DNA from: Pseudomonas sp. IAC-BECa141
GTDB taxonomy: Bacteria > Pseudomonadota > Gammaproteobacteria > Pseudomonadales > Pseudomonadaceae
Length of the DNA stretch: 64,000 nt
NCBI RefSeq assembly: GCF_020544405.1
Contig: NZ_CP065410.1
Location: forward strand, 4,030,001 to 4,094,000
Direction: 5' to 3'
Positions within the stretch are counted from its first letter, which is position 1, and every line of letters starts with the position of its first letter. A model generated the notes under the pieces. That model was not told the DNA's origin. It searched no databases and was given only the letters and a program-made list of their open reading frames with translations. A program made the position numbers and the translations under genes. This document shows positions 1 through 64,000 of this stretch, in pieces.

Positions 1-2
1 GT

Positions 3-584
3 TCGCCGGTGTTCATGGAGCACGAACCGCGCATCTCCATCGACTACCTCGCCGGCCGCAGCCTGGCCATCGGGCCGTTCAAGGAATGGTACGTGGCGTT
101 CGACTGGATCTACGATCACGGCAGCCGCAAAGAGAATCGCGCCAACACGCTGTACAGCGGTTTCGGCACCGACATCGACACCCATTCGCGGGTCAATCTG
201 TCGGCCAACCTGTACGGGCGCTACCAGTGGGAAAACTACGGCGCCAGCAATGAATACTCGTGGGACGGCTACCGCGCACAGCTCAAGTACATCGTGCCGA
301 TCGACAAATTCAGCAACGGTGCGTCGCTGACCTACATCGGCTTTACCAACTTCGATTTCGGCTCGGACCTGCACAAGGACAACCCGGCGCGCACCGCCAA
401 TGCCACGGTGGCGACCAACGTGTTGCTGTACTCGTTCACCCACTTGCGCTTCACCCTGGTCGGCCGTTACTTCCACAACGGCGGCAACTGGGAGGACGGC
501 AGCGAGCTGAACTTCGGCGACGGCAACTTCCGCGCACGTTCCAATGGCTGGGGTTATTACGCCGGCATCGGTTATCAGTTCTGA
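3..584 (+). CDS. Tsx-like nucleoside channel, 5'-truncated
   Basis: Frame 3 is open from the window edge, so only the C-terminal part (about 190 residues) of an outer-membrane protein is present; no credible start is visible and the gene begins upstream. Alternating Tyr/Phe/Gly-rich beta strands and a terminal aromatic residue (YYAGIGYQF) are typical of outer-membrane barrels, and the text resembles the nucleoside-specific channel Tsx/OmpK family. The next gene, 14 bp downstream, encodes a purine nucleoside permease-family protein, which supports a role in nucleoside passage through the outer membrane. The family is well supported; the exact substrate is inferred. Confidence 0.8.
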   Translation, partial: SPVFMEHEPRISIDYLAGRSLAIGPFKEWYVAFDWIYDHGSRKENRANTLYSGFGTDIDTHSRVNLSANLYGRYQWENYGASNEYSWDGYRAQLKYIVPIDKFSNGASLTYIGFTNFDFGSDLHKDNPARTANATVATNVLLYSFTHLRFTLVGRYFHNGGNWEDGSELNFGDGNFRARSNGWGYYAGIGYQF

Positions 585-598
585 ATCAAGGAGCAAAC

Positions 599-1621
599 AT
601 GAAAGCAATGACGCGTGTATCACTGGCCGCTGCCACCCTGCTCTCGTCCCACGCGTGGGCGACCGAGGCACCGATTCAACCGAAAGTGGTGCTGATCACC
701 ATGTTCGCCCCGGAGGCACAGCACTGGATCGATCGCCTCGAACTCAAGCAGGAAATCCGCGTACCGGGCCTGTCGGCCGAGTACCCGACCGTTCGCTGCA
801 ACACGCAGCAGGTGTGCCTGATGACGACCGGCATGGGCCAGACCAACGCCGCCGCCTCAACCCTGGCACTGGCGCTGTCGCCGAAATTCGACCTGCGCAA
901 AAGCTACTTCCTGATTGCCGGGATTGCCGGCATCAGCCCGAAACACGGGACCATCGGTACCGCTGCGTGGGCGCATTATCTGGTCGAATTCGGCACCCAG
1001 TGGGAACTGGACTCGCGCGATGCACCCTCGAGCTGGCCGACCGGTTACCTCGGCATCAACACCAAAGGCCCGAACGAAAAACCACCGCTGGACTACAAGA
1101 CCGAAGTCTTCGAACTCAACCCGAAACTGCAAGCCAAGGCCTTCGCCCTGAGCCACAAGGTCAAACTGAGCGAAAGCAAGGAGTCGGCCGAATGGCGCCT
1201 GAAATACCCGGCAGCACCGGCCAATCAGCCGCCGGTGGTCACCCGTTGCGACACGCTGGCGGGCAACACCTGGTTCTCCGGCACACGCCTGAGCGAACGC
1301 GCCGAGGTCTGGACCAAACTGCTGACCGACAACCAGGGCGAATACTGCACCACCCAACAGGAAGACAACTCCACCTACGAAGCCTTGCTGCGTGCCAGTC
1401 GCGAGGGCCTGGTGGACGTGCAGCGCCTCGCCGTGGTGCGCGCCGGCTCCGACTTCGACCGCCCGGCGCCGGGCGGCAGCGAAGTGGACAACCTGCTCAA
1501 GTACGCCGATCAGGGCGGATTTGTGCCGGCCCTGGAAAACCTCTATCGCACGGGTAATCCGCTGGTGCAGGACATCCTGAAAAACTGGTCGGCGTGGGAG
1601 AACGGCGTCCCGCAGTCCTGA
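599..1621 (+). CDS. NUP-family purine nucleoside permease/phosphorylase-like protein
   Basis: A 340-aa protein with an N-terminal signal peptide (MKAMTRVSLAAATLLSSHAWA), so it is probably periplasmic. The body carries the family's blocks MFAPEAQHW, TTGMGQTNAA and AGIAGISP, which recall nucleoside phosphorylase folds, and a C-terminal RAGSDFDRP block. The NUP family is named for a yeast purine nucleoside permease, but in bacteria an exported nucleoside-binding or phosphorylase-like role is just as likely. The start at 599 is preceded by AAGGAG. It follows the Tsx-like gene closely, suggesting a two-gene nucleoside uptake unit, and is followed by an inverted repeat at 1631-1664. Confidence 0.85.
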   Translation: MKAMTRVSLAAATLLSSHAWATEAPIQPKVVLITMFAPEAQHWIDRLELKQEIRVPGLSAEYPTVRCNTQQVCLMTTGMGQTNAAASTLALALSPKFDLRKSYFLIAGIAGISPKHGTIGTAAWAHYLVEFGTQWELDSRDAPSSWPTGYLGINTKGPNEKPPLDYKTEVFELNPKLQAKAFALSHKVKLSESKESAEWRLKYPAAPANQPPVVTRCDTLAGNTWFSGTRLSERAEVWTKLLTDNQGEYCTTQQEDNSTYEALLRASREGLVDVQRLAVVRAGSDFDRPAPGGSEVDNLLKYADQGGFVPALENLYRTGNPLVQDILKNWSAWENGVPQS

Positions 1622-1630
1622 AACCCACAA

Positions 1631-1664
1631 AGCCCTGTGGGTGCGAACGTGCTCCCACAGGGCT
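1631..1664. repeat. Short CCTGTGGG inverted repeat, REP-like, possible terminator
   Basis: AGCCCTGTGGG at 1631-1641 is the exact reverse complement of CCCACAGGGCT at 1654-1664, leaving a 12-base loop. The arms match the outer part of the REPINs at 16740 and 23202. It lies between the convergent NUP and dehydrogenase genes and could also stop transcription, although no T-run follows. Confidence 0.7.
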
Positions 1665-1691
1665 GTGTGATGACATGAACAACAGCGACGA

Positions 1692-2648
1692 TCAGGGGAT
1701 AAGAATCACTTTGTCACCGCTGCCCTGATTCACATCCGCATAGCGCGCGAGCCCTTCGACCAGAGGCGCTTCGACCAGCCCTTGCGGCAGTGGCAGCAGG
1801 TCTTCGTCGAAGAACCGGCCGAACTGCTCGAGCATCGCCGCGCAGGCTTCAACGCCGTACAGCAACGAGTTGATACCGACTACCGAACCGCCCTTGCGAT
1901 ACAGCGCCAGTGCCGGCAGTTGCACATGCCCGTCCACCGGCGCAGCGATGATCGCGATCCGCCCGAAGGGCGCCAATGCCGCGACAGAGGCCGGCAGCCA
2001 GAAACCGGTGGTGTCGAAGATCACATCGGCGCCACCGCGATACACCGCGTTGACCTGTGCACCCAGATCCTCGGGTTTATCCAGCTGAATCGTCTGATAA
2101 CCCTGAGCCTGCAAGTCCTTGACCTGCTCCGGACGCCGCGCTGCCGCCAGCAACTGCGCGCCGCGCACCTTGGCCAACGCCAGCGCCGCCGTCGCCACCG
2201 CCCCGCCGCCAATCACCAGCAAACGGGTTTCGGCACTGACCAGACTGCGCTCCAGCGCATCCCACGCCGTGGTGTAAGGCACGCCGAGGCTGGCAGCCTG
2301 GGTGAAGCTCAAATGCGAAGGCTTGTGCGCCACGCCATTGGCCGGCAGTTTGACGAACTGCGCATGGGAGCCATCGGCAAAAAAGCCCAGCTCACGCCCG
2401 GTGCCCCAGACTTCCTGACCGATCAACGCCTGCGGCCCTTCGACCACCACACCGGCAAAGTCCCGACCGGGAATACGTGGCAGCGTGGTGTACGGGAAGC
2501 GCCCGAGCACGTTTTTCACGTCGCTGGGATTGAGGCCCGCCGCCTTGATCTGCACCAGCACATCGTCAGCCCCCGGCACCGGCGTCGGCACCTCGACGAA
2601 GCGCAGGGACGACAGCTCGCCGGTTTTATCGAATTGCAGTGCTTTCAT
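1692..2648 (-). CDS. Zinc-independent alcohol dehydrogenase / quinone oxidoreductase
   Basis: A 318-aa medium-chain dehydrogenase/reductase. The N-terminal GroES-like half includes GADDVLVQIKAAGLNPSD and IPGRDFAGVVVEG. The Rossmann half shows LLVIGGGAVATAALALAK and a C-terminal substrate-closing segment. The Cys and His zinc ligands of classical alcohol dehydrogenases are not apparent, which fits the quinone oxidoreductase (QOR) branch using NADPH. An upstream in-frame extension lacks family character, so the ATG at 2648 (MKALQFDKTG) is preferred. The AraC regulator at 2943-3731 on the same strand, with a XapX gene between, may control it. Confidence 0.85.
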   Translation of the reverse strand: MKALQFDKTGELSSLRFVEVPTPVPGADDVLVQIKAAGLNPSDVKNVLGRFPYTTLPRIPGRDFAGVVVEGPQALIGQEVWGTGRELGFFADGSHAQFVKLPANGVAHKPSHLSFTQAASLGVPYTTAWDALERSLVSAETRLLVIGGGAVATAALALAKVRGAQLLAAARRPEQVKDLQAQGYQTIQLDKPEDLGAQVNAVYRGGADVIFDTTGFWLPASVAALAPFGRIAIIAAPVDGHVQLPALALYRKGGSVVGINSLLYGVEACAAMLEQFGRFFDEDLLPLPQGLVEAPLVEGLARYADVNQGSGDKVILIP

Positions 2649-2679
2649 GGAAATCTCCACCGAAGGAAAAAGACAGGAT

Positions 2680-2853
2680 TCAGGACAGCCAGCCACTGAC
2701 CAGTTGCCGGCCCATCGGCCACAACTGCTCGCCCGCCAGCATGCCCAGCAGGCCCACCAGCGCGATGGTCGGCGGCGCCGGAGAACGGACATCCAGCGCG
2801 CCATACAGCAGGCCGACACCCAGACCGACGCCCAGTGAAATCAGGTAATTCAT
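2680..2853 (-). CDS. XapX domain small membrane protein
   Basis: A 57-aa protein, MNYLISLGVGLGVGLLYGALD followed by PAPPTIALVGLLGMLAGEQ. It has two hydrophobic helices separated by a PAPPTIALVG turn, the layout of the XapX domain family of tiny inner-membrane proteins with unknown function. It starts at the ATG 2853 and ends 31 bp before the dehydrogenase gene, so the two are probably co-transcribed. The function is not known; family assignment rests on the PAPP-x-IALVGLLGM block. Confidence 0.75.
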   Translation of the reverse strand: MNYLISLGVGLGVGLLYGALDVRSPAPPTIALVGLLGMLAGEQLWPMGRQLVSGWLS

Positions 2854-2942
2854 GGGATCACTCCGCCACACAAAGGGAATGGGCAAAGTCTAGGGAAAGG
2901 CTGCGACCGGCATCGGCCAAGGACTTCTGAATTTCGGCCAAA

Positions 2943-3731
2943 TCAGCCGGCGAGCGGCCCGCCATCGAACTGCGAAGGCGCGACACCCAGCTCCCGGCGG
3001 AACATGTCGCTGAAACTGCTCGGCGAATAACCCAGCTCACGGGCGATCGCGCTGACCGGCACGCCCTGGATCAACTCCGCCACCGCCGTCGCCAACTGCA
3101 CCTGACGCCGCCACTCGGCGAAGCCCATGCCCAGCCCTTCCTTGAACAACCGCGCCAGGGTGCGCACGCTGGCCCCGGCGTTCTCGGCATGTTGCTCAAA
3201 AGGAATGTCCAGCGACGGCGCGGCCATCACCGCCTGACACAGACTCATCAACCGCCGGTCTGCATCGTCCGGCAACGGGATCTTCAGCTGTGAACGCCTT
3301 GCACGTTTCAGCTCCAGCAGCGCCAGCCCGACCAGCGCCTCGTAATACTCGGCATCTCCGCTGTCACCTTGCGCCACCAGCCCGACGATCAACTCGCGCA
3401 GCAAACCGCCGACCTCAATCACCTGCACCGTCTCATCCAGCGTCGCCGCCAGCGCCGGACGCAGATAGATATTGCGCATCTGCAAATCCGACACCACGCG
3501 AATCCCGTGCGGCACCCCCGGCGGCAACCACACCGCCCGCTGCGGCGGCACCACCAGCGCCTCGTGCGGCGTCTCGACCCACATCACCCCGCTCATCGCA
3601 TACAGCAACTGGCCCCAGACATGCTCGTGCGGCTCGATGAACAACCCGCGCGGATAGGTGCGCGCCAGCGGCTGTACGGGCACATCGGTGTCAGTGAGGT
3701 CAGGAGGTGCGGCGAGGGCCATGTGGAACAT
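2943..3731 (-). CDS. AraC-family transcriptional regulator with N-terminal cupin
   Basis: A 262-aa protein. The N-terminal half is cupin-like (FIEPHEHVWGQLLYAMSGVMWVE, WLPPGVPHGI), binding a small effector. The C-terminal 100 residues are the double helix-turn-helix of the AraC/XylS family, ending with ARELGYSPSSFSDMFRRELGVAPSQF. This layout matches regulators of neighbouring oxidoreductase or efflux genes. It is transcribed toward the XapX and dehydrogenase genes and could control them. An internal ATG at 3722 is an alternative start; neither has a clear ribosome site. Confidence 0.85.
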   Translation of the reverse strand: MFHMALAAPPDLTDTDVPVQPLARTYPRGLFIEPHEHVWGQLLYAMSGVMWVETPHEALVVPPQRAVWLPPGVPHGIRVVSDLQMRNIYLRPALAATLDETVQVIEVGGLLRELIVGLVAQGDSGDAEYYEALVGLALLELKRARRSQLKIPLPDDADRRLMSLCQAVMAAPSLDIPFEQHAENAGASVRTLARLFKEGLGMGFAEWRRQVQLATAVAELIQGVPVSAIARELGYSPSSFSDMFRRELGVAPSQFDGGPLAG

Positions 3732-3868
3732 TCATCGGGATTGGCGAAGGCGTCATGGTAACCAGTCAGCCCGGTCCCTCGCCATTGATAGATACCGTCG
3801 GACAATCCGAGTGAATTTTCCCGATGCCCAGCGATCCTTCTATTACCACAGGGAGGAAGACCGGCTTT

Positions 3869-4096
3869 ATGAACAACGCAAAACTGTTTGTCATCGAATA
3901 CACCCTTCACGGCGCGCCCAAGTCGTTCATTATCCGCTCGGACAGAATGGACAACACCGAGGCGTGGCACTGGGCAAGCTGCGACGCAGGGGTCGGCCGC
4001 ATCCCGCGTTTCGGCCGGGAGAAAGTGCAAAAGACCAGCAAGCCGATGGCAGAAAAATTCGGCGTGGAAAACGTGACGTGGCGTCCGGCAAGCTAA
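3869..4096 (+). CDS. DUF6555-like small protein
   Basis: A 75-aa protein, MNNAKLFVIEYTLHGAPKS onward, with IRSDRMDNTEAWHWASCDAG in the middle. It has no signal peptide or membrane helix. GGGAGGAAGA just upstream supports the ATG at 3869 rather than the ATG at 3824, which would add a non-conserved leader. It resembles small Pseudomonas proteins grouped as DUF6555, whose role is unknown. The preceding gene is divergent, so it probably has its own promoter in 3732-3850. Confidence 0.65.
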   Translation: MNNAKLFVIEYTLHGAPKSFIIRSDRMDNTEAWHWASCDAGVGRIPRFGREKVQKTSKPMAEKFGVENVTWRPAS

Positions 4097-4134
4097 GCTT
4101 GCGCGCAGCTGGGGATTATTTCGGGGGAACATAC

Positions 4135-4407
4135 ATGACAACCATCAACAGCCCGGCGCACCTGGACTATGGTCTGGACACGCTGTTTGGCCGCATGACC
4201 CGAAGCGTCGACTGTCCGGTGGGTCTGGAGCCCGTCGAAAATGATCCCTTCCGCTTCTCCCTGCGCGTGCCGGCGCCCTTGCCGCAAGACCTCGAAAAAG
4301 CCAAAACCGTCGTTGTCAGCGTTGAAGGCCGTCGGCTGCAAGGGACTGTCCGCCATGTCGAACGGCTGGACGATGACAGCCTGAAACTGGAAGTGGAGCC
4401 TGACTAG
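4135..4407 (+). CDS. Conserved hypothetical protein
   Basis: A 90-aa protein, MTTINSPAHLDYGLDTLFGR onward, acidic, with no signal peptide or membrane segment. The C-terminal part (VVVSVEGRRLQGTVRHVERLDDDSL) looks like a small beta-rich fold. The ATG at 4135 follows GGGGGAAC. I do not recognise a characterised family. It lies 38 bp after the DUF6555-like gene and is probably co-transcribed with it. Codon use resembles the surrounding core genes. Confidence 0.6.
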   Translation: MTTINSPAHLDYGLDTLFGRMTRSVDCPVGLEPVENDPFRFSLRVPAPLPQDLEKAKTVVVSVEGRRLQGTVRHVERLDDDSLKLEVEPD

Positions 4408-4430
4408 GCTCCACGTTTTCATGGCTTGCG

Positions 4431-4598
4431 TTATTTAGGATGCGCGCAGTGGCATCCCTTGCCGGTACATGCTTCGCCGCCCTTATGGTGATGCGCGCAG
4501 GCTTCACAGCAATAGTGTTTACCGTGCGCCACATAAGCGTGGTCGCCTTCCTTGATCTTGCAATTACAGCCCGGGCAATCGCATTTTCTATCTGGCAT
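4431..4598 (-). CDS. Bacterial metallothionein
   Basis: A 55-aa ORF read by hand: MPDRKCDCPGCNCKIKEGDH, then a segment rich in Cys and His, ending GKGCHCAHPK. It has ten Cys (positions 6, 8, 11, 13, 30, 31, 34, 44, 49, 51) and a cluster of His (20, 25, 28, 36-38, 50, 53). The CxCxxCxC block and the YCCEAC block are characteristic of the prokaryotic metallothionein family, which sequesters Zn(II), Cd(II) or Cu(I) in the cytosol. Pseudomonas metallothioneins also use His ligands, in agreement with this sequence. It is convergent with the upstream small gene. Confidence 0.9.
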   Translation of the reverse strand: MPDRKCDCPGCNCKIKEGDHAYVAHGKHYCCEACAHHHKGGEACTGKGCHCAHPK

Positions 4599-4667
4599 GG
4601 GACAGACTCCTTCGGTGGTGGTTGTCTGAGACCTGAAGAACAGGTCGTACCACCAGTGTAGAAGCTG

Positions 4668-5123
4668 TCAGTCCGCCTGCCGCACACTGCTGCGATACAT
4701 GAACACCAGCGCCAGCCCCAGGCAGACCATCGCCAGAATCCGCGCGCCCGACAGCTCGATGGCGGGGTTGCCCAGCCAACCGAAATTGTCGATCAACATC
4801 CCCATTCCCAACTGCCCGACAATCACCGCCACCGTCGCCACCGCAGTACCGACGCGCGACACCGCACCCACCATGACCATCATGTACACCACGCCGAACA
4901 GTGCACCGCTAAGCTGCCATTTCGGTACGTCCAGCAGGCTGATCGCCTGGGCCGGTTCGAAAAACAGGATGAGCAGCCCCGTACTCACGGCGCCGACCGC
5001 AAACGTCAACAGGCTACTGCGCAGCACCCCAACGGTCTCCCCCAGCCGCCCGTTGATCGCTGCCTGCACACTCAACACCGCACCGGCCAACACCACCACC
5101 GCCAACAAAATAACCAGACTCAT
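4668..5123 (-). CDS. DMT-family (YdcZ/DUF606) half-size transporter
   Basis: A 151-aa integral membrane protein with about five hydrophobic helices, starting MSLVILLAVVVLAGAVLSVQ. The NGRLGETVG and SGALFGVVYM blocks belong to the YdcZ/DUF606 branch of the drug/metabolite transporter superfamily, which is half the size of EamA proteins and works as a pair or dimer. It starts at ATG 5123 or at the GTG 5126, directly after the stop codon of the upstream paralogue (5127-5129), so the two are translationally coupled. The substrate is unknown. Confidence 0.8.
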   Translation of the reverse strand: MSLVILLAVVVLAGAVLSVQAAINGRLGETVGVLRSSLLTFAVGAVSTGLLILFFEPAQAISLLDVPKWQLSGALFGVVYMMVMVGAVSRVGTAVATVAVIVGQLGMGMLIDNFGWLGNPAIELSGARILAMVCLGLALVFMYRSSVRQAD

Positions 5124-5126
5124 CAC

Positions 5127-5615
5127 TCACCCCCGCGCAATCAAAACCAAAGCCGCCACAATCAACCCCAACGCCAGCCACCGTTCACCGTTGACCTTCT
5201 TGCGCGTGGCGCCAAACCAGCCGAAATGGTCGATCAGCACACTCTTGCCGACCTGCCCGGACAGAATCGCGATCATGGTCATGGCGATGCCGATATGCGG
5301 CGTGGCCAGCGTCAACACCACCACGTACATCGGCCCCAGAAATCCGCCGATCAACTGCCAGCGCGGCAAGTCGGTCAGCGCCGGCCCCTTCTGTGGCCCC
5401 GCAAACAGCAACAACAAAAACAGAATCGCCGTCCCGACCCCGAAGATGCTCAAGGTCGCCCACAAATGCCCGACCTGCTCACCCAAGGGCCCGAGCAATC
5501 CGGCCTCCACTGACAACCCCATGCCGGCCATGATCACCAGCGGCAACAGCAACAAACGCAAACCAGGCCGGGCGACCGGGGCCGGCGCGGCACTCACTTC
5601 ATCAAACGACTGCAT
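5127..5615 (-). CDS. DMT-family (YdcZ/DUF606) half-size transporter
   Basis: A 162-aa membrane protein. After a short cytoplasmic tail (MQSFDEVSAAPAPVARPG) it has about five helices and is a diverged paralogue of the next gene (compare WQLIGGFLGPMYVVV with WQLSGALFGVVYMMV and LIDHFGWFG with LIDNFGWLG). The start at 5615 is chosen because AGAGG lies seven bases upstream; a longer version to 5705 would add a non-conserved leader. The pair is likely a heteromeric small-molecule exporter. The divergent LysR gene at 5726 is its probable regulator. Confidence 0.8.
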   Translation of the reverse strand: MQSFDEVSAAPAPVARPGLRLLLLPLVIMAGMGLSVEAGLLGPLGEQVGHLWATLSIFGVGTAILFLLLLFAGPQKGPALTDLPRWQLIGGFLGPMYVVVLTLATPHIGIAMTMIAILSGQVGKSVLIDHFGWFGATRKKVNGERWLALGLIVAALVLIARG

Positions 5616-5725
5616 CGGAAAACCTCTGAGGAAAACGATGGCGCGGATTATCGGCTGGCACAGCTGTGCGATAAATGGGAGCATCCGGACAACACTTTTG
5701 CGCAACTCGCACAGCAGGACAGACG

Positions 5726-6661
5726 ATGCACGGGCTCAACGAACTGGGATTCAAGGCGCTAAGGCTGTTTGTGGCGGTGCTCGACCACGGCAGTTTTTCC
5801 GAAGTCGCCCGCCGCGAGGGTGTGGCGCCCTCGTCGATTTCCCGGCAGATCCAGTTGATGGAACAGGCGCTGAACCAGCAATTGCTCTACCGTCACACCC
5901 GCGCGGTCACGCCGACCGAAGCCGGGCGCATGCTCGGCCATCACGCGCGGCTGGTGCTGGTGCAACTGGAGGAGGCCGAACAGGCCTTGCAGGAACAGCA
6001 AAGCGAACCGACCGGCCTGGTACGGATCAACGCCCCGGTGGTGTTCGGCCAGCGTCACCTCACGCCATGGCTCGGGCGATTGTGCGAGCGCTATCCGAAG
6101 CTGCAACTGGACATCCAGCAGACCGACCACTACATCGATCCGCTGCAGGAAGGCGCCGACCTGCTGTTCCGCATCGGCCCGCTGCACGACTCGAGCATGC
6201 AGGCGCGGATTTTGGCGCCGCACCGTTTTCAGGTCGCGGCCAGCCCGGCGTATCTCAAGCGTTTCGGCGCGCCCCGGCATCCCGACGACCTCGCCCGCCA
6301 CCAGTGTCTGGCCTACAAGGGTGCGACCGGCCAGCAACGCTGGTTCTTCCGTCAGGATCAGGGCGAGTGGACGCCGTATGCAGTCAAGGGCCCGATCACC
6401 GGTAACCACGCGGACACGCTGACCCAGGCCGCTGTGCAGGGGCTGGGGCTGGTGATGTTTCCGTCATGGCTGATCGGTGAAGCGGTGCGTGAGGGCACGC
6501 TGGTGCCGGTGCTGGGGGAGTATCAGGTGTCGAACAGCGTGGAGCCGCAGCAGATTGCGGTGCTGTGGCCGGGGAGCCGGCGGTTGTCGGTGAAGGTGCG
6601 GACGGTGATTGATTTCTTTGTCGAGTGTTTTGGCGAGGTGCCGTATTGGGACAGACCCTGA
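5726..6661 (+). CDS. LysR-family transcriptional regulator
   Basis: A 311-aa LysR-type regulator with an N-terminal winged helix (FKALRLFVAVLDHGSFSEVA, then VAPSSISRQIQLMEQAL). The C-terminal periplasmic-binding-like effector domain runs from about residue 90 (LVRINAPVVFGQRHLTPWL). The ATG at 5726 precedes MHGLNELGF; the longer in-frame extension is not family-like. It is divergent from the two DMT transporter genes with a 110-bp shared intergenic region, the usual arrangement for a LysR protein controlling its neighbour. The effector is unknown. Confidence 0.88.
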   Translation: MHGLNELGFKALRLFVAVLDHGSFSEVARREGVAPSSISRQIQLMEQALNQQLLYRHTRAVTPTEAGRMLGHHARLVLVQLEEAEQALQEQQSEPTGLVRINAPVVFGQRHLTPWLGRLCERYPKLQLDIQQTDHYIDPLQEGADLLFRIGPLHDSSMQARILAPHRFQVAASPAYLKRFGAPRHPDDLARHQCLAYKGATGQQRWFFRQDQGEWTPYAVKGPITGNHADTLTQAAVQGLGLVMFPSWLIGEAVREGTLVPVLGEYQVSNSVEPQQIAVLWPGSRRLSVKVRTVIDFFVECFGEVPYWDRP

Positions 6662-6682
6662 CGATCTGTCCCGACAACGCCA

Positions 6683-8365
6683 TCAGATACGGAACTGCCC
6701 CACCAACTTCCCAAGTCGCTGCCCCAGATCCGCCAGACTGCGCGAAGTCTGCGCCCCCAACTGCGTCTCATCCGCCACGTTATCCACCGCCACCGCAATC
6801 TGATGCACGCTGCGGTTGATCTCCTCCGCCACCGCCGTCTGCTCTTCAGCGGCGCTGGCAATCTGAGCATTCATCGAGTTGATCGTCGCAATCAGATCCG
6901 CCATCGCATCCAGCGACGCCCCCGCCTGATTGGCCTGGGCCGACGTACCGTCACCCGCCTCGCTGGAACGGCGCATCGCTTCAACCGCCGACTGCGTCCC
7001 CGCTTGCAAGCGATCGATCATCCCCTGGATTTCCTGAGTGCTGATCTGTGTGCGCGACGCCAGCGCCCGCACCTCGTCCGCCACCACCGCAAACCCGCGT
7101 CCGGCCTCACCGGCCCGAGCCGCTTCGATCGCGGCGTTGAGCGCCAGCAGGTTGGTCTGTTCGGCAATCGAGCGGATCACCCCGAGCACGCCGACAATCG
7201 ACGACACGTCCTGTTGCAGGCTGTCGAGGGACACGCCGCTGCTGCGGATGTCGTCCACCAGCGCATGAATCTGTTTGATGCTACCGGCCACCACGCGTTT
7301 GGCGGTCTGACCTTCTTCGTCGGTCTGCTGCGCGGCAACGGCAGCGTTCTGCGCGCTCTTGGCGACTTCCTGGGCGGCGGCGGACATTTCGTTGATCGCC
7401 GTGGCCACCTGATCGGTTTCGTGGCGTTGACGCTCCATGGCCTGATCGGAGCGCTGGGCCTGATCCGAGACTTGCGTCACCAGCCCGGTCAGTTGCGAGG
7501 TCATCTCGGTGATCTGCCGCACCAGGCCGTGGATTTTGTCGACAAAGCGGTTGAACGAGCCGGCCAGTTCGCCGAGTTCGTCCTGGCTGGTGATGGTCAG
7601 GCGCCGCGTCAGGTCGCCCTCGCCCGCCGCGATGTCATCGAGGTTGGCTTTCATCAGGGTCAGCGGTCGCAGGATGGTATTGGCCAGCAGCATTCCCGCC
7701 GCCGCGATCACCAGCAGCACCACCACCGCCACGCCGACGATGCTCAGCACCACGCCCTGCATGCGTTCCTGCACCTTGGCCTCGACCACCGCCACTTGCG
7801 CTTCGATGCCATCGAGGTTGACCGACGTACCGACCGCCATGTCCCACTTCGCCAGGTATTCGGTGTAGCCGAGTTTCGGCACCAGCACTTGCGCGTTGCC
7901 CGGCAGCGGCGAGCTGTATTGCAGGTAGTGGGTGCCGTCCTTCGCGACTTTCACCAGGTCGCGATTGACGTAGACGCCGTTCGGGTCGCGGTTGTCCTTG
8001 AAGCTTTTGCCCACGCCTTCGGGATCGTTGGCCTTGAACAGGCGCACGGTCTCGGAGTCGTAGCCGAAAAAGTAGCCGTCCTTGCCGTACTTGATGCTCG
8101 ACAACAGTTTGATGACCTGCGCCCGCGCCTCGGCGTCACCGGGAGCGGCAGCGTCGTACAACGGTTTGATGGTGGTCATGGCCACCGCGACATAGCTGGC
8201 CAGGGTGGCCTTGGCGTCGCCAAGCAGGCGTTCGCGAGTCTGTTCGACTTCCTTGCGCGCCTGTTCCTGAAGGATGAACAGCGTGGTCAGGCTGATCACC
8301 AGCGCAAAGAGCAAGACCGGAAGGACGGCAAGGGACAGGACTTTAGCCTTGAGACTCAGGCGCAT
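6683..8365 (-). CDS. Methyl-accepting chemotaxis protein, single Cache domain
   Basis: A 560-aa chemoreceptor. TM1 is at about residues 8-32. A periplasmic sCache-type sensor follows with the typical [10 protein letters not shown] and [10 protein letters not shown] blocks. TM2 is at about 205-228, then a HAMP domain and a cytoplasmic signalling hairpin whose tip carries [20 protein letters not shown], the CheA/CheW contact site. The C-terminus (LVGQFRI) lacks a CheR-tethering pentapeptide. The ligand is unknown; sCache_2 sensors often bind small carboxylates. A sigma-28-like promoter is present at 8408-8434. Confidence 0.92.
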
Positions 8366-8407
8366 AGGGAACTCACTTTTTTGGTTTTGTTGGCGTGGTT
8401 ACAGGCT

Positions 8408-8434
8408 ATAACGGCACGCGAAACCAAAAGTTGA
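8408..8434 (-). promoter_or_regulatory. Sigma-28 (FliA)-like promoter of the chemoreceptor gene
   Basis: On the minus strand TCAA (8434-8431) is followed after 15 bases by GCCGTTAT (8415-8408). The FliA consensus is TAAA-N15-GCCGATAA, so 3 of 4 and 6 of 8 bases agree with exact spacing. It ends 43 bp before the chemoreceptor start at 8365. Confidence 0.6.
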
Positions 8435-8446
8435 GCTGGGGCTTGA

Positions 8447-8596
8447 GATCGTTCCCACGCGGACGCTCGACGCAGATCATTCCCACGCTCTGCGTGGGAA
8501 TGCCTCTTGTGACGCTCTGCGTCACGCTTTGGAACGCGGAGCGTCCCGGGCTGCATTCCCACGCGGACGGTTCGACGCCTCGACGTGGGAACGATC
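8447..8596. repeat. 150-bp GATCGTTCCCACG inverted-repeat element
   Basis: GATCGTTCCCACG at 8447-8459 is the exact reverse complement of CGTGGGAACGATC at 8584-8596. The interior has further nested copies of TTCCCACGC/GCGTGGGAA and palindromic CTCTGCGT segments. A short version of the same element is at 24517-24554. It sits between the chemoreceptor and antiporter genes and encodes no plausible protein. It looks like a non-autonomous REP-like element. Confidence 0.75.
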
Positions 8597-8606
8597 AACA
8601 ATCAAG

Positions 8607-9923
8607 TCAGAGGACCATTGCGGCCACCCAGCCGAACGCCAGCAGCGGCAAGTTGTAGTGCAGGAAGGTCGGGACCACGGTGTCCCAGATGTGATGGTGC
8701 TGGCCGTCGATGTTCAGACCGGAGGTCGGGCCAAGGGTCGAGTCGGACGCGGGCGAACCGGCATCGCCCAAGGCACCGGCCGTGCCGACGATGCAAACGA
8801 TGGCGATCGGACTGAAGCCCAGTTGCACGCACAGCGGCACGAAAATCGCCGCCAGGATCGGCACCGTCGAAAACGACGAGCCGATGCCCATGGTCACCAG
8901 CAGCCCGACCAGCAGCATCAGCAAGGCACCGATGCCCTTGCTGTGATTGATCCACGACGCCGAAGACTCGACCAGCGTCTGCACCTCGCCAGTGGCCTTC
9001 ATCACTTCGGCGAATCCGGATGCGGCGATCATGATGAAGCCGATCATCGCCATCATCTTCATGCCTTCGGTGAACAGATCATCCGTCTCGCGCCATTTGA
9101 CGATGCCCGATGCCGAAAAGATCAGGAAACCGGACAGCGCCCCGATAATCATCGAGTCCAGCAGCAGCTGAATAATGAAGGCCGCCGCAATGGCGACACC
9201 GGCGATCAACAGGCTTCGCGGGTTGTATTGCACCGCCACCTGCTCGACCTGCTCGATTTTCCCCAGGTCGTAGACGCGCTTCTTGCGATAGCTGATGAAC
9301 GCCATGCCCAGGCCGGCCAGCATGCCCAGTGCCGGAATGCCCATGGCATGCGTGACGTTGATGCCGCTGATGTCCACGCCGCTGCGGGCAACGTTGGCCA
9401 ACAGGATCTCGTTGAGAAAAATGTTGCCGAAGCCCACTGGCAAGAACATGTACGGCGTGATCAGGCCGAAAGTCATGACGCAGGCGATCAGCCGGCGATC
9501 CAGTTGCAACTTGGTCAGGACATAGAGAAGCGGCGGCACCAGCAGCGGAATGAACGCGATGTGAATCGGCAGGATGTTCTGCGAAGCGATCGCCACCACC
9601 CACAGCAGGCCGATCAGCAGCCATTTGACGCTGCCACCACCGCTCGCATGCTGGCGGTCGACCATCGCCAGGGCCTTGTCGGCCAGCGCATGGGCCAGGC
9701 CGGACTTGGCAATCGCCACGGCGAAAGCGCCGAGCAACGCGTAGGACAACGCCACCGTCGCCCCGCCACCCAGGCCACTGTTGAACGCCTTGAGCGTGGC
9801 GTCGATGCCCAGACCACCGGTCAGGCCACCGACCAGCGCACCGACGATCAACGCGATCACTACATGCACCCGGGACAGGCTGAGGATCAGCATGACGCCG
9901 ACCGCAGCAATCACTGCATTCAT
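8607..9923 (-). CDS. Na+/H+ antiporter-family membrane carrier
   Basis: A 438-aa protein with about eleven hydrophobic segments, beginning [20 protein letters not shown]. It carries [20 protein letters not shown], the [20 protein letters not shown] block and [20 protein letters not shown]. These are hallmarks of the Na_H_antiporter/NhaC-like family, some members of which carry amino acids rather than protons. It is a single gene between two chemoreceptors, and its substrate cannot be read from sequence. A repeat element follows its stop. Confidence 0.8.
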
Positions 9924-10237
9924 TTCACTACCTCAAAAACACGACGGTGAAACCATCCACCGCCAGACAGGATGAGTCCGGCCGGCAAGCCACGCGGCTC
10001 GCCAGCGGATTTGCATAGAGGGTCTTATTAGAAGGGCGCGCACTGTGCCGCAGAGCGGGCGCAGTGTCAAAGCGAGCGGTCGCGGCACTGTGTAACTTTC
10101 CATGATCAGACTGCTGAAGGTGGCATATCGGCCACAACATGCGTCAATTCGCCGTATTGCATTTACGCCATAAAGAAACTCGAAACGCGGCCGTTACAGT
10201 GCAAAGTCTCAGATATTTATCGAATAAGGACGTCTCC
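9924..10237. other. Divergent intergenic region with no gene
   Basis: This 314-bp region separates the minus-strand antiporter gene from the plus-strand chemoreceptor. The only feature I can support is the sigma-28-like promoter at 10171-10197. The in-frame extension of the chemoreceptor to 10139 is not family-like and is taken as non-coding. Confidence 0.6.
10171..10197 (+). promoter_or_regulatory. Sigma-28 (FliA)-like promoter of the second chemoreceptor
   Basis: TAAA (10171-10174) and GCCGTTAC (10190-10197) are separated by exactly 15 bases. This agrees with the FliA consensus TAAA-N15-GCCGATAA at 4 of 4 and 6 of 8 positions. It lies 40 bp before the ATG at 10238. Confidence 0.7.
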
Positions 10238-12385
10238 ATGTCGCTCAGACAACTTTCCATCCAATGGAAAATCACCCTGCTCGCCGGGCTCTGCCTGGCC
10301 GGTATCGTGACCCTGTTGGTGGGTCTTTCGCTGTATCGCATGGAGCACAGTTCCGAACTGGTAAAGGCTTCGAGCATGGAAATGCTCACCGAGTCGGCCC
10401 AGGCCCGCATTGAATCCCAGGGCGAAGTCCAGGCGGCGGGCATTCGCCAGCAGTTCATGGACGCTTATCAATATGGCCACGGCTTTTCGCGTCAGGTGCT
10501 GTTCCTGCGCGAACAGGCCGAGAAGCGCTTCCTGGACGCTTTCGACCTGCGCGAGGACATGACCCGTCAGGTGAAATCGGCGCTGCAGGCCAACCCGGAT
10601 CTGCTCGGTCTGTCGCTGGTGTTCGAAGCCAACGCGCTGGACGGCAAAGACGAGCTATTTGCCGGGCAAGCCGAATTAGGCAGCAACGACAAGGGCCGCT
10701 TCGCCCTGTACTGGTCGCAACCGACACCGGGCAAAGTAACCTCCATGGCCCTGCCGGAAAGCGATATGGCCGACACCAGCACCGGCCCCAGCGGCCAGGC
10801 GGCCAACGCCTGGTTCACCTGCCCGCGCACCACGCTCAAGCCGTGCGTGATCGAACCCTACTTTTATGTGATCGACGGGCAAAAGGTGCTGATGACCAGC
10901 ATCGTGTTCCCGCTGATGGTCAACGGCAAAGTCATCGCCTCGCTGTCGGTGGACATCAACCTCAACAGCCTGCAAGCAATCAGCCAGAGCGCCAGCAAAA
11001 AGCTCTACGACGGCCAGACTGCCGTGAGCATCATCAGCCCCGCCGGCCTGCTTGCCGGTTACAGCCCGGACGCCAACAAACTCAGCCAGCGTCTCGATGC
11101 CGTGGACACCGCCAGCGGCGCCGAACTGCTGCGTCTGCTTGCGTCGAGCCAAACCGTCAGCAGCCTGCACAGCAACGCGCAGTTGAAAGTGCTGTCGCCG
11201 TTCCAGCCGATTCCTGGCGGCCCGTCGTGGGGCGTGCTGCTCGATGTGCCGGAAAAAGTCTTGGTAGAACGCGCCGAAGCGCTCAAGCAACAGCTGGATG
11301 CCAGCAACACCTCGGGCACCCTGATCGAACTGAGCCTGGGCGTACTCGCCGCGCTGATCGGCCTGTTGCTGGTGTGGCTGATGGCACGCAGCGTGACCAG
11401 GCCGATCCTTGGCGTAGCGCACATGCTGGAAGACATCGCCAGCGGTGAAGGCGACCTGACCCGGCGTCTGGCCTACGACAAGAAAGACGAACTCGGCCAG
11501 TTGGCCGGTTGGTTCAACCGCTTCCTCGACAAGCTGCAACCGATCATCGCCGAGGTGAAACGCTCGGTGCAGGATGCGCGCAACACCGCCGACCAGTCTT
11601 CGGCGATTGCGACCCAGACCAGCGCCGGCATGGAGCAGCAATACCGTCAGGTCGATCAGGTCGCCACCGCGTCCCACGAAATGAGCGCCACCGCCCAGGA
11701 CGTGGCCCGCAGTGCGGCACAAGCCGCCGAAGCCGCCAAGGATGCCGACCGCGCCACGCGTCAGGGCCTGACCGTGATCGACCGCACCACCGCCAGCATC
11801 GACACCCTCGCCGCCGACATGAGCGCCGCCATGGTGCAGGTCGAAGGCCTGGCCGCCAACAGCGAGAAGATCGGCACGGTACTGGAAACCATCCGCGCCA
11901 TTGCCGAGCAGACCAACCTGCTGGCCCTGAACGCCGCCATCGAAGCCGCCCGCGCCGGTGAAGCCGGCCGCGGTTTTGCGGTGGTCGCCGACGAAGTGCG
12001 CAACCTCGCCCGCCGCACCCAGGAATCGGTGGAAGAAACCCGCCAGGTCATCGAGCAATTGCAGAACGGTACCCAGGACGTGGTCGGTTCGATGGGCAAC
12101 AGCCATCGTCAGGCCCAGGGCAGCGTCGAACAGGTCGGCCAGGCCGTCACCGCACTGCGCCAGATCGGCGATGCGGTGACAGTAATCAGCGACATGAACC
12201 TGCAGATCGCCAGCGCTGCCGAAGAGCAGAGCGCGGTGGCCGAAGAGATCAACAACAACGTGGCGACGATTCGTGATGTGACGGAGTCGCTGTCGGGGCA
12301 GGCGAATGAATCGGCTCGGGTGAGTCAGTCACTCAATAGTCTGGCGAATCAGCAGCAGAGTTTGATGGATCAGTTTCGCGTGTGA
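10238..12385 (+). CDS. Methyl-accepting chemotaxis protein, double Cache domain
   Basis: A 715-aa chemoreceptor. TM1 is near residues 12-32. A long periplasmic region (about 40-360) of dCache type includes [20 protein letters not shown] and the membrane-distal [16 protein letters not shown]2 follows ([20 protein letters not shown]), then HAMP and the conserved hairpin tip [20 protein letters not shown]. The amino-acid-binding signature of PctA-type dCache receptors is not obvious, so the ligand is open. The start at 10238 ([11 protein letters not shown]) follows AATAAGGA. It ends SLMDQFRV without a CheR pentapeptide. Confidence 0.92.
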
Positions 12386-12392
12386 CGCTCAG

Positions 12393-12424
12393 GCCCGCTC
12401 ACCACAAGCCTTGTGGGGGCGGGC
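12393..12424. terminator. GC-rich hairpin between convergent genes
   Basis: GCCCGC at 12393-12398 pairs with GCGGGC at 12419-12424, and the interior CACAAG/TTGTG forms a second stem. It lies between the chemoreceptor and sensor kinase stops. There is no T-run on either side, so termination is inferred from position only. Confidence 0.4.
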
Positions 12425-13738
12425 TCACCGCCGAGGCAACTGAATCTGCACCTTCAACCCGCTCCACTCGCTTTCGCCCAGCACCAGCACCCCGCCCCAC
12501 GTCTCGACAATATCCCGCACAATCCCCAGCCCCAAGCCATGCCCATGGGTCTGTTCATCCAGCCGCGTCCCCCGGCTGAACACCTGGGCCCGCTGCGCCT
12601 CGGGAATCCCCGGCCCGTCATCTTCCACGTTCAACACAAAACCTTCAGCCGTCTCGACCACACTCAACCGCACCTCGGCATCCGCCCATTTGCAGGCGTT
12701 GTCCAGCAGGTTGCCCAGCAGTTCCAGCAAATCTTCACGATCCCACGGCAATTGCAGGCCCGAAGGAGCCACGTAACTCAAATCCAGATGTTCGCCATGA
12801 ATCATGTTCAACGTCGACAGCAGCCCCGGCAGCTCGGCGTCGCAATCGAACAACGCCCCCGGCAGCGCATCGCCGGCCAAGCGCGCGCGGTTGAGCTCGC
12901 GATTCAGCCGTTGCTGAACCTGTTCCAGTTGTTCCTTGAGGATCTTGCGCAATTGCGGATGTGCATCGAGCTGTTCACTCGACGCCAGACTGAGCAGCAC
13001 CGCCAGCGGAGTTTTCAGCGCATGCCCAAGATTGCCCAAGGCATTGCGCGAACGCTTGAGGCTGTCTTCAGTGTGCGCCAGCAAATGGTTGATCTGCGCC
13101 ACCAGGGGCTCCAGTTCCGCCGGCACTTGCTCATCGAGTTGTGAACGTTGGCCCTGCTGCAACTGAGCGATCTGTTCACGAGCCTTCTCCAGCGGCCGCA
13201 ATGCGCGGCGCACGGTCAGGCGTTGCAACAGCAGAATCAGCAACAACCCGGCCAGCCCGAGGCCGAGACCGATCTGCCGCATGCGCTGGAAGCTCTCGCG
13301 CACCGGCGTGTAATCCTGGGCCACGCTGATGGAAATCGACTGACCGAGCCGTCGATAGTCCGAACGCAGCACCAATAATTGCTGACCGTCCGGCCCCAAT
13401 TGCAGGTTGCTGTGCAGACCAGGGTGTTCAAGCATCGGCAGTTCCTGATCCCACAGCGAGCGGGAACGCCAGTGGCTGTCGGCGAAATCGATACGGAAGT
13501 AGTGCCCGGAAAACGGCCGCTGATACGCCGGCGACAAGTGCCGCTCATCCAGTTGCAGCCCCTGCGGGCCACGCACCAGCGCCACCAGCAGGTTTTCACT
13601 GTCGTTGCGCAGACCCGCTTCGAGGTAACGCTGCAAGCCCACTTCGAACAACCACAGGCTGGTTTGCACCAGCACCAGGCCGACGATCACCATCACGCTG
13701 ATCAGCCCCAGGCTCAAACGGCGCTGGATCGATCTCAC
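12425..13738 (-). CDS. Two-component sensor histidine kinase
   Basis: A 437-aa membrane kinase. TM1 is at about 10-32, followed by a periplasmic sensor of about 120 residues, then TM2 (about 155-175). HAMP is followed by a dimerisation helix with the phospho-accepting His239 in [14 protein letters not shown]. The ATPase domain has [14 protein letters not shown] (N box), [10 protein letters not shown] (G1) and GHGLGLGIV (G2). The start ATG overlaps the response-regulator stop by four bases. The operon with two PepSY genes resembles cation- or peptide-responsive pairs of Pseudomonas such as CarRS/BqsRS or CprRS, but the signal is unproven. Confidence 0.9.
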
Positions 13739-14403
13739 GAAGCCTGTCCGCCAAACAGATAACCCTGACCACGACGGGTTTCGATCACGCTTTTGCCGAG
13801 TTTGCGCCGCAGGTGATTGACGTGGACTTCAAGCACGTTGGAATCGCGCTCGGTCTCACCGTCGTAGAGGTGTTCGGCGAGGTGGCTTTTGGAAAGAATT
13901 TGCTCGGGATGCAGCATGAAGTAGCGCAGCAGACGGAATTCGGCAGCGGTCAGCTGAATGTCGGCACCGTCGCGCACGACACACTGGCGGCCCTCGTCCA
14001 GGTGCAGACCGGCGGCCTTGAGCGTCGGCTGGTTGGCCTGCCCCTTGGAGCGACGCAGCAGCGACTGGATGCGCAGATACAGTTCTTCGGGGTGGAAGGG
14101 TTTGGTCAGGTAATCGTCGGCACCGGCCTTCAGGCCTTCAATACGCTCGGCCCAGGAATCGCGGGCGGTGAGAATAAGCACCGGAATCGTCAGACCGCCG
14201 GCGCGCCATTGCGTCAGCACCTCGAGCCCCGGCACGCCGGGCAGACCGAGGTCGAGGACGATCAGGTCGTAGGGCTCGCTGCTGCCCTGATAGACCGCAT
14301 CGCGCCCGTCCGCCAGCCAGTCCACCGCATAGCCTTGACGTTGCAGGCCGGCGAGCAGTTCGTCAGCCAGCGGTACGTGGTCTTCCACCAGAAGCAAGCG
14401 CAT
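13735..14403 (-). CDS. OmpR-family response regulator
   Basis: A 222-aa regulator. The receiver domain has the acidic pair E7/D8, the phospho-acceptor Asp51 in [10 protein letters not shown], and Lys in DDYLTKPF. The C-terminal winged helix ([35 protein letters not shown]) is of OmpR/PhoB type. It overlaps the downstream kinase by four bases (ATGA), so the pair is translationally coupled. Three bases separate it from the upstream PepSY gene, giving a four-gene operon. Its likely target is the operon's own promoter in 15045-15193. Confidence 0.92.
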
Positions 14404-14406
14404 CGG

Positions 14407-14733
14407 TCAATCTTCCTTGTCTTTGATCAGGTTGCCGGTGGCGGCCTCGAAATGCAGCTCGCGAGCCACACCTTCGACGGTCAGCAGCTCGACTTCATAA
14501 ATGTAGACGTCGTGCTTCTCTTCAAGCTCGGCTTCCAGCAGTTTCGCTTCGGGGTAGCGCTCCATTGCCTTATGCAGCACTTGCTCCAGCGGCAGAATCA
14601 CGCCCTGCTGACGCAGGCGCAGGGCTTCGTCCTGATTGAGGTCGCGCGCCAGCGTCACCGAGCAGAATGCAACGAGCGCCAGGGCCAGAAGGCCCGTGGC
14701 GCGCGTCGATGAATCAGGTAAAAACGATTTCAT
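14407..14733 (-). CDS. Periplasmic PepSY domain protein
   Basis: A 108-aa secreted protein. The signal peptide ends near VTLARD; a single PepSY domain follows with ALRLRQQGVILPLEQVLHKA and the closing ATGNLIKDKED. PepSY domains are linked to protease inhibition and envelope sensing. It is a paralogue of the upstream gene and overlaps it by one base (TAATG). Its place before a sensor kinase suggests it modulates the signal the kinase perceives in the periplasm. Confidence 0.85.
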   Translation of the reverse strand: MKSFLPDSSTRATGLLALALVAFCSVTLARDLNQDEALRLRQQGVILPLEQVLHKAMERYPEAKLLEAELEEKHDVYIYEVELLTVEGVARELHFEAATGNLIKDKED

Positions 14734-15044
14734 TAAGTGTCCTGATGGTCCTTGCGCAGCAGCCCGTCGCTTGCGTCCAGTTCCAGCTCCCATTCCACAC
14801 CTTGCGAGTCTTTCAGCTCGATCTGGTACAGGTAAATGCCATAGCGCTTTTCCAGTTCGATATCGATCAGGGTCGAACCCGGATGGCGCGCCCTGGCCGT
14901 GGCCATGACGGTTTCAATCGGCACAATGGTACCAGCGTCGATCAGTTTCCGGGCTTCATCTGCGAGCAGGTCGCGGGTATGAGCACGGTTGGCGGTGAGA
15001 CCAAACAGCAGGAACGCGATGAACAGGCTCGCGAGAATTTTCAT
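14733..15044 (-). CDS. Periplasmic PepSY domain protein
   Basis: A 103-aa secreted protein, first gene of the four-gene operon. The signal peptide (MKILASLFIAFLLFGLTANR) is followed by a PepSY domain: EARKLIDAGTIVPIETVMAT and LYQIELKDSQGVEWELELDA. About one third of positions match the next gene, a tandem duplication. GGAGATC lies just before the ATG. The divergent 149-bp region upstream contains AACT-spaced direct repeats near 15100-15113 that could be regulator half-sites, but this is weak. Confidence 0.85.
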   Translation of the reverse strand: MKILASLFIAFLLFGLTANRAHTRDLLADEARKLIDAGTIVPIETVMATARARHPGSTLIDIELEKRYGIYLYQIELKDSQGVEWELELDASDGLLRKDHQDT

Positions 15045-15193
15045 GGGGATCTCCGTCTGTGAGGTGGTGCTTCCTTTGTGGCCACCTTAGCGCCGGGAAC
15101 TTAACTGAAACTGAATGGCCATCATCGGGCCTGCTCCTGCAGAGCTGGCAACATGTGCTTATAATCTTTCGCTTGCTAACGATCGAGACCGGT

Positions 15194-16273
15194 ATGACCG
15201 CCATTCACATCAAGTTCCCGTCCCTCACCCTCAAGGCCGGCTCCCGGGCCATGGCGCGCATTCGTGCCCAAGGCCTGAACGCCGCCGACGTCGGCACCCT
15301 GCCCGGCGCTGCCGGCGGGCCCAAGGCGCTGGGAATTCAGGGGCTGGATCTGGCGCTGTTTGGCGAGTGGTTGCCAGCCGCGCCGCGTGAGCGTTCGCTG
15401 ATCGGTGCATCGGTCGGTTCCTGGCGGTTCGCCAGCGCCTGTCTGCCGGACGCCGCCGAAGGCATCCGTCGCCTCGGTCAGTTGTACACCGAGCAGAACT
15501 TCAACAAAGGCGTGACCATCAGCGACGTCAGCCGCAGTTCGCAGCGCATGCTCGATGACCTGCTCGACGGGCGCGACGCCAGCCTTCTGACCAACGCCCA
15601 TTACCGCTTGAACATCATGGTGGTCAAAAGCCACGGCGGGCTGGCGGACGACCATCGCGGCCGGCTCGGGCTGGCGCTGGGCTCGGTGATCGCCGACAAC
15701 CTGCGGGGCCGCGCGCGATTGTCGCGGCACTTCGAACGGCTGATCATCCACGACCCGCGCCTGGCGCCGCCGGTGCATGCGCTGAATGACTTCCCGTCGC
15801 GTTTCGTCGCCCTCGATGCCACAAACCTGCGTCAGGCGCTGCTGGCGTCGGGTTCGATCCCGATGGTCATGGAGGGCGTGCGCGACCTGCCGGGCGCCGG
15901 AGCCGGCACCTTCCGCGACGGCGGCTTGCTGGACTATCACCTTGACCTGCCCTACAGCGGCGACGGCATCGTGCTCTATCCGCATTTCACAGACCGGGTG
16001 ATTCCGGGCTGGTTCGACAAGACCCTGCCGTGGCGCAAAGCCTCGGTGGAGCGCCTGCAGGACGTGCTGTTGCTCGCGCCCTCCAAGGAATACCTGGCGC
16101 GCCTGCCCTACGGCAAACTTCCCGACCGTAACGACTTCAAGCGCTTCATGGGCGACGCGCCGAGCCGGCAGAAATACTGGCGCGCGGCGATGGACGAGAG
16201 CCGCCGGCTGGGCGACGAATTCCTTGAACTGACTGCCAATGGTCGCCTCGCCGAGCGCTTGCTGACCCTTTAG
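15194..16273 (+). CDS. Patatin-like phospholipase
   Basis: A 359-aa protein of the patatin family of Ser-Asp dyad lipid acyl hydrolases. The oxyanion-hole glycine motif is GAAGGPK (about residues 38-44). The nucleophile is Ser73 in GASVGSW, and the catalytic Asp lies in [10 protein letters not shown]. No signal peptide is seen, so it is probably cytosolic or peripheral to the inner membrane. The start at 15194 ([12 protein letters not shown]) is chosen over an upstream in-frame extension with no family similarity. Divergent from the PepSY operon; the substrate is unknown. Confidence 0.85.
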
Positions 16274-16359
16274 TCAGCACAGCCCTGGACAAGCTGGTAA
16301 ACTCGCCGCCTGCCCGAATTCGCTGCGGCGAACGCCATCTGAACAGAGCTGAAATCACT

Positions 16360-16716
16360 GTGGAAATTTTCAAAGAGTTCACTTTCGAATCCGCCCACCG
16401 CCTGCCCCACGTACCGGACGGCCACAAGTGCGGACGCCTGCATGGTCACTCGTTCAAAGTGGCGATTCACCTGAGCGGCGACATCGACCCGCACACCGGC
16501 TGGATCCGTGATTTCTCCGAGATCAAGGCGATTTTCAAGCCGCTGTACGAGCGACTGGATCACAACTACCTGAACGACATTCCGGGTCTCGAGAACCCGA
16601 CCAGCGAGGTGCTGGCCAAATTCATCTGGAATGAATTGAAGCCCCTGCTGCCGGAACTCAGTGCGATCCGCATCCACGAGACCTGCACCAGCGGCTGCAT
16701 CTATCGCGGCGAGTAA
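16360..16716 (+). CDS. queD: 6-carboxy-5,6,7,8-tetrahydropterin synthase QueD
   Basis: A 118-aa member of the 6-pyruvoyl-tetrahydropterin synthase family. The zinc ligands are His13 (FESAHRL), His28 and His30 (GRLHGHSF); the catalytic Cys24 lies just before them. The later segments [11 protein letters not shown] and [13 protein letters not shown] complete the active site. In bacteria this enzyme makes 6-carboxytetrahydropterin in the queuosine/7-deazaguanine pathway. It starts with GTG at 16360. A REPIN and then a terminator follow. Confidence 0.93.
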
Positions 16717-16739
16717 CCGATCCTGAAGTCGCCGAAAAG

Positions 16740-16834
16740 CCCTGTGGGAGCGAGCTTGCTCGCGATAGCGGTTTGCCAGTGAAGCAAGTGTTGCCTGACA
16801 CGGCGCCTTCGCGAGCAAGCTCGCTCCCACAGGG
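16740..16834. repeat. REPIN (paired inverted REP), 95 bp
   Basis: Positions 16740-16765 and 16809-16834 form a perfect 26-bp inverted repeat (CCCTGTGGGAGCGAGCTTGC...). This is the canonical P. fluorescens-type REP doublet with a 43-bp variable middle. A near-identical copy is at 23202-23293. These elements are mobilised by REP-associated tyrosine transposases (RAYT); none is encoded in this window. Confidence 0.9.
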
Positions 16835-16858
16835 ATAGAAGGCGCCTCAGTGTTTGAA

Positions 16859-16883
16859 TAACAGCCCCCGAGGCTGTTTTTTT
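16859..16883 (+). terminator. Intrinsic terminator downstream of queD
   Basis: ACAGCC (16861-16866) and GGCTGT (16872-16877) form a stem with a CCCGA loop, followed by seven T. It follows queD and the REPIN and precedes the hydrolase gene. Confidence 0.8.
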
Positions 16884-16926
16884 ACGCCTATGCTTTTTGG
16901 CTCGAAACCGCCAAGAGGACAGGCCC

Positions 16927-17739
16927 ATGACGGACTGGCTGCTGGATCAGGTCTTTGACTTCAACGGGCGACAGATTCGCCACGGGGTGCGCGGCGACGG
17001 CCCGCCGCTGGTGTTCGTGCACGGCACGCCCTTCTCTTCTTACGTGTGGCACCGCATCGCGCCGCACTTTTTCGCCACGCACCGCGTGCACTACTTCGAC
17101 CTGCTGGGCTACGGGCAATCCGAGCAACCGGACGCCGATGTCTCCCTCGGCGTGCAGAACGAATTGCTCGTGCGGTTACTGGATCACTGGAATCTGCAAC
17201 GCCCGGACGTGGTCGCCCACGACTTCGGCGGCGCCACCGTGCTGCGCGCGCATCTGCTCAACGGCAAGGATTTCCGCAGCCTGACCCTGATCGACCCGGT
17301 GGCGCTGACGCCGTGGGGTTCGCCGTTCGTACAGCACGTGCGCCAGCATGAAGCGGCATTCAGTGGCCTGCCGGATTACATCCAGCGCGCCATTGTCCCG
17401 ACCTATATTCGCGGGGCGATTCACCGGGACATTCCGGATGATGAACTGGCGCCCTACGTACAACCGTGGCTGGGCGATCCGGGGCAAGCGGCGTTCTACC
17501 GGCAGATCGCGCAGATGGATCAGCGCTACACGCTGGAAGCGCAGCCGCTGTACCCGACGATCCGCTGCCCGGTGCAGATTCTCTGGGGTGAAGAGGATCA
17601 GTGGATTCCCATCGAACGCGGGCGCGAGTTGCACAAGCTGATTCCCGGATCGCAGTTTCACCCGATCCCGAATGCCGGGCACCTGGTGCAGGAGGATGCG
17701 CCTGAAGCCATTGTTGCCGCCCTGCTGCGGTTCCTCTGA
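16927..17739 (+). CDS. Alpha/beta hydrolase, haloalkane dehalogenase-like
   Basis: A 270-aa alpha/beta-fold hydrolase. The oxyanion motif is FVHGTPFSSYVW. The nucleophile elbow reads VVAHDFGGAT, so the nucleophile is Asp rather than Ser, as in haloalkane and haloacetate dehalogenases. The acid is in GEEDQWIP and the catalytic His in NAGHLVQED. The start at 16927 (MTDWLLDQVFDF) follows AAGAGGAC. It precedes codBA by 174 bp, including a short CCTGTGGG hairpin at 17755-17777, and is probably a separate unit. The true substrate is unknown. Confidence 0.82.
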   Translation: MTDWLLDQVFDFNGRQIRHGVRGDGPPLVFVHGTPFSSYVWHRIAPHFFATHRVHYFDLLGYGQSEQPDADVSLGVQNELLVRLLDHWNLQRPDVVAHDFGGATVLRAHLLNGKDFRSLTLIDPVALTPWGSPFVQHVRQHEAAFSGLPDYIQRAIVPTYIRGAIHRDIPDDELAPYVQPWLGDPGQAAFYRQIAQMDQRYTLEAQPLYPTIRCPVQILWGEEDQWIPIERGRELHKLIPGSQFHPIPNAGHLVQEDAPEAIVAALLRFL

Positions 17740-17913
17740 CCCCATTGCGCGCGCCTGTGGGAACAGCCCTGCTCCCACATGGTTCGGCAGGACGCCCCAT
17801 GCACTGCTTTCGCGCCGATCACCCGTGTCTCGTCTATAAATACCCGCAACATCGCGTATGGCACGACCGCTGCAACCTCTTCGCGTCCTCCCCTTTCCAG
17901 CAAGGAACGCCCC

Positions 17914-19185
17914 ATGACGCAAAACGATCCCGGCAACGATTACCCCCTCAGCGAAGTGCCGATGCACGCGCGCAAAGGCCTGGCCTCCACGGCGATGGTG
18001 CTGCTCGGCTTCACCTTTTTCACCGCGACCATGTTTGCCGGCGGCAAGCTCGGCGTGGCGTTCAACTTCGGCGAGATGCTCGCCGTCATCGTCATCGGCA
18101 ACCTGCTGCTCGGCGTGTACGCCGCAGGCCTCGGATACATCGCCTTCAAGAGCGGCCTGAATTCGGTGCTGATGGGACGCTTCTGCTTTGGCGAAGTCGG
18201 CAGCAAGCTCAGCGACCTGATCCTCGGGTTCACCCAGATCGGCTGGTACGCCTGGGGCACCGCGACAGCCGCCGTGGTGCTCGGCAAATATTTTGATCTG
18301 AACGAAGGTACGGTGCTGGGGCTGATGGTGCTGTTCGGTCTGGTGTTCTGCGCCACGGCGTATGTCGGTTATCGCGGGCTGGAGATCCTGTCGTACATCG
18401 CGGTGCCGGCGATGATGTTGCTGCTGATGCTGTCGATGTGGGTCGCCACGGTGAAAGTCGGTGGCCTCGACGGATTGCTCAGCGTCGTACCCAGCGGTTC
18501 GCTGGACTGGTCGACCGCCATCACGCTGGTGTTCGGCACCTTCGTCAGCGGTGCGACCCAGGCCACCAACTGGACGCGTTTTTCCCGTTCGGCGCGGGTC
18601 GCGGTGCTGGCCAGCCTGATCGGTTTTTTCATCGGTAACGGCCTGATGGTGCTGATCGGTGCCTATGGCGCAATCGTCTATCAACAACCCGACGTGGTCG
18701 AAGTGCTGCTGTTGCAGGGCTTCGCCATGGCGGCGATGGCAATGCTGTTGCTGAACATCTGGAGCACCCAGGACAACACCATCTACAACTTCGCCGTCGC
18801 CGGTTGCAACCTGCTGCGCACCGGTCGCCGCAAGACCGTGACCCTGGCCGGCGCGGTGATTGGCACGGTGCTCGCGCTGCTGGGCATGTACGACATGCTG
18901 GTGCCTTATCTGATCCTGCTCGGCACGGTGATCCCGCCGATTGGCGGCGTGATCATGGCCGACTTTTTCTTCCGCTGGCGCGGACGTTATCCGCGTCTGG
19001 CCGACGCACGGTTACCGGCGTTCAACTGGCCGGGGCTCGCGGCTTACGCGGCCGGAACCGTCGCGGCGTTCGGCTCGCCGTGGGTCGCGCCGCTGGTCGG
19101 GATCGCCGTTGCCGCGTTAACGTATATCGCAGTGACCGGCCTGCTCGGCGCCCGCAACGCGGCCGCCCCTCTACAAGATCTATAA
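17914..19185 (+). CDS. codB: Cytosine permease CodB
   Basis: A 423-aa membrane protein with about 12 helices, of the nucleobase:cation symporter-1 family. MTQNDPGNDYPLSEVPMHAR precedes TM1, and ATMFAGGKLGVAFNFGEML and FTQIGWYAWGTA are family blocks. The start at 17914 follows CAAGGAAC. It ends 13 bp before codA, forming the classical codBA operon that imports cytosine and deaminates it. No regulator gene is adjacent. Confidence 0.93.
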   Translation: MTQNDPGNDYPLSEVPMHARKGLASTAMVLLGFTFFTATMFAGGKLGVAFNFGEMLAVIVIGNLLLGVYAAGLGYIAFKSGLNSVLMGRFCFGEVGSKLSDLILGFTQIGWYAWGTATAAVVLGKYFDLNEGTVLGLMVLFGLVFCATAYVGYRGLEILSYIAVPAMMLLLMLSMWVATVKVGGLDGLLSVVPSGSLDWSTAITLVFGTFVSGATQATNWTRFSRSARVAVLASLIGFFIGNGLMVLIGAYGAIVYQQPDVVEVLLLQGFAMAAMAMLLLNIWSTQDNTIYNFAVAGCNLLRTGRRKTVTLAGAVIGTVLALLGMYDMLVPYLILLGTVIPPIGGVIMADFFFRWRGRYPRLADARLPAFNWPGLAAYAAGTVAAFGSPWVAPLVGIAVAALTYIAVTGLLGARNAAAPLQDL

Positions 19186-19198
19186 AAGGATTCGCCCG

Positions 19199-20440
19199 AT
19201 GCACATCATCAACGCCCGACTGCGCAACCAGGAAGGTCTGCACGAATTGCACCTTGAAGACGGCCTGATCCGCAGCATCGCGCGCCAGACCGAAGCGCCG
19301 ACCCTGGGCCCCGACGACCTCGACGCCGGCGGCAATCTGGTGGTGCCGCCCTTCGTCGAGCCGCACATCCACCTCGACGCCACCCTGACCGCCGGCGAGC
19401 CGCGCTGGAACATGAGCGGCACGCTGTTCGAAGGCATCGAATGCTGGGGCGAACGCAAGGTCACCATCACCCAGGAAGACACCAAAACCCGCGCCAGGAA
19501 AACCATTCAGACGTTGGCCGCCCACGGCATCCAGCACGTGCGCACCCACGTCGACGTCACCGACCCGCAACTCACCGCACTCAAGGCGATGCTCGAAGTG
19601 CGCGAGGAAAGTCGTCATCTGATCGACCTGCAAATCGTCGCGTTCCCACAGGAAGGCATCGAGTCGTTCAGCAATGGCCGCGAACTGATGGAAGAAGCGA
19701 TCCGCATGGGCGCGGACGTGGTCGGCGGGATTCCGCATTTCGAGTACACCCGCGATCAGGGCGTCAGCTCGGTGAAATTCCTGATGGACCTGGCCGAGCG
19801 CACCGGCTGTCTGGTGGACGTGCACTGCGACGAAACCGACGACCCGCATTCGCGCTTCCTCGAGGTGCTGGCCGAAGAAGCTCGCAGCCGCGACATGGGC
19901 GCGCTCGTGACCGCCAGCCACACCACCGCGATGGGCTCCTACGACAACGCCTACTGCGCCAAACTGTTCCGCCTGCTCGGGCATTCGGGGATCAGTTTTG
20001 TCTCCTGCCCGACCGAAAGCATTCACCTGCAAGGGCGCTTCGACAACTTCCCGAAACGCCGGGGCGTGACTCGCGTCAACGAACTGCTCGAAGCCGGGAT
20101 GAACGTCTGCTTCGGTCAGGACTCGATCGTCGATCCGTGGTATCCGCTGGGCAACGGCAACATCCTGCGGGTGCTCGAAGCCGGCCTGCACATCTGCCAC
20201 ATGCTCGGCTACCGCAACCTGCAAAGCGCGCTGGATCTGGTCACCGACAACAGCGCCAAAGCCATGCACCTCGGTGAACGCTACGGTCTGGAACAGGGCC
20301 GCCCGGCCAACCTGCTGATCCTCTCGGCGGACAGTGACTACGAAGTGATCCGCAGTCAGGGCCTGCCGCTGTATTCGATCCGCAACGGCAAGGTGCTGAT
20401 GAAACGGCAGATGCCGGTGGTGGAGTTCATGGAGGGTTGA
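19199..20440 (+). CDS. codA: Cytosine deaminase CodA
   Basis: A 413-aa amidohydrolase. Metal ligands are in VEPHIHLDAT, VDVHCDETDDP and TASHTTAMG, with the catalytic Asp in CFGQDSIVDPWYP. Its length and these motifs match bacterial cytosine deaminase, which converts cytosine to uracil and ammonia in the cytosol. GAAAAGGATTC upstream supports the ATG at 19199. A perfect 18-bp palindrome follows 48 bp downstream. Confidence 0.94.
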   Translation: MHIINARLRNQEGLHELHLEDGLIRSIARQTEAPTLGPDDLDAGGNLVVPPFVEPHIHLDATLTAGEPRWNMSGTLFEGIECWGERKVTITQEDTKTRARKTIQTLAAHGIQHVRTHVDVTDPQLTALKAMLEVREESRHLIDLQIVAFPQEGIESFSNGRELMEEAIRMGADVVGGIPHFEYTRDQGVSSVKFLMDLAERTGCLVDVHCDETDDPHSRFLEVLAEEARSRDMGALVTASHTTAMGSYDNAYCAKLFRLLGHSGISFVSCPTESIHLQGRFDNFPKRRGVTRVNELLEAGMNVCFGQDSIVDPWYPLGNGNILRVLEAGLHICHMLGYRNLQSALDLVTDNSAKAMHLGERYGLEQGRPANLLILSADSDYEVIRSQGLPLYSIRNGKVLMKRQMPVVEFMEG

Positions 20441-20488
20441 GCAGCGGTTATGGTTCGCAGCGGTTTTATCGCGAAAGGTTAGCGCCAG

Positions 20489-20506
20489 CCTGTCAGATCT
20501 GACAGG
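20489..20506. promoter_or_regulatory. Perfect 18-bp palindrome between codA and the amylase gene
   Basis: CCTGTCAGATCTGACAGG is fully self-complementary, with no loop bases. It lies 48 bp after codA and 65 bp before the amylase start. It could be an operator for the amylase gene or part of the codA 3' region; no T-run follows, so it is not a typical terminator. Confidence 0.45.
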
Positions 20507-20571
20507 CGACAACTGCTGCGAGCCGGCTCACAGTAAGCCCCAAGGGATCCATCGTTCCCGGGGGGACGACT

Positions 20572-22143
20572 ATGAAAGGGACTTCACCATTTCGCCTGAG
20601 CTTCGCTGTCTGCCTGATGATCGCCACAACGGCAGCGGCGATGGCTGGCGTTCGCAACGGCAGCGGTGAAGAAATCCTGTTGCAGGGCTTTCACTGGAAC
20701 TCAAGCCGCAATCAAACACCTTGGTATTCGGTACTTGCGCAACAGGCGACGACCATTGGCAAAGATGGATTCACCCTTGTCTGGTTCCCGCCACCCTGGA
20801 TGGATAAATCAAGCTGGTCCAACAGCCAGGCTCAGACTTCCGGTGGTGGCGAAGGCTATTTCTGGAGCAACTTCGACAAGAACAGCGAATATGGCAGCGA
20901 TCAGCAACTCAAGGCGGCGGCGTCAGCTCTGAAGAATGCCGGAGTAAAAGTCGTCTACGACGTGGTGCCCAATCACATGAGCGACCAAGCGGCCTATTCC
21001 ATGTTCCCCCGTGGGAGCAATGAGTGGCGGCATGACTGCGCGCAATGTGACGAAGGCGACGCGTTCATGGATGGCGCCGCGGATCTGAACACCGCTCACC
21101 CAACAGTCTTCGACGCCTTCAAAAAAGAATTCAGCAACTTGCGCGATAACTATGGTGCTGAAGGCCTGCGCTTTGACTTCGTCCGTGGTTATGCACCGGA
21201 AACGGTGGATCGCTGGATGAACGCCTTCGGCAACCAGCAGTTCTGCGTCGGCGAAAACTGGAAAGGCCCCGACGAATACCTGCAGGGCGATTGGCGACGC
21301 AGTGCAAGCTGGCAGGATGTGCTCAAGGACTGGTCGGATCGCTCGCATTGCACAGTGTTCGATTTTGCCCTGAAGGAGCGCATGCAGAACGGCTCACTCG
21401 CCGATTGGCGCCACGGTTTGAATGGCAATCCGGATCCCGCCTGGCGCGCAATCGCAGTAACCTTCGTCGACAACCACGATACCGGTTACTCACCTGGCGC
21501 CTACGGCGGCCAGCATCATTGGGCGTTGCCCGATCCTCAGGTCAATCTTGCTTACGCCTACATCCTCAGCAGTCCCGGCACACCGACCGTGTACTGGCCG
21601 CACATGTACGACTGGCAGCGCGATCAACTGATCCGGGAATTGATCAAACTGCGCAAGGCCGCCGGTGTCCGCGCGGATTCGCCGGTTCGCTTCAACACCG
21701 CCTATAAGGGGCTGGTCGCCACCACACAGGGCGTGCGCGGCACATTGGTGATCGCCCTGAAATCCGATCTGCAGCAGCTGCCACAGGGCCTGGGCACGCC
21801 GACATTGAGCTGGGATAACGGCGATATCCGGATCTGGACCGGCCCTGTCGAACCTGCGACGGTGGCAGTCAACGTGCATTGCGACAACGCCAATCCGCAA
21901 CCGGGCGAAAGCGTCTATGCAGCGGGTTCATCGCTGGAGTTCGGGGCATGGGACCCGCAGCATGCGCTAGCACTGACATTGGCCAATAACCGCTGGAGCG
22001 CCAGGGTTGAGGTGCCGGGTCAGCAAAAACTCGAGTGGAAGTGCATCGTGCGTGGCCAGACTCAGGCGGCGGTGTATTGGCAGGCCGGCGCGAATAACGC
22101 ATTCACCAGCGGTGCCGTGAACGACACCGTCGGGCGCTTCTGA
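20572..22143 (+). CDS. Glucan 1,4-alpha-maltotetraohydrolase (G4-amylase)
   Basis: A 523-aa secreted GH13 enzyme. The signal peptide ends near AAAMA. ILLQGFHWNSS and GGGEGYFW are typical of maltotetraose-forming amylases. Catalytic residues are Asp202 (GLRFDFVRGY), Glu228 (FCVGENWKGP) and Asp303 (FVDNHDTGYSP). The C-terminal 95 residues form a CBM20 starch-binding domain (VHCDNANPQPGESVYAAG, LEWKCIVR). The whole sequence follows the Pseudomonas stutzeri exo-maltotetraohydrolase. It releases maltotetraose from starch outside the cell. It stands alone; no maltose genes are nearby. Confidence 0.93.
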   Translation: MKGTSPFRLSFAVCLMIATTAAAMAGVRNGSGEEILLQGFHWNSSRNQTPWYSVLAQQATTIGKDGFTLVWFPPPWMDKSSWSNSQAQTSGGGEGYFWSNFDKNSEYGSDQQLKAAASALKNAGVKVVYDVVPNHMSDQAAYSMFPRGSNEWRHDCAQCDEGDAFMDGAADLNTAHPTVFDAFKKEFSNLRDNYGAEGLRFDFVRGYAPETVDRWMNAFGNQQFCVGENWKGPDEYLQGDWRRSASWQDVLKDWSDRSHCTVFDFALKERMQNGSLADWRHGLNGNPDPAWRAIAVTFVDNHDTGYSPGAYGGQHHWALPDPQVNLAYAYILSSPGTPTVYWPHMYDWQRDQLIRELIKLRKAAGVRADSPVRFNTAYKGLVATTQGVRGTLVIALKSDLQQLPQGLGTPTLSWDNGDIRIWTGPVEPATVAVNVHCDNANPQPGESVYAAGSSLEFGAWDPQHALALTLANNRWSARVEVPGQQKLEWKCIVRGQTQAAVYWQAGANNAFTSGAVNDTVGRF

Positions 22144-22157
22144 TCTTGAGGTTGCAG

Positions 22158-23150
22158 CTATTTTTCGTCGCGCACTGCGGTGCCGAACAGACGCACGCCG
22201 GTCAGTTCTCCGTCGCGCTCCTCCAGCAGGATTGGCGCCGTACCGCCCGGCATCACCACCTGAACTTCTCCCGCCGACACCCAGCCCACCCGCCACGCCG
22301 CGCTCGCCACCGCACTGGCGCTGGTGCCTGAGGAAGCGGTCGGGCCTTCGCCCCGTTCGAACACCCGCGCCACAATGCGTTGATCCCCGGCGCGCATCGC
22401 CCATTGCAGGTTGACCCCGGCCGGGCACGGCTGGCCGGCGCCGGTGGGCATGGCGTAGGCGATGGCGGTCAGGCTGTCCGTCAGCGGCGATTCAAGCATC
22501 TGTGCGTTGCTCGGCAATGCGGCTTCGTCCTGCACCAGCGTCACGCAATGCGGATTGCCGATGCGTACGAACTGGCTGTGTGCCCAGGCAGGATCGAGTT
22601 GCGCCAACGGTCGAACACGGCTGACCTGCGCACCGTTGAACGGAACCGGTTCAACGCCGAGCGCACCAACCGCCGCCGGGCCGAAATCGGGCTGCCCGAG
22701 ATCAAGCCAGAAGCCTTGCACGCCCGCCACTTGCGCCGGTTTCACCGAGGTCGACACGGGCGACTGCGCATCCTGTTTGTCGTGATGCACCCGCATCGTC
22801 GCGCCCTCCTGCGGCATCTGCCCCTGCTCAAGCAGTGCCTGAGAAAAAATCGTCAGGCCGTTGCCGCTGCGCTCGGCCAGCGTGCCGTCGGTGTTGACGA
22901 TCAGCAGATCAAAGGGTGGCGAGGACTGGAACGGACCGATCAGTAAACCATCGCTGCGGTGGGACTTGCTGCCGGCAGGTTGCTGACCGTCGGGCCAGTC
23001 ACAACACAGAGCGATCGCGGCTCGGCTCCACGCCTGTCGAGACAAGGCACATTGCGTGGCACTGGCGGGCAGATCGATTCCCGAGTCTCTCAGCGCCTTC
23101 GGTGAAATCACTCCGTAGATATTGCCCCGTGCATCGTAGAACTGCGTCAT
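22158..23150 (-). CDS. Diaminopimelate epimerase-fold protein with Ser in place of both catalytic Cys
   Basis: A 330-aa protein with the DapF two-domain fold. The first active-site loop reads NTDGTLAERSGNGLTIF, where DapF has CGNG. The second reads RGEGPTASSGTSASAV, where DapF has ACGTG. The two general acid/base Cys are therefore both Ser, while the GNG and G-T phosphate/carboxylate-binding residues are kept. It is probably not a DAP epimerase; related Ser/Thr variants in the proline racemase superfamily are dehydratases. It is monocistronic, convergent with the amylase gene. Confidence 0.75.
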   Translation of the reverse strand: MTQFYDARGNIYGVISPKALRDSGIDLPASATQCALSRQAWSRAAIALCCDWPDGQQPAGSKSHRSDGLLIGPFQSSPPFDLLIVNTDGTLAERSGNGLTIFSQALLEQGQMPQEGATMRVHHDKQDAQSPVSTSVKPAQVAGVQGFWLDLGQPDFGPAAVGALGVEPVPFNGAQVSRVRPLAQLDPAWAHSQFVRIGNPHCVTLVQDEAALPSNAQMLESPLTDSLTAIAYAMPTGAGQPCPAGVNLQWAMRAGDQRIVARVFERGEGPTASSGTSASAVASAAWRVGWVSAGEVQVVMPGGTAPILLEERDGELTGVRLFGTAVRDEK

Positions 23151-23201
23151 GAACCGCCCCTCGGTTTCAAGTTGTCAAAGGCGTCACTGTAAAACGCAAT
23201 T

Positions 23202-23293
23202 CCCTGTGGGAGCGAGCTTGCTCGCGATGGCGGTGTATCCGTCAATGAGCGTCGACTGACACGACACTATCGCGAGCAAGCTCGCTCCCACAG
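23202..23293. repeat. REPIN (paired inverted REP), 92 bp
   Basis: The REP arm at 23202-23227 is inverted at 23270-23293 and matches the copy at 16740-16834. It occupies the divergent region between the DapF-like and MFS genes, unusual for REPs, which prefer convergent gaps. Confidence 0.9.
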
Positions 23294-23345
23294 AAGAGCT
23301 GTGCAAGGATGTCCGCTGCTGAAACGTTTTTTGCCAAGGATCGTT

Positions 23346-24497
23346 ATGACCAGCCTCACCCCTCAAGACACGTTCGTTCCCGGACGCCTCGAACAGATGT
23401 CCACGCGCATCGCCTTCTTCATTGCCGGACTCGGCATCGCCGCGTGGGCGCCGCTGGTGCCGTATGCCAAGGCGCGGGCCGGGCTCGATGAAGGCACGCT
23501 GGGGTTGTTGCTGCTGTGCCTGGGCGTCGGTTCGATTCTGGCGATGCCGCTGGCGGGGATTCTGGCCACGCGGTTTGGCTGCAAAAAAGTGGCCACCGGC
23601 GGCACACTGCTGATCTGTGCGGCGTTGCCGTTGCTGGCGACGGTGTCGTCGATTCCGGCGCTGATCGCCACGTTGTTCATGTTCGGTGCCGGGCTCGGCA
23701 CGGTGGATTCGACGGTAAACCTGCAAGCAGTGATCGTTGAGCGGGCCAGCGGCAAGAACATGATGTCGGGGTTCCACGGCCTGTTCAGCCTCGGCGGGAT
23801 CGTCGGTGCAGCGGGCGTGAGCGCCCTGCTCGGCATGGGGCTGTCGCCACTGGCGGCGATGCTGGTGGTGGTCCTGGTGCTGATCGCGGCGCTGTTCAAA
23901 GCCGTCCCGCACATGTTGCCTTACGGCAGTGAAAGCTCGGGGCCGGCGTTCGCGGTGCCCCACGGAATCGTGCTGTTCATCGGCGGCATGTGTTTCATCG
24001 TGTTCCTCACCGAAGGCGCGGCGCTGGACTGGAGCGCAGTGTTTCTGGCCCAGGAACGCGGGATCGATACTGCCTATGCGGGGTTGGGTTATGCAGCGTT
24101 CGCGCTGACCATGACGGCCGGCCGTTTGACCGGTGACAGGATCGTCCGGGCATTGGGTGCGACGCGGATCATTCTGTTTGGCGGTCTGCTGGCGGCGGCG
24201 GGATTGTTTCTGGCGACGTTCGCCCCGGGCTGGCAAGCCGCACTGCTCGGTTATGCGCTGGTCGGTGCCGGCTGTTCGAACATCGTGCCGGTGCTGTACA
24301 CGGCGGTGGGCAAACAGACGGTGATGCCGGAAAGCATCGCCGTGCCGGCAATCACCACACTGGGTTATGCAGGGATTCTGGCAGGGCCGGCGGTGATCGG
24401 GTTTGTCGCCCACGCCAGCAGCCTGAGTTTTGCCTTCGGGTTGATGGCGACGTTGCTGGTGGCGGTGGCGATTGGCGGGAAAGCGCTGAAGGTCTGA
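23346..24497 (+). CDS. MFS transporter
   Basis: A 383-aa major facilitator with about 12 helices. It begins MTSLTPQDTFVPGRLEQMST, and the first loop region has GLDEGTLGLLLLCLGVGS. The layout resembles the YbjJ-like branch of sugar- or drug-type carriers. The start at 23346 follows CAAGGATCG. It is preceded by a REPIN and followed by a GTTCCCACG repeat; it has no operon partner, so its substrate cannot be inferred. Confidence 0.85.
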   Translation: MTSLTPQDTFVPGRLEQMSTRIAFFIAGLGIAAWAPLVPYAKARAGLDEGTLGLLLLCLGVGSILAMPLAGILATRFGCKKVATGGTLLICAALPLLATVSSIPALIATLFMFGAGLGTVDSTVNLQAVIVERASGKNMMSGFHGLFSLGGIVGAAGVSALLGMGLSPLAAMLVVVLVLIAALFKAVPHMLPYGSESSGPAFAVPHGIVLFIGGMCFIVFLTEGAALDWSAVFLAQERGIDTAYAGLGYAAFALTMTAGRLTGDRIVRALGATRIILFGGLLAAAGLFLATFAPGWQAALLGYALVGAGCSNIVPVLYTAVGKQTVMPESIAVPAITTLGYAGILAGPAVIGFVAHASSLSFAFGLMATLLVAVAIGGKALKV

Positions 24498-24516
24498 GCC
24501 TGATCTGATCTGTTCA

Positions 24517-24554
24517 GATCGTTCCCACGCAGACGGTTCGACGTGGGAACAATC
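24517..24554. repeat. Short GTTCCCACG inverted repeat
   Basis: GATCGTTCCCACG (24517-24529) is inverted at 24542-24554 as CGTGGGAACAATC with one mismatch. It is a 38-bp version of the element at 8447-8596 and sits between the MFS gene and fecA, which converge on it. It may act as a bidirectional hairpin. Confidence 0.7.
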
Positions 24555-24562
24555 GATGCAGA

Positions 24563-26986
24563 TCAGAAGCCTACGCTGGCCTGCACGAAGAACGTCCGCG
24601 GCGTGCCCACATAGATCCCCGAGTTGTTGTCGCTGGAACGGGTGAAGTACTGCTTGTCGAAGATGTTCTTCACACCGGCGCCGAGCTTCAGGTTCGACAG
24701 CTGCGAACCGAAGTCATAGCCGCCGCGCACGTTCCAGGTCACGTAGCCCGGAATATCGCCGTACTGTCCATCCGCCGTGCCTTCGGTGATGTAGTTGCCA
24801 TTGAAGCTGCCGTCAGCATTCACGCCGGTGCCGGGCGAGCGCTGTTTGGACTGGGCAAAACCGTCGATGTTGTAGGTCCAGCGGTTGATGTCGTAACGCA
24901 GGCCGACGGTGGCGACCTGACGCGAGTAGAACGGCAGATCGCGGCCCTTGAAGCCCGGAATCTCACCTTCGTACGTGGCGCGGGTGTAGGTGAAGCCGGC
25001 GTTGGCGGTCAGGCCGTCGAGGCGCGGATCGAGCGCCGCCATGTCGTAGTGCACCGAAGCTTCGATACCCTGGTGCTTGGTCGCGCCGAGGTTGGTCCAG
25101 CCCACGTCATTGCTGATGTATTGCAGTTCGTCATCGAAGTCGATGTAGAACAGCGTCACTTCCCCGCCCCACACGTCATCGTTGTAGCGCGTACCGATTT
25201 CGTAGGTCTTGGCTTTTTCCGGTTCCAGACCATTGGCGGTCTGGTCACCCGAACCGCCCTGGCCGAGCTGGAAGTATTGCAGGCTGCCGAACGACGTCTC
25301 GTAGTTGGCGAACAGCTTCCACGCATCGGACAGGTGATACATCACGCTCAGAGCCGGCAACGGCTCGTTGCTCTCGATGCTGCGGTTTTTCTCCGGCACG
25401 CGTTTGCCGGCGGTGTCGAGCACGGCGCGATCATGCCAGTCGGTGCTGATGTGCTCGAAGCGAATGCCCGGGGTCACGGTCCAGTTGCCGACGTCGATCT
25501 TGTTGTCGATGTAGACCGAGTTGGCCTCGGTGCCGCCGGTGCGGTCCTGGAATACGTGACCATCGGAAGTTTTGGTGACCACCGGCACATTGTTGACCAG
25601 CGCCAGACGGCTCGATTGCTCGTGCATCGCCTCTTTCAAATAACGGTAACCGACGCTGACTTCCTGGGTGGTCGGGCCGACATCAAACACACGGGACACA
25701 CGCGGCTCGATCCCCAGCGTGTAGTAGGAACGCGGGAACGAGCTGAGGGTTTTCTGATCGCGGGCGGCGATGGTGCTGCCGCGAAAACTGTCGGAATAGT
25801 AAGTCAGCACCTCCGCCTGGGTGCGCTCGTCGATCTGCCGGATCCACTTGAACGACACGTCCTTGCGGCGGCCGCTGAACCCATCGTAGTCGCGGTCGGA
25901 CTGGAACGGTTTGTCGTCGTACTGCTTCTGCGTCAGGCCGCCGGGCATGTCGGCGCTGGCGTCGTAGTAGTGGAAGTTGAGGCTGAAATCGTCCTGCTCG
26001 GTCGGTGCCCAATGGGTCTTGAGGATCACGTCGTCGATGTCGTTGCCGTTGTTGCGCTCGCGGTAACCGTTGCCGTTGACGCCCGAGTACAACAGCGCCA
26101 TGCCGATGCCGTTGTCGGCGGTGCCGCCAAGGAACGCGGTGTCGATGTGTTTCCAGCCACCGTGCTGCGAGGTTTCCAGGGTGGTGCCGATTTCACCGGT
26201 GGTTTTTTCCGGGATCGCGCGGGTCACGAAGTTGATCACGCCGCCGACGTTCTGCGGCCCGTAACGCACCGAGCCGGCACCTCGGACCACGTCGATGCTG
26301 TCGAGGTTGCCGGAAGAAATCGGCGCCATCGAGAGTTGTGGCTGGCCATACGGCGCAAATGCAGCCGGCACGCCGTCGATCAATACGGTGGAGCGTGGCG
26401 ACAGACGCGACGTCAAACCCCGCACGCCGACGTTCAGCGAAATATCGCTGCCGCCAGTGCCGTTGGCTTCCTGCACCTGCACGCCCGGTACGCGGCGCAG
26501 CACGTCGCCGACGTTCATCGCGCCCTGCTCGACCATCGCTTCACGACGGATCACCGTACGCGCGCCGGGGTGGTTCTGCACCACGGCGGCGTCGGCGTCG
26601 CCGAGCCAGTCGCCGACCACTTTGATGTCGGTCACGCCCAGCTCCAGCGGGCCGCTGTCGGCGGAAGTCGGGGCCGGCGACAAGGTCACCGAGCCTTCAT
26701 TGATCTGGTAATCCAGACCGCTGCCTTGCAGCAATTGGCGCAGGGCCTGCTCCGGAGAAAGATTGCCGTCCACCGCCGGCGCCTGTTTGCCGGCGACCAG
26801 GTCCGGGCTGAAAAACACCTGCAACGACGTTTGCTGACCGAGTTCGCTCAAGGCCTGCCCCAGCGGCTGTGCACGGATGTGAATGGCTTCGGCGGCGAAA
26901 GCCATCGGCACGGCGGCGTTGACCGCCAGCGCGAGCGCCAGCGGCAACCAGGAGGATTTTTTGTTTTTGGTGGTGGAGTTTTTCAC
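24563..26986 (-). CDS. fecA: Ferric citrate TonB-dependent receptor FecA
   Basis: An 807-aa outer-membrane transducer. After the signal peptide, residues about 35-105 form the STN signalling domain (AIHIRAQPLGQALSELGQQT) that contacts FecR. The plug includes TDIKVVGDWLGD, IRREAMVEQGAMNVGDVLRR and STVLIDGVPAAFAPYGQPQL. The 22-strand barrel ends with VQASVGF. Long blocks agree with E. coli FecA, including VVGDWLGDA and GGVINFVTRAIP. It imports ferric dicitrate with TonB energy. It lies downstream of fecR, with a FecI-type -35 element inside the fecR 3' end. No fecBCDE genes follow. Confidence 0.93.
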   Translation of the reverse strand: MKNSTTKNKKSSWLPLALALAVNAAVPMAFAAEAIHIRAQPLGQALSELGQQTSLQVFFSPDLVAGKQAPAVDGNLSPEQALRQLLQGSGLDYQINEGSVTLSPAPTSADSGPLELGVTDIKVVGDWLGDADAAVVQNHPGARTVIRREAMVEQGAMNVGDVLRRVPGVQVQEANGTGGSDISLNVGVRGLTSRLSPRSTVLIDGVPAAFAPYGQPQLSMAPISSGNLDSIDVVRGAGSVRYGPQNVGGVINFVTRAIPEKTTGEIGTTLETSQHGGWKHIDTAFLGGTADNGIGMALLYSGVNGNGYRERNNGNDIDDVILKTHWAPTEQDDFSLNFHYYDASADMPGGLTQKQYDDKPFQSDRDYDGFSGRRKDVSFKWIRQIDERTQAEVLTYYSDSFRGSTIAARDQKTLSSFPRSYYTLGIEPRVSRVFDVGPTTQEVSVGYRYLKEAMHEQSSRLALVNNVPVVTKTSDGHVFQDRTGGTEANSVYIDNKIDVGNWTVTPGIRFEHISTDWHDRAVLDTAGKRVPEKNRSIESNEPLPALSVMYHLSDAWKLFANYETSFGSLQYFQLGQGGSGDQTANGLEPEKAKTYEIGTRYNDDVWGGEVTLFYIDFDDELQYISNDVGWTNLGATKHQGIEASVHYDMAALDPRLDGLTANAGFTYTRATYEGEIPGFKGRDLPFYSRQVATVGLRYDINRWTYNIDGFAQSKQRSPGTGVNADGSFNGNYITEGTADGQYGDIPGYVTWNVRGGYDFGSQLSNLKLGAGVKNIFDKQYFTRSSDNNSGIYVGTPRTFFVQASVGF

Positions 26987-27073
26987 GTCGAACGGAGTCC
27001 TGTGGATCGCAAAAGTGTGCGGCTGTTAATGCAAACCAGTTGCAGTTAAACAGGAAGACGACGAACTCGAAAA

Positions 27074-27103
27074 AAACCTGAATTTTATTTTGAAATTATT
27101 TCC
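27074..27103 (-). promoter_or_regulatory. FecI-type ECF promoter of fecA
   Basis: On the minus strand GGAAAT (27103-27098), identical to the E. coli fecA -35 box, is followed by A/T-rich sequence and AGGTTT (27079-27074) 18 bases later. The E. coli -10 is TCCTTT, so the -10 match is poor. The -35 lies within the last codons of fecR. Confidence 0.55.
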
Positions 27104-28068
27104 TGGCTGCCGTCGGCAAGGGTGCGCACGGCCACCGGAAGGATGCTCGGCAAGGCCTTGAGCAAGGCATCGGTGTTGTCGGATTTGAACACGCTGGTCA
27201 GGCGCAGACTGGCCACGGCGGGGTTGGAGACTTTCAGCGGCTTGTCACGATAACGCGACACTTCCTCGGCGACTTCGCTGAGGCTGGCGTTGTTGAACAC
27301 CAGTTTGCCGCTGCGCCAGGCCGTCAGTTCCGCCGGGTTGACCGCGTAAGCTGGCGCCACTTTGCCCCGGGCATCGATCCGCGTGCCGAGGCCGGCGGTC
27401 AGGCTGATGAAATCGGCATCCGCCGCATCACGACCCTGCACCTTGACCGTGCCCTGTTCCACCGCGACTCGGGTCTGGGTCACGTCACGCCGCACGTCGA
27501 AGCGGGTGCCGGTGACCGTGACCTTGCCGCTGCCGGCCTCGACCACGAACGGGCGGGAAATGTCGTGCTCGACGCTGAACATCGCTTCGCCTTCGGTCAG
27601 CTCGATGAGCCGGCGATCCTTCTCGAAACGCACCTGCAGACGGCTGCGGCTGTTGAGGTCGATCACTGAACCGTCCGGCAACGCCACATGCTTGCGCTCG
27701 CCGAGCGCGGTGGCGAATTCAGCGCTGTAACCCGACGGATGATTCAAACCGCTGAACAGACCGAGCCCGAGCGCCACCGCGACCACGCTGGCCGCCACGG
27801 CATAACGCAACAACGGACGGCGTTCGCGCCGCGCTGGTGGGGTTTCGCACAAAGCTTTAAGCCGTGGCGCCGGCAGCAGATCCGCCGCCGTCCACAAGCC
27901 TTGCAGCAACTGGAATTCGTCACGGTGCTGCGGATGCTGGTTCAGCCACGCGTCGAAGCGCTGCTGTTCGTCGACACTGATGGCCGGCTCCTGCAAACGC
28001 ACAAACCAGCGTGCCGCGTCATCACGCACCGTTGTTTGCCCGCACGCGCAATCACGAGTATCCGTCAT
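27085..28068 (-). CDS. fecR: FecR anti-sigma/sigma regulator
   Basis: A 327-aa inner-membrane protein. The cytoplasmic N-terminal part contains the conserved WFVRLQEP and FDAWLNQHPQHRDEF anti-sigma motifs. One TM helix (YAVAASVVAVALGLGLFSGL) follows, then the periplasmic FecR domain (ALGERKHVALPDGSVIDLNS) and a C-terminal STN-binding region. It relays FecA occupancy to FecI. The start at 28068 (MTDTRDCACG) is preferred to 28137. It ends 98 bp before fecA and follows fecI by 40 bp. Confidence 0.92.
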   Translation of the reverse strand: MTDTRDCACGQTTVRDDAARWFVRLQEPAISVDEQQRFDAWLNQHPQHRDEFQLLQGLWTAADLLPAPRLKALCETPPARRERRPLLRYAVAASVVAVALGLGLFSGLNHPSGYSAEFATALGERKHVALPDGSVIDLNSRSRLQVRFEKDRRLIELTEGEAMFSVEHDISRPFVVEAGSGKVTVTGTRFDVRRDVTQTRVAVEQGTVKVQGRDAADADFISLTAGLGTRIDARGKVAPAYAVNPAELTAWRSGKLVFNNASLSEVAEEVSRYRDKPLKVSNPAVASLRLTSVFKSDNTDALLKALPSILPVAVRTLADGSQEIISK

Positions 28069-28108
28069 GGAATGTCCTGTTTGGCTGGGGATGAAAAGAC
28101 GCCACGGC

Positions 28109-28609
28109 TCATGATTGCGCCCCGTCCAGGCGATCACGCAGATGCCGCAGGGTGCGGATCATATACTTTTCCACCATGTTCCTGGACAGGCCCAGGCGTT
28201 CGGCGATTTCCGCCTGGGTCAGGCCCTCGATCTTCTGCCAGACGAAAATCCGTCGGCAGTTGACCGGAAGCTCCGTGAGCGCGCGTTCGATGGAATCGGC
28301 CAGCTGGATCGCATGCATGTAATGCTCCGGATCGCCGGTCGGCGACTCACTGAGATCGATCGCCTCCGACTCCATGGCGCCCCGCCGGTCCTCCCGCCGA
28401 TAGCCATCCACCGCGATGTTGCGCGCCGTCTGGTGCAAATACGCCCGGGGTTGCTGCACCGCCGACGAATCGGATTCGAGCACCCGCACAAAGGTGTCGT
28501 GCGCCAGATCCTCGGCCTGCGAGCGATTGCGCAGGCGACGGGTCCAGGTGCCGATCAACTCTTCGTAATGCTCGAGAAAGCCGGGTCTGCGGGGCAGCAT
28601 GGGGATCAT
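28109..28609 (-). CDS. fecI: FecI ECF sigma factor
   Basis: A 166-aa iron-starvation ECF sigma factor. Region 2 contains RNRSQAEDLAHDTFVRVLE and YLHQTARNIAVDGYRRE. Region 4 contains LPVNCRRIFVWQKIEGLTQA and AERLGLSRNMVEKYMIRTL. It directs transcription of fecA in response to FecR. The start is uncertain: ATG 28609 (MIPMLPRRPG) is chosen, and the next ATG nine bases on is equally possible. A Fur-box-like sequence lies 27 bp upstream. Confidence 0.9.
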   Translation of the reverse strand: MIPMLPRRPGFLEHYEELIGTWTRRLRNRSQAEDLAHDTFVRVLESDSSAVQQPRAYLHQTARNIAVDGYRREDRRGAMESEAIDLSESPTGDPEHYMHAIQLADSIERALTELPVNCRRIFVWQKIEGLTQAEIAERLGLSRNMVEKYMIRTLRHLRDRLDGAQS

Positions 28610-28635
28610 TGCGGCGCGCTGAGGAAAGGGGCGTG

Positions 28636-28655
28636 AATAGTAATGCTTCCTATTA
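28636..28655 (-). promoter_or_regulatory. Fur-box-like site upstream of fecI
   Basis: AATAGTAATGCTTCCTATTA has matching ends (AATAG/CTATT) and an A/T-rich interior similar to the GATAATGATAATCATTATC Fur consensus. Its position just before fecI fits iron repression. The match is partial. Confidence 0.4.
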
Positions 28656-28717
28656 AGCCGAAGCAACGTATTCCTCGGGAATGCCGACGAAGCTGTTTTC
28701 CCCACCCCTCCAGCGCT

Positions 28718-29431
28718 CTAACCCGCGTTAATCTCTGCCTTGCGCGAGCAGAACCACCCGTGCATCAAACCCGCCTGAAAGAACTGGACCGGCGCCTCGA
28801 ACCCGGCCGACTCGATCAGACCGGCGACTTGCGGCGCCGGCAGGATCGCCACATCCCGGGCATAGGCCAGACGCGCTCGCTCGAGCATTTGCGCCGGCAC
28901 CTGGGCCGATGCCATCAGCGTCATCCAGTGACGCAGCAATGCTTCATAGGCCGGCGATGCGGTGTCAGAGGCAAGATCAGCATTCGCCAGAACCCCGCCC
29001 GGCAGCAGACGACGGGCAATCTCATGGAAAAAGTCGATACGGGCCTGGGGCTCGAGCAAAAACTGCGATACCAGAAAACAGGTCGCACCGTCGTAACCGG
29101 ATTCATCCGTCAGCGTATCGAGATAGCCTTCATGAAACCGGCAACGGGCGAGAAAACCGCCCTCTTTCGCTCGCTGACGGCACACGTCGAGCATGGCGCC
29201 CGAAGGGTCGACTGCGGTGAATTCCCAGCCGGGAAACTGCTGCGCCAGATGCGCCATTTCCACACCGGTGCCCACGCCGACGCAGAGTATCCGGGCATTC
29301 GCCGGCAGGCCCGCGAACACGGAATCCAGCAGTAAATACAGGGCATCACGCAAGGGCGCCATGCCGCTCCACTGTTTGTCGTATACAGCTGACTGCTGGT
29401 CGAACAAGGCCTTGAGTGCTTGATTGTCCAT
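28718..29431 (-). CDS. Class I SAM-dependent methyltransferase
   Basis: A 237-aa cytosolic methyltransferase. Motif I is ILCVGVGTGVEMAHLA, the SAM-ribose acid lies in FTAVDPSGAMLDVCR, and motif IV/V is LLPGGVLANADLASD. The start at 29431 (MDNQALKALFDQQ) follows GGAAGG; a longer version to 29485 is not needed. No substrate can be deduced. A perfect 10-bp-stem palindrome lies 28 bp upstream at 29459-29483. It is not linked to fecI, which has its own promoter. Confidence 0.85.
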   Translation of the reverse strand: MDNQALKALFDQQSAVYDKQWSGMAPLRDALYLLLDSVFAGLPANARILCVGVGTGVEMAHLAQQFPGWEFTAVDPSGAMLDVCRQRAKEGGFLARCRFHEGYLDTLTDESGYDGATCFLVSQFLLEPQARIDFFHEIARRLLPGGVLANADLASDTASPAYEALLRHWMTLMASAQVPAQMLERARLAYARDVAILPAPQVAGLIESAGFEAPVQFFQAGLMHGWFCSRKAEINAG

Positions 29432-29458
29432 GGAAACCTTCCTCTGCATCGTGATCAA

Positions 29459-29483
29459 GTGCACCGCGCAGATCGCGGTGCAC
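29459..29483. promoter_or_regulatory. Perfect inverted repeat upstream of the methyltransferase gene
   Basis: GTGCACCGCG (29459-29468) and CGCGGTGCAC (29474-29483) are exact reverse complements around CAGAT. It lies in the presumed 5' region of the methyltransferase gene and could be an operator or an mRNA hairpin. No T-run follows on the minus strand. Confidence 0.45.
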
Positions 29484-29514
29484 ATTCCATTATTGCAGGG
29501 CTGTCAAGCCCCCC

Positions 29515-29553
29515 GGCTGAGCAGCCCTGAACGCAGGGTGGCTCAGCCTTTTT
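29515..29553. terminator. Hairpin overlapping the tpsA stop codon
   Basis: GGCTGAGC (29515-29522) pairs with GCTCAGCC (29541-29548), with an inner CCCTG/CAGGG stem. Five T follow on the plus strand. The tpsA stop codon (29543-29545) is inside the stem. It could attenuate transcription leaving tpsA, although the T-run is on the opposite side. Confidence 0.5.
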
Positions 29554-32500
29554 CGTCAATACCTGCCGGGAGTGACTGACTGTCCAGATGACCGCTAAGC
29601 GTCACCGGGCCGACTTTCAGGTTGCCGTTTTCAAGAGAAACCTTCGGTGCGTTTTCTTCGGTTTTGTGTGGCAGGTCAAGGCCAGCTTTCACACCGTAGT
29701 CGAGATTGCTCAAGTCGGTGCTGCTGACCTTCGAATCGCCCAGATCGACCTTGCCTTCGGTGGCAGAAATCCGCGCGCCGGTCAGCTGCGTAGCGCCACC
29801 GACAGTGAGGTTCACACCCTGGCTACCGCTAATACCGGAAGCCTGTTTGACGCTGTCCTTGTGCGCGTATTCGCCTTCGACTTTCAGCGTTGGCTTGTAG
29901 TCGGTGCCCGCGAGTTTTCCGTTGTCGTCGGCTGGAGTCTTTTTGGCGGTCAGGCCCAGATCCACATCAACCTTGGCATGATTGCTGGAGTCCTGACGGC
30001 TTTCGAGCGACAGATCACCGACCACTTTGCCACTGACGTTGCGCGCATCGATCCGCGCACCGTTCAGGCTCGTGTCGCCCGCGCTGTTCAGCACCACCGT
30101 GTCCGCCTTGATCTGACCGTTCTGCTGGGTGGTGCCTTGCAGGTAATCCACGCCGACTTTGGCTCCGGCATTGAAGCCGTGGTCGCTGCTGACTTTTTCA
30201 TCGGCGGCGGTTGGTGTGCTTTGGCTCAGATTGCCGCCGGCGCTCAACGCCACATTCCAGTTGTTGCGGTGGTCGGTGGACTGCGCGGATTCCTGAACGA
30301 AGCCGCCCTTCTGCGCGTCGATGCTGACGTTTGGCGAAGTGACCTGAGTGCCTTGCAAGTGCACCGAATCACCGCTCAGCGCGATGCCGTTCTGGCTGTT
30401 GAGCTGACCACCATTGAGAGTCTGGGTGTTCTCGTTGACCCGGCCGATGTTGAAGTTGCCGCTGAGGTTGCCGCCCTGATCGTGGCTCTTCTCGCTGCTG
30501 CTCTTGCTGCCGCCCGCCTTCAGCCCACCGCCAAGATTGCTGCCGTTGGCGACGTGGGTGTCGGTGGCCGCTTGCAGATCGAGCTTGCCGCCGGCCTTCA
30601 GGTCGATAGCGCCAGCGCTGTCGATCCTGGTGCCTTGTTGCACCTGATTGCCACCGCTGCTCAGTTGCACCGGGCCGTTGCCGCTGAGGCTGGCGACGTG
30701 CGCCTGGCTGTCGGTGGTCTGGTTGCCTTGGTGATCGAGCTGGAACCCGGCGCCAAAATCGACGTTGGTGCCGTCGGTGCCCGGCAAGGTGCCGACGGTC
30801 AGCGAGCCATTGCCACGCAGGCTGGCGCTGTCGCTGCTCTGACGGTCATTGGCCTGATTCAGGGCCAGATCACCGCCGGTCTTGACGCTGACACCACCCT
30901 GCCCGCCATCGAAACGACTGCCTTCGAACTGTGCATCGCCGCCGACATTGATGTGCACGCCCTGATTGCCAGCGTAACCGCCGACTACTGCGGTGGTGCT
31001 GTTCTTGCTCGACTGGCTGCTGCCACCCGCACCGCTGCCGGCCACGTTCACGTCTTCACCGGTCTTGGTGTAGACGCGCACATCGACCTTGGCATCCACC
31101 TCGTTGTCGGTGCTGCTGCGGGTGTTGCTGGCCGCGTCGGCCACCAGTTTATCGGCGCTGATGTTTACTTTGCCGGCGCTGGCGTTGTACTGCGAGCCCT
31201 GGTCGTGCAGCGTGCCGCCGACCTTCACATCCACGGTCTGGCCGTCGAACCGGCTGACCACGGCGTTGCTGCTCTGCCCGGTTTTATCGGCGCTGGCGTG
31301 ACCGATTGCCAGGTCGATACCGACGTTCGGCTGACCGAGATTGGCCAGTGCGTCCTTGTCCGGCACCTTGCCGTCGAGCACGTCTTTCACGGCGCCGGCA
31401 ATCGGCCGGGCGATGTCTTTGTACTCGACGTTGGCGCCGATGTCCGCCGACCAGTTGCTCTCTTTGTGGGTGCTGCTCGCGGTGTTGTGGGCGACACGGT
31501 TGTCGACTTCGTTAGCGGCGACGTTCAGACCGTTGCCGGCCTTCAGTTGCGCACCTTCGGTGACGAGTTTGTCAGCGCTGATGTTCAGGCTGCCGCTGCC
31601 CTGCACGCCGGTGGTTTGCGCGGTGGTTTTGCCGGTGGTGTCTTGCGAGGTGCTGTGCGAGAAATCCACACCGCTGCCCGCGCGGTCGAGGCCGCCGGTG
31701 TAATAGAAACCGCCACCGGTGCTGCGGGTTTCGGTTGAGGTGCCGTGGCTGTCCTGCTCGGCCAGCAACGAGACGTTCTTGCCGCTCAGGGTGGTGTCGC
31801 CGGCGGTGGATTTGACCTCGGCGCCCTTGAGCGTCACGTCACCGCCCGCCTTCACTTGCACGCTGCCGCCGCTGAGGCTGGAACCTTGCTGGGTGACGTC
31901 GTTGGTGGTGACGGTTTGCGCTTTATCTTCGTAATGCACGCCGGCGCGATATTGCTCCGCCGTCTGCTCCCTGGCGTAGGCGTCAAAGCCACGGGTTTGC
32001 GTGCTGTTGCTGCTGTCACGGGTGTTCTGCGTCGAATGCACATTCACGTCACCGACCGCATCCGCCGTCAGCGAACCGCCAGCCTTGACCGTGGAGCCGG
32101 CGACTTCGATGTCCCTGGCGCTTTTCAGCTTGAGATTGCTGTCAGACGCCAGCTCGCTGCGCACCGTGGTGCTGTCCTTGCTGGTCTGACGGGACTCGTT
32201 CTTGGTGATGCCGAAGAACTTGCTGTCCTTGTCGTGGTTGTTGCTGTGCGAGGTGTCCTGCACGCCGTCGATGGTCAGCGAACCGTTGTCGCTGATCACG
32301 CTGGCGTCCATGGCGCCACGCACCTGGCTGCCGCTGATGCGCACGTCGTCCGCCTTGACCAGCAGTTTGCCGGCGGCGTTGATCTTGCTGCCCTGATGCC
32401 GGGTCTCGCCCTTGTCGGCGTCGCCGGTCTTGCCGAAGAAACCGCCGCCGACCAGGTCACCGGAATAGCGATTGTCGCTGCTGCGATGGGTGTGGGTCGC

Positions 32501-34012
32501 GGTGGTGATTTCCACCTGTTTGCCGGCCAGTTGCAGATCACCGGCGCTGTCGACTTCGGCGCCTTCGGAGCGCAACAGTGCGGCGGTTTGCAGGGCGATG
32601 TTGCCGGCCTTCAATTGGCTGGTGACGCTGCGCTGCTCTTCGCTGCTGCTGTCCCAATCGGCTTTCCACAGGTGTTTGCGGTGCTTGCCCTGATCGGTCC
32701 GGATGTGGCTTTCAGTGGCGGCGGTCAGGCGCAGGTCACCGCCGCTTTGCACGCTGAGGTTGTTCTTCGCGTCGACCTTGGCGGCTTTCAGTTCGGTGTC
32801 TTTGACGGACGACAATTGCGCGTCGCGGCTGGCGATGATCTGGCTGCCGTGCTGGCGCGAATCGCTGTCGGTTTTGCTGCGCTCGTAGGTTTCCCAGATG
32901 ATGCCGATGGTGCTGTTGTTCCAGTTTTCGCGCTGCTCCTTGAGCTTGCGGCTTTCGACAGTGGTCAAGGTCAGGTTGCGTTTGGCCTCGACCTTCACGT
33001 CGCGGCCGCTGACATCAGTGGCGGCCAGGCTCAGGTCCTTGCCGCTGTGCAAGCCGACGTCGCCCTGGCCGCTGCGAATGCCGGCGCGGGTCAGGTCGAG
33101 GCTGTCCGCGATCGCCTGACCGCTGACGCTCAAGTCGCCCGCCGAACGAATCTGCACACCGTCACGCCCGGCGACTTGCACAGCGCCGACCTTCACGCCC
33201 GCGCCTTCGGCGGTGCTGACGATGTTGATGCGCCCGGCCTGCATCGCGCCGAACAGGCTGGCGTCGATGCGTTGATCGGTGGTGTTGCCCGCCGGGTCCA
33301 CGGCTTTCACCTGGCCGCTGGCGTAGTCGATCTCATTGCGCCCGACGGTGAGGTTCAGTTGATCGCGAGCGCTGATTGCACCCTGGCTGTCGATGCGCGG
33401 TGCGATCAGGTTGATCGAGCCTTCGCCATTGCGCAGGCCGCCGCTCTGAATCTGCAACTGGCCGGTGGCGTCGCGGGTGCTCAGCGCTTGCAGTTTGCCG
33501 TCGTTCAGCTCGGGACGGCCGACCACCAGATTGGCGTTCGGCGTGTTGATGAAGCTGCCGCCGTTCACCGAAATGCCGTTCGGGTTGGCGAGCACGTAGT
33601 CGGCAGCGCGACCGAAGATTTCCTGGGCGCCGTTGATGGCCGACGGGTTGCGGCTGATCACTTCGTTGAGGATCACGCTCGCGGCCTGACCCTGCAATTG
33701 CGGGTTGGCCGCCAGTTGCCCGGCGAGCTGCGATTGCCCGGCCTGCAAGGCGTTGTTCAGGACGAGGCCCTGACGGTCGACGTTGTAGTCGAGGAACTGG
33801 TTGTGCGACAGGCCCGATCCGTTCGGTGCGACGATGTTGACGATCGGCACGCCGCCCTGGGTCTGCAATTGCGCGGTGCCGCCGGGGCCGGGTGCGACCA
33901 CCACACCGCCGGCCATGGCGCCCGGCAGATGAGCGACCAGGAACAGGCTGGCGATGGCCCAGCGCAGTTTGCCCCGTGGGGAAAGATGAAACGCAAAGGT
34001 GTTCATTGGCAT
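29543..34012 (-). CDS. Two-partner secretion exoprotein (filamentous haemagglutinin-like)
   Basis: A 1489-aa TpsA protein. The signal peptide ends near GAMAG. The TPS secretion domain follows, with SHNQFLDYNVD, LNEVISRNPSAINGAQEIFG and the hallmark NPNG (residues 143-146). The rest is a repetitive beta-helix of haemagglutinin repeats (LTLTTVESRKLKEQRENWNN, ITTATHTHRSSDNRYSG). The C-terminus ends in repeats (LSGHLDSQSLPAGIDEKG) with no VENN pretoxin motif or recognisable toxin, unlike CdiA. An adhesin is more likely than a contact toxin. GGAGAG precedes the ATG; tpsB lies 94 bp upstream on the same strand. Confidence 0.9.
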   Translation of the reverse strand: MPMNTFAFHLSPRGKLRWAIASLFLVAHLPGAMAGGVVVAPGPGGTAQLQTQGGVPIVNIVAPNGSGLSHNQFLDYNVDRQGLVLNNALQAGQSQLAGQLAANPQLQGQAASVILNEVISRNPSAINGAQEIFGRAADYVLANPNGISVNGGSFINTPNANLVVGRPELNDGKLQALSTRDATGQLQIQSGGLRNGEGSINLIAPRIDSQGAISARDQLNLTVGRNEIDYASGQVKAVDPAGNTTDQRIDASLFGAMQAGRINIVSTAEGAGVKVGAVQVAGRDGVQIRSAGDLSVSGQAIADSLDLTRAGIRSGQGDVGLHSGKDLSLAATDVSGRDVKVEAKRNLTLTTVESRKLKEQRENWNNSTIGIIWETYERSKTDSDSRQHGSQIIASRDAQLSSVKDTELKAAKVDAKNNLSVQSGGDLRLTAATESHIRTDQGKHRKHLWKADWDSSSEEQRSVTSQLKAGNIALQTAALLRSEGAEVDSAGDLQLAGKQVEITTATHTHRSSDNRYSGDLVGGGFFGKTGDADKGETRHQGSKINAAGKLLVKADDVRISGSQVRGAMDASVISDNGSLTIDGVQDTSHSNNHDKDSKFFGITKNESRQTSKDSTTVRSELASDSNLKLKSARDIEVAGSTVKAGGSLTADAVGDVNVHSTQNTRDSSNSTQTRGFDAYAREQTAEQYRAGVHYEDKAQTVTTNDVTQQGSSLSGGSVQVKAGGDVTLKGAEVKSTAGDTTLSGKNVSLLAEQDSHGTSTETRSTGGGFYYTGGLDRAGSGVDFSHSTSQDTTGKTTAQTTGVQGSGSLNISADKLVTEGAQLKAGNGLNVAANEVDNRVAHNTASSTHKESNWSADIGANVEYKDIARPIAGAVKDVLDGKVPDKDALANLGQPNVGIDLAIGHASADKTGQSSNAVVSRFDGQTVDVKVGGTLHDQGSQYNASAGKVNISADKLVADAASNTRSSTDNEVDAKVDVRVYTKTGEDVNVAGSGAGGSSQSSKNSTTAVVGGYAGNQGVHINVGGDAQFEGSRFDGGQGGVSVKTGGDLALNQANDRQSSDSASLRGNGSLTVGTLPGTDGTNVDFGAGFQLDHQGNQTTDSQAHVASLSGNGPVQLSSGGNQVQQGTRIDSAGAIDLKAGGKLDLQAATDTHVANGSNLGGGLKAGGSKSSSEKSHDQGGNLSGNFNIGRVNENTQTLNGGQLNSQNGIALSGDSVHLQGTQVTSPNVSIDAQKGGFVQESAQSTDHRNNWNVALSAGGNLSQSTPTAADEKVSSDHGFNAGAKVGVDYLQGTTQQNGQIKADTVVLNSAGDTSLNGARIDARNVSGKVVGDLSLESRQDSSNHAKVDVDLGLTAKKTPADDNGKLAGTDYKPTLKVEGEYAHKDSVKQASGISGSQGVNLTVGGATQLTGARISATEGKVDLGDSKVSSTDLSNLDYGVKAGLDLPHKTEENAPKVSLENGNLKVGPVTLSGHLDSQSLPAGIDEKG

Positions 34013-34106
34013 AAAAAACTCTCCATGTAGTGCGGCATCACGTTGCGCGTTGAGTTAAAGGCCTCGGCTGTCGCGCTCAGGTCCGATGGCTGTTGTTCAC
34101 TGACGT

Positions 34107-35834
34107 TCATATCTGTAATCCGACCCGCATCAGCCAGGTTTCGGGCTCGTGGTGCAGGCCGGTCGGGGTTTGAAGGCTGCGTTGGTAATCGACATCCACT
34201 TGCAGGTTTTTCCAGCCCAGGTTGAGGCCGATGCTGGCACCGCTCAGGCGTTGGCCCGAAGCGCCGTGATCGGCCTTGATCCAGCCGTGGTCGAGGCCGA
34301 CGCGCGGGGTGAGCTGCACCGGCAAATCGCTGCGTAGCGGCAGCCGCAGAGTGTTGCGCCAGATCGCGCCACTGGCGCCGGACGCGCTGCTGACCCGGTA
34401 ACCGCGCACGGCGGAATCATCGGTGCCGAGCAGTTGTTCGATCGCCGGCAACGGATCCGGGCTGTACTGCAAATTGAGTTGGCTCTGCCATTGCCAGGCT
34501 TGCGCACCGAGCTGGCCGTTGCGCCACTGGCTGAGGCCGGCGCGGTACTTGCGAAACTGTGCCTTGGGCAGGTTTTTGACCTGGCGATCGGCATCGTCGT
34601 CGGCGCCGAACCAACGCGTACCCTGGGCGTAATTGACGTCGAGGTTCCACACCGCGCGGTCGAGCCAGAACAGATTGAGCCCGGCTTCGGCCACGGTCAG
34701 GGTCGGGCTCTGAATGCCGAGGCGGACGTTTTCCAGATAACTGTCGACGTCCTTGTGCGCCAGTTGCAGGTTGGCGCTGAGCTGATGGCTCTGGTCGCGC
34801 CACAACACGCGGTCGGCGCGCAGGCTGAGCTGATCGGTGATGCCAGTGCTGTGGAAAGTCAGCGTGCTGAGCTTGAACGGCGCGCGATATTCGGCGTGGC
34901 TGGCGAAGGTGCTGAACGTCCAGTAGCCGTAGGGGATCGCGTAATAGAGGCTGGCGTTGCGGCTGTAGCGCTCGCCCTGATTGAGGGTGTCGCTGGCACT
35001 AAGACTCAACAGGTCGTTGAGTTCGAGCGGACTGTCGAGGGTCAGGCTCAGCGTGTCGCGATCACGGCCGGTGCTGGCGCTGCCGAGGTTGTCGAAACCG
35101 GCACCAAGGGCCCAGCGTGACTGCCCGGAAGTACGTGAACGCAGGATGATTTTTGACGCACCGGGCTGGCTGCCGGGGGCGATGTCGGCGGTCAGATCGA
35201 GCGAGCGCAGACGGTTCAATTGATCCAGCCCCTGTTCGAGATCCCGCAGGTTCAGCGGCTTGCCGAGCATGCCGGGGAATGCACCGCCGAGGGACACCGG
35301 AAGGCTCTGGTCGGCCAGCTCGATGGACTCGATGTAGCCTTCGTCGACCAGAATATCCAGCGACTGCCCCGCCGCCGGCGCGCTGCTCAGGTACGGCCGG
35401 CTGGCGATATAGCTCTTCTCCACGTACAGCGCGGTAATGGTCGCCAGCAAATGGTTGATCTGGCCGACGCCCATGCACGGCGCCAGCAGCGGTTTGATGC
35501 GGGCGTTGAGCTTGTCTTTATCGATCAGCGTGACGCCGCCGATGCGCGTACCGCTCAAGGGCCAGCAGCGTTCGTCGGGGTTGATCGATTCAGGAATGGC
35601 CGGGGTGGCAGGCGTAGGACCGAACGCGCCGCGCTCCAGTTGTCGCTTGCGCTGTTCGAGTTGCAGTTGTTGCAAGTCGCGCTGTTGCTGTTGCTGCTGG
35701 CGCAGCACCTCCTGGCCAGGGACTGGAGCTTCGGCGGCGAGAACGCTGGGCGCGCACACGCTCAACAACAAGGCCGAAAACAGCGGGCGAGGCATGGAAC
35801 GACTACGAGAAACAGCGTAAAGCGAATACGGCAC
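34107..35834 (-). CDS. TpsB/ShlB-FhaC outer-membrane translocator
   Basis: A 575-aa two-partner secretion transporter. A signal peptide and a Gln-rich linker (QQQQQRDLQQLQLEQRKRQL) are followed by two POTRA domains (CMGVGQINHLLATITALYVE; SYIASRPYLS), then a 16-strand barrel with RDRDTLSLTLDSPLELNDLL. It exports the adjacent TpsA. GTG 35834 is chosen because AAGGA lies six bases upstream; ATG 35795 would give a more ordinary signal peptide but has no ribosome site. It is the first gene of the tpsB-tpsA operon. Confidence 0.9.
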   Translation of the reverse strand: MPYSLYAVSRSRSMPRPLFSALLLSVCAPSVLAAEAPVPGQEVLRQQQQQQRDLQQLQLEQRKRQLERGAFGPTPATPAIPESINPDERCWPLSGTRIGGVTLIDKDKLNARIKPLLAPCMGVGQINHLLATITALYVEKSYIASRPYLSSAPAAGQSLDILVDEGYIESIELADQSLPVSLGGAFPGMLGKPLNLRDLEQGLDQLNRLRSLDLTADIAPGSQPGASKIILRSRTSGQSRWALGAGFDNLGSASTGRDRDTLSLTLDSPLELNDLLSLSASDTLNQGERYSRNASLYYAIPYGYWTFSTFASHAEYRAPFKLSTLTFHSTGITDQLSLRADRVLWRDQSHQLSANLQLAHKDVDSYLENVRLGIQSPTLTVAEAGLNLFWLDRAVWNLDVNYAQGTRWFGADDDADRQVKNLPKAQFRKYRAGLSQWRNGQLGAQAWQWQSQLNLQYSPDPLPAIEQLLGTDDSAVRGYRVSSASGASGAIWRNTLRLPLRSDLPVQLTPRVGLDHGWIKADHGASGQRLSGASIGLNLGWKNLQVDVDYQRSLQTPTGLHHEPETWLMRVGLQI

Positions 35835-36025
35835 TCAACATCCTTGCAATCAACTGGCTTAATGCCACCCCATCAATAGCGGTGATAGTCAGAGCCTTCC
35901 TACGCAAATGCAAGACGCTTCCTACAGCGCTTACATTTCTTAAACAAATGATCAGCTTTTTTAAACGCCCTCCATCTGACGACCGGCGATAAAAATCAAT
36001 TGCCACAAAATATTACTCGCGTCAT

Positions 36026-36039
36026 ATTACGGACGTAAT
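36026..36039. promoter_or_regulatory. ATTAC-GGAC-GTAAT inverted repeat before the efflux operon
   Basis: ATTAC (36026-36030) and GTAAT (36035-36039) flank GGAC, 30 bp before the efflux start. A further ATTACGTC sits directly before the ATG. It could be an operator; no regulator gene is adjacent. Confidence 0.3.
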
Positions 36040-36068
36040 AACCACTCCGCTTTCCCAGGTATTACGTC

Positions 36069-37190
36069 ATGACCAGCATGCCCACCGTAGAACCCGACCT
36101 CGCCGTTCCGGTCAGCACTCCCAAACCGCCCCTGCTCAAACGCTTGCTGCTGCCTACTGCCGGCATGGCCGCACTGGTATTCGCCGGGTTGTACGCCGTG
36201 CATTGGTGGGGCGCCGGGCGATTTCTCGAAGAGACCGATGATGCCTACATTGGCGGCGACGTCACGGTGATCGGGCCGAAAGTCGCCGGTTACATCGAGG
36301 AAGTGCTGGTCAGCGACAACCAGAAAGTAAAGGCCGGCGACGTGCTGATCCGCCTCGACGACCGCGACTACCGCGCCAATCTGGCCAAGGCCGAAGGCGC
36401 CGTTGCCGCCGAGGAAGCGCTGCTGGCCAACCTCGACGCCACCGAACAATTGCAACAAGCGGTGATCGGTCAGGCCCGTGCCGGCATTGATGCCGCCAGC
36501 GCCGAAACCGCCCGTTCGCGGGATGACAACGCACGCTACAAACGCCTGGTGACCACCAATGCAGTGTCGGTGGAAAGCGCACAACGGGCCGACGCCACCT
36601 TCAAGACCGCGCAAGCCTTGAGCGCCAAAGCCCAGGCCGAACTGCTGGCCGCGCAACGCCAGCTCACCGTGATCGAAACCCGGAAACAACAGGCCCGCGC
36701 CGCCCTTCAGCAAGCCCGGGCCGAGCGTGATCTGGCGCAACTCAACCTCGGCTACACCGAACTGCGCGCCCCGGTCGACGGCGTGATCGGCAACCGTCGC
36801 GCACGGGTCGGCGCTTATGCCCAGGCCGGTTCGCAACAGTTGTCGGTGGTACCGGCCAGCGGCCTTTGGGTCGATGCCAATTTCAAGGAAGATCAATTGG
36901 CGCGGATGAAACCCGGCCAGCGCGTGAGCATCCGCGCCGACGTGTTGTCCGGCCAGCAATTCCACGGCCGCCTCGACAGCCTCGCCCCGGCCACCGGTTC
37001 GCAGTTCAGCGTGTTGCCGCCGGAAAACGCCACCGGCAACTTCACCAAAATCGTCCAGCGAGTACCGGTGCGGATCCTGCTCGACCCGGCGGACGGCGTG
37101 CTCGGCCACCTGCGTCCGGGCCTGTCGGTGACGGCTGAAGTCGACACCCGCCCCCAACCTGAAAACACCGCCGTGGCCAGCGCGCCATGA
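36069..37190 (+). CDS. EmrA/HlyD-type periplasmic adaptor
   Basis: A 373-aa membrane fusion protein. A cytoplasmic tail and one TM helix (LLLPTAGMAALVFAGLYAVH) are followed by the biotinyl-lipoyl half-motif TDDAYIGGDVTVIGPKVAGY. Next come a long coiled-coil hairpin (about residues 95-220) and the beta-barrel domain ELRAPVDGVIGNRRARVGAY. The layout matches EmrA, which links an inner-membrane MFS pump to an outer-membrane channel. It overlaps the next gene by four bases, so the two are coupled. No TolC-like gene follows. Confidence 0.88.
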   Translation: MTSMPTVEPDLAVPVSTPKPPLLKRLLLPTAGMAALVFAGLYAVHWWGAGRFLEETDDAYIGGDVTVIGPKVAGYIEEVLVSDNQKVKAGDVLIRLDDRDYRANLAKAEGAVAAEEALLANLDATEQLQQAVIGQARAGIDAASAETARSRDDNARYKRLVTTNAVSVESAQRADATFKTAQALSAKAQAELLAAQRQLTVIETRKQQARAALQQARAERDLAQLNLGYTELRAPVDGVIGNRRARVGAYAQAGSQQLSVVPASGLWVDANFKEDQLARMKPGQRVSIRADVLSGQQFHGRLDSLAPATGSQFSVLPPENATGNFTKIVQRVPVRILLDPADGVLGHLRPGLSVTAEVDTRPQPENTAVASAP

Positions 37191-38779
37191 GCACCGCCCT
37201 CACCGCCTCCGCGCAGCCATTCAATGCCGCCGAAATGGCGACGGCGACCAAGGTGTTCGCCTTCGCCACGATGTGCATCGGCATGTTCATCGCGCTGCTG
37301 GATATCCAGATCGTCTCGGCCTCGTTGCGCGACATCGGCGGCGGGCTATCCGCCGGCACCGATGAAACGGCGTGGGTGCAGACCAGTTACCTGATCGCCG
37401 AAATCATCGTGATTCCGCTGTCGGGCTGGCTGTCGCGTGTGTTCTCCACACGTTGGCTGTTCTGCGCATCAGCGGTCGGTTTCACCCTGGCCAGCCTGCT
37501 CTGCGGCATCGCCTGGAACATCCAGAGCATGATCGCCTTCCGCGCGTTGCAAGGGTTTCTCGGCGGATCGATGATTCCGCTCGTGTTCACAACGGCGTTC
37601 TTTTTCTTTACCGGCAAACAGCGAGTGATTGCCGCCGCAACCATCGGCGCCGTGGCTTCGCTGGCACCGACGCTGGGCCCGGTGATCGGTGGCTGGATCA
37701 CCGACGTTTCGTCCTGGCACTGGCTGTTCTACATCAATCTGGTGCCGGGTATTTTCGTCGCCGTGGCCGTGCCGATGCTGGTGAAGATCGACCGGCCGGA
37801 ACTCTCGTTGCTCAAGGGCGCGGACTATTTGAGCATGGCGTTTCTGGCGCTGTTTCTCGGCTGCCTGGAATACACCCTCGAAGAAGGCCCGCGCTGGAAC
37901 TGGTTCAGTGACCAGACGATTCTGACCACCGCGTGGATCAGTGGCCTGGCCGGGCTGGCCTTCATCGGCCGCACGTTGCATGTGGCCAATCCGATCGTCG
38001 ATCTGCGCGCGCTCAAGGATCGCAATTTCGCCCTCGGCTGCTTCTTTTCCTTCGTCACCGGGATTGGCCTGTTCGCGACGATTTACCTGACGCCGCTGTT
38101 TCTCGGCCGGGTGCGCGGCTACGGCGCGCTGGACATTGGTCTGGCGGTTTTCTCCACCGGGGTGTTCCAGATCATGGCGATTCCGCTGTACGCCTTTCTG
38201 GCCAATCGCGTCGATCTGCGCTGGATCATGATGGCGGGCCTGGCGTTGTTCGCGTTGTCGATGTGGGAATTCAGTCCGATCACCCACGACTGGGGCGCCG
38301 CAGAATTGATGCTGCCGCAAGCCCTGCGCGGGATTGCCCAGCAACTGGCGGTGCCGCCGGCAGTGACGTTGACGTTGGGTGGTCTGGCACCGGCGCGGCT
38401 GAAGCATGCGTCGGGCCTGTTCAACCTGATGCGCAACCTGGGCGGTGCAATCGGGATTGCCGCGTGCGCGACCATTCTCAACGACCGCACCAACCTGCAC
38501 TTCACCCGGTTGGCGGAGCATCTGAACAGCAGCAACGAAGCGGTGAATCAATGGCTGGCCCAGGTCGGCGGCAACTTTGCCGCGCTGGGTCAGAGCGGCG
38601 ACGTCGGCCTCACTGCCAGCCTGCGTCAGCTATGGCTGCTGACTTACCGTGAAGCGCAGACGCAAACCTACGGCGACACGTTCCTGATGATCATGGTGTG
38701 CTTCGGCATCGCCACGGCGATGGTGCCCTTGATGCGCAAGGTGCAACCACCGGCCGCGCCGAGTGCCGATGCACATTGA
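37187..38779 (+). CDS. EmrB/DHA2-family MFS drug exporter
   Basis: A 530-aa MFS protein with 14 predicted helices. The family signatures are FIALLDIQIVSASLRDIGGG (TM1), WVQTSYLIAEIIVIPLSGWL and LGPVIGGWITDVSSWHWLF (motif C). It is the inner-membrane pump of an EmrAB-type tripartite exporter for hydrophobic compounds. The ATG overlaps the emrA-like stop. It is convergent with the AhpD-like gene, leaving four bases between stops. Confidence 0.9.
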   Translation: MSTALTASAQPFNAAEMATATKVFAFATMCIGMFIALLDIQIVSASLRDIGGGLSAGTDETAWVQTSYLIAEIIVIPLSGWLSRVFSTRWLFCASAVGFTLASLLCGIAWNIQSMIAFRALQGFLGGSMIPLVFTTAFFFFTGKQRVIAAATIGAVASLAPTLGPVIGGWITDVSSWHWLFYINLVPGIFVAVAVPMLVKIDRPELSLLKGADYLSMAFLALFLGCLEYTLEEGPRWNWFSDQTILTTAWISGLAGLAFIGRTLHVANPIVDLRALKDRNFALGCFFSFVTGIGLFATIYLTPLFLGRVRGYGALDIGLAVFSTGVFQIMAIPLYAFLANRVDLRWIMMAGLALFALSMWEFSPITHDWGAAELMLPQALRGIAQQLAVPPAVTLTLGGLAPARLKHASGLFNLMRNLGGAIGIAACATILNDRTNLHFTRLAEHLNSSNEAVNQWLAQVGGNFAALGQSGDVGLTASLRQLWLLTYREAQTQTYGDTFLMIMVCFGIATAMVPLMRKVQPPAAPSADAH

Positions 38780-38783
38780 TCGA

Positions 38784-39224
38784 TCAGGCTTGCGGGGTCT
38801 TACGGAAGCCCACGGCCAGACGGTTCCAGCTGTTGATGGTGCTGATCGCGACGCTCAGATCGACCATTTCTTTGGGCGAGAACTGGGCGGCGACCACTTC
38901 GTAGTCTTCGTCCGGGGCGTGGGTCAGGCTCAACTGGGTCAGGGTTTCGGTCCACAGCAGCGCGGCGCGTTCACGTTCGCTGAAGAACGGCGCTTCACGC
39001 CATGCGGTCACGGCGAACAACCGGCGCGGGGTTTCGCCACCCTTGATCGCGTCGGCGGTGTGCATGTCGATGCAGAACGCGCAGCCGTTGATCTGCGAAG
39101 CACGCAGCTTGACCAGTTCGATCAGGGTCTTTTCCAACGGTAGTTTGGAGACAGCGGTTTCCAGGGCGATCATCGCTTTCAGGGCATCTGGGGACGCGGT
39201 GTAGAAATCGATACGAGGTTTCAT
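38784..39224 (-). CDS. AhpD-like carboxymuconolactone decarboxylase-family protein
   Basis: A 146-aa alpha-helical protein with the redox motif CAFCIDMH (CxxC followed by His) in LRASQINGCAFCIDMHTADA. That is the proton-relay and disulfide core of AhpD-type alkylhydroperoxidases. GGAG precedes the ATG at 39224. It probably acts as a cytosolic peroxidase or thiol reductase. It is divergent from the ECF sigma gene. Confidence 0.85.
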   Translation of the reverse strand: MKPRIDFYTASPDALKAMIALETAVSKLPLEKTLIELVKLRASQINGCAFCIDMHTADAIKGGETPRRLFAVTAWREAPFFSERERAALLWTETLTQLSLTHAPDEDYEVVAAQFSPKEMVDLSVAISTINSWNRLAVGFRKTPQA

Positions 39225-39464
39225 GGCGACTCTCCGGGGCAAGTGAATGTGTGGCTACGGTAGTCCCGGGGTTGGGCCAGGCAAATAGCCAATCTCCCGG
39301 AAGTCGGGTAGGCCACTCGTTTGGCGTCGGAAAAGAAAGTGTGAAAGGGCAATTGCCAGCACTCGTTCTGCGCCACTAGAATGCGATCAATTCTTAATTG
39401 CACCCCAATCGCACTCTCGATTGCATCTCTGGCAACGGACGCCCGAAACGAGTATCTGCCCTTC

Positions 39465-39971
39465 ATGTCGTCACTCGATCAGCCGTTGAATCAGCAAGTC
39501 CAGACACTCTACAGCGAACACCACGGGTGGCTGCAGGGCTGGCTGCAGCGCAAGTTGGGCAGTCGCTGCGATGCGGCCGACCTGGCGCACGACACGTTTT
39601 TGCGCCTGCTCACTCGCCAGGTGATCAAGCCGCTGGGCGGCGAGCCACGGGCGCTGCTGACGCACATCGCCAAAGGGCTGGTGATCGATCGCTGGCGGCG
39701 TCAGGACCTGGAGCGCGCGTACCTGGAAACCATTGCGCACCTGCCCGCCGCCGAAGTGCCGTCGCCGGAAACCCGCTACCTGATTCTCGAAACCCTGTGG
39801 CGCATCGAAGCACTGCTGCGCGAACTGCCCGAGCAGACTCGCGAGACCTTCCTGCTGTCGCAGATCGAAGGCCTGACCTACGCGCAGATCGCCACGCGCC
39901 TGAGTGTTTCGCTGATCACCGTCAAACGCCACATGCGTGCCGCGTTCATTGCCTGCCTGAGTGTCGCCTGA
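39465..39971 (+). CDS. ECF sigma factor, FecI-like (iron starvation type)
   Basis: A 168-aa sigma factor. Region 2 shows RKLGSRCDAADLAHDTFLRL and THIAKGLVIDRWRRQDLERA. Region 4 shows LPEQTRETFLLSQIEGLTYA and ATRLSVSLITVKRHMRAAF. The start at 39465 (MSSLDQPLNQQV) is preferred; the upstream extension is not conserved. It overlaps the FecR-like gene by one base (TGATG) and precedes a TonB receptor, forming a second complete cell-surface signalling set. Confidence 0.9.
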   Translation: MSSLDQPLNQQVQTLYSEHHGWLQGWLQRKLGSRCDAADLAHDTFLRLLTRQVIKPLGGEPRALLTHIAKGLVIDRWRRQDLERAYLETIAHLPAAEVPSPETRYLILETLWRIEALLRELPEQTRETFLLSQIEGLTYAQIATRLSVSLITVKRHMRAAFIACLSVA

Positions 39972-40930
39972 TGAATTCGTCGATGATCAATCCGCAGATT
40001 CTCGGCGAAGCCGCCGACTGGCTGGTGCAACTGCATTCCGGCACCGCGACCCCGTCCGACCATCAGGCCATCGCCCAATGGCGCACCCGCAGCGCCGAGC
40101 ACGCCATTGCCTGGCAGCGGGCCGAAGCGTTGTTGGGGGATTTGCGCAGCGTGCCGGCCAACGTCGCGATCCAGACCTTGAAACGCGCGTCCCGCAAGGA
40201 GGGTCTGAGCCGTCGCCAGACCCTCACCCGCCTCGGCTTGCTGTTGATGGCCGGGCCGCTGGGCATTGCCTCGCAGCATGTGCCGTGGGAGCAATGGACC
40301 GCCGACCAGCGCACCGCCGTCGGCGAGCAGAAGAACCTGCAATTGCCGGACGGCACGCAATTGCTGCTCAACACCGACAGCGCCGTGAACATCGCTTACA
40401 GCCCGGCCGAGCGCCGGGTGCTGCTGCTCAATGGCGAAGTGCTGATCAACACCGCCAGCGATGCTGCCGCCCGCCCGTTCATCGTCGAAACCCCACAAGG
40501 CCTCGCCCGTGCGCTCGGCACGCGGTTCTGCGTGCGTACCGAAGGTTCGCGCAGCCAGGTGTCGGTGCTCGAAGGCCAGGTTCAGATCACCCCGCAATTG
40601 CTCAAGCAGAATGCGATTCTCAAGGCCGGCGAGCGCCAGCGCTTCAAGCTCAACAGCTTCGACAGCGCCGAAACCTTCGACACCGCCAGCCTGGCCTGGG
40701 ACAAGGGCATGCTGCTGGCCAGCAACATGCGGCTGGACGAATTGCTCGGCGAACTGAGCCGCTATCGTCGAGGCGTGCTGCGCTGCCATCCGGACGTCGC
40801 GGCGATGCGCGTGTCCGGGGCGTTTTCCCTGCGCGACACCGACGCCAGCCTGCGCCTGCTCAGCGACACGTTGCCGCTGAACATCAACAGCCTGACCCGC
40901 TATTGGCTGTCGGTGGAACCCCGTGTCTGA
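39971..40930 (+). CDS. FecR-like anti-sigma regulator
   Basis: A 319-aa protein. The N-terminal anti-sigma region has ILGEAADWLVQLHSGTATPS and HAIAWQRAEALLGDL. One hydrophobic segment follows (RLGLLLMAGPLGIA), then the FecR domain (VGEQKNLQLPDGTQLLLNTD) and a C-terminal STN-binding domain. It sits between its sigma factor and receptor. The start overlaps the sigma stop. Confidence 0.9.
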   Translation: MNSSMINPQILGEAADWLVQLHSGTATPSDHQAIAQWRTRSAEHAIAWQRAEALLGDLRSVPANVAIQTLKRASRKEGLSRRQTLTRLGLLLMAGPLGIASQHVPWEQWTADQRTAVGEQKNLQLPDGTQLLLNTDSAVNIAYSPAERRVLLLNGEVLINTASDAAARPFIVETPQGLARALGTRFCVRTEGSRSQVSVLEGQVQITPQLLKQNAILKAGERQRFKLNSFDSAETFDTASLAWDKGMLLASNMRLDELLGELSRYRRGVLRCHPDVAAMRVSGAFSLRDTDASLRLLSDTLPLNINSLTRYWLSVEPRV

Positions 40931-40937
40931 GCCCTCG

Positions 40938-40967
40938 GAAAATATTTTCAATATTCGCTGATACCTT
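40938..40967 (+). promoter_or_regulatory. FecI-type ECF promoter of the TonB receptor gene
   Basis: GGAAAA (40938-40943) and ACCTTT (40962-40967) are 18 bases apart, close to the E. coli fecA promoter (GGAAAT-N17-TCCTTT), and lie 62 bp before the receptor start. They start directly after the fecR-like stop. Confidence 0.5.
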
Positions 40968-41029
40968 TTCGCGTCTCGTCCGGTGAGTGGATAGACCTTT
41001 CAATTCCACGCCCCCGACAGGAACACCGA

Positions 41030-43459
41030 ATGACCGCAATGCCATTGCCCCGCCCCGCCACGTTTGCGCTCAAAGCCCTGCACCTGAGCCTGGCTCTGGC
41101 CTTCAGCGCACTGCTGCCGACTGCCGCCCACGCCGCCGACAGCATCAGCGAAAGCACCAGCCGTACCGTCAACATCGGCCCCGGCCCGCTCAGCCATGTG
41201 CTGGCGCAGTTTGCGGTCAGCGTCGGCGTGCCGCTGTCGTTCGATCCGGCACAACTGGGCAATCGCCAGAGCCCCGGCCTGCAAGGCAGCTACACCGCGC
41301 AGAGCGGTTTTGCCCGGTTGCTGGAAGGCAGCGGTTTCGAGCTGATCAGCACCGGCCACAACGGCTACACCGTGGCCCCGAAAGTCGCGGCGGACGGCGC
41401 GCTGGAACTGGGCGCCACCAATGTCAGCGCCCTGCGCGACGACAGCGGCGCCACCTACGGCGGCGAACAGGTCGCCCGCCGCGCGCAGATCGGCATGCTC
41501 GGCAACCAGGAGGTCAACGACCTGCCCTTCAGCGTCACCAGTTACACCGCCAAGACCATGGCCGATCAGCAGGCGCAAACCGTCGGCGACGTGTTGCTCA
41601 ACGATGCCTCGGTGCGCCAGTCCAACGGCTTCGGCAACTTCTCGCAGATGTTCATGATCCGCGGCCTGCCGCTGGCCTCCGATGACATTTCCTATAACGG
41701 TCTCTATGGCGTGCTGCCCCGGCAGATCATCGCCGTCGAAGCGCTGGATCGAGTGGAGCTTTTCAAGGGCCCGAACGCCTTCGTCAACGGCGTGACCCCG
41801 AGCGGCAGCGGCATCGGTGGCGGGATCAACCTGCAACCCAAACGCGCGATGGACACGCCAACGCGCAGCGTCACCCTCGACTACAGCGCCGACGGCCGGG
41901 TCGGCGGGCATCTGGATCTGGGCCAGCGCTTCGGCGAAGACAACCGCTTTGGCGCGCGGGTCAACCTGATGCAGCGCGAAGGCGACACCGCCGTCGATGA
42001 AGAAGACCAGCGCTCGTCGCTGTTCAGCGTCGGCCTGGACTATCGCGGCGATCGCCTGCGGGTCTCGACCGATTTCGGTTATCAGAAGCAGGTGATCAAT
42101 CAGGGTCGCTCGGTGATCTATGTCGATTCGAGCCTGACCAAAGCCCCCAAGGTGCCGCACGCCAACGCCAGCTACGCCCAGAGTTGGAGCTACTCGCAAC
42201 TCGAAGACACCTTCGGCATGGCCCGCGCCGAATACGACCTCAACGACAATTGGACCGCCTACGTGTCCGGCGGCGCCAAGCACACCCGCGAAAACGGCGT
42301 GTACTCGTCGCTGACCGTCACCGACCTCAACGGCAACGCCCGTGGCGGCATGCTCTATTCGCCACACGATGAAGACAGTAAAAGCGCAATGGCCGGGCTC
42401 AACGGCCGCTTCGACACCGGCCCCGTCACGCACCAGTTGAACCTCGGCTGGGCGGGCATCTGGGGCGAGCAACGCTCGGCGTTCGAAACCATCGGCGCGG
42501 CCGGGCGCTACAGCACCAACCTGTACAACGTCACCGACAAACCGCGCCCGACGCCGACCTCGTTTGCCAGCGACATCAACGACCCGCGCATCACCGGCAA
42601 GAACATCCTGCGCAGCGAGGCGATTTCCGACACCCTCGGTTTCGTCGATGACCGTATCCTGCTGACCCTCGGCGTGCGCCGCCAGGCACTGAAAGTCGAC
42701 GGCTGGAGCACCGCCACCGGCGCCCGCACTTCCAGCTATGAAGAATCGATCACCACCCCGGTCTACGGCCTGGTGATCAAGCCGTGGGAACACGTGTCGT
42801 TCTACGCCAACCGCATCGAAGGCCTGGCCAAGGGCCCGACGCCGCCGACCACGGCAATCAACCGCGACGAAACCTTCGCCCCGGTGCGCAGCAAACAGAT
42901 CGAAGCCGGCGTGCGCGTGGACATGGGCAGCTACGGCGCCAACCTCGGCGTCTATCGCATCGAGCAACCGTCGAGCTACACCCAGGACGGGATCTTCCGG
43001 GTCGACGGCCAGCAGACCAACAAAGGCGTGGAACTCAACATCTACGGCGAACCGCTCGACGGCCTGCGCCTGCTCAGCGGCGCGACCGTGATGAAGACTG
43101 AACTGGAAGGCAGCAGCAACGGCGTGAATGACGGCAACCGCGCCGTCGGGGTGCCGCGCTTCCAGTTCAACCTCGGTGCCGACTGGGACATTCCGGGGCT
43201 CGAAGGCGCGGCCCTCAGCGCGCGGATGTTGCGCACCGGCGGCCAGTACCTGAACGCGGCCAACACCCAGAGCATTCCGGCGTGGAACCGCTTCGACCTT
43301 GGCTCGCGCTACGCCTTCAAACTGGATGAAAAGCAGATCACCCTGCGGGCCAATCTGGAGAACGTCGCCAATGAAGCCTATTGGGCTTCGGCCAACGGCG
43401 GTTACCTGACCCAGGGCACGCCGCGGACGCTGAAGGTTTCGGCGACCGTGGACTTCTGA
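41030..43459 (+). CDS. TonB-dependent siderophore receptor with STN domain
   Basis: An 809-aa outer-membrane transducer. The signal peptide ends near AAHAAD. The STN domain covers about residues 45-125 (RTVNIGPGPLSHVLAQFAVS, LLEGSGFELIS). The plug has PFSVTSYTAKTMADQQAQTV and FMIRGLPLASDDISYNGLYG; the barrel ends TLKVSATVDF. The plug text resembles hydroxamate-type (ferrichrome/FcuA-like) receptors, but the ligand is not certain. The adjacent sigma/FecR pair should respond to it. Confidence 0.9.
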   Translation: MTAMPLPRPATFALKALHLSLALAFSALLPTAAHAADSISESTSRTVNIGPGPLSHVLAQFAVSVGVPLSFDPAQLGNRQSPGLQGSYTAQSGFARLLEGSGFELISTGHNGYTVAPKVAADGALELGATNVSALRDDSGATYGGEQVARRAQIGMLGNQEVNDLPFSVTSYTAKTMADQQAQTVGDVLLNDASVRQSNGFGNFSQMFMIRGLPLASDDISYNGLYGVLPRQIIAVEALDRVELFKGPNAFVNGVTPSGSGIGGGINLQPKRAMDTPTRSVTLDYSADGRVGGHLDLGQRFGEDNRFGARVNLMQREGDTAVDEEDQRSSLFSVGLDYRGDRLRVSTDFGYQKQVINQGRSVIYVDSSLTKAPKVPHANASYAQSWSYSQLEDTFGMARAEYDLNDNWTAYVSGGAKHTRENGVYSSLTVTDLNGNARGGMLYSPHDEDSKSAMAGLNGRFDTGPVTHQLNLGWAGIWGEQRSAFETIGAAGRYSTNLYNVTDKPRPTPTSFASDINDPRITGKNILRSEAISDTLGFVDDRILLTLGVRRQALKVDGWSTATGARTSSYEESITTPVYGLVIKPWEHVSFYANRIEGLAKGPTPPTTAINRDETFAPVRSKQIEAGVRVDMGSYGANLGVYRIEQPSSYTQDGIFRVDGQQTNKGVELNIYGEPLDGLRLLSGATVMKTELEGSSNGVNDGNRAVGVPRFQFNLGADWDIPGLEGAALSARMLRTGGQYLNAANTQSIPAWNRFDLGSRYAFKLDEKQITLRANLENVANEAYWASANGGYLTQGTPRTLKVSATVDF

Positions 43460-43537
43460 CCGCTCGTCATCCGGCCGGCACCAAGCCTTGTGCGCGTCAG
43501 ACCAATATCAGGTAGATCCCCTGACTGGAGACACACC

Positions 43538-43834
43538 ATGATGACGCGCACATTGACCTCAATCCTGCTGGCCGCCACGCTGGCCGCCTCCACCGCAAGC
43601 TTTGCTGCAAACGACGGCGCCGATGCCACCGGCACCAAATCCGGCGCCACCAGCGGCTCGACCCAGCCACCGAACAGCACCCCGGGCGCGCCTTCGGGCG
43701 GCAGCAATTCCGATGGCATGGGCCAAGGCACCGGCACCAACGGCGGCGCCAGCGGTTCAGGCTCAGGGGCTGGCGGCGGGACCGGTTCGGCCGGCGGCGG
43801 TACGGGTGGAGCTGGCGGTGGCACCGGCAGCTGA
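43538..43834 (+). CDS. Small secreted Gly/Ser/Thr-rich protein
   Basis: A 98-aa protein. The signal peptide (MMTRTLTSILLAATLAASTA) is cleaved near SFA-AND. The mature part is low complexity: GTKSGATSGSTQPPNSTPG followed by GTG/GGG/SGS repeats to the end. GGAG precedes the ATG. It has no known domain. Its position 78 bp after the TonB receptor may be incidental. Confidence 0.6.
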   Translation: MMTRTLTSILLAATLAASTASFAANDGADATGTKSGATSGSTQPPNSTPGAPSGGSNSDGMGQGTGTNGGASGSGSGAGGGTGSAGGGTGGAGGGTGS

Positions 43835-43895
43835 ACGAACAAGAGCAGGCCGTGGTAAGTGCCATGGCCTGTGGCTGAACCCGATTGTTTTTTTG

Positions 43896-45467
43896 TCAGC
43901 GATCCGAGCGCAGTAACTCGCCGACGCCGACGTCCATCGACAACACGGCCGCGCGATTGCGGCCGGCGTTCTTGGCCTGATACAGCGCCGCATCCGCGCG
44001 CTGGATGAACAGTTCCGGGCTGTCGTTGCCCAGCGGAATGAAGGAATAGCAGCCCAGGCTCACCGTGAGATAACCGGTCGGCGAACCGCTGTGGGTGATG
44101 TGCTTGTCCATGACACTGCGGCGGATCTGCCCGGCGATCGCCAGTGCGCCGTTGATGTCGGTGTCCGGCAGCAACACCGCGAACTCCTCGCCGCCATAGC
44201 GTACCGCCAGATCGGATTTGCGCTGGCAGCAGTTTTTCACCACCTGCGCGACCTGCGTCAGGCAATGGTCGCCGGCCACATGGCCGTAGGCGTCGTTGTA
44301 GCTTTTGAAAAAATCGATATCGAGCATGATCAGGCTGACCGGGCTCGACTGCCGCGCGCCCCGGGCAAACTCCACGTCCAGCGAACGCTCGAACAGGCGC
44401 CGGTTGGCCAGCCCGGTCAAACTGTCGTGGGTGGCGATCTGCTCCAGCGCCCGCTGGGCCTTGCGCAGATTTTTCTCGATCCGCTCGCCATCGCGCACCT
44501 GATGAATGAACACCCAGCCGAACAGCCCCACGCCGAGCATCACCAGCGCCACGATCACGCTGGACTGGAACGCCCGGTCATGCCAGCCCTGAAGAATCGT
44601 GTCCCGCGACGAAGAGGCGGCCACCACCAGCGGATAACTTTCCAGCTGCCGGTAACCGTAAAGGCGCGTCACGCCGTCGACCACCGAGTCGATCATCGCG
44701 GTGCCGGCGGAGGCATTGGGCAGCAGCGTCTGATAGATCTCGCCCTTGGCCAGCGAGGTGCCGATCAGGGACTCGTCGAACGGCCGGCGGGCGAGCAAGG
44801 TGCCGTCGGTCAGGCCGAGGAACATGGTGCCGTTGTCGTCCAGGCTGAAGCTTTTGAAGAACTTGTCGAAGTACGACATCTTGATCCCGGCCAGCAGCAC
44901 GCCCTGGAAATTGCCGGCGCGGTCGTTGATCCGTTTCGAGATCGGGATGATCCACTCGCCGTTCTCGCGGCTGCGGATCGCCGGGCCGATATGCGCAACG
45001 GACGACACGTTCTGCTGGTGAAACCTGAAGTACTCGCGATCGGCCACGCCATTGCCACGCGGCAGATTCGGGAACGAGGTAATCACCCACTGCCCTTCGC
45101 GGTCGAACAGGAACATGCCGTGCAACTGCTCGAGTTGCTGCACCCGTCGCGCGAGGGTTTTCTGCAGGCGAGTCTTTTGCGCCGCGCCATAACCGTCTTC
45201 CTGAATCCAGTCGACCAGACTGGTCATCACCAGATCCGCCGCCAGAAAGGTGTCCTCGGCCTGCTGCGCCATGGCCCGGGTCAGGTTGGCCGAAGACATC
45301 TGCGCGTTCGCCAGATCCTGGCGCCGCGACTGTTCGATCTGCAAGTACAGCAAACCGAACAGGCACAGACACACGGCAACGATGAACAACACCGCCGCCT
45401 TGCGCAGGGGCAAACGCTTGAGGGTGCCGCCGGGGGCCTGATGCGGATCGTGAATGGGGATAGGCAA
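43896..45467 (-). CDS. Diguanylate cyclase with Cache sensor
   Basis: A 523-aa membrane protein. TM1 (LRKAAVLFIVAVCLCLFGLL) is followed by a periplasmic Cache-type sensor (about 50-300), TM2 (SSVIVALVMLGVGLFGWVFI) and a GGDEF domain. The active site reads RYGGEEFAVLLPD and DSLTGLANRRLFE marks its start; the RxxD inhibitory site is not evident. It makes cyclic di-GMP. No ATG fits; TTG 45467 is chosen because AGGA lies seven bases upstream, and the longer upstream frame has no family similarity. Confidence 0.88.
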   Translation of the reverse strand: MPIPIHDPHQAPGGTLKRLPLRKAAVLFIVAVCLCLFGLLYLQIEQSRRQDLANAQMSSANLTRAMAQQAEDTFLAADLVMTSLVDWIQEDGYGAAQKTRLQKTLARRVQQLEQLHGMFLFDREGQWVITSFPNLPRGNGVADREYFRFHQQNVSSVAHIGPAIRSRENGEWIIPISKRINDRAGNFQGVLLAGIKMSYFDKFFKSFSLDDNGTMFLGLTDGTLLARRPFDESLIGTSLAKGEIYQTLLPNASAGTAMIDSVVDGVTRLYGYRQLESYPLVVAASSSRDTILQGWHDRAFQSSVIVALVMLGVGLFGWVFIHQVRDGERIEKNLRKAQRALEQIATHDSLTGLANRRLFERSLDVEFARGARQSSPVSLIMLDIDFFKSYNDAYGHVAGDHCLTQVAQVVKNCCQRKSDLAVRYGGEEFAVLLPDTDINGALAIAGQIRRSVMDKHITHSGSPTGYLTVSLGCYSFIPLGNDSPELFIQRADAALYQAKNAGRNRAAVLSMDVGVGELLRSDR

Positions 45468-45654
45468 AAGCGTGTCCTGGGCAGGTACGACAGGGGCAAA
45501 GGCCCGAAACCCTTGTTCTTGTGAGCGTAGCCCACCGGGTTGTGTGGGGCAACCAAGTGCCCCCGCTACGATCCCGACCCTGTTGCTATCGGCGCGCAAG
45601 GCAATTGGATGACCTGCGACGCGAATTATTTTTGCCTGCCCGTTTTCCTCGCCT

Positions 45655-46428
45655 TCACTCCCGGCTCGACAACCGCCGCATCGCACTGTGCAGATGCGCC
45701 CGCGCACTTTCCGGATCGCCCTCGCGCATCTGCTCGTACGCCCGTTGCGCAACCGCGTGCGGCACCGGTTTGAGCTCCCGTTGCGTGGCCATCGCCAGCA
45801 GTTGCACCTGCGCGGCACGCTCCAGGTAATACAGATCGTCCCAGGCTTCGGCGATGGTCGGCGCCGCGACAATCACCCCGTGGTTCTTGAGAAACAGAAT
45901 GTCGGCCTCGCCCATGACCCCGGCAATCCGGTCGCCCTCACGCGCGTCCAGCGCCAGCCCGTTGTAATGCTCGTCCACCGCCGTGCGCCCGTAAAATTTC
46001 AGCGCGGTTTGACTCAGCCACAACAGCGGCGGCCCCTCCAGCAGGCACAACGCCGTCGCGTTCGGCATGTGGGTGTGGAACGCGACCTTCACCCGAGGCA
46101 GCCGCTGGTGCAGCCGCGCATGAATATAGAAAGCAGTGGCCTCCGGTTGGCCCGCACCGTCCACCACGTTGCCATCGAAGTCGCAGACCAGCAGGTTGTG
46201 CGCCGTGACTTCGGAAAATGCATAGCCGTAGGGATTGACCAGAAACAGGTCAGCGTGCCCAGGCAACATCGCCGAAAAGTGATTGCAGATCCCCTCTTCC
46301 AATCCATGCAACGCCGCCAGTTGAAAGCACGCCGCAAGCTCTAGGCGAGCGGTGATGATGGCTTCGCTGTCGAGGTTCAACGGGGCGCAACGCGCAGCTC
46401 GGGCGCTGCCGGTCAGGGTATGGGCCAT
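45655..46428 (-). CDS. Class II aldolase/adducin-family protein
   Basis: A 257-aa protein with the zinc-site motif AFHTHMPNAT, a third His in FLKNHGVIVA and the N-terminal GICNHFSAMLPGH. The family includes fuculose-phosphate aldolases and decarboxylases, and the fold alone does not give the reaction. It is 12 bp from the HAD gene upstream and probably in one operon. The divergent LysR regulator at 47259 may control both. Confidence 0.85.
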   Translation of the reverse strand: MAHTLTGSARAARCAPLNLDSEAIITARLELAACFQLAALHGLEEGICNHFSAMLPGHADLFLVNPYGYAFSEVTAHNLLVCDFDGNVVDGAGQPEATAFYIHARLHQRLPRVKVAFHTHMPNATALCLLEGPPLLWLSQTALKFYGRTAVDEHYNGLALDAREGDRIAGVMGEADILFLKNHGVIVAAPTIAEAWDDLYYLERAAQVQLLAMATQRELKPVPHAVAQRAYEQMREGDPESARAHLHSAMRRLSSRE

Positions 46429-46440
46429 GGCGAAACTCCT

Positions 46441-47148
46441 TTATGACCAGCCAAGGGATGAGAACAACGGAAGGACTTCGTCCAGCGTGTTGAGAATCGC
46501 GTCGGGCCGATAGTCCGGCAGCAACTGACGACCGGTGCCACGGTCGATCCAGACGCAGCGAAAATGCATGTCGCGAGCCGCCGTGTGATCGAGCATCGGG
46601 CTGGCGCAGATGTGCACCACCTGATCGCGGCTGACGCCCAGTTGCTCATGAGCGTAGTCGAACAGCCGGGGCGCCGGTTTGTAGGCGCCGGCCTGTTGCG
46701 CGGTGATCACCCGGTCGATGTGGCCACCCAGTTGAGCGACGTTGCCGGCGATGATGTCGTCATCGGTATTGGAGACGATGCACAGCTTGAAACCCTTGGC
46801 CTTGAGCTGCGCGAGGGTGTCGACGACTTCGAGAAACGGCGGCATCTGCGGGATCGCGGCGGCCAGGCGTTGGCTGTCTTCGCTGGCACTCGCCAGGCCC
46901 AGTTCCTCCAGGGCCAATTGCAGGCCGAGGGTGCTCAGCTCACGAAACGAGCGGTGCGGCGGCGTCTGTTCCAGGCGATGTTCGTGGCGGTCGTAGACCT
47001 CGATCAGGCGCCCGGCGTCGACCCCGTGTTCACCTTTTTCGCTCAGGATCCGCTCGGCCACGGCGCGCAGGCCTTCGTCCCATTGAATCAAGGTGCCGTA
47101 GCAATCGAAGGTCAGCCATTGCGGGCGCGGTGTGTGGATCAACGTCAT
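46441..47148 (-). CDS. HAD-superfamily hydrolase, haloacid dehalogenase type II-like
   Basis: A 235-aa HAD protein. Motif I is LTFDCYGTLIQWD (nucleophile Asp), motif II is CIVSNTDDD, and the Lys region is AGAYKPAPRLFDYA. The FDCYGT motif and length are those of the type II haloacid dehalogenase subgroup, though many members are phosphatases. AGAGGA eight bases upstream supports the ATG at 47148. It is the first gene of a pair with the aldolase-like gene. Confidence 0.85.
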   Translation of the reverse strand: MTLIHTPRPQWLTFDCYGTLIQWDEGLRAVAERILSEKGEHGVDAGRLIEVYDRHEHRLEQTPPHRSFRELSTLGLQLALEELGLASASEDSQRLAAAIPQMPPFLEVVDTLAQLKAKGFKLCIVSNTDDDIIAGNVAQLGGHIDRVITAQQAGAYKPAPRLFDYAHEQLGVSRDQVVHICASPMLDHTAARDMHFRCVWIDRGTGRQLLPDYRPDAILNTLDEVLPLFSSLGWS

Positions 47149-47258
47149 GGGGGCATTCCTCTGCAAGTGAGGGCTTCAGGTTATGAACTCGGGGTGATAG
47201 TGTGAAATTAAATAAATAGCCAACCGTCAGTTGCCAAACAAATATCGAGAGCGCCGCC

Positions 47259-48116
47259 ATGCTGGATCTGGAACTGCTGAAAACCTTCGTCTGCGTGGTC
47301 GATGAAGGCAGCTTCACCCGCGCCGCCGAACGCGTCCATCGCACCCAATCCACGGTCAGCCAACAGGTGCGCAAACTCGAAGAACTGGTCGGCCACGCCC
47401 TGCTGTTGCGTGATCGCACCGGGCTGAACGTCAGCGTCACCGAGCACGGCGAACTGCTGATCCACTATGCCCGTCGCCTGCTGGCCTTGTCCGCCGAGGC
47501 CAGCGAAGCCCTGGCCAGCGATCTGGACCTGGAAATCCTGCGCATCGGCATGCCGGAAGACTTCGACGCCCGGCGCATGGCGCTGATCCTCGCCGGCTTC
47601 ACCCGCAGCCACCCGCAAGCGCGGCTGGAAACCGTCAGCGGCATGAGCCTCGACCTGCGCCAACGCCTCGACAGCGGCGAAATCGACATCGCCCTGATCA
47701 AACGCGAACCCGACAGCGGCCCCGCCTGGGCGACCTGGCCGGAGCGACTGGTGTGGGTCAAGGGCGCGGAGTTCGACTCATCCAGCGGCGTGTTGCCTCT
47801 GGCGCTGTTTCCTCAAGGCTGCCTTTACCGACAACGGGCGATTCGCCTGCTCGACGTGGCGCAACGCCCCTGGCGTGTGGCCTTCGGCAGCCACAGCCTG
47901 ACCGGCATTCAGGCGGCGGTGGCCTCAGGGCTTGGGGTTTCGGTGCTGCCGGCTTCGGCAGTGTTGCCGGAGCATCGGGTGTGCACGGACTTGCCGCCAT
48001 TGCCGCCGACGGAGCTGGCACTGGTCAGTCGCGAGGGGGTGTTGAGTGGATTGCAGCGGGGGCTGGTGGAGTTTTTGCGGGGGGAATTGGGGGTGGATGC
48101 GGGGGGATTTGCTTGA
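47259..48116 (+). CDS. LysR-family transcriptional regulator
   Basis: A 285-aa LysR regulator. The winged helix is MLDLELLKTFVCVVDEGSFT followed by QSTVSQQVRKLEEL; the effector domain begins near residue 88 (LEILRIGMPEDFDARRMA). It is divergent from the HAD/aldolase pair across 110 bp, so it is the likely regulator of that pair. It ends at a strong bidirectional terminator. Confidence 0.9.
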   Translation: MLDLELLKTFVCVVDEGSFTRAAERVHRTQSTVSQQVRKLEELVGHALLLRDRTGLNVSVTEHGELLIHYARRLLALSAEASEALASDLDLEILRIGMPEDFDARRMALILAGFTRSHPQARLETVSGMSLDLRQRLDSGEIDIALIKREPDSGPAWATWPERLVWVKGAEFDSSSGVLPLALFPQGCLYRQRAIRLLDVAQRPWRVAFGSHSLTGIQAAVASGLGVSVLPASAVLPEHRVCTDLPPLPPTELALVSREGVLSGLQRGLVEFLRGELGVDAGGFA

Positions 48117-48125
48117 GGTTGATCG

Positions 48126-48160
48126 CAAAAAAACAGGCGCCTTTTCAGGCGCCTGTTTTT
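48126..48160. terminator. Bidirectional intrinsic terminator
   Basis: AAAACAGGCGCC (48130-48141) and GGCGCCTGTTTT (48148-48159) form a 12-bp stem with a TTTTCA loop, an A-run before and a T-run after. It serves both the LysR gene and the convergent RNase T2 gene. Confidence 0.9.
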
Positions 48161-48168
48161 ATGATCGG

Positions 48169-48834
48169 TCAACGCGATGGCGGCACTCGAATATCCCCCG
48201 CCCGGCACTGGGTTTTCACGCCCTTGCCGCACGCGCCGAATTGCAGGTCCTTGCCCATGCACACGCGCACTTCCGACAGTTCCGGGCCGTTGCAGATCAC
48301 GGCGATACCGTCTGACGGGATGCCCGGATTGCTCTTGCGGAACAGGTCGGCAATTTCCTGCGCTTCGAAGTAATAAGAGCTACTGAACGGTTGCAACTCT
48401 TCCGGGATGTTCACCGCGGCCACGGCTTTGTCCGCTTCGTCCAGATAACCCATAGCGCCGAGGCCGCTGCAGGTGCCGTGCTTGCTCCATTCGTGATCGA
48501 GCAGTTTTTTGGTCGGGAACAGCGTCAGACCTTTGGCCGTTTCGGCGGCCGACAGGTTGGTCAGCGGCGGGCAGGATTCCGGCCAGCCGCCCCTGGCGTA
48601 TTGCGGCCACAGGCCATGCAGGACAAAACCGTAACCCTTGCCGGTGCATTGCGGATCGTCCTTATGGGTCAGGCAAAAGGTCGGCGACCAGGACAACGTC
48701 AGCAGGTAGTAATCGAACACCCCCGCCACCGACTCCGTCGGTGCCTTGTTGGCGTGTGACTGGCGCGCCGAACTCAGGCCGATGCTACCGACCGTCAGCG
48801 CAATCAGCGCCATAATTGTAAAAAGCTTTTTCAT
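48169..48834 (-). CDS. Periplasmic ribonuclease T2 family (RNase I-like)
   Basis: A 221-aa exported RNase. The signal peptide is MKKLFTIMALIALTVGSIGL. The two active-site motifs are CAS I FVLHGLWPQY and CAS II HEWSKHGTC, with catalytic His in each. Several Cys likely form disulfides. It degrades RNA to nucleoside 2',3'-cyclic phosphates and 3'-nucleotides in the periplasm. GGAACGGGAAC precedes the ATG. It is convergent with the LysR gene. Confidence 0.92.
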   Translation of the reverse strand: MKKLFTIMALIALTVGSIGLSSARQSHANKAPTESVAGVFDYYLLTLSWSPTFCLTHKDDPQCTGKGYGFVLHGLWPQYARGGWPESCPPLTNLSAAETAKGLTLFPTKKLLDHEWSKHGTCSGLGAMGYLDEADKAVAAVNIPEELQPFSSSYYFEAQEIADLFRKSNPGIPSDGIAVICNGPELSEVRVCMGKDLQFGACGKGVKTQCRAGDIRVPPSR

Positions 48835-48969
48835 GTTCCCGTTCCTTGGGACGCGTGCGTCCGTGGTTTCTGTGGTCTGACCGTCATTTGGCCAGACGCT
48901 GATTGAGTCATGCCCGTGTTGCAAGCGCATGACGCAGGGCAAAACCTGCATTACTTTGAAAGGACTACC

Positions 48970-49482
48970 ATGCTGTTGCATTCACCACAGGGAACCGACA
49001 TGAGTAAAGCAGACGAACTCGCCGCGAAACTCAAACAAACCCGGCACACCCATGCTGACGAAATCACCTGCGCTGAACTTGAGATCGATTGCTGGCCGGC
49101 TCAGGTCTACGCCTTGTATCACCGCATCGAGGGCTGGTTGCAACCGGTCACCGAAGTCGGACTGAAGATTCGGCGAAATCCTACCCATGTTTGCGAAAGT
49201 TCACCGGATGGCGAGACCCACGACTACGCCATCGACCAATTGGTCATCGAAGCCAACCATCACAGCCTGACATTCGATCCCATCGCCCGTTTCACCGAGG
49301 ACGGCTCGGGGCGCGTGCAGATCAACTTGCCGGGCAAAGAAACATCGCTTCTGCGCACCGTCGACGAACACGGCGAAAGCCACTGGTGGTTGCAGACCAT
49401 CGAGACCGGGCAACAACTGGATGCGATTGCGTTGACGGAAAACAACCTGCTGTTGGTAGTCCAGGAAGGGCTCGGTCTGTAG
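48970..49482 (+). CDS. Conserved hypothetical protein
   Basis: A 170-aa acidic soluble protein, starting MLLHSPQGTDMSKADELAAK and ending LLLVVQEGLGL. It has no signal peptide. The start at 48970 is supported by AAAGGA six bases upstream; ATG 49000 (MSKADEL) is also possible. The middle (HDYAIDQLVIEANHHSLTFD) looks beta-rich. I do not recognise a family, and the copA gene 95 bp downstream has its own regulatory site, so no function is inferred. Confidence 0.65.
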   Translation: MLLHSPQGTDMSKADELAAKLKQTRHTHADEITCAELEIDCWPAQVYALYHRIEGWLQPVTEVGLKIRRNPTHVCESSPDGETHDYAIDQLVIEANHHSLTFDPIARFTEDGSGRVQINLPGKETSLLRTVDEHGESHWWLQTIETGQQLDAIALTENNLLLVVQEGLGL

Positions 49483-49490
49483 GCCGAACC

Positions 49491-49505
49491 TGACAAAACT
49501 GTAAT
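49491..49505 (+). promoter_or_regulatory. Cop-box-like site upstream of copA
   Basis: TGACAAAACTGTAAT matches the TGACA-N4-TGTAAT pattern recognised by CopR/CusR-type regulators and lies 72 bp before copA. No copRS genes are in the window, so the regulator must be elsewhere. Confidence 0.55.
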
Positions 49506-49577
49506 CCGCCCCTCAGCCAGCTGAAAGCTGCCACTGGTTAGCCTCCTCGTCATTGGTCAAACGGGGACTTCCAGCGC

Positions 49578-51290
49578 ATGCCTTCCACCACGTCAAGACG
49601 TACCTTCGTCAAAGGCCTTGCCGCCAGCGGTCTGCTCGGCGGCCTCGGCCTGTGGCGCACGCCGGTCTGGGCCTTGAACAGCCCCGGCCAAGTGAACGAA
49701 TTGAGCGGCACCGACTTCGAACTGTTCATCGGCGAAACCCCGGTCAACTTCACTGGCCAGCCCCGCACAGCACTGACCATTAATGGCAGTCTGCCCGGCC
49801 CGCTATTGCGCTGGCGCGAAGGCGACACCGTGACGTTGCGAGTGCGCAACCGACTCAAGGTCGACACCTCGATCCACTGGCACGGCATTCTGCTGCCGGC
49901 CAACATGGACGGCGTGCCGGGCCTGAGTTTCAAGGGCATCGAGCCGGGCGGCGTGTACGTCTACCAATTCAAGGTCCGCCAGCACGGCACCTACTGGTAT
50001 CACAGCCACTCCGGGTTGCAGGAACAGGCCGGCGTCTACGGCCCGCTGGTGATCGATGCCCGGGAGCCGGAGCCGTTCCAGTACGACCGCGACTACGTGG
50101 TGATGCTCAGCGACTGGACCGACGAAGACCCGGCCAGCCTGATGAAGACCCTGAAAAAGCAGTCCGATTACTACAACTTCCACAAGCGCACAGTCGGCGA
50201 TTTCATCCATGACGTCAGCGAAAAAGGCTGGGGCGCCACCGTCGCCGATCGCACGATGTGGGCCCAGATGAAGATGAATCCCACCGACATCGCCGATGTC
50301 AGCGGCGCCACGTACACCTTTCTGATGAATGGCCACGCACCCGATGACAACTGGACGGGACTGTTCCGGCCCGGTGAAAAGCTGCGTCTGCGGCTGATCA
50401 ACGGCTCGGCCATGAGCTACTTCGACGTGCGCATCCCCGGCTTGAAAATGACCGTGGTCGCCGCCGACGGCCTGCACGTCAAGCCGATCAGCGTCGATGA
50501 GCTGCGCATCGCCGTGGCGGAAACCTATGACGTGATCGTCGAGCCCACCGCCGAGGCCTACACCCTGTTCGCCCAGGCCATGGACCGCACCGGCTACGCC
50601 CGAGGCACCCTCGCCGCCCGCGCCGGTTTGTCGGCCCCGGTGCCGGCACCGGACCCACGCCCGCTGGTGACCATGGACGACATGGGCATGGGCGGCATGG
50701 ACCATGGCTCGATGGACATGAGCGATATGAGTGGCATGGACCACGCCGGCATGAACATGGGCCCGATGCAGTCGCACCCCGACAGCGAAAAGGACAACCC
50801 GCTGGTGGACATGCAAGCCATGACCACCGCCCCGAAACTCGACGACCCCGGCCTCGGCCTGCGCAACAACGGCCGCCGTGTGCTGACCTACGCCGACCTG
50901 CGCAGCACGTTCGAAGACCCGGACGGCCGCGACCCGGGCCGCACCATCGAGTTGCACCTCACCGGCCACATGGAGAAATTCGCCTGGTCGTTCAACGGCA
51001 TCAAATTCTCCGACGCCGAGCCGCTGCGTCTGAAATACGGCGAGCGCATCCGCCTGATTTTGGTCAACGACACCATGATGACCCACCCCATTCACCTGCA
51101 CGGTATGTGGAGCGATCTGGAGGACGAAAACGGCGACTTCAAGGTGCGCAAACACACCATCGACATGCCGCCCGGCACCCGCCGCACTTACCGCGTCACC
51201 GCCGATGCGCTCGGCCGTTGGGCCTATCACTGCCATCTCCTGTACCACATGGAAATGGGCATGTTCCGCGAAGTGCGGGTGGAAGAATGA
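49578..51290 (+). CDS. copA: Copper resistance multicopper oxidase CopA
   Basis: A 570-aa periplasmic oxidase. The Tat signal is [20 protein letters not shown]. Copper-site motifs are [18 protein letters not shown] and the final [13 protein letters not shown] Met-rich stretch at about residues 370-400 ([20 protein letters not shown]) binds extra copper. It oxidises Cu(I) in the periplasm. It starts the copABCD operon and its stop is followed by copB. Confidence 0.95.
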
Positions 51291-51301
51291 GGACGCCGAC
51301 C

Positions 51302-52192
51302 ATGACTCGATTTGCCGCGTTTTCCTTGTCACTCCTGTCGATGTCCCAGACCTTCGCCGCCAGCGACATGCAGGGCATGGATCACAGCCAGATGGCTGAC
51401 ATGCAAGGCATGGATCACAGTCAAATGGGTGATATGCAAAGCATGGACGACGGCATGATGCAGCCCGCCGCGCCGACCGAAAGCCGCACGCCGATCCCGG
51501 CGCTGACCGACGCCGACCGCGCCGCCGTGTTCACCAGCCACGCCGGACACCAGGTTCACGACAGCGCCATCAACACTTACTTCCTCGCCGACAAACTCGA
51601 ATGGCAGGATGCCGACGACGCCAGCACCCTGGCCTGGGATTTGTCCGGCTGGATCGGCGGCGACATCGATCGGCTGTGGCTGCGCTCCGAGGGCGAACGC
51701 AGCAACGGCAAAACCGAAGACGCGGAGATCCAGGCGCTGTGGGGCCACGCGATTTCGCCGTGGTGGGACGTGGTCAGCGGCGTGCGCCAGGATTTCAAGC
51801 CCGGCGCACCGCAAACCTGGGCCGCGTTCGGTCTGCAGGGCATGGCGCTGTACAACTTCGAAGCCGAAGCCACGGCGTTTCTCGGCGAAAACGGCCAGAG
51901 CGCGATGCGGCTCGAAGGCGACTACGACATCCTGTTGACCAACCGCCTGATCCTGCAGCCCACCGCCGAACTCAACGTCTACGGCAAAAACGACCCGCAA
52001 CGCGGGATCGGCTCGGGCCTGTCGAACACTGAAGTCGGGTTGCGGTTGCGCTACGAAATCCGCCGCGAATTCGCGCCCTACATCGGCGTGACCTGGAATC
52101 GCTCTTACGGCAACACCGCCGATTACGCCCGGGAAGAAGGCGAGGATCGCAGCGAAGCGCGACTCGTCCTCGGCGTGCGGCTGTGGTTCTGA
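51302..52192 (+). CDS. copB: Copper resistance outer-membrane protein CopB
   Basis: A 296-aa outer-membrane beta-barrel. The signal peptide ([19 protein letters not shown]) is followed by repeats of [11 protein letters not shown] type that bind copper; the barrel runs from about residue 90 and ends LGVRLWF. ATG 51302 is chosen because GAGGA lies eight bases upstream, rather than ATG 51287, which overlaps the copA stop. Confidence 0.93.
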
Positions 52193-52223
52193 ATCCCATC
52201 AAAAAACAATACCGAGGTCTTGC

Positions 52224-52598
52224 ATGCGCACATTGAAAATCTCCCTCGTCCTCGCCAGCGGTTTGCTCCTGAGCACCCTGGCCCAGGCCCATCCGAAACT
52301 GCTGTCGTCGACCCCGGCCGAAGGTGCCGACGGCGCGGCACCCGGCAAGATCGAACTGCGTTTTTCGGAGGATCTGCTGACTCAGTTCTCCGGCGCCAAA
52401 CTGGTGATGACCGAAATGCCCGGCATGGCCCACTCGCCCATGCCGATGAAGGCCAAAGTCAGCGCCGGCAGCGACCCGAAAACCATGCTCGTCACCCCGC
52501 TCTCGCCCTTGCCGGCCGGCACCTACAAGGTCGAATGGCGCGCGGTGTCGTCGGACACGCACCCGATCACCGGCAACGTCACGTTCAAAGTGAAGTGA
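52224..52598 (+). CDS. copC: Periplasmic copper-binding protein CopC
   Basis: A 124-aa protein with a signal peptide ending AQA. The mature form starts HPKLLSSTPAEG, so the N-terminal His is a Cu(II) ligand. A Met-rich Cu(I) loop (MTEMPGMAHSPMPMKAK) and DTHPI provide further ligands. It shuttles copper in the periplasm. It lies 31 bp after copB and just before copD. Confidence 0.93.
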   Translation: MRTLKISLVLASGLLLSTLAQAHPKLLSSTPAEGADGAAPGKIELRFSEDLLTQFSGAKLVMTEMPGMAHSPMPMKAKVSAGSDPKTMLVTPLSPLPAGTYKVEWRAVSSDTHPITGNVTFKVK

Positions 52599-52601
52599 GC
52601 G

Positions 52602-53465
52602 ATGGCTGAACTGATCAACATCCTCCTGCGTCTGGCGTTGTATGTGGATTTGCTGATGTTGTTCGGGCTGGCGTTGTTCGGGCTGTACAGCGTTGACGCG
52701 GTGCTGCGGTTTCGACCGATGCTGCGCGGGATGGCGTTGATCGGGGCACTGCTCTCAGTAGCGGGACTGGTGCTGATGACCCGCGCCATGAGTGGCGAAA
52801 CGGAATTCGCGGCGCTGTGGCCGCACCTGCAAATGATGGTGCTGGAAACCGACGTCGGGCTGGCGTGGACGCTGCGGATGATTGCGCTGATCGCCGTGAT
52901 GATCTGGCCCGGATTGTGGCTGGCGTCGATGGCCGGCGCCATCGCCCTCGCCTCCCTGGCCTGGAGCGGACACGGCGCGATGGATAACGCGTGGCATCTG
53001 CTCAGCGACATCCTGCACCTGCTCGCGGCGGGGGCGTGGCTGGGCGCCATGCTCGCGTTGATCTTGATGGCGCGGCTCAATGCATTGCTCAGCGAGGCGC
53101 GCATTCGTTCGCTGGCGGATTCCGTCAAACGCTTCGAAAGCGTCGGCGCGGCGATTGTGCTGATCCTGTCGGTGACCGGCGTCGCGAATTACCTGTTCAT
53201 CGTCGGCCCGGCACTGGGCGAAATCCTGCTTGGCACCTATGGGATTCTGCTGGCGATCAAGGTTGTGTTGTTCTGCGGCATGCTGGTGCTGGCCGCGTTG
53301 AACCGCTTCCACCTCGGGCCGTTGCTCGAGCAATCGTTGCGCGCCGGGCAGCATCAAGTGGCAGCAAACGCCCTGCGCCGCAGCTTGGCATTGGAGCTGG
53401 TGATTGCGCTGTTGATCGTGGGACTGGTGGCGTGGCTGGGCACGTTGAGCCCGGAACCGGGATGA
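52602..53465 (+). CDS. copD: Copper resistance inner-membrane protein CopD
   Basis: A 287-aa membrane protein with about eight helices, beginning MAELINILLRLALYVDLLML. Family blocks include HLLSDILHLLAAGAWLGAML with its conserved His, and FESVGAAIVLILSVTGVANY. It acts with CopC in copper import into the cytosol. It follows copC by three bases and is the last gene of the cop operon. Confidence 0.92.
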   Translation: MAELINILLRLALYVDLLMLFGLALFGLYSVDAVLRFRPMLRGMALIGALLSVAGLVLMTRAMSGETEFAALWPHLQMMVLETDVGLAWTLRMIALIAVMIWPGLWLASMAGAIALASLAWSGHGAMDNAWHLLSDILHLLAAGAWLGAMLALILMARLNALLSEARIRSLADSVKRFESVGAAIVLILSVTGVANYLFIVGPALGEILLGTYGILLAIKVVLFCGMLVLAALNRFHLGPLLEQSLRAGQHQVAANALRRSLALELVIALLIVGLVAWLGTLSPEPG

Positions 53466-53524
53466 CACCCGGCAAACGCATTCACTACACTGGCCCGCAC
53501 CTCCACTGCACAAGCCCGATCTCC

Positions 53525-54316
53525 ATGACAATTCCAAAAAGCACGATGATCTTCTGCGGCCTGCTGGCCATGGCCGGCGCCGCTCAGGCACAAGAGTCGG
53601 CCTCGCACCTCGACACCGTTCAGCAACAAGGCCAGTTGCGCGTCTGTACCACCGGCGACTACAAGCCCTACACCTTCAAACGCCCGGACGGCGGATTCGA
53701 AGGCATCGACATCGCCATGGCGCAATCCCTGGCCGACAGCCTCGGCGTCAAGGTCGAATGGGTACAGACCACCTGGAAAACCCTGATGCCGGACATGCAG
53801 GCCGGCAAATGCGACATCGGTGTGGGCGGCATCTCGGTGACCCTCGAGCGCCAGAAAAAAGCCTTCTTCAGCAACACCCTCGACGTCGACGGCAAGATCC
53901 CGCTGGTGCGCTGCGCCGACCAGTCCAAATACCAGACCATCGACCAGATCAACCAGCCGAACGTGCGCCTGGTCGAACCGGCCGGCGGCACCAACGAAGC
54001 CTTCGTCCACGCCTTCCTGCCCAAGGCGCAACTGGCGTTGCATGACAACGTGACCATCTTCGAACAACTGCTCGACAACAAGGCCGACGTGATGATCACC
54101 GACGCCTCCGAAGCCCTCTACCAACAGAAACTCAAACCCGGCCTGTGCGCCGTCAACCCGAGCCAGTTCATGCAATACGGCGAAAAAGCCTACCTGCTGC
54201 CGCGCGACGACATCAGCTGGAAACTCTACGTCGACCAGTGGCTGCACCTGAGCAAAGTCACCGGCAAATACCAGAAAGTCCTGAGCGAATGGATCGCCGT
54301 ACCCGCGGCCCAGTAA
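53525..54316 (+). CDS. Cyclohexadienyl dehydratase-like periplasmic protein (PheC family)
   Basis: A 263-aa protein with a signal peptide ending AQA. It has the solute-binding-protein fold. VCTTGDYKPYTFKRPDGGFE, ISVTLERQKKAFFSN, GGTNEAFVHAFL and EKAYLLPRDD agree block by block with Pseudomonas PheC, which converts prephenate to phenylpyruvate and arogenate to phenylalanine in the periplasm. An amino-acid-binding protein is the alternative. It lies 59 bp after copD with no functional link. Confidence 0.8.
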   Translation: MTIPKSTMIFCGLLAMAGAAQAQESASHLDTVQQQGQLRVCTTGDYKPYTFKRPDGGFEGIDIAMAQSLADSLGVKVEWVQTTWKTLMPDMQAGKCDIGVGGISVTLERQKKAFFSNTLDVDGKIPLVRCADQSKYQTIDQINQPNVRLVEPAGGTNEAFVHAFLPKAQLALHDNVTIFEQLLDNKADVMITDASEALYQQKLKPGLCAVNPSQFMQYGEKAYLLPRDDISWKLYVDQWLHLSKVTGKYQKVLSEWIAVPAAQ

Positions 54317-54319
54317 ACC

Positions 54320-54529
54320 TCAGTCGTCATGCATCAGGCCGGAGCTGTACTGGTTGAAACTGTTACCGATATTGCTCCCGCCGAACTTCAACGTATTCAT
54401 GTTCCGCGCCTGCGGCGACTGACAGTCGCTGGAGAAACAACTGGTGGTGGTCAAGCCACCGGAACCGGAGCAGGCGCTTAAAAGTGCGACAGTGGCGACG
54501 ATCAACAGCGCTTTGAGTGGATTGTTCAT
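54320..54529 (-). CDS. Small lipoprotein
   Basis: A 69-aa lipoprotein with the lipobox LLSAC at residues 16-20 (ALLIVATVALLSAC). The mature part is short, with TTTSCFSSDCQSPQARNMNT and two further Cys. It has no known domain. It is convergent with the PheC-like gene, three bases apart. Confidence 0.6.
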   Translation of the reverse strand: MNNPLKALLIVATVALLSACSGSGGLTTTSCFSSDCQSPQARNMNTLKFGGSNIGNSFNQYSSGLMHDD

Positions 54530-54632
54530 GGTGTGTGGCGCTCGCGTGGGATCGGGATCTTGTGGATGGATCGTAGGCCGGTGCGGGTGGTGGGAAGATG
54601 AAATTTCAGGGTTCGACAGCGCCGGTTCAGCT

Positions 54633-55418
54633 TCACAAACGCTTCAGAAAATCGCCGATACTCGCGAGCACCGCATCGGGGTATTCACGATGCGGAACAT
54701 GGCCGCAATCCGGGAGAATCTGCACACTGACTTCAGTACTGATCTGCGCCGCAATGCGTTGCGGTTGACCGATTGATCCGTACTCGTCCCGCTCGCCGTG
54801 CAACGTCAGCACCGGGCAGCGAACCTGACGCAACTGAGCGTCCAGATTCCAGTCGCCGAAAGCCTCCGAACACCAGTTATCGACCCACGCACGCAGTACC
54901 CAATCGGCCTTGTCGCCGTGATATTTCTGTAACCGCTGCATTTGATCGGGCAAGGCAAACTGACGCTCGGCCTCACGAATCCCGTCCCGCGTCGCCGTCT
55001 CGACGAACGCTTGCGCCGCTATGGTGACAACGCCTTGGCAGCGCTGCGCAAACGCCGCCGCGCATCCAATTGCCATGCCCCCACCGACGCTGTGGCCCAG
55101 CACGACAAACCGGTTCACATCAAAATATTCGCAGACAGTTTGAAAGCTGCCCTTCGCCTCGTCCTCGACAAAACTCGGCGGTAACAACCCCGGATAAGCG
55201 GCCGAACGCCCGAATCCCAAACGATCATAGGCAATCACCTGTCGCCCGGTTGCCTGCGCCAGACGCTCGGGAAAATCGCGCCATAACGTCACACAACCAA
55301 GCGAGTCGTGGAGCAGGATGATCGGCACAGCGTGCGTTGCTTCGGCGTCCCAGCTCTGGGCAAACAGCCGCCCTTGGGGTGTATCGATCCAGTGTTGCCG
55401 GGTGGAAACGTGCTGCAT
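54633..55418 (-). CDS. Alpha/beta hydrolase
   Basis: A 261-aa alpha/beta-fold hydrolase. The nucleophile elbow is GHSVGGGMA (Ser), the acid is in LHGERDEYGS, and the His in CGHVPHREYP. GAGGAG seven bases upstream supports the ATG at 55418 (MQHVSTRQHW). It is divergent from the GlxA-type regulator across 112 bp, which may control it. The substrate is unknown. Confidence 0.85.
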   Translation of the reverse strand: MQHVSTRQHWIDTPQGRLFAQSWDAEATHAVPIILLHDSLGCVTLWRDFPERLAQATGRQVIAYDRLGFGRSAAYPGLLPPSFVEDEAKGSFQTVCEYFDVNRFVVLGHSVGGGMAIGCAAAFAQRCQGVVTIAAQAFVETATRDGIREAERQFALPDQMQRLQKYHGDKADWVLRAWVDNWCSEAFGDWNLDAQLRQVRCPVLTLHGERDEYGSIGQPQRIAAQISTEVSVQILPDCGHVPHREYPDAVLASIGDFLKRL

Positions 55419-55530
55419 GGACAAGCTCCTCACAAGACTGCGCGATGTGCCGGTGATCGTATCCTTGCAGTGGCTCCCTTTCGATGTTCTAAAGGGCTAT
55501 TCAATAGCCTGATCGGGCCACGGAGGATGA

Positions 55531-56487
55531 ATGATCAACGTTGTGATTCTGGCGTATGACGGTTGCTGGGGCATGGGCGTGTTTTCGGCGACCGACTTTT
55601 TCCGGATCGTCGCCCTGCTCGAACAACACCTTGGCGTGGGCCAAAGCTACAGCATTCAAGTGTTGAGCGTGGATGGCGCCGATGTCAGCGCAGCGAGTGG
55701 GCATCTGATCCGACCGGACGGCGTACTGGCCGATGCGAAAAACTGCGACCTGATCGTGATTCCACCGATTGAAGGCATCCGCCTCGCGCAAGGCTTTGAG
55801 CCTGCCCCTGAGACCCTGAAATGGCTGACAGAACGCAAACGACAAGGCGCACGCGTCCTGGCGATGACCACCGGCGTTTGCTACGTCGCCGCAGCCGGGC
55901 TGCTTGAACACAGGCTCATCGCCGCGCACTGGGCGTTCACCCGCCAGTTGAAGCAACGCTATCCCGACCACGATTTCATCGCCCATCAATCCTTCCTGCA
56001 TTCAGAGGGCATCTGGAGCACCGGCACCCTCGGCGGCGGCTTCGATGCCTTGCTGGAAATGCTCGCCCAGGATCGCGGCGACCACTTCGCCCAACTCTGC
56101 GCCACTCACCTGCTGGTCGCAGCCCCCGAACGCCTGAGCCCGATCCTGCCGGGGCACCGCAATCATCAGGACGCCGCGATATTCAAGGTTCAGGACTGGA
56201 TCGAAACGCACCACGCAGAAGCAATCACCATAGCCGCCATGGGCCGCGAAGCCGGGTTGACCGAACGCACGCTCAAGCGCCGGTTCCAACTGGCGACCGG
56301 TCTTTCACCCAACGTTTATCTACAAAGAGTGCGGATCGACAAAGCGAAGAAACTGCTGCTGACCAGCGGCCTGTCGGTCAAGGCGATTGCCTATGAGGTG
56401 GGGTATGAGAACGTGAGTTTCTTTGTGCGGCTGTTTAAAAGTCATGTGGGTCAAACGCCTGCGCAGTGGCGCAAGGTTGCAGACTAA
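55531..56487 (+). CDS. GlxA-family AraC-type regulator (DJ-1/PfpI + HTH)
   Basis: A 318-aa protein. The N-terminal half is a DJ-1/PfpI-like amidotransferase fold (VVILAYDGCWGMGVFSATDF, LAMTTGVCYVAAAGLL). The C-terminal half is an AraC double helix-turn-helix (MGREAGLTERTLKRRFQLAT, YEVGYENVSFFVRLFK). The layout is that of GlxA/FtrA-type regulators, which bind small nitrogenous compounds. It is divergent from the hydrolase gene. Confidence 0.88.
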   Translation: MINVVILAYDGCWGMGVFSATDFFRIVALLEQHLGVGQSYSIQVLSVDGADVSAASGHLIRPDGVLADAKNCDLIVIPPIEGIRLAQGFEPAPETLKWLTERKRQGARVLAMTTGVCYVAAAGLLEHRLIAAHWAFTRQLKQRYPDHDFIAHQSFLHSEGIWSTGTLGGGFDALLEMLAQDRGDHFAQLCATHLLVAAPERLSPILPGHRNHQDAAIFKVQDWIETHHAEAITIAAMGREAGLTERTLKRRFQLATGLSPNVYLQRVRIDKAKKLLLTSGLSVKAIAYEVGYENVSFFVRLFKSHVGQTPAQWRKVAD

Positions 56488-56525
56488 AAACCCCCTGCGC
56501 CCGAGCCGCAGAGGGTTGTAACCGA

Positions 56526-56885
56526 CTACTTCGGCTCGATGTTATCCAACGCCTGATTCACCGCCAAAGATCCCAACATCACCAACTGCGCAATGCCGAT
56601 GGCGGTTTTGCGGTGGGCGGGTTCCAGGGTGCCGGCGAAGTTGTTGAGCATTTCGGAGGCTGATCCCAAGGATTCGCTGGCGTTGGCGAGCAGGGATTCG
56701 GTGTCGTAGGCCGGGTTGGCGAAGTACATCGGATCGTGTTTGGTGTGACTGCCCATGATCCGCTGCTGCGGGGTGAGGTAGTGATCGAGGGCGCGCTCGG
56801 CGGCTTCGTTCAGGGTTCGTGAATCGGGGAATTTGTAGGGGGAGACTGGATCGGTTTCTGGTGGGTTGGGTGTTGGTTTGAACAT
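56526..56885 (-). CDS. DUF6124-like small protein
   Basis: A 119-aa soluble protein, starting MFKPTPNPPETDPVSPYKFP. A C-terminal helical region (MLNNFAGTLEPAHRKTAIGI) follows. GGGAG upstream supports the ATG at 56885; an in-frame TTG at 56936 would extend it into the structured leader. Small proteins of this type (DUF6124) are common in Pseudomonas and have no known function. The leader at 56886-57150 likely controls expression. Confidence 0.7.
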   Translation of the reverse strand: MFKPTPNPPETDPVSPYKFPDSRTLNEAAERALDHYLTPQQRIMGSHTKHDPMYFANPAYDTESLLANASESLGSASEMLNNFAGTLEPAHRKTAIGIAQLVMLGSLAVNQALDNIEPK

Positions 56886-57150
56886 GGAGTAACTCCCGAC
56901 GGATAAGAGGTTAGGAGCCGCCACCTTCGCTACCAAACTAGGGTGGAGGCCATACGCAGGTTGGTAGACCGGCCGTCAGGAACCCCGGCGCATCCGAAGA
57001 TGCCCTGCGCATGACCACCATAAAACGAAGGCTCTGAAAGCCTCCGCAAGACAGTAGTCTTGTGCTTCTGACGGAATCCGGGCTACCAAACCCGATCACT
57101 GTTTTTCAGTGACCCAGGAACGATAGAACCCCCGTGCTAGAGGCACAAGC
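56886..57150 (-). ncRNA. C4-antisense-like structured leader of the DUF6124 gene
   Basis: Read on the minus strand, this region is a chain of hairpins: TCACTG/CAGTGA (57112-57096), CAAGAC/GTCTTG (57062-57047), AGGCT/AGCCT (57043-57029) and GCATC-TTCG-GATGC (57003-56990). A longer CTGACGG/CCGTCAG pair (57074-57068 with 56979-56973) closes the middle. GTTTGGTAGC occurs twice (57091-57082 and 56938-56929), and the CTACCAA between them (56967-56961) can pair with either. That mutually exclusive layout resembles phage C4 antisense RNA. It is an inference from pairing, not from a model search. Confidence 0.5.
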
Positions 57151-57342
57151 CGGCGGATTCTGTCTTAGGTGTAGGGGGTGGCGCAAGGTTGTGTAGGGCC
57201 GAAGTAGTGTCAGAGAGCTTCGTTTAAACACACTCAAATTTTGCTGTTTAGATGAACGACCAACACCGGGCACGTCGCTGTCAGGCAACCACCCAAGCAA
57301 CTCTGATACAGTCGGTGCTAATCCGTTGACAGGGAGTCAAAC
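57151..57342. other. Intergenic region upstream of the PAAR gene
   Basis: Beyond the structured leader, 57151-57342 holds the promoter region of the PAAR gene. No ORF of plausible composition is present. CAGGGAG at 57330-57336 is the ribosome site of the PAAR gene. Confidence 0.5.
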
Positions 57343-57888
57343 ATGGCAAAGCCCGCTGCACGCATCACCGATCCCACCAGTTGCCCCATTCCCGGACACG
57401 GCCCCAAAGCCATTGCCTCCGGATCCCCCGACGTATTCTTCGACGGACTCGCCGCCGCCCGAAAAGACGACATCTGCACCTGCGGCAGCGCACTGGCCTC
57501 CGCCGTATCCAGCACTGTATTCATCAACGGCAAGAATGCCGCGCTGGTTGGCACAGTCGGTTCACATGGAGACGTCGTGATCGGAGGATCGGGAACGGTG
57601 ATTATTGGTGACTCACATACGCCTGCGCCGTTTACGCCGCCGACGCCGATGATCATTCATCCTGGATGGATCAGCTTCACCATCCCCGGTTCTGAGTCTT
57701 ACCTAGGCATGAGCTGCGTTGCTCACTTCGAAGATGGTTCTACCCAATCCGGAAATTTTGATATCACCAACACTGTGAAATTTCTCAACATCCGTGGAAA
57801 AGTCTGCCAAAAGCTAGAGTTCGGCTCTCAAGAAGAACCACCAACTGGCTCAATTTTCGACACGCTATTCAATGCATCATTGAAATAA
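57343..57888 (+). CDS. Type VI secretion PAAR-domain protein
   Basis: A 181-aa protein. Residues 1-95 form a PAAR domain (MAKPAARITDPTSCPIPGHG, GSHGDVVIGGSGTVIIGDSH) that caps the VgrG spike. The C-terminal 85 residues (HPGWISFTIPGSESYLGMSC onward) are beta-rich, with no known toxin motif, and may be an adaptor for the next gene's product. It has the ATG at 57343 after CAGGGAG. The three genes that follow form a compact secretion-linked unit; no vgrG is nearby. Confidence 0.85.
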   Translation: MAKPAARITDPTSCPIPGHGPKAIASGSPDVFFDGLAAARKDDICTCGSALASAVSSTVFINGKNAALVGTVGSHGDVVIGGSGTVIIGDSHTPAPFTPPTPMIIHPGWISFTIPGSESYLGMSCVAHFEDGSTQSGNFDITNTVKFLNIRGKVCQKLEFGSQEEPPTGSIFDTLFNASLK

Positions 57889-57897
57889 GGATTGTTC

Positions 57898-58680
57898 ATG
57901 ACTGAGCCACTGCTCGTAACGGGAAGCTACGTTGTCCAGAAAGCTCACGAGCTTGAAAATTCGCCTTTGGATATGGCGATTGCGGGTATGGAGGGAGCCG
58001 CCACAAGATTTTCTTTAGATGCCATATCAGATGCAAAAGTACGCAGTAACTACATGAGCAACATCAAGCGCATGTCAGTGGAAACAAAAGCCGAAGTCGC
58101 TGCAGGAAGGCTGAGTGCCCAAGAAGGAGCAGCATTTTGCCAAGAGATGCGAAATAGAATCCTGGTCGAGCATCGAAAATTCACCTCGGCACAGGGTGTG
58201 GCTTTCGCTGAGCGGAAGAAAAGACTTCCTCCGACATTGCAAGATACGCTGGACAAATACGCATTAAAAACGGCAAACGTCGAATACAACAAACTGACGC
58301 CAGAACAAAAGAGCAAAGTCTATTACGAGATTCTGGACTCAGCGGGCCGTGATAACGCACCAGTAAGCAAGGGAACTCAAAAATTAAGAATAATGGGAAA
58401 GGTCGGCCTATTGGTCACTGCGACTTTCGCCGTATATGAAATCATGAACGCAGACAACAAAGTCAAGGAAACGGCCCGACAAGGCATCATCATCGGCGGC
58501 GGCGCCGCTGGCGGTGGACTCGCAGGCTTGGGTGTTTCCGCATTTTGCGGCCCAGGCGCACTTGCTTGCGCGGTGGCAATCGTTCTGGCGGGAAGTATTG
58601 TGGGAGGAATTGCTGGTAGCGCAGTAGCCGACACCTTTGATGAAGAACTGGAGGAATTTTCCAAATGGGAAGTTCTATGA
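57898..58680 (+). CDS. Putative T6SS effector with C-terminal glycine-zipper segment
   Basis: A 260-aa protein. Residues 1-165 are alpha-helical and soluble (MTEPLLVTGSYVVQKAHELE). Residues about 168-182 and 196-246 are hydrophobic, with a glycine zipper: GIIIGGGAAGGGLAGLGVSA and VLAGSIVGGIAGSAVA. Hydrophobic glycine-zipper tails are seen in membrane-disrupting T6SS effectors. Its place between a PAAR gene and a coupled small gene argues for an effector. It overlaps the next gene by four bases. The toxic activity is inferred. Confidence 0.6.
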   Translation: MTEPLLVTGSYVVQKAHELENSPLDMAIAGMEGAATRFSLDAISDAKVRSNYMSNIKRMSVETKAEVAAGRLSAQEGAAFCQEMRNRILVEHRKFTSAQGVAFAERKKRLPPTLQDTLDKYALKTANVEYNKLTPEQKSKVYYEILDSAGRDNAPVSKGTQKLRIMGKVGLLVTATFAVYEIMNADNKVKETARQGIIIGGGAAGGGLAGLGVSAFCGPGALACAVAIVLAGSIVGGIAGSAVADTFDEELEEFSKWEVL

Positions 58681-59033
58681 CAAAGCAGCAAAGAGCGGAT
58701 GTGCGCTGGGCATTGTCCGATGCTTTTGTTGATAACGAGGTCGACTATGCTGCGATTGCGCGAAGGACAAGAGAATTCGATCGAGATGAAGTGAAGCGCA
58801 TACTCTTTGAGGAGGTGGCACCTGTTTGCCACTCAAACCTTGGAAGCACACTTCCGACTATATGGCTTTGTTTCAACAGGCAGGAATTGGAAGATGACAT
58901 TGAAAAAATGCTGGGAGCGAAAGAGAACAGCTGGCTCAAAAGAAAAGCTAACGCCTTATTGGTGACATGGCTGAAGAGCAGATACAAATACATCTGGACA
59001 GAAATAGAAAAGCAGTATCAAAACATAAGCTAA
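58677..59033 (+). CDS. DUF7079-like putative immunity protein
   Basis: A 118-aa protein, MTKQQRADVRWALSDAFVDN onward, with LPTIWLCFNRQELEDDIEKM. It is acidic and soluble, with no signal peptide. The ATG (58677) overlaps the effector's stop, giving tight coupling as for effector-immunity pairs. The text resembles proteins grouped as DUF7079. GC content is low here. If the effector acts on membranes, a cytosolic immunity protein would be unusual. Confidence 0.6.
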   Translation: MTKQQRADVRWALSDAFVDNEVDYAAIARRTREFDRDEVKRILFEEVAPVCHSNLGSTLPTIWLCFNRQELEDDIEKMLGAKENSWLKRKANALLVTWLKSRYKYIWTEIEKQYQNIS

Positions 59034-59141
59034 TAACAAAGCGTCGCGACTGGAGCGATTGCATCACCCTTTTTTTCTTGAGCTATACTCGTAAGCGAAC
59101 ACACAACCAAGTAAAAGCATAATTACCTTAAGGACTGATAC

Positions 59142-59861
59142 ATGAAGGGAAAAACCATCGCAACTTTTCTTGCATGCTTGCTACTCGCCGGTTGTTCTGA
59201 CCCAAAGCAAACCAAACTGCCTGCCGATATCAGTAAATGGTCAGAGGACAAAGGGCTAATGGAAGCTGTCGGCAAACTCGATGAAAATGATAGAAAACTG
59301 TTTGGTGGCTATGCTGCCCGGCAAGTGGTGACCAGCACATTTGGCGGTAGCAAAGTTGTTGCAGACTCAACACTGGGTGATGCTCTGAAAACACAACAGG
59401 CCTGGATCGAAGCCAAAGCTGCCGAAGCGGAAAAACAAAAAGCCTTGGCCGAGCAAGTAAAACAGCAACAGCTTGTGGCACTCAAAGAAATGAACGGAAC
59501 GCTTACAGCGTCCCTTCTCAAACTTAAACTGAATCCCGCCGACTATAAAAACAAGCAATACAGTGAATATTTTTCAATTGAAATTGCTCTACACAACAAT
59601 ACAACTGAGGCCCTATCTGGCGTAAAGGGAACAGTCGTACTCAGCGACATGTTCGGCGACCCTATAAAAAGAATTGGCCTCACCAACGACATCCAAATCG
59701 ACCCAGGTCAAACGTACATCTATAGCGGGACAATGGATTACAACCAGTTTCAGGCCGCCGACAAGAAGTTGGCTGCTTCCGACACTGAAAAAATGAAATT
59801 TGAATGGGTGCCGGATACTTACATCTTTACAAACGGCAAAAAGCAAACCATATCAAATTGA
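59142..59861 (+). CDS. Putative lipoprotein
   Basis: A 239-aa lipoprotein with the lipobox LLAGC (residues 14-18). A coiled-coil segment (TQQAWIEAKAAEAEKQKALA) is followed by a beta-rich domain (EYFSIEIALHNNTTEALSGV), which resembles small Ig-like C-terminal folds. TAAGGA precedes the ATG at 59142. It may belong with the PAAR unit, but no direct link is shown. Confidence 0.65.
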   Translation: MKGKTIATFLACLLLAGCSDPKQTKLPADISKWSEDKGLMEAVGKLDENDRKLFGGYAARQVVTSTFGGSKVVADSTLGDALKTQQAWIEAKAAEAEKQKALAEQVKQQQLVALKEMNGTLTASLLKLKLNPADYKNKQYSEYFSIEIALHNNTTEALSGVKGTVVLSDMFGDPIKRIGLTNDIQIDPGQTYIYSGTMDYNQFQAADKKLAASDTEKMKFEWVPDTYIFTNGKKQTISN

Positions 59862-60001
59862 AATGGAAAGTAGGGTAGACAAATTTACAAAAAAACGAAC
59901 AACCCGCTTCGTTACCAGCACAAATTAATCAACAGTACAAACCCATCCATTCCCACGCGACAGTACTACAACTTCGACCGCAAGCGAACGAGGAAACACT
60001 C

Positions 60002-61432
60002 ATGAGCTCAGAGCTAATAGTAAAACCCGGTACTGGAATACTCTCAACGGACACAACAAAATTCGAGGCTTATCTTGCCCATCTCGGACTTCCAACCGAC
60101 AACATAATTGCCGCTTTACCTCAACGACAAATAATCGAAAACAATCTTCCAAGCTTTATCGAATCGCTTCCATCCGAAGTGAAACGGGACGCACGATATT
60201 TATCAAAATTCGTGGCCGGAGCGGCAATTGGACTATTCGACGCCTCATTAAACTATGTCTGGAACGAAGTTGTTCTAAACCTAAGGGAAAAAGTAGTTCT
60301 ATATGGACTCGATATGTTCTTCGACGCCGCCGTTGGTGGCGGACGACGGGAATTTTACTCAACAGAAGAAGATCTTTCTGGATTAAAAGACAACACCCTT
60401 ATCAATACGTGTCGAAAACTTGAACTCATATCCGATATTGTTTACACAAAACTAAACCATATTCTAACCATGAGAAATGACATTGGAGCTTCACATCCAA
60501 ATTCTTACTCGATAAATGCATTTGAACTGCTTGGATGGTTACAAACGTGCGTACAAGATATCCTTAACGACAAACCATCCGCTTCCGCAATACAGATCAA
60601 ATCCTTCATCGAGAATCTTAAAAAGTCCACAACCGTACTCGACGACACAACTATTAAAAGCATGGAGAGACCTCTAAGCGAGCTTTCCCTTCAAAATACC
60701 GACAATCTTCTTAACAGTATATTTGGAATATACACCGCAGATACCACCGGCAATATCATAAGAAAAAATATCTCTCTCTTCGCCCCTCACATTTGGAACA
60801 AGAGCAGCGACAATGTCAAATACAAACTAGGCGTAACAATCGACGGATACAAAAACAATCTTCACAACGAAAAGCATATTTTAGGTATAGAATTTTTCAA
60901 CATTTGCGATGGAAATAGATTCCAATCGTTAGACTCTAGAATAATTTCTTTGGATGGTTACGCCGACGAACTTCTCGAAGCAAGATATTCTTGGGATAAC
61001 TTTTACAATGAGCCTCCACTCATGCGTAAAATTTTATCTTTTCTAAAAACAGAGGCAGACATCCCTATAGAAAGATCCCAGAAATTAATAAAAACAGTAC
61101 TAATTTGCCGAATCGGGAAAGGCATTCCTTATAACTCGGGCGTTTCTCCAGCAGGAAAACCTCTTTACGATCAGTTTTTTGGGATGCTCGGAGATCAAAA
61201 CATAATAAACGTACTAGTCGCTATGCACTCAAACGAAGTGCGCGTTAATCTTGACAACAAATTTTGTCAGACACATATGGTCAACGTACTGAAGCTCTTG
61301 AAAGCTAATGCGCGAAGCGAGCGCATTCAAGAAATTCTTGACTTTCTCATCGCCAACGAAAACATTCTTCATAAAATCCATTTAGACAAGCGCTACAAAG
61401 AACTAGCAAAAAACCACATGACATTTAGCTAA
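60002..61432 (+). CDS. HEPN-motif protein, putative defence factor
   Basis: A 476-aa AT-rich gene with no membrane helix beyond a moderately hydrophobic stretch near residues 70-82. The clearest feature is R158-NDIGAS-H165 in LTMRNDIGASHPN, an RX6H motif within a helical region, as in HEPN RNases of abortive-infection proteins. The C-terminal half (about 300-476) is helical and unrecognised. Its codon use and GC differ strongly from the core genes. It converges on the RT gene 219 bp away. Defence is inferred from motif and context. Confidence 0.55.
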   Translation: MSSELIVKPGTGILSTDTTKFEAYLAHLGLPTDNIIAALPQRQIIENNLPSFIESLPSEVKRDARYLSKFVAGAAIGLFDASLNYVWNEVVLNLREKVVLYGLDMFFDAAVGGGRREFYSTEEDLSGLKDNTLINTCRKLELISDIVYTKLNHILTMRNDIGASHPNSYSINAFELLGWLQTCVQDILNDKPSASAIQIKSFIENLKKSTTVLDDTTIKSMERPLSELSLQNTDNLLNSIFGIYTADTTGNIIRKNISLFAPHIWNKSSDNVKYKLGVTIDGYKNNLHNEKHILGIEFFNICDGNRFQSLDSRIISLDGYADELLEARYSWDNFYNEPPLMRKILSFLKTEADIPIERSQKLIKTVLICRIGKGIPYNSGVSPAGKPLYDQFFGMLGDQNIINVLVAMHSNEVRVNLDNKFCQTHMVNVLKLLKANARSERIQEILDFLIANENILHKIHLDKRYKELAKNHMTFS

Positions 61433-61651
61433 ACCACATATGAAAGGATGGTTTTTACTATAAGCCATCCCTTCTCACCCAAAACAACCAACTTTTTCCT
61501 GAGCAAAAAAAATTTAAACCCCAACTAATATATATAGCGTTCGCCCCCCTGGAACCCAGAGCATTTACTCCCACCCCAAACACACATGCACACCAATAAA
61601 CTTCTAAAAAATCCACTACTAGATAACTACTCGACGAAAAATAAATTCTCA

Positions 61652-62687
61652 TTAAACTCCAAAAGCCTCGAAATCTTCTTCAGCCCTTTTATATTTCTCT
61701 ATTACGGAAATTTTCGATTTATTTTTAGCTTTATTCAATCGCCTTTTAAACTCCAAGCCAGCAACTTGCTTACAGGCTATCATTCGCCCAACTCTCCCCA
61801 TTGCACTATGATAAAGATGAGCCACCTCTTCGAATACCTTACCACTCTCCACTTGAACTTCAAACTCTCGCACTGCAGCTTTAATTCTGTTCCTCTCGGC
61901 TTTAACAACACCAGCAGAGCAACCAGATATACCTAATCCGGTAACAACTAGAGGCTCCTGCTTTTCACCGTATGTAATAGCCTGCCCTTTTTTAGAATAT
62001 GCATTTTTGCTCTTTTCTGCTTAAATCCTTTTTGAGCAAGCATCCCCGTAACCTTCGATACAACTTCTGACCACTGCGCACTTAGCAACTGTTTTTTCGA
62101 AGAGATGGTTATATCATCTGCAAAGCGACTATAAGCTAACCCCTTGGTATGCATCCAATCAACAAGCCGCGGTTCGACATCCCAAAATACCAAATTAGCA
62201 ATATAACTACTGGTACTTGCACCCTGAGGAACGTACCCATCCTTCGTAACGATTAGTGCAAGAACTTCTGATACCCCGCGCCCAAAACCAAAAAAACCTT
62301 CAAAAATCCATCTCACTTTATCAATGGTAATTGATGGAAAAAATTAGTTATATCTTGCAACGCGATGGACTTAGCAGACGCATGTTCCCGCGCATTTGAG
62401 AAAGGACTTCTTGGACTTTTATTATCCTTTATTCCGCCATGAAGATAGATAGGGTAATCAACAAACACAAACAACCTATCGACAAGTTTTCTTTGGATTT
62501 TTTTCAACGGCTCAAAAGCATCATAAGTAACCCTAACACTCTTGTCCTTTTTCTCTTGCAAAACTTCTCGATATAAAAAATTACACGAGACGGATAATTT
62601 TAACAGCGACTCCGGACTTTCACCGAGCATTAAACCAAGTGACTTAAGGCTATAAACAGGCTTCCTTTTATACTTTGCGACGATCAT
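61652..62687 (-). pseudogene. Retron-type reverse transcriptase, split by two -1 frameshifts
   Basis: Three consecutive frames give one RT of 345 residues. Segment 1 (62687-62337) holds NAREH (residues 98-102), the retron NAxxH motif, and QDITNFF. Segment 2 (62337-61987) holds PSITIDKVRW, VPQGAST and the catalytic FADD (189-192, with Phe for the usual Tyr). Segment 3 (61987-61652) holds VVTGLGIS, the VTG motif. Each junction is a six-base homopolymer within T TTT TTC (62343-62337) or A AAA AAG (61993-61987). It may be a slippage-expressed gene, an error or a pseudogene. The start at 62687 (MIVAKYKRKPV) is chosen for similarity. Confidence 0.8.
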
Positions 62688-62701
62688 AAAAACCACCCAT
62701 G

Positions 62702-62728
62702 AAAAAACCCGCATTATAAAAATGCGGG
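62702..62728 (-). terminator. Intrinsic terminator between the small ORF and the RT gene
   Basis: On the minus strand CCCGCATT (62728-62721) pairs with AATGCGGG (62715-62708) and six T follow (62707-62702). It lies 15 bp before the RT start, so it may attenuate RT expression or end the two-ORF transcript. Confidence 0.75.
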
Positions 62729-62763
62729 CTTCTATAAATTCGATGATGCGATTTGGTGCGTCA

Positions 62764-63009
62764 TTATTTCAAGAACTCCATTACAACATCAATATAAACT
62801 GATGCTTTTTCATGGATAAGAGACCAATTTTCGTAACACCACTTAACCGAAATCTGAACTGCTGCACCCTTAATACTCTCAAGGATAAAGCCCTTTTTCT
62901 CAGGTTTCGTTGGTGCGCCTCCTTTTGGATTCTCTTTGCTATCTTTAGTGACGCGAACACCTTCATTATTTTGCACATTCTTCAACGGAGACCGCTGAAG
63001 GCTCTTCAT
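62764..63009 (-). CDS. Hypothetical 81-aa protein coupled upstream of RT
   Basis: An 81-aa protein, MKSLQRSPLKNVQNNEGVRV onward. It is basic and Pro/Lys-rich in the first half and more hydrophobic later (GAAVQISVKWCYENWSLIHE). The ATG overlaps the stop of the preceding 77-aa ORF by four bases (ATGA), and there is no ribosome site of its own, so coupling is likely. No known family is recognised. It may be a retron accessory gene. Confidence 0.45.
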   Translation of the reverse strand: MKSLQRSPLKNVQNNEGVRVTKDSKENPKGGAPTKPEKKGFILESIKGAAVQISVKWCYENWSLIHEKASVYIDVVMEFLK

Positions 63010-63239
63010 TTTTTCATCGATATATCCTCACGGGCTGGATTGCCCCGCCGCGAAGCTTTCAGGCCGAAAGGAACATGAAGGTGTCCATACAAATCGCAGT
63101 TCTGGCTTATCAAACGAAGTTTTATAAGCCCGTCCGCCGCAATATTCGCCGTGTGATCTGAGTAATCGTTGATTCGGCCAACGGCCGGCTGCTTTTTCGT
63201 TAACGGATACAAACCTTCGCTAACGCTCAAAGTCGACAA
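63006..63239 (-). CDS. Hypothetical 77-aa protein, Ash/Icd-like
   Basis: A 77-aa protein, MSTLSVSEGLYPLTKKQPAV, then SDHTANIAADGLIKLRLISQ. It starts with TTG at 63239 after ACGAGG (spacing seven). The text resembles small phage-borne Ash/Icd-like proteins that follow C4-antisense leaders, but the assignment is from memory and uncertain. The stop overlaps the next start by four bases. Confidence 0.4.
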   Translation of the reverse strand: MSTLSVSEGLYPLTKKQPAVGRINDYSDHTANIAADGLIKLRLISQNCDLYGHLHVPFGLKASRRGNPAREDISMKK

Positions 63240-63836
63240 CGAGAAACCTCGTTACCGGGGCGTGCTCAACGCTCTGCACAGACAGTGAGATAAACCTATG
63301 GGTTTCATAGATGTAGCTCTGCAGAACTCGATCAGGGCGGACACACGGGTGGCGGAAAAAGCCTTGTAGAACCCAAAGCTGATTGGCTAACCAATCACAA
63401 CTGCAAGCCTGATTTTTCTATCGATGTTTTTTAAAGAGCGCATTCGGATGGTACATCCGACCTGAAAAACGTTATAGCTCATTGCCAGTACGAAAGCAAA
63501 CTTGACGCAATCGTTACCCTCAACCTCCACCTGATCGAAACAAAGCCAGACACTTCTAAGCAGCCTTGCCCAATCTGATAAACTCCCCCACCTCCCAGCC
63601 ACACCGATTCCGTACCCCCAATGCCCCCAATCACCGCCACACCTGCCCCACTCTCCCGCCGTTTCTCTGTCGCGCCGATGATGGATTGGTCGTAGCCCCT
63701 CGTCTGCACCCCGGCCAGCTTGGTCACGCCCTTAAAAAGACAATGCTTTGTAGCAATTTCTAAGCATTGAGCAACTACCGCCCACAAAGGGCACTACCGG
63801 TACTATGCTTTTCCTTTTGCGAAAGGAGTCGATGCT
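63240..63836. other. Long non-coding stretch with hairpins, upstream of the 77-aa ORF
   Basis: I see no convincing gene here. Hairpins are AACGAG-GTTT-CTCGTT at about 63237-63252 on the minus strand, CTATG/CATAG near 63296-63310, GATTGG/CCAATC (63381-63396) and TCGGATG/CATCCGA (63444-63460). One may belong to a retron msr-msd RNA. On the plus strand 63435-63578 is an open frame without a start, ending LHLIETKPDTSKQPCPI, which could be a gene remnant. Confidence 0.4.
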
Positions 63837-64000
63837 GTGGCTGACGAATATTCGTTATCGGATGTGCTGGAAAGGATCTACCAGAATCAGCTCGGCCTAG
63901 AAGCAGCGCTGATGGAGCTGACGCTCCATGTTGAACAGCAAGGTTTCACTGAAGTCGGAGACAACGTCCGCGGGGCTTTGTGGGCGATTGGCGAAAACAC
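63837..64000 (+). CDS. Hypothetical protein, 3'-truncated
   Basis: GTG 63837 is preceded by AAAGGAG at a spacing of nine. The frame is open to the window end: VADEYSLSDVLERIYQNQLG followed by LEAALMELTLHVEQQGFTEV, about 55 residues. It is acidic and helical. An ATG at 63832 in another frame stops within 25 codons and is rejected. No family is recognised with confidence. Confidence 0.7.
   Translation, partial: MADEYSLSDVLERIYQNQLGLEAALMELTLHVEQQGFTEVGDNVRGALWAIGEN

Follow-up and report, generated by a model that had tools for sequence, protein, structure and literature searches.

The reverse transcriptase (RT) of a retron-type system lies on the minus strand (62687–61652) of the window, the stretch of 64,000 nucleotides analysed here (bases 4,030,001–4,094,000 of the complete 6.22-Mb chromosome of Pseudomonas sp. 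IAC-BECa141), and is spread over three reading frames, each step being −1, as seen by direct reading, from the open reading frames and by alignment with an intact protein. Judged from its sequence, the locus is probably an ordinary and intact retron in a Pseudomonas defence island, the apparent frame breaks being single-base under-calls of homopolymer runs. Its interest is mainly that of a caution about assemblies, with an ordinary retron underneath.

The three pieces of the RT, the two break sites and the elements upstream are listed in Table 1. Consecutive stretches of the PADLOC RT_VI profile match piece A, then piece B, then piece C, and the Pfam family RVT_1 is recognized in B (1.9e-8; PADLOC RT_V, 1.8e-29) and weakly in A (0.041), which argues for one RT encoded across three frames; piece C gives weak matches with PADLOC RT profiles (best, 2.5e-4). 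Piece A departs from the homologous sequence straight after DITNFF and ends at an out-of-frame stop. The first-pass annotation of this DNA had described an RT with NAREH, VPQGAST, FADD and VTG motifs distributed over three frames, and direct reading of the pieces bears this out. It had also set both breaks on X XXY YYZ heptamers, and the heptamers and their coordinates proved exact, both being in frame. The −1 step that it had proposed at each break is confirmed as well, and the 345 residues predicted for the joined product are precisely the length of P0001, a natural intact RT from another genome retrieved from the protein database. The first 119 residues of piece B are identical to P0001 (119/119), as are 108 of the 113 aligned residues of piece C. 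Altogether, P0001 and the pieces differ at five aligned residues, four of which lie within the final eight, leaving one change in the first 337 residues. The PADLOC retron RT models applied to the pieces and to P0001 place the RT in the retron clade, and the catalytic (Y/F)ADD and VTG motifs are present. The score of the RT with NCBIfam retron_St85_RT is 116.6 bits, under the cut-off of 235, and its best relative of solved structure by sequence is the Ec86 (Eco1) RT (7v9u, E 1.1e-18, residues 24–199 of P0001), a remote similarity.

Table 1. Coordinates in the window of the RT pieces, the frame breaks and the upstream elements.
Feature	Position	Strand	Description
Candidate retron ncRNA (msr-msd region)	63004..63148	−	Conserved, structured and non-coding; precedes the small ORF
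Small accessory ORF by the RT	62764..63017	−	88% identity with the L031 protein (84 aa); alignment includes 12 homologues
RT piece A	62313..62687	−	ATG start, NAREH; PADLOC RT_VI 3.2e-22; 117/117 residues identical to P0001 up to NFF
Frame break 1 (site 1)	62337..62343	−	T TTT TTC (62343–62337), in the zero frame of piece A; codons of the conserved N-F-F
RT piece B	61948..62340	−	VPQGAST, catalytic FADD; −1 relative to A; open from 62340, stop at 61948
Frame break 2 (site 2)	61987..61993	−	A AAA AAG (61993–61987), in the zero frame of piece B
RT piece C	61652..61999	−	LVVTGLG (VTG motif), C-terminal region, stop at 61652; −1 relative to B

Using the middle piece B as the query, we collected 54 homologous loci (L002–L055): 29 loci from 28 of the 397 other genomes sampled in the genus (E up to 1e-10; the genus search covered a sample of 398 genomes), 23 from a genome collection and two from viral contigs. 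Note that these collections overlap and contain duplicates (several upstream sequences are identical), so that the 54 loci do not represent 54 independent cases. The 23 named RT relatives comprise 22 from Pseudomonas and one, distant, from Sessilibacter. The RT is a single open frame of 314–487 codons in 53 of the 54 loci. A frame break at site 1 or site 2 occurs in none of the 54, it being understood that in the distant loci L018–L030 and L053 the columns of site 2 are partly gaps, an open frame being all that these loci show. The nearest relative for which DNA is available is P. koreensis B1M1-15 (L031), with 87% identity over the middle piece. Its RT is cut by an in-frame nonsense codon (L031:5244–5246) located away from both break sites; the reading frame is identical before and behind this codon and crosses both sites. 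The nonsense codon of L031 represents either an independent inactivation of the same RT or an error.

Compared to L031, the dN/dS ratio is 0.066 for piece A, 0.076 for piece B and 0.117 for piece C, which indicates purifying selection and a similar constraint before and behind the breaks. With a ratio of 0.084 over the whole RT, the possibility of an old pseudogene was rejected. A near copy of the retron DNA was sought in 144 genomes (IAC-BECa141 and 143 relatives), where none was found beyond IAC-BECa141's own, the DNA that encodes P0001 being absent from them too, and the 1649-base retron stretch had no match in the plasmid collection. Six records of the phage collection carry distant RTs, all with less than 40% identity. 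The viral contigs contained no relative of the N-terminal piece of L031, and the pattern of the upstream element described below retrieved from them the L054 contig only, which already belonged to the locus set.

The first-pass annotation had considered double programmed frameshifting. In such a reading, two successive −1 ribosomal shifts (or transcriptional slippage) would yield the full RT from the DNA as given. Both breaks do lie on in-frame slippery-type heptamers, with the homologous sequence resuming in the −1 frame behind each, and dnaX uses A AAA AAG as its slippery site. The likeness to dnaX-type −1 frameshifting is that heptamer; the locus differs in that no stimulatory structure was found and that its relatives are unbroken. 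More specifically, among the features expected of a programmed −1 shift, a zero-frame heptamer is present, whereas neither a downstream structure nor conservation of the break was found: the 66-nt stretches downstream of the two sites do not fold more stably than shuffled sequences (z +1.43 for site 1 and −0.39 for site 2, pseudoknots lying outside the model). At site 1, 13 of the 54 homologues (L031, with an identical T TTT TTC, and 12 others) have an X XXY YYZ heptamer in an unbroken frame because the conserved N-F-F codons, which precede P-S-I, spell it. At site 2, two loci have a heptamer, L054 and L031 (A AAA AAA in the latter), and their frame is unshifted. At the break sites, long runs are absent from most homologues.

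The coincidence between breaks and heptamers is also weaker than it appears: the 1036-base region contains 14 XXXYYYZ strings, counting any frame, and any run cut to six bases makes such a string, with a chance of about one third of being in phase. At least two further in-frame heptamers, at 62580 in piece A and 62296 in piece B, are not accompanied by a break. Moreover, two shifts in succession would multiply the losses, and the third shortening, which affects the small-ORF start, would require another mechanism. Our literature search yielded nothing that joins programmed ribosomal frameshifting with a retron RT. If true, a double frameshift would be a new way of restraining an anti-phage reverse transcriptase; on this evidence we find it unsupported and very unlikely.

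The other proposal of the first-pass annotation was homopolymer under-calling, with one base missing from each run. At site 2, the A run is indeed one base shorter than in L031. At site 1, the T runs of the two are equally long, and the alignment places the one-base difference in the adjoining C run; in this detail, the proposal is not entirely exact. A third difference affects the start of the small ORF, where an A run is again one base shorter than in L031. The start codon of the homologues corresponds to 63017–63015, and all 12 aligned homologues have a Met in this column; in IAC-BECa141, the ATG at this position and two further codons are followed by a stop because the A run is shortened, and the listed ORF of 81 aa starts at 63009. 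Hence, about 1 kb of DNA contains three one-base differences from L031 that affect reading frames. Considering these three frame differences against the lack of any residue change in A and B up to the breaks and the even constraint, errors of reading would fit the sequence better than decay.

Shortened runs are also found well beyond the locus. We compared 880 kb of the chromosome with the corresponding parts of the nearest relatives, G253 and G353 (96% and 95% identity, respectively, over a probe gene from the window), taking runs of at least three bases in IAC-BECa141 whose flanks match in all three genomes, a choice that renders the shortening of IAC-BECa141's three-base runs invisible. Runs that were shorter or longer in one genome alone numbered 29 and 7 in IAC-BECa141, 7 and 1 in G253, and 8 and 6 in G353, with 13,541 runs of equal length. 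For runs of at least five bases, the corresponding figures were 23 and 2, 2 and 0, and 2 and 4. The excess of shortening persists after allowing for the longer branch of IAC-BECa141 (p = 0.0007 and 0.0003, with branch lengths estimated from mean identities). As to A/T runs of seven (n = 25), IAC-BECa141 was shorter in five, G253 or G353 had changed in three and 17 were equal. The one-sided excess of shortened runs over near relatives that is expected of assembly errors is therefore observed across the 880 kb.

Broken genes were counted as well. We considered genes of at least 150 codons that are intact in both relatives, as delimited by a crude, purpose-made gene predictor, and retained only those with exactly one frame-breaking indel, located between 10% and 90% of their length, because some apparent breaks were start-site artefacts. 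By this measure, IAC-BECa141 has a single interior frame break in 12 of its 340 conserved genes (about 3.5%), compared to 1 of 326 for G253 and 4 of 321 for G353; swapping the reference genome gave 12 of 330, 0 of 311 and 4 of 324, respectively. The difference has a p value of 0.003 relative to G253 and of 0.075, which is not significant, relative to G353. The 12 breaks comprise nine of −1, two of +1 (insertions) and one 5-base deletion, the ratio of 9 to 2 not being significant when taken alone (p = 0.065). With 12 genes in 340 broken, slippery-looking breaks need run-length controls before they are given a biological reading. Among the conserved genes, those starting at positions 3744313, 3823436, 3949728, 3957818 and 4005763 of the chromosome (G000:C1) each have one interior −1 break located in a G/C run, and these breaks are possibly assembly errors too. 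Note also that the frames of the two mutator genes covered, mutS (886 aa) and mutL (653 aa), are open, and a mutator strain was rejected.

Run deletions that fragment genes in long-read assemblies are described in PMC12007338, and homopolymer indel errors are also what Homopolish (PMC8011154) is concerned with. IAC-BECa141 resembles the former case in that run deletions fragment genes, but its rate is far under that of the worst case cited in PMC12007338 (23.3% pseudogenes). In conclusion, the near-identity of the intact protein P0001 and the excess of run shortening relative to G253 and G353 support under-calling.

The same differences would also arise if one-base run deletions had truly and recently broken the RT, making the retron a young pseudogene. 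Loss of the RT does occur in the clade, as illustrated by L031, whose RT carries an independent nonsense codon, and run indels are a natural kind of mutation, few of which are seen in G253 and G353; neither the comparison of broken genes with G353 nor the 9:2 ratio is significant. Other observations count against under-calling: six of the nine indels relative to L031 over 2015 bases leave IAC-BECa141 longer (these six are confined to the upstream part, which is more diverged and apparently non-coding), the hairpin of its upstream element carries a mismatch, and the estimated quality of the assembly is high (99.99% complete). However, two breaks plus a displaced small-ORF start, set against the single residue change relative to P0001, would be odd for neutral decay, and the changes in runs of at least five bases are strongly one-sided. 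We consider a real inactivation unlikely, while granting it appreciable weight.

One-base differences from L031 at three reading-frame places of one operon could also suggest contingency runs in the RT and the small ORF, which would switch the retron off and on within the population by phase variation. Contingency loci normally have runs longer than six or seven bases, so that those found here are short for this role; most homologues lack a long run at these places, and the shortening extends over 880 kb, beyond the operon. Phase variation hence appears scarcely credible. More generally, it is highly improbable that the three shortened runs are both real and regulatory, whether through slippage or phase variation, with the defence expressed in a minority of cells or translation events.

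We regard the two −1 breaks and the shortening at the small-ORF start as most likely due to under-calling of one base each, in homopolymer runs of this assembly or next to them, and the living cell most likely has an intact RT frame. The locus is retron-like and comprises a conserved element of structured RNA, an accessory protein that is small and helical, and the RT, within a low-GC defence island. The layout itself, i.e. the conserved element followed by the small ORF and the RT, is common to the homologues. A pattern search detected the element in 40 of the 54 loci, which provide 24 distinct sequences besides that of IAC-BECa141; since the pattern includes AGAACTG, the invariance of this motif is by construction. 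The hairpin that precedes AGAACTG exists in 14 versions, in which pairing is kept while sequence and length vary (i.e. covary), and 12 of these have no mismatch. One mismatch is present in the hairpin of IAC-BECa141 and one, elsewhere in the stem, in the version common to L013, L014 and L016; 21 of the 24 other copies have none. Rfam contains no family for the element, with one match at a loose threshold (E 0.55), and the whole element stretch of IAC-BECa141 folds no better than shuffled sequences (z −0.04). On the basis of conservation and covariation, we take the element as a candidate retron ncRNA.

The small ORF belongs to a family of proteins of about 81–86 aa that share a conserved N-terminal stretch resembling HNxEGVRV or HNxEDARV. 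The structural model of the small protein, of low overall confidence (mean pLDDT 64), displays two C-terminal helices and a first half of low confidence. No family match was found for the IAC-BECa141 protein in Pfam and PADLOC, for eight homologues in PADLOC or for the L031 homologue in NCBIfam. A conserved retron-like layout in Pseudomonas, with an accessory protein that matches no family in the libraries searched, is a side result of this analysis, and the product of the small ORF is a candidate retron effector. In known retrons, according to PMC12548924, a complex of RT, RNA and DNA restrains a toxic partner until phage infection; types IV, V and VI, a small ORF and frameshifting are not mentioned there. 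By analogy, the RT described here would reverse-transcribe a portion of the element's RNA into msDNA, and the complex formed by RNA, DNA and protein would keep a toxic partner (perhaps the protein encoded by the small ORF) inactive until phage infection frees it.

Regarding the retron type, the locus resembles PADLOC types VI and V by the scores of P0001 (219.2 bits with RT_VI, the best, and 210.4 bits with RT_V, the next) and by its FADD and VTG motifs. Type VI is described with a DNA-binding partner gene in PMC8541194; in contrast, Pfam and PADLOC revealed no DNA-binding family in the three neighbouring ORFs scanned here (the small ORF and the ORFs at 60002–61432 and 59142–59861). Given the gap of only 9 bits between RT_VI and RT_V and the lack of a DNA-binding partner among these three ORFs, we assigned the locus neither to type VI nor to any other type.

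At the right end of the window, the GC content drops from about 62% to 40–46%. Just beyond it (L056:4426–8681, i.e. G000:C1:4094426–4098681) lie genes for a DUF6119 protein, a DUF2326 ATPase and an HNH/ABC-3C protein, the last two of which match PADLOC PDC-M68B and PDC-M68A, respectively. These PDC-M68-like genes, which are followed by an ORF of 425 aa that we take to be UmuC-like, perhaps constitute a second defence system. The low GC content and these neighbours give the region the look of a defence island. The block that IAC-BECa141 has in common with L031 begins some 70 bases into an L031 ORF that is presumably dihydrouridine-synthase-like (L031:3632–3700; around 63689 in the window), and this position suggests the insertion site of the island. 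Finally, at 56939–57126 (−) and 57363–57434 (+), we noted a C4 antisense RNA, the motif that it targets and P10, a Pseudomonas sRNA located within an ORF that weakly matches PAAR; an ORF that overlaps the C4 match recurs nearly unchanged in L031, at 7725–7886.
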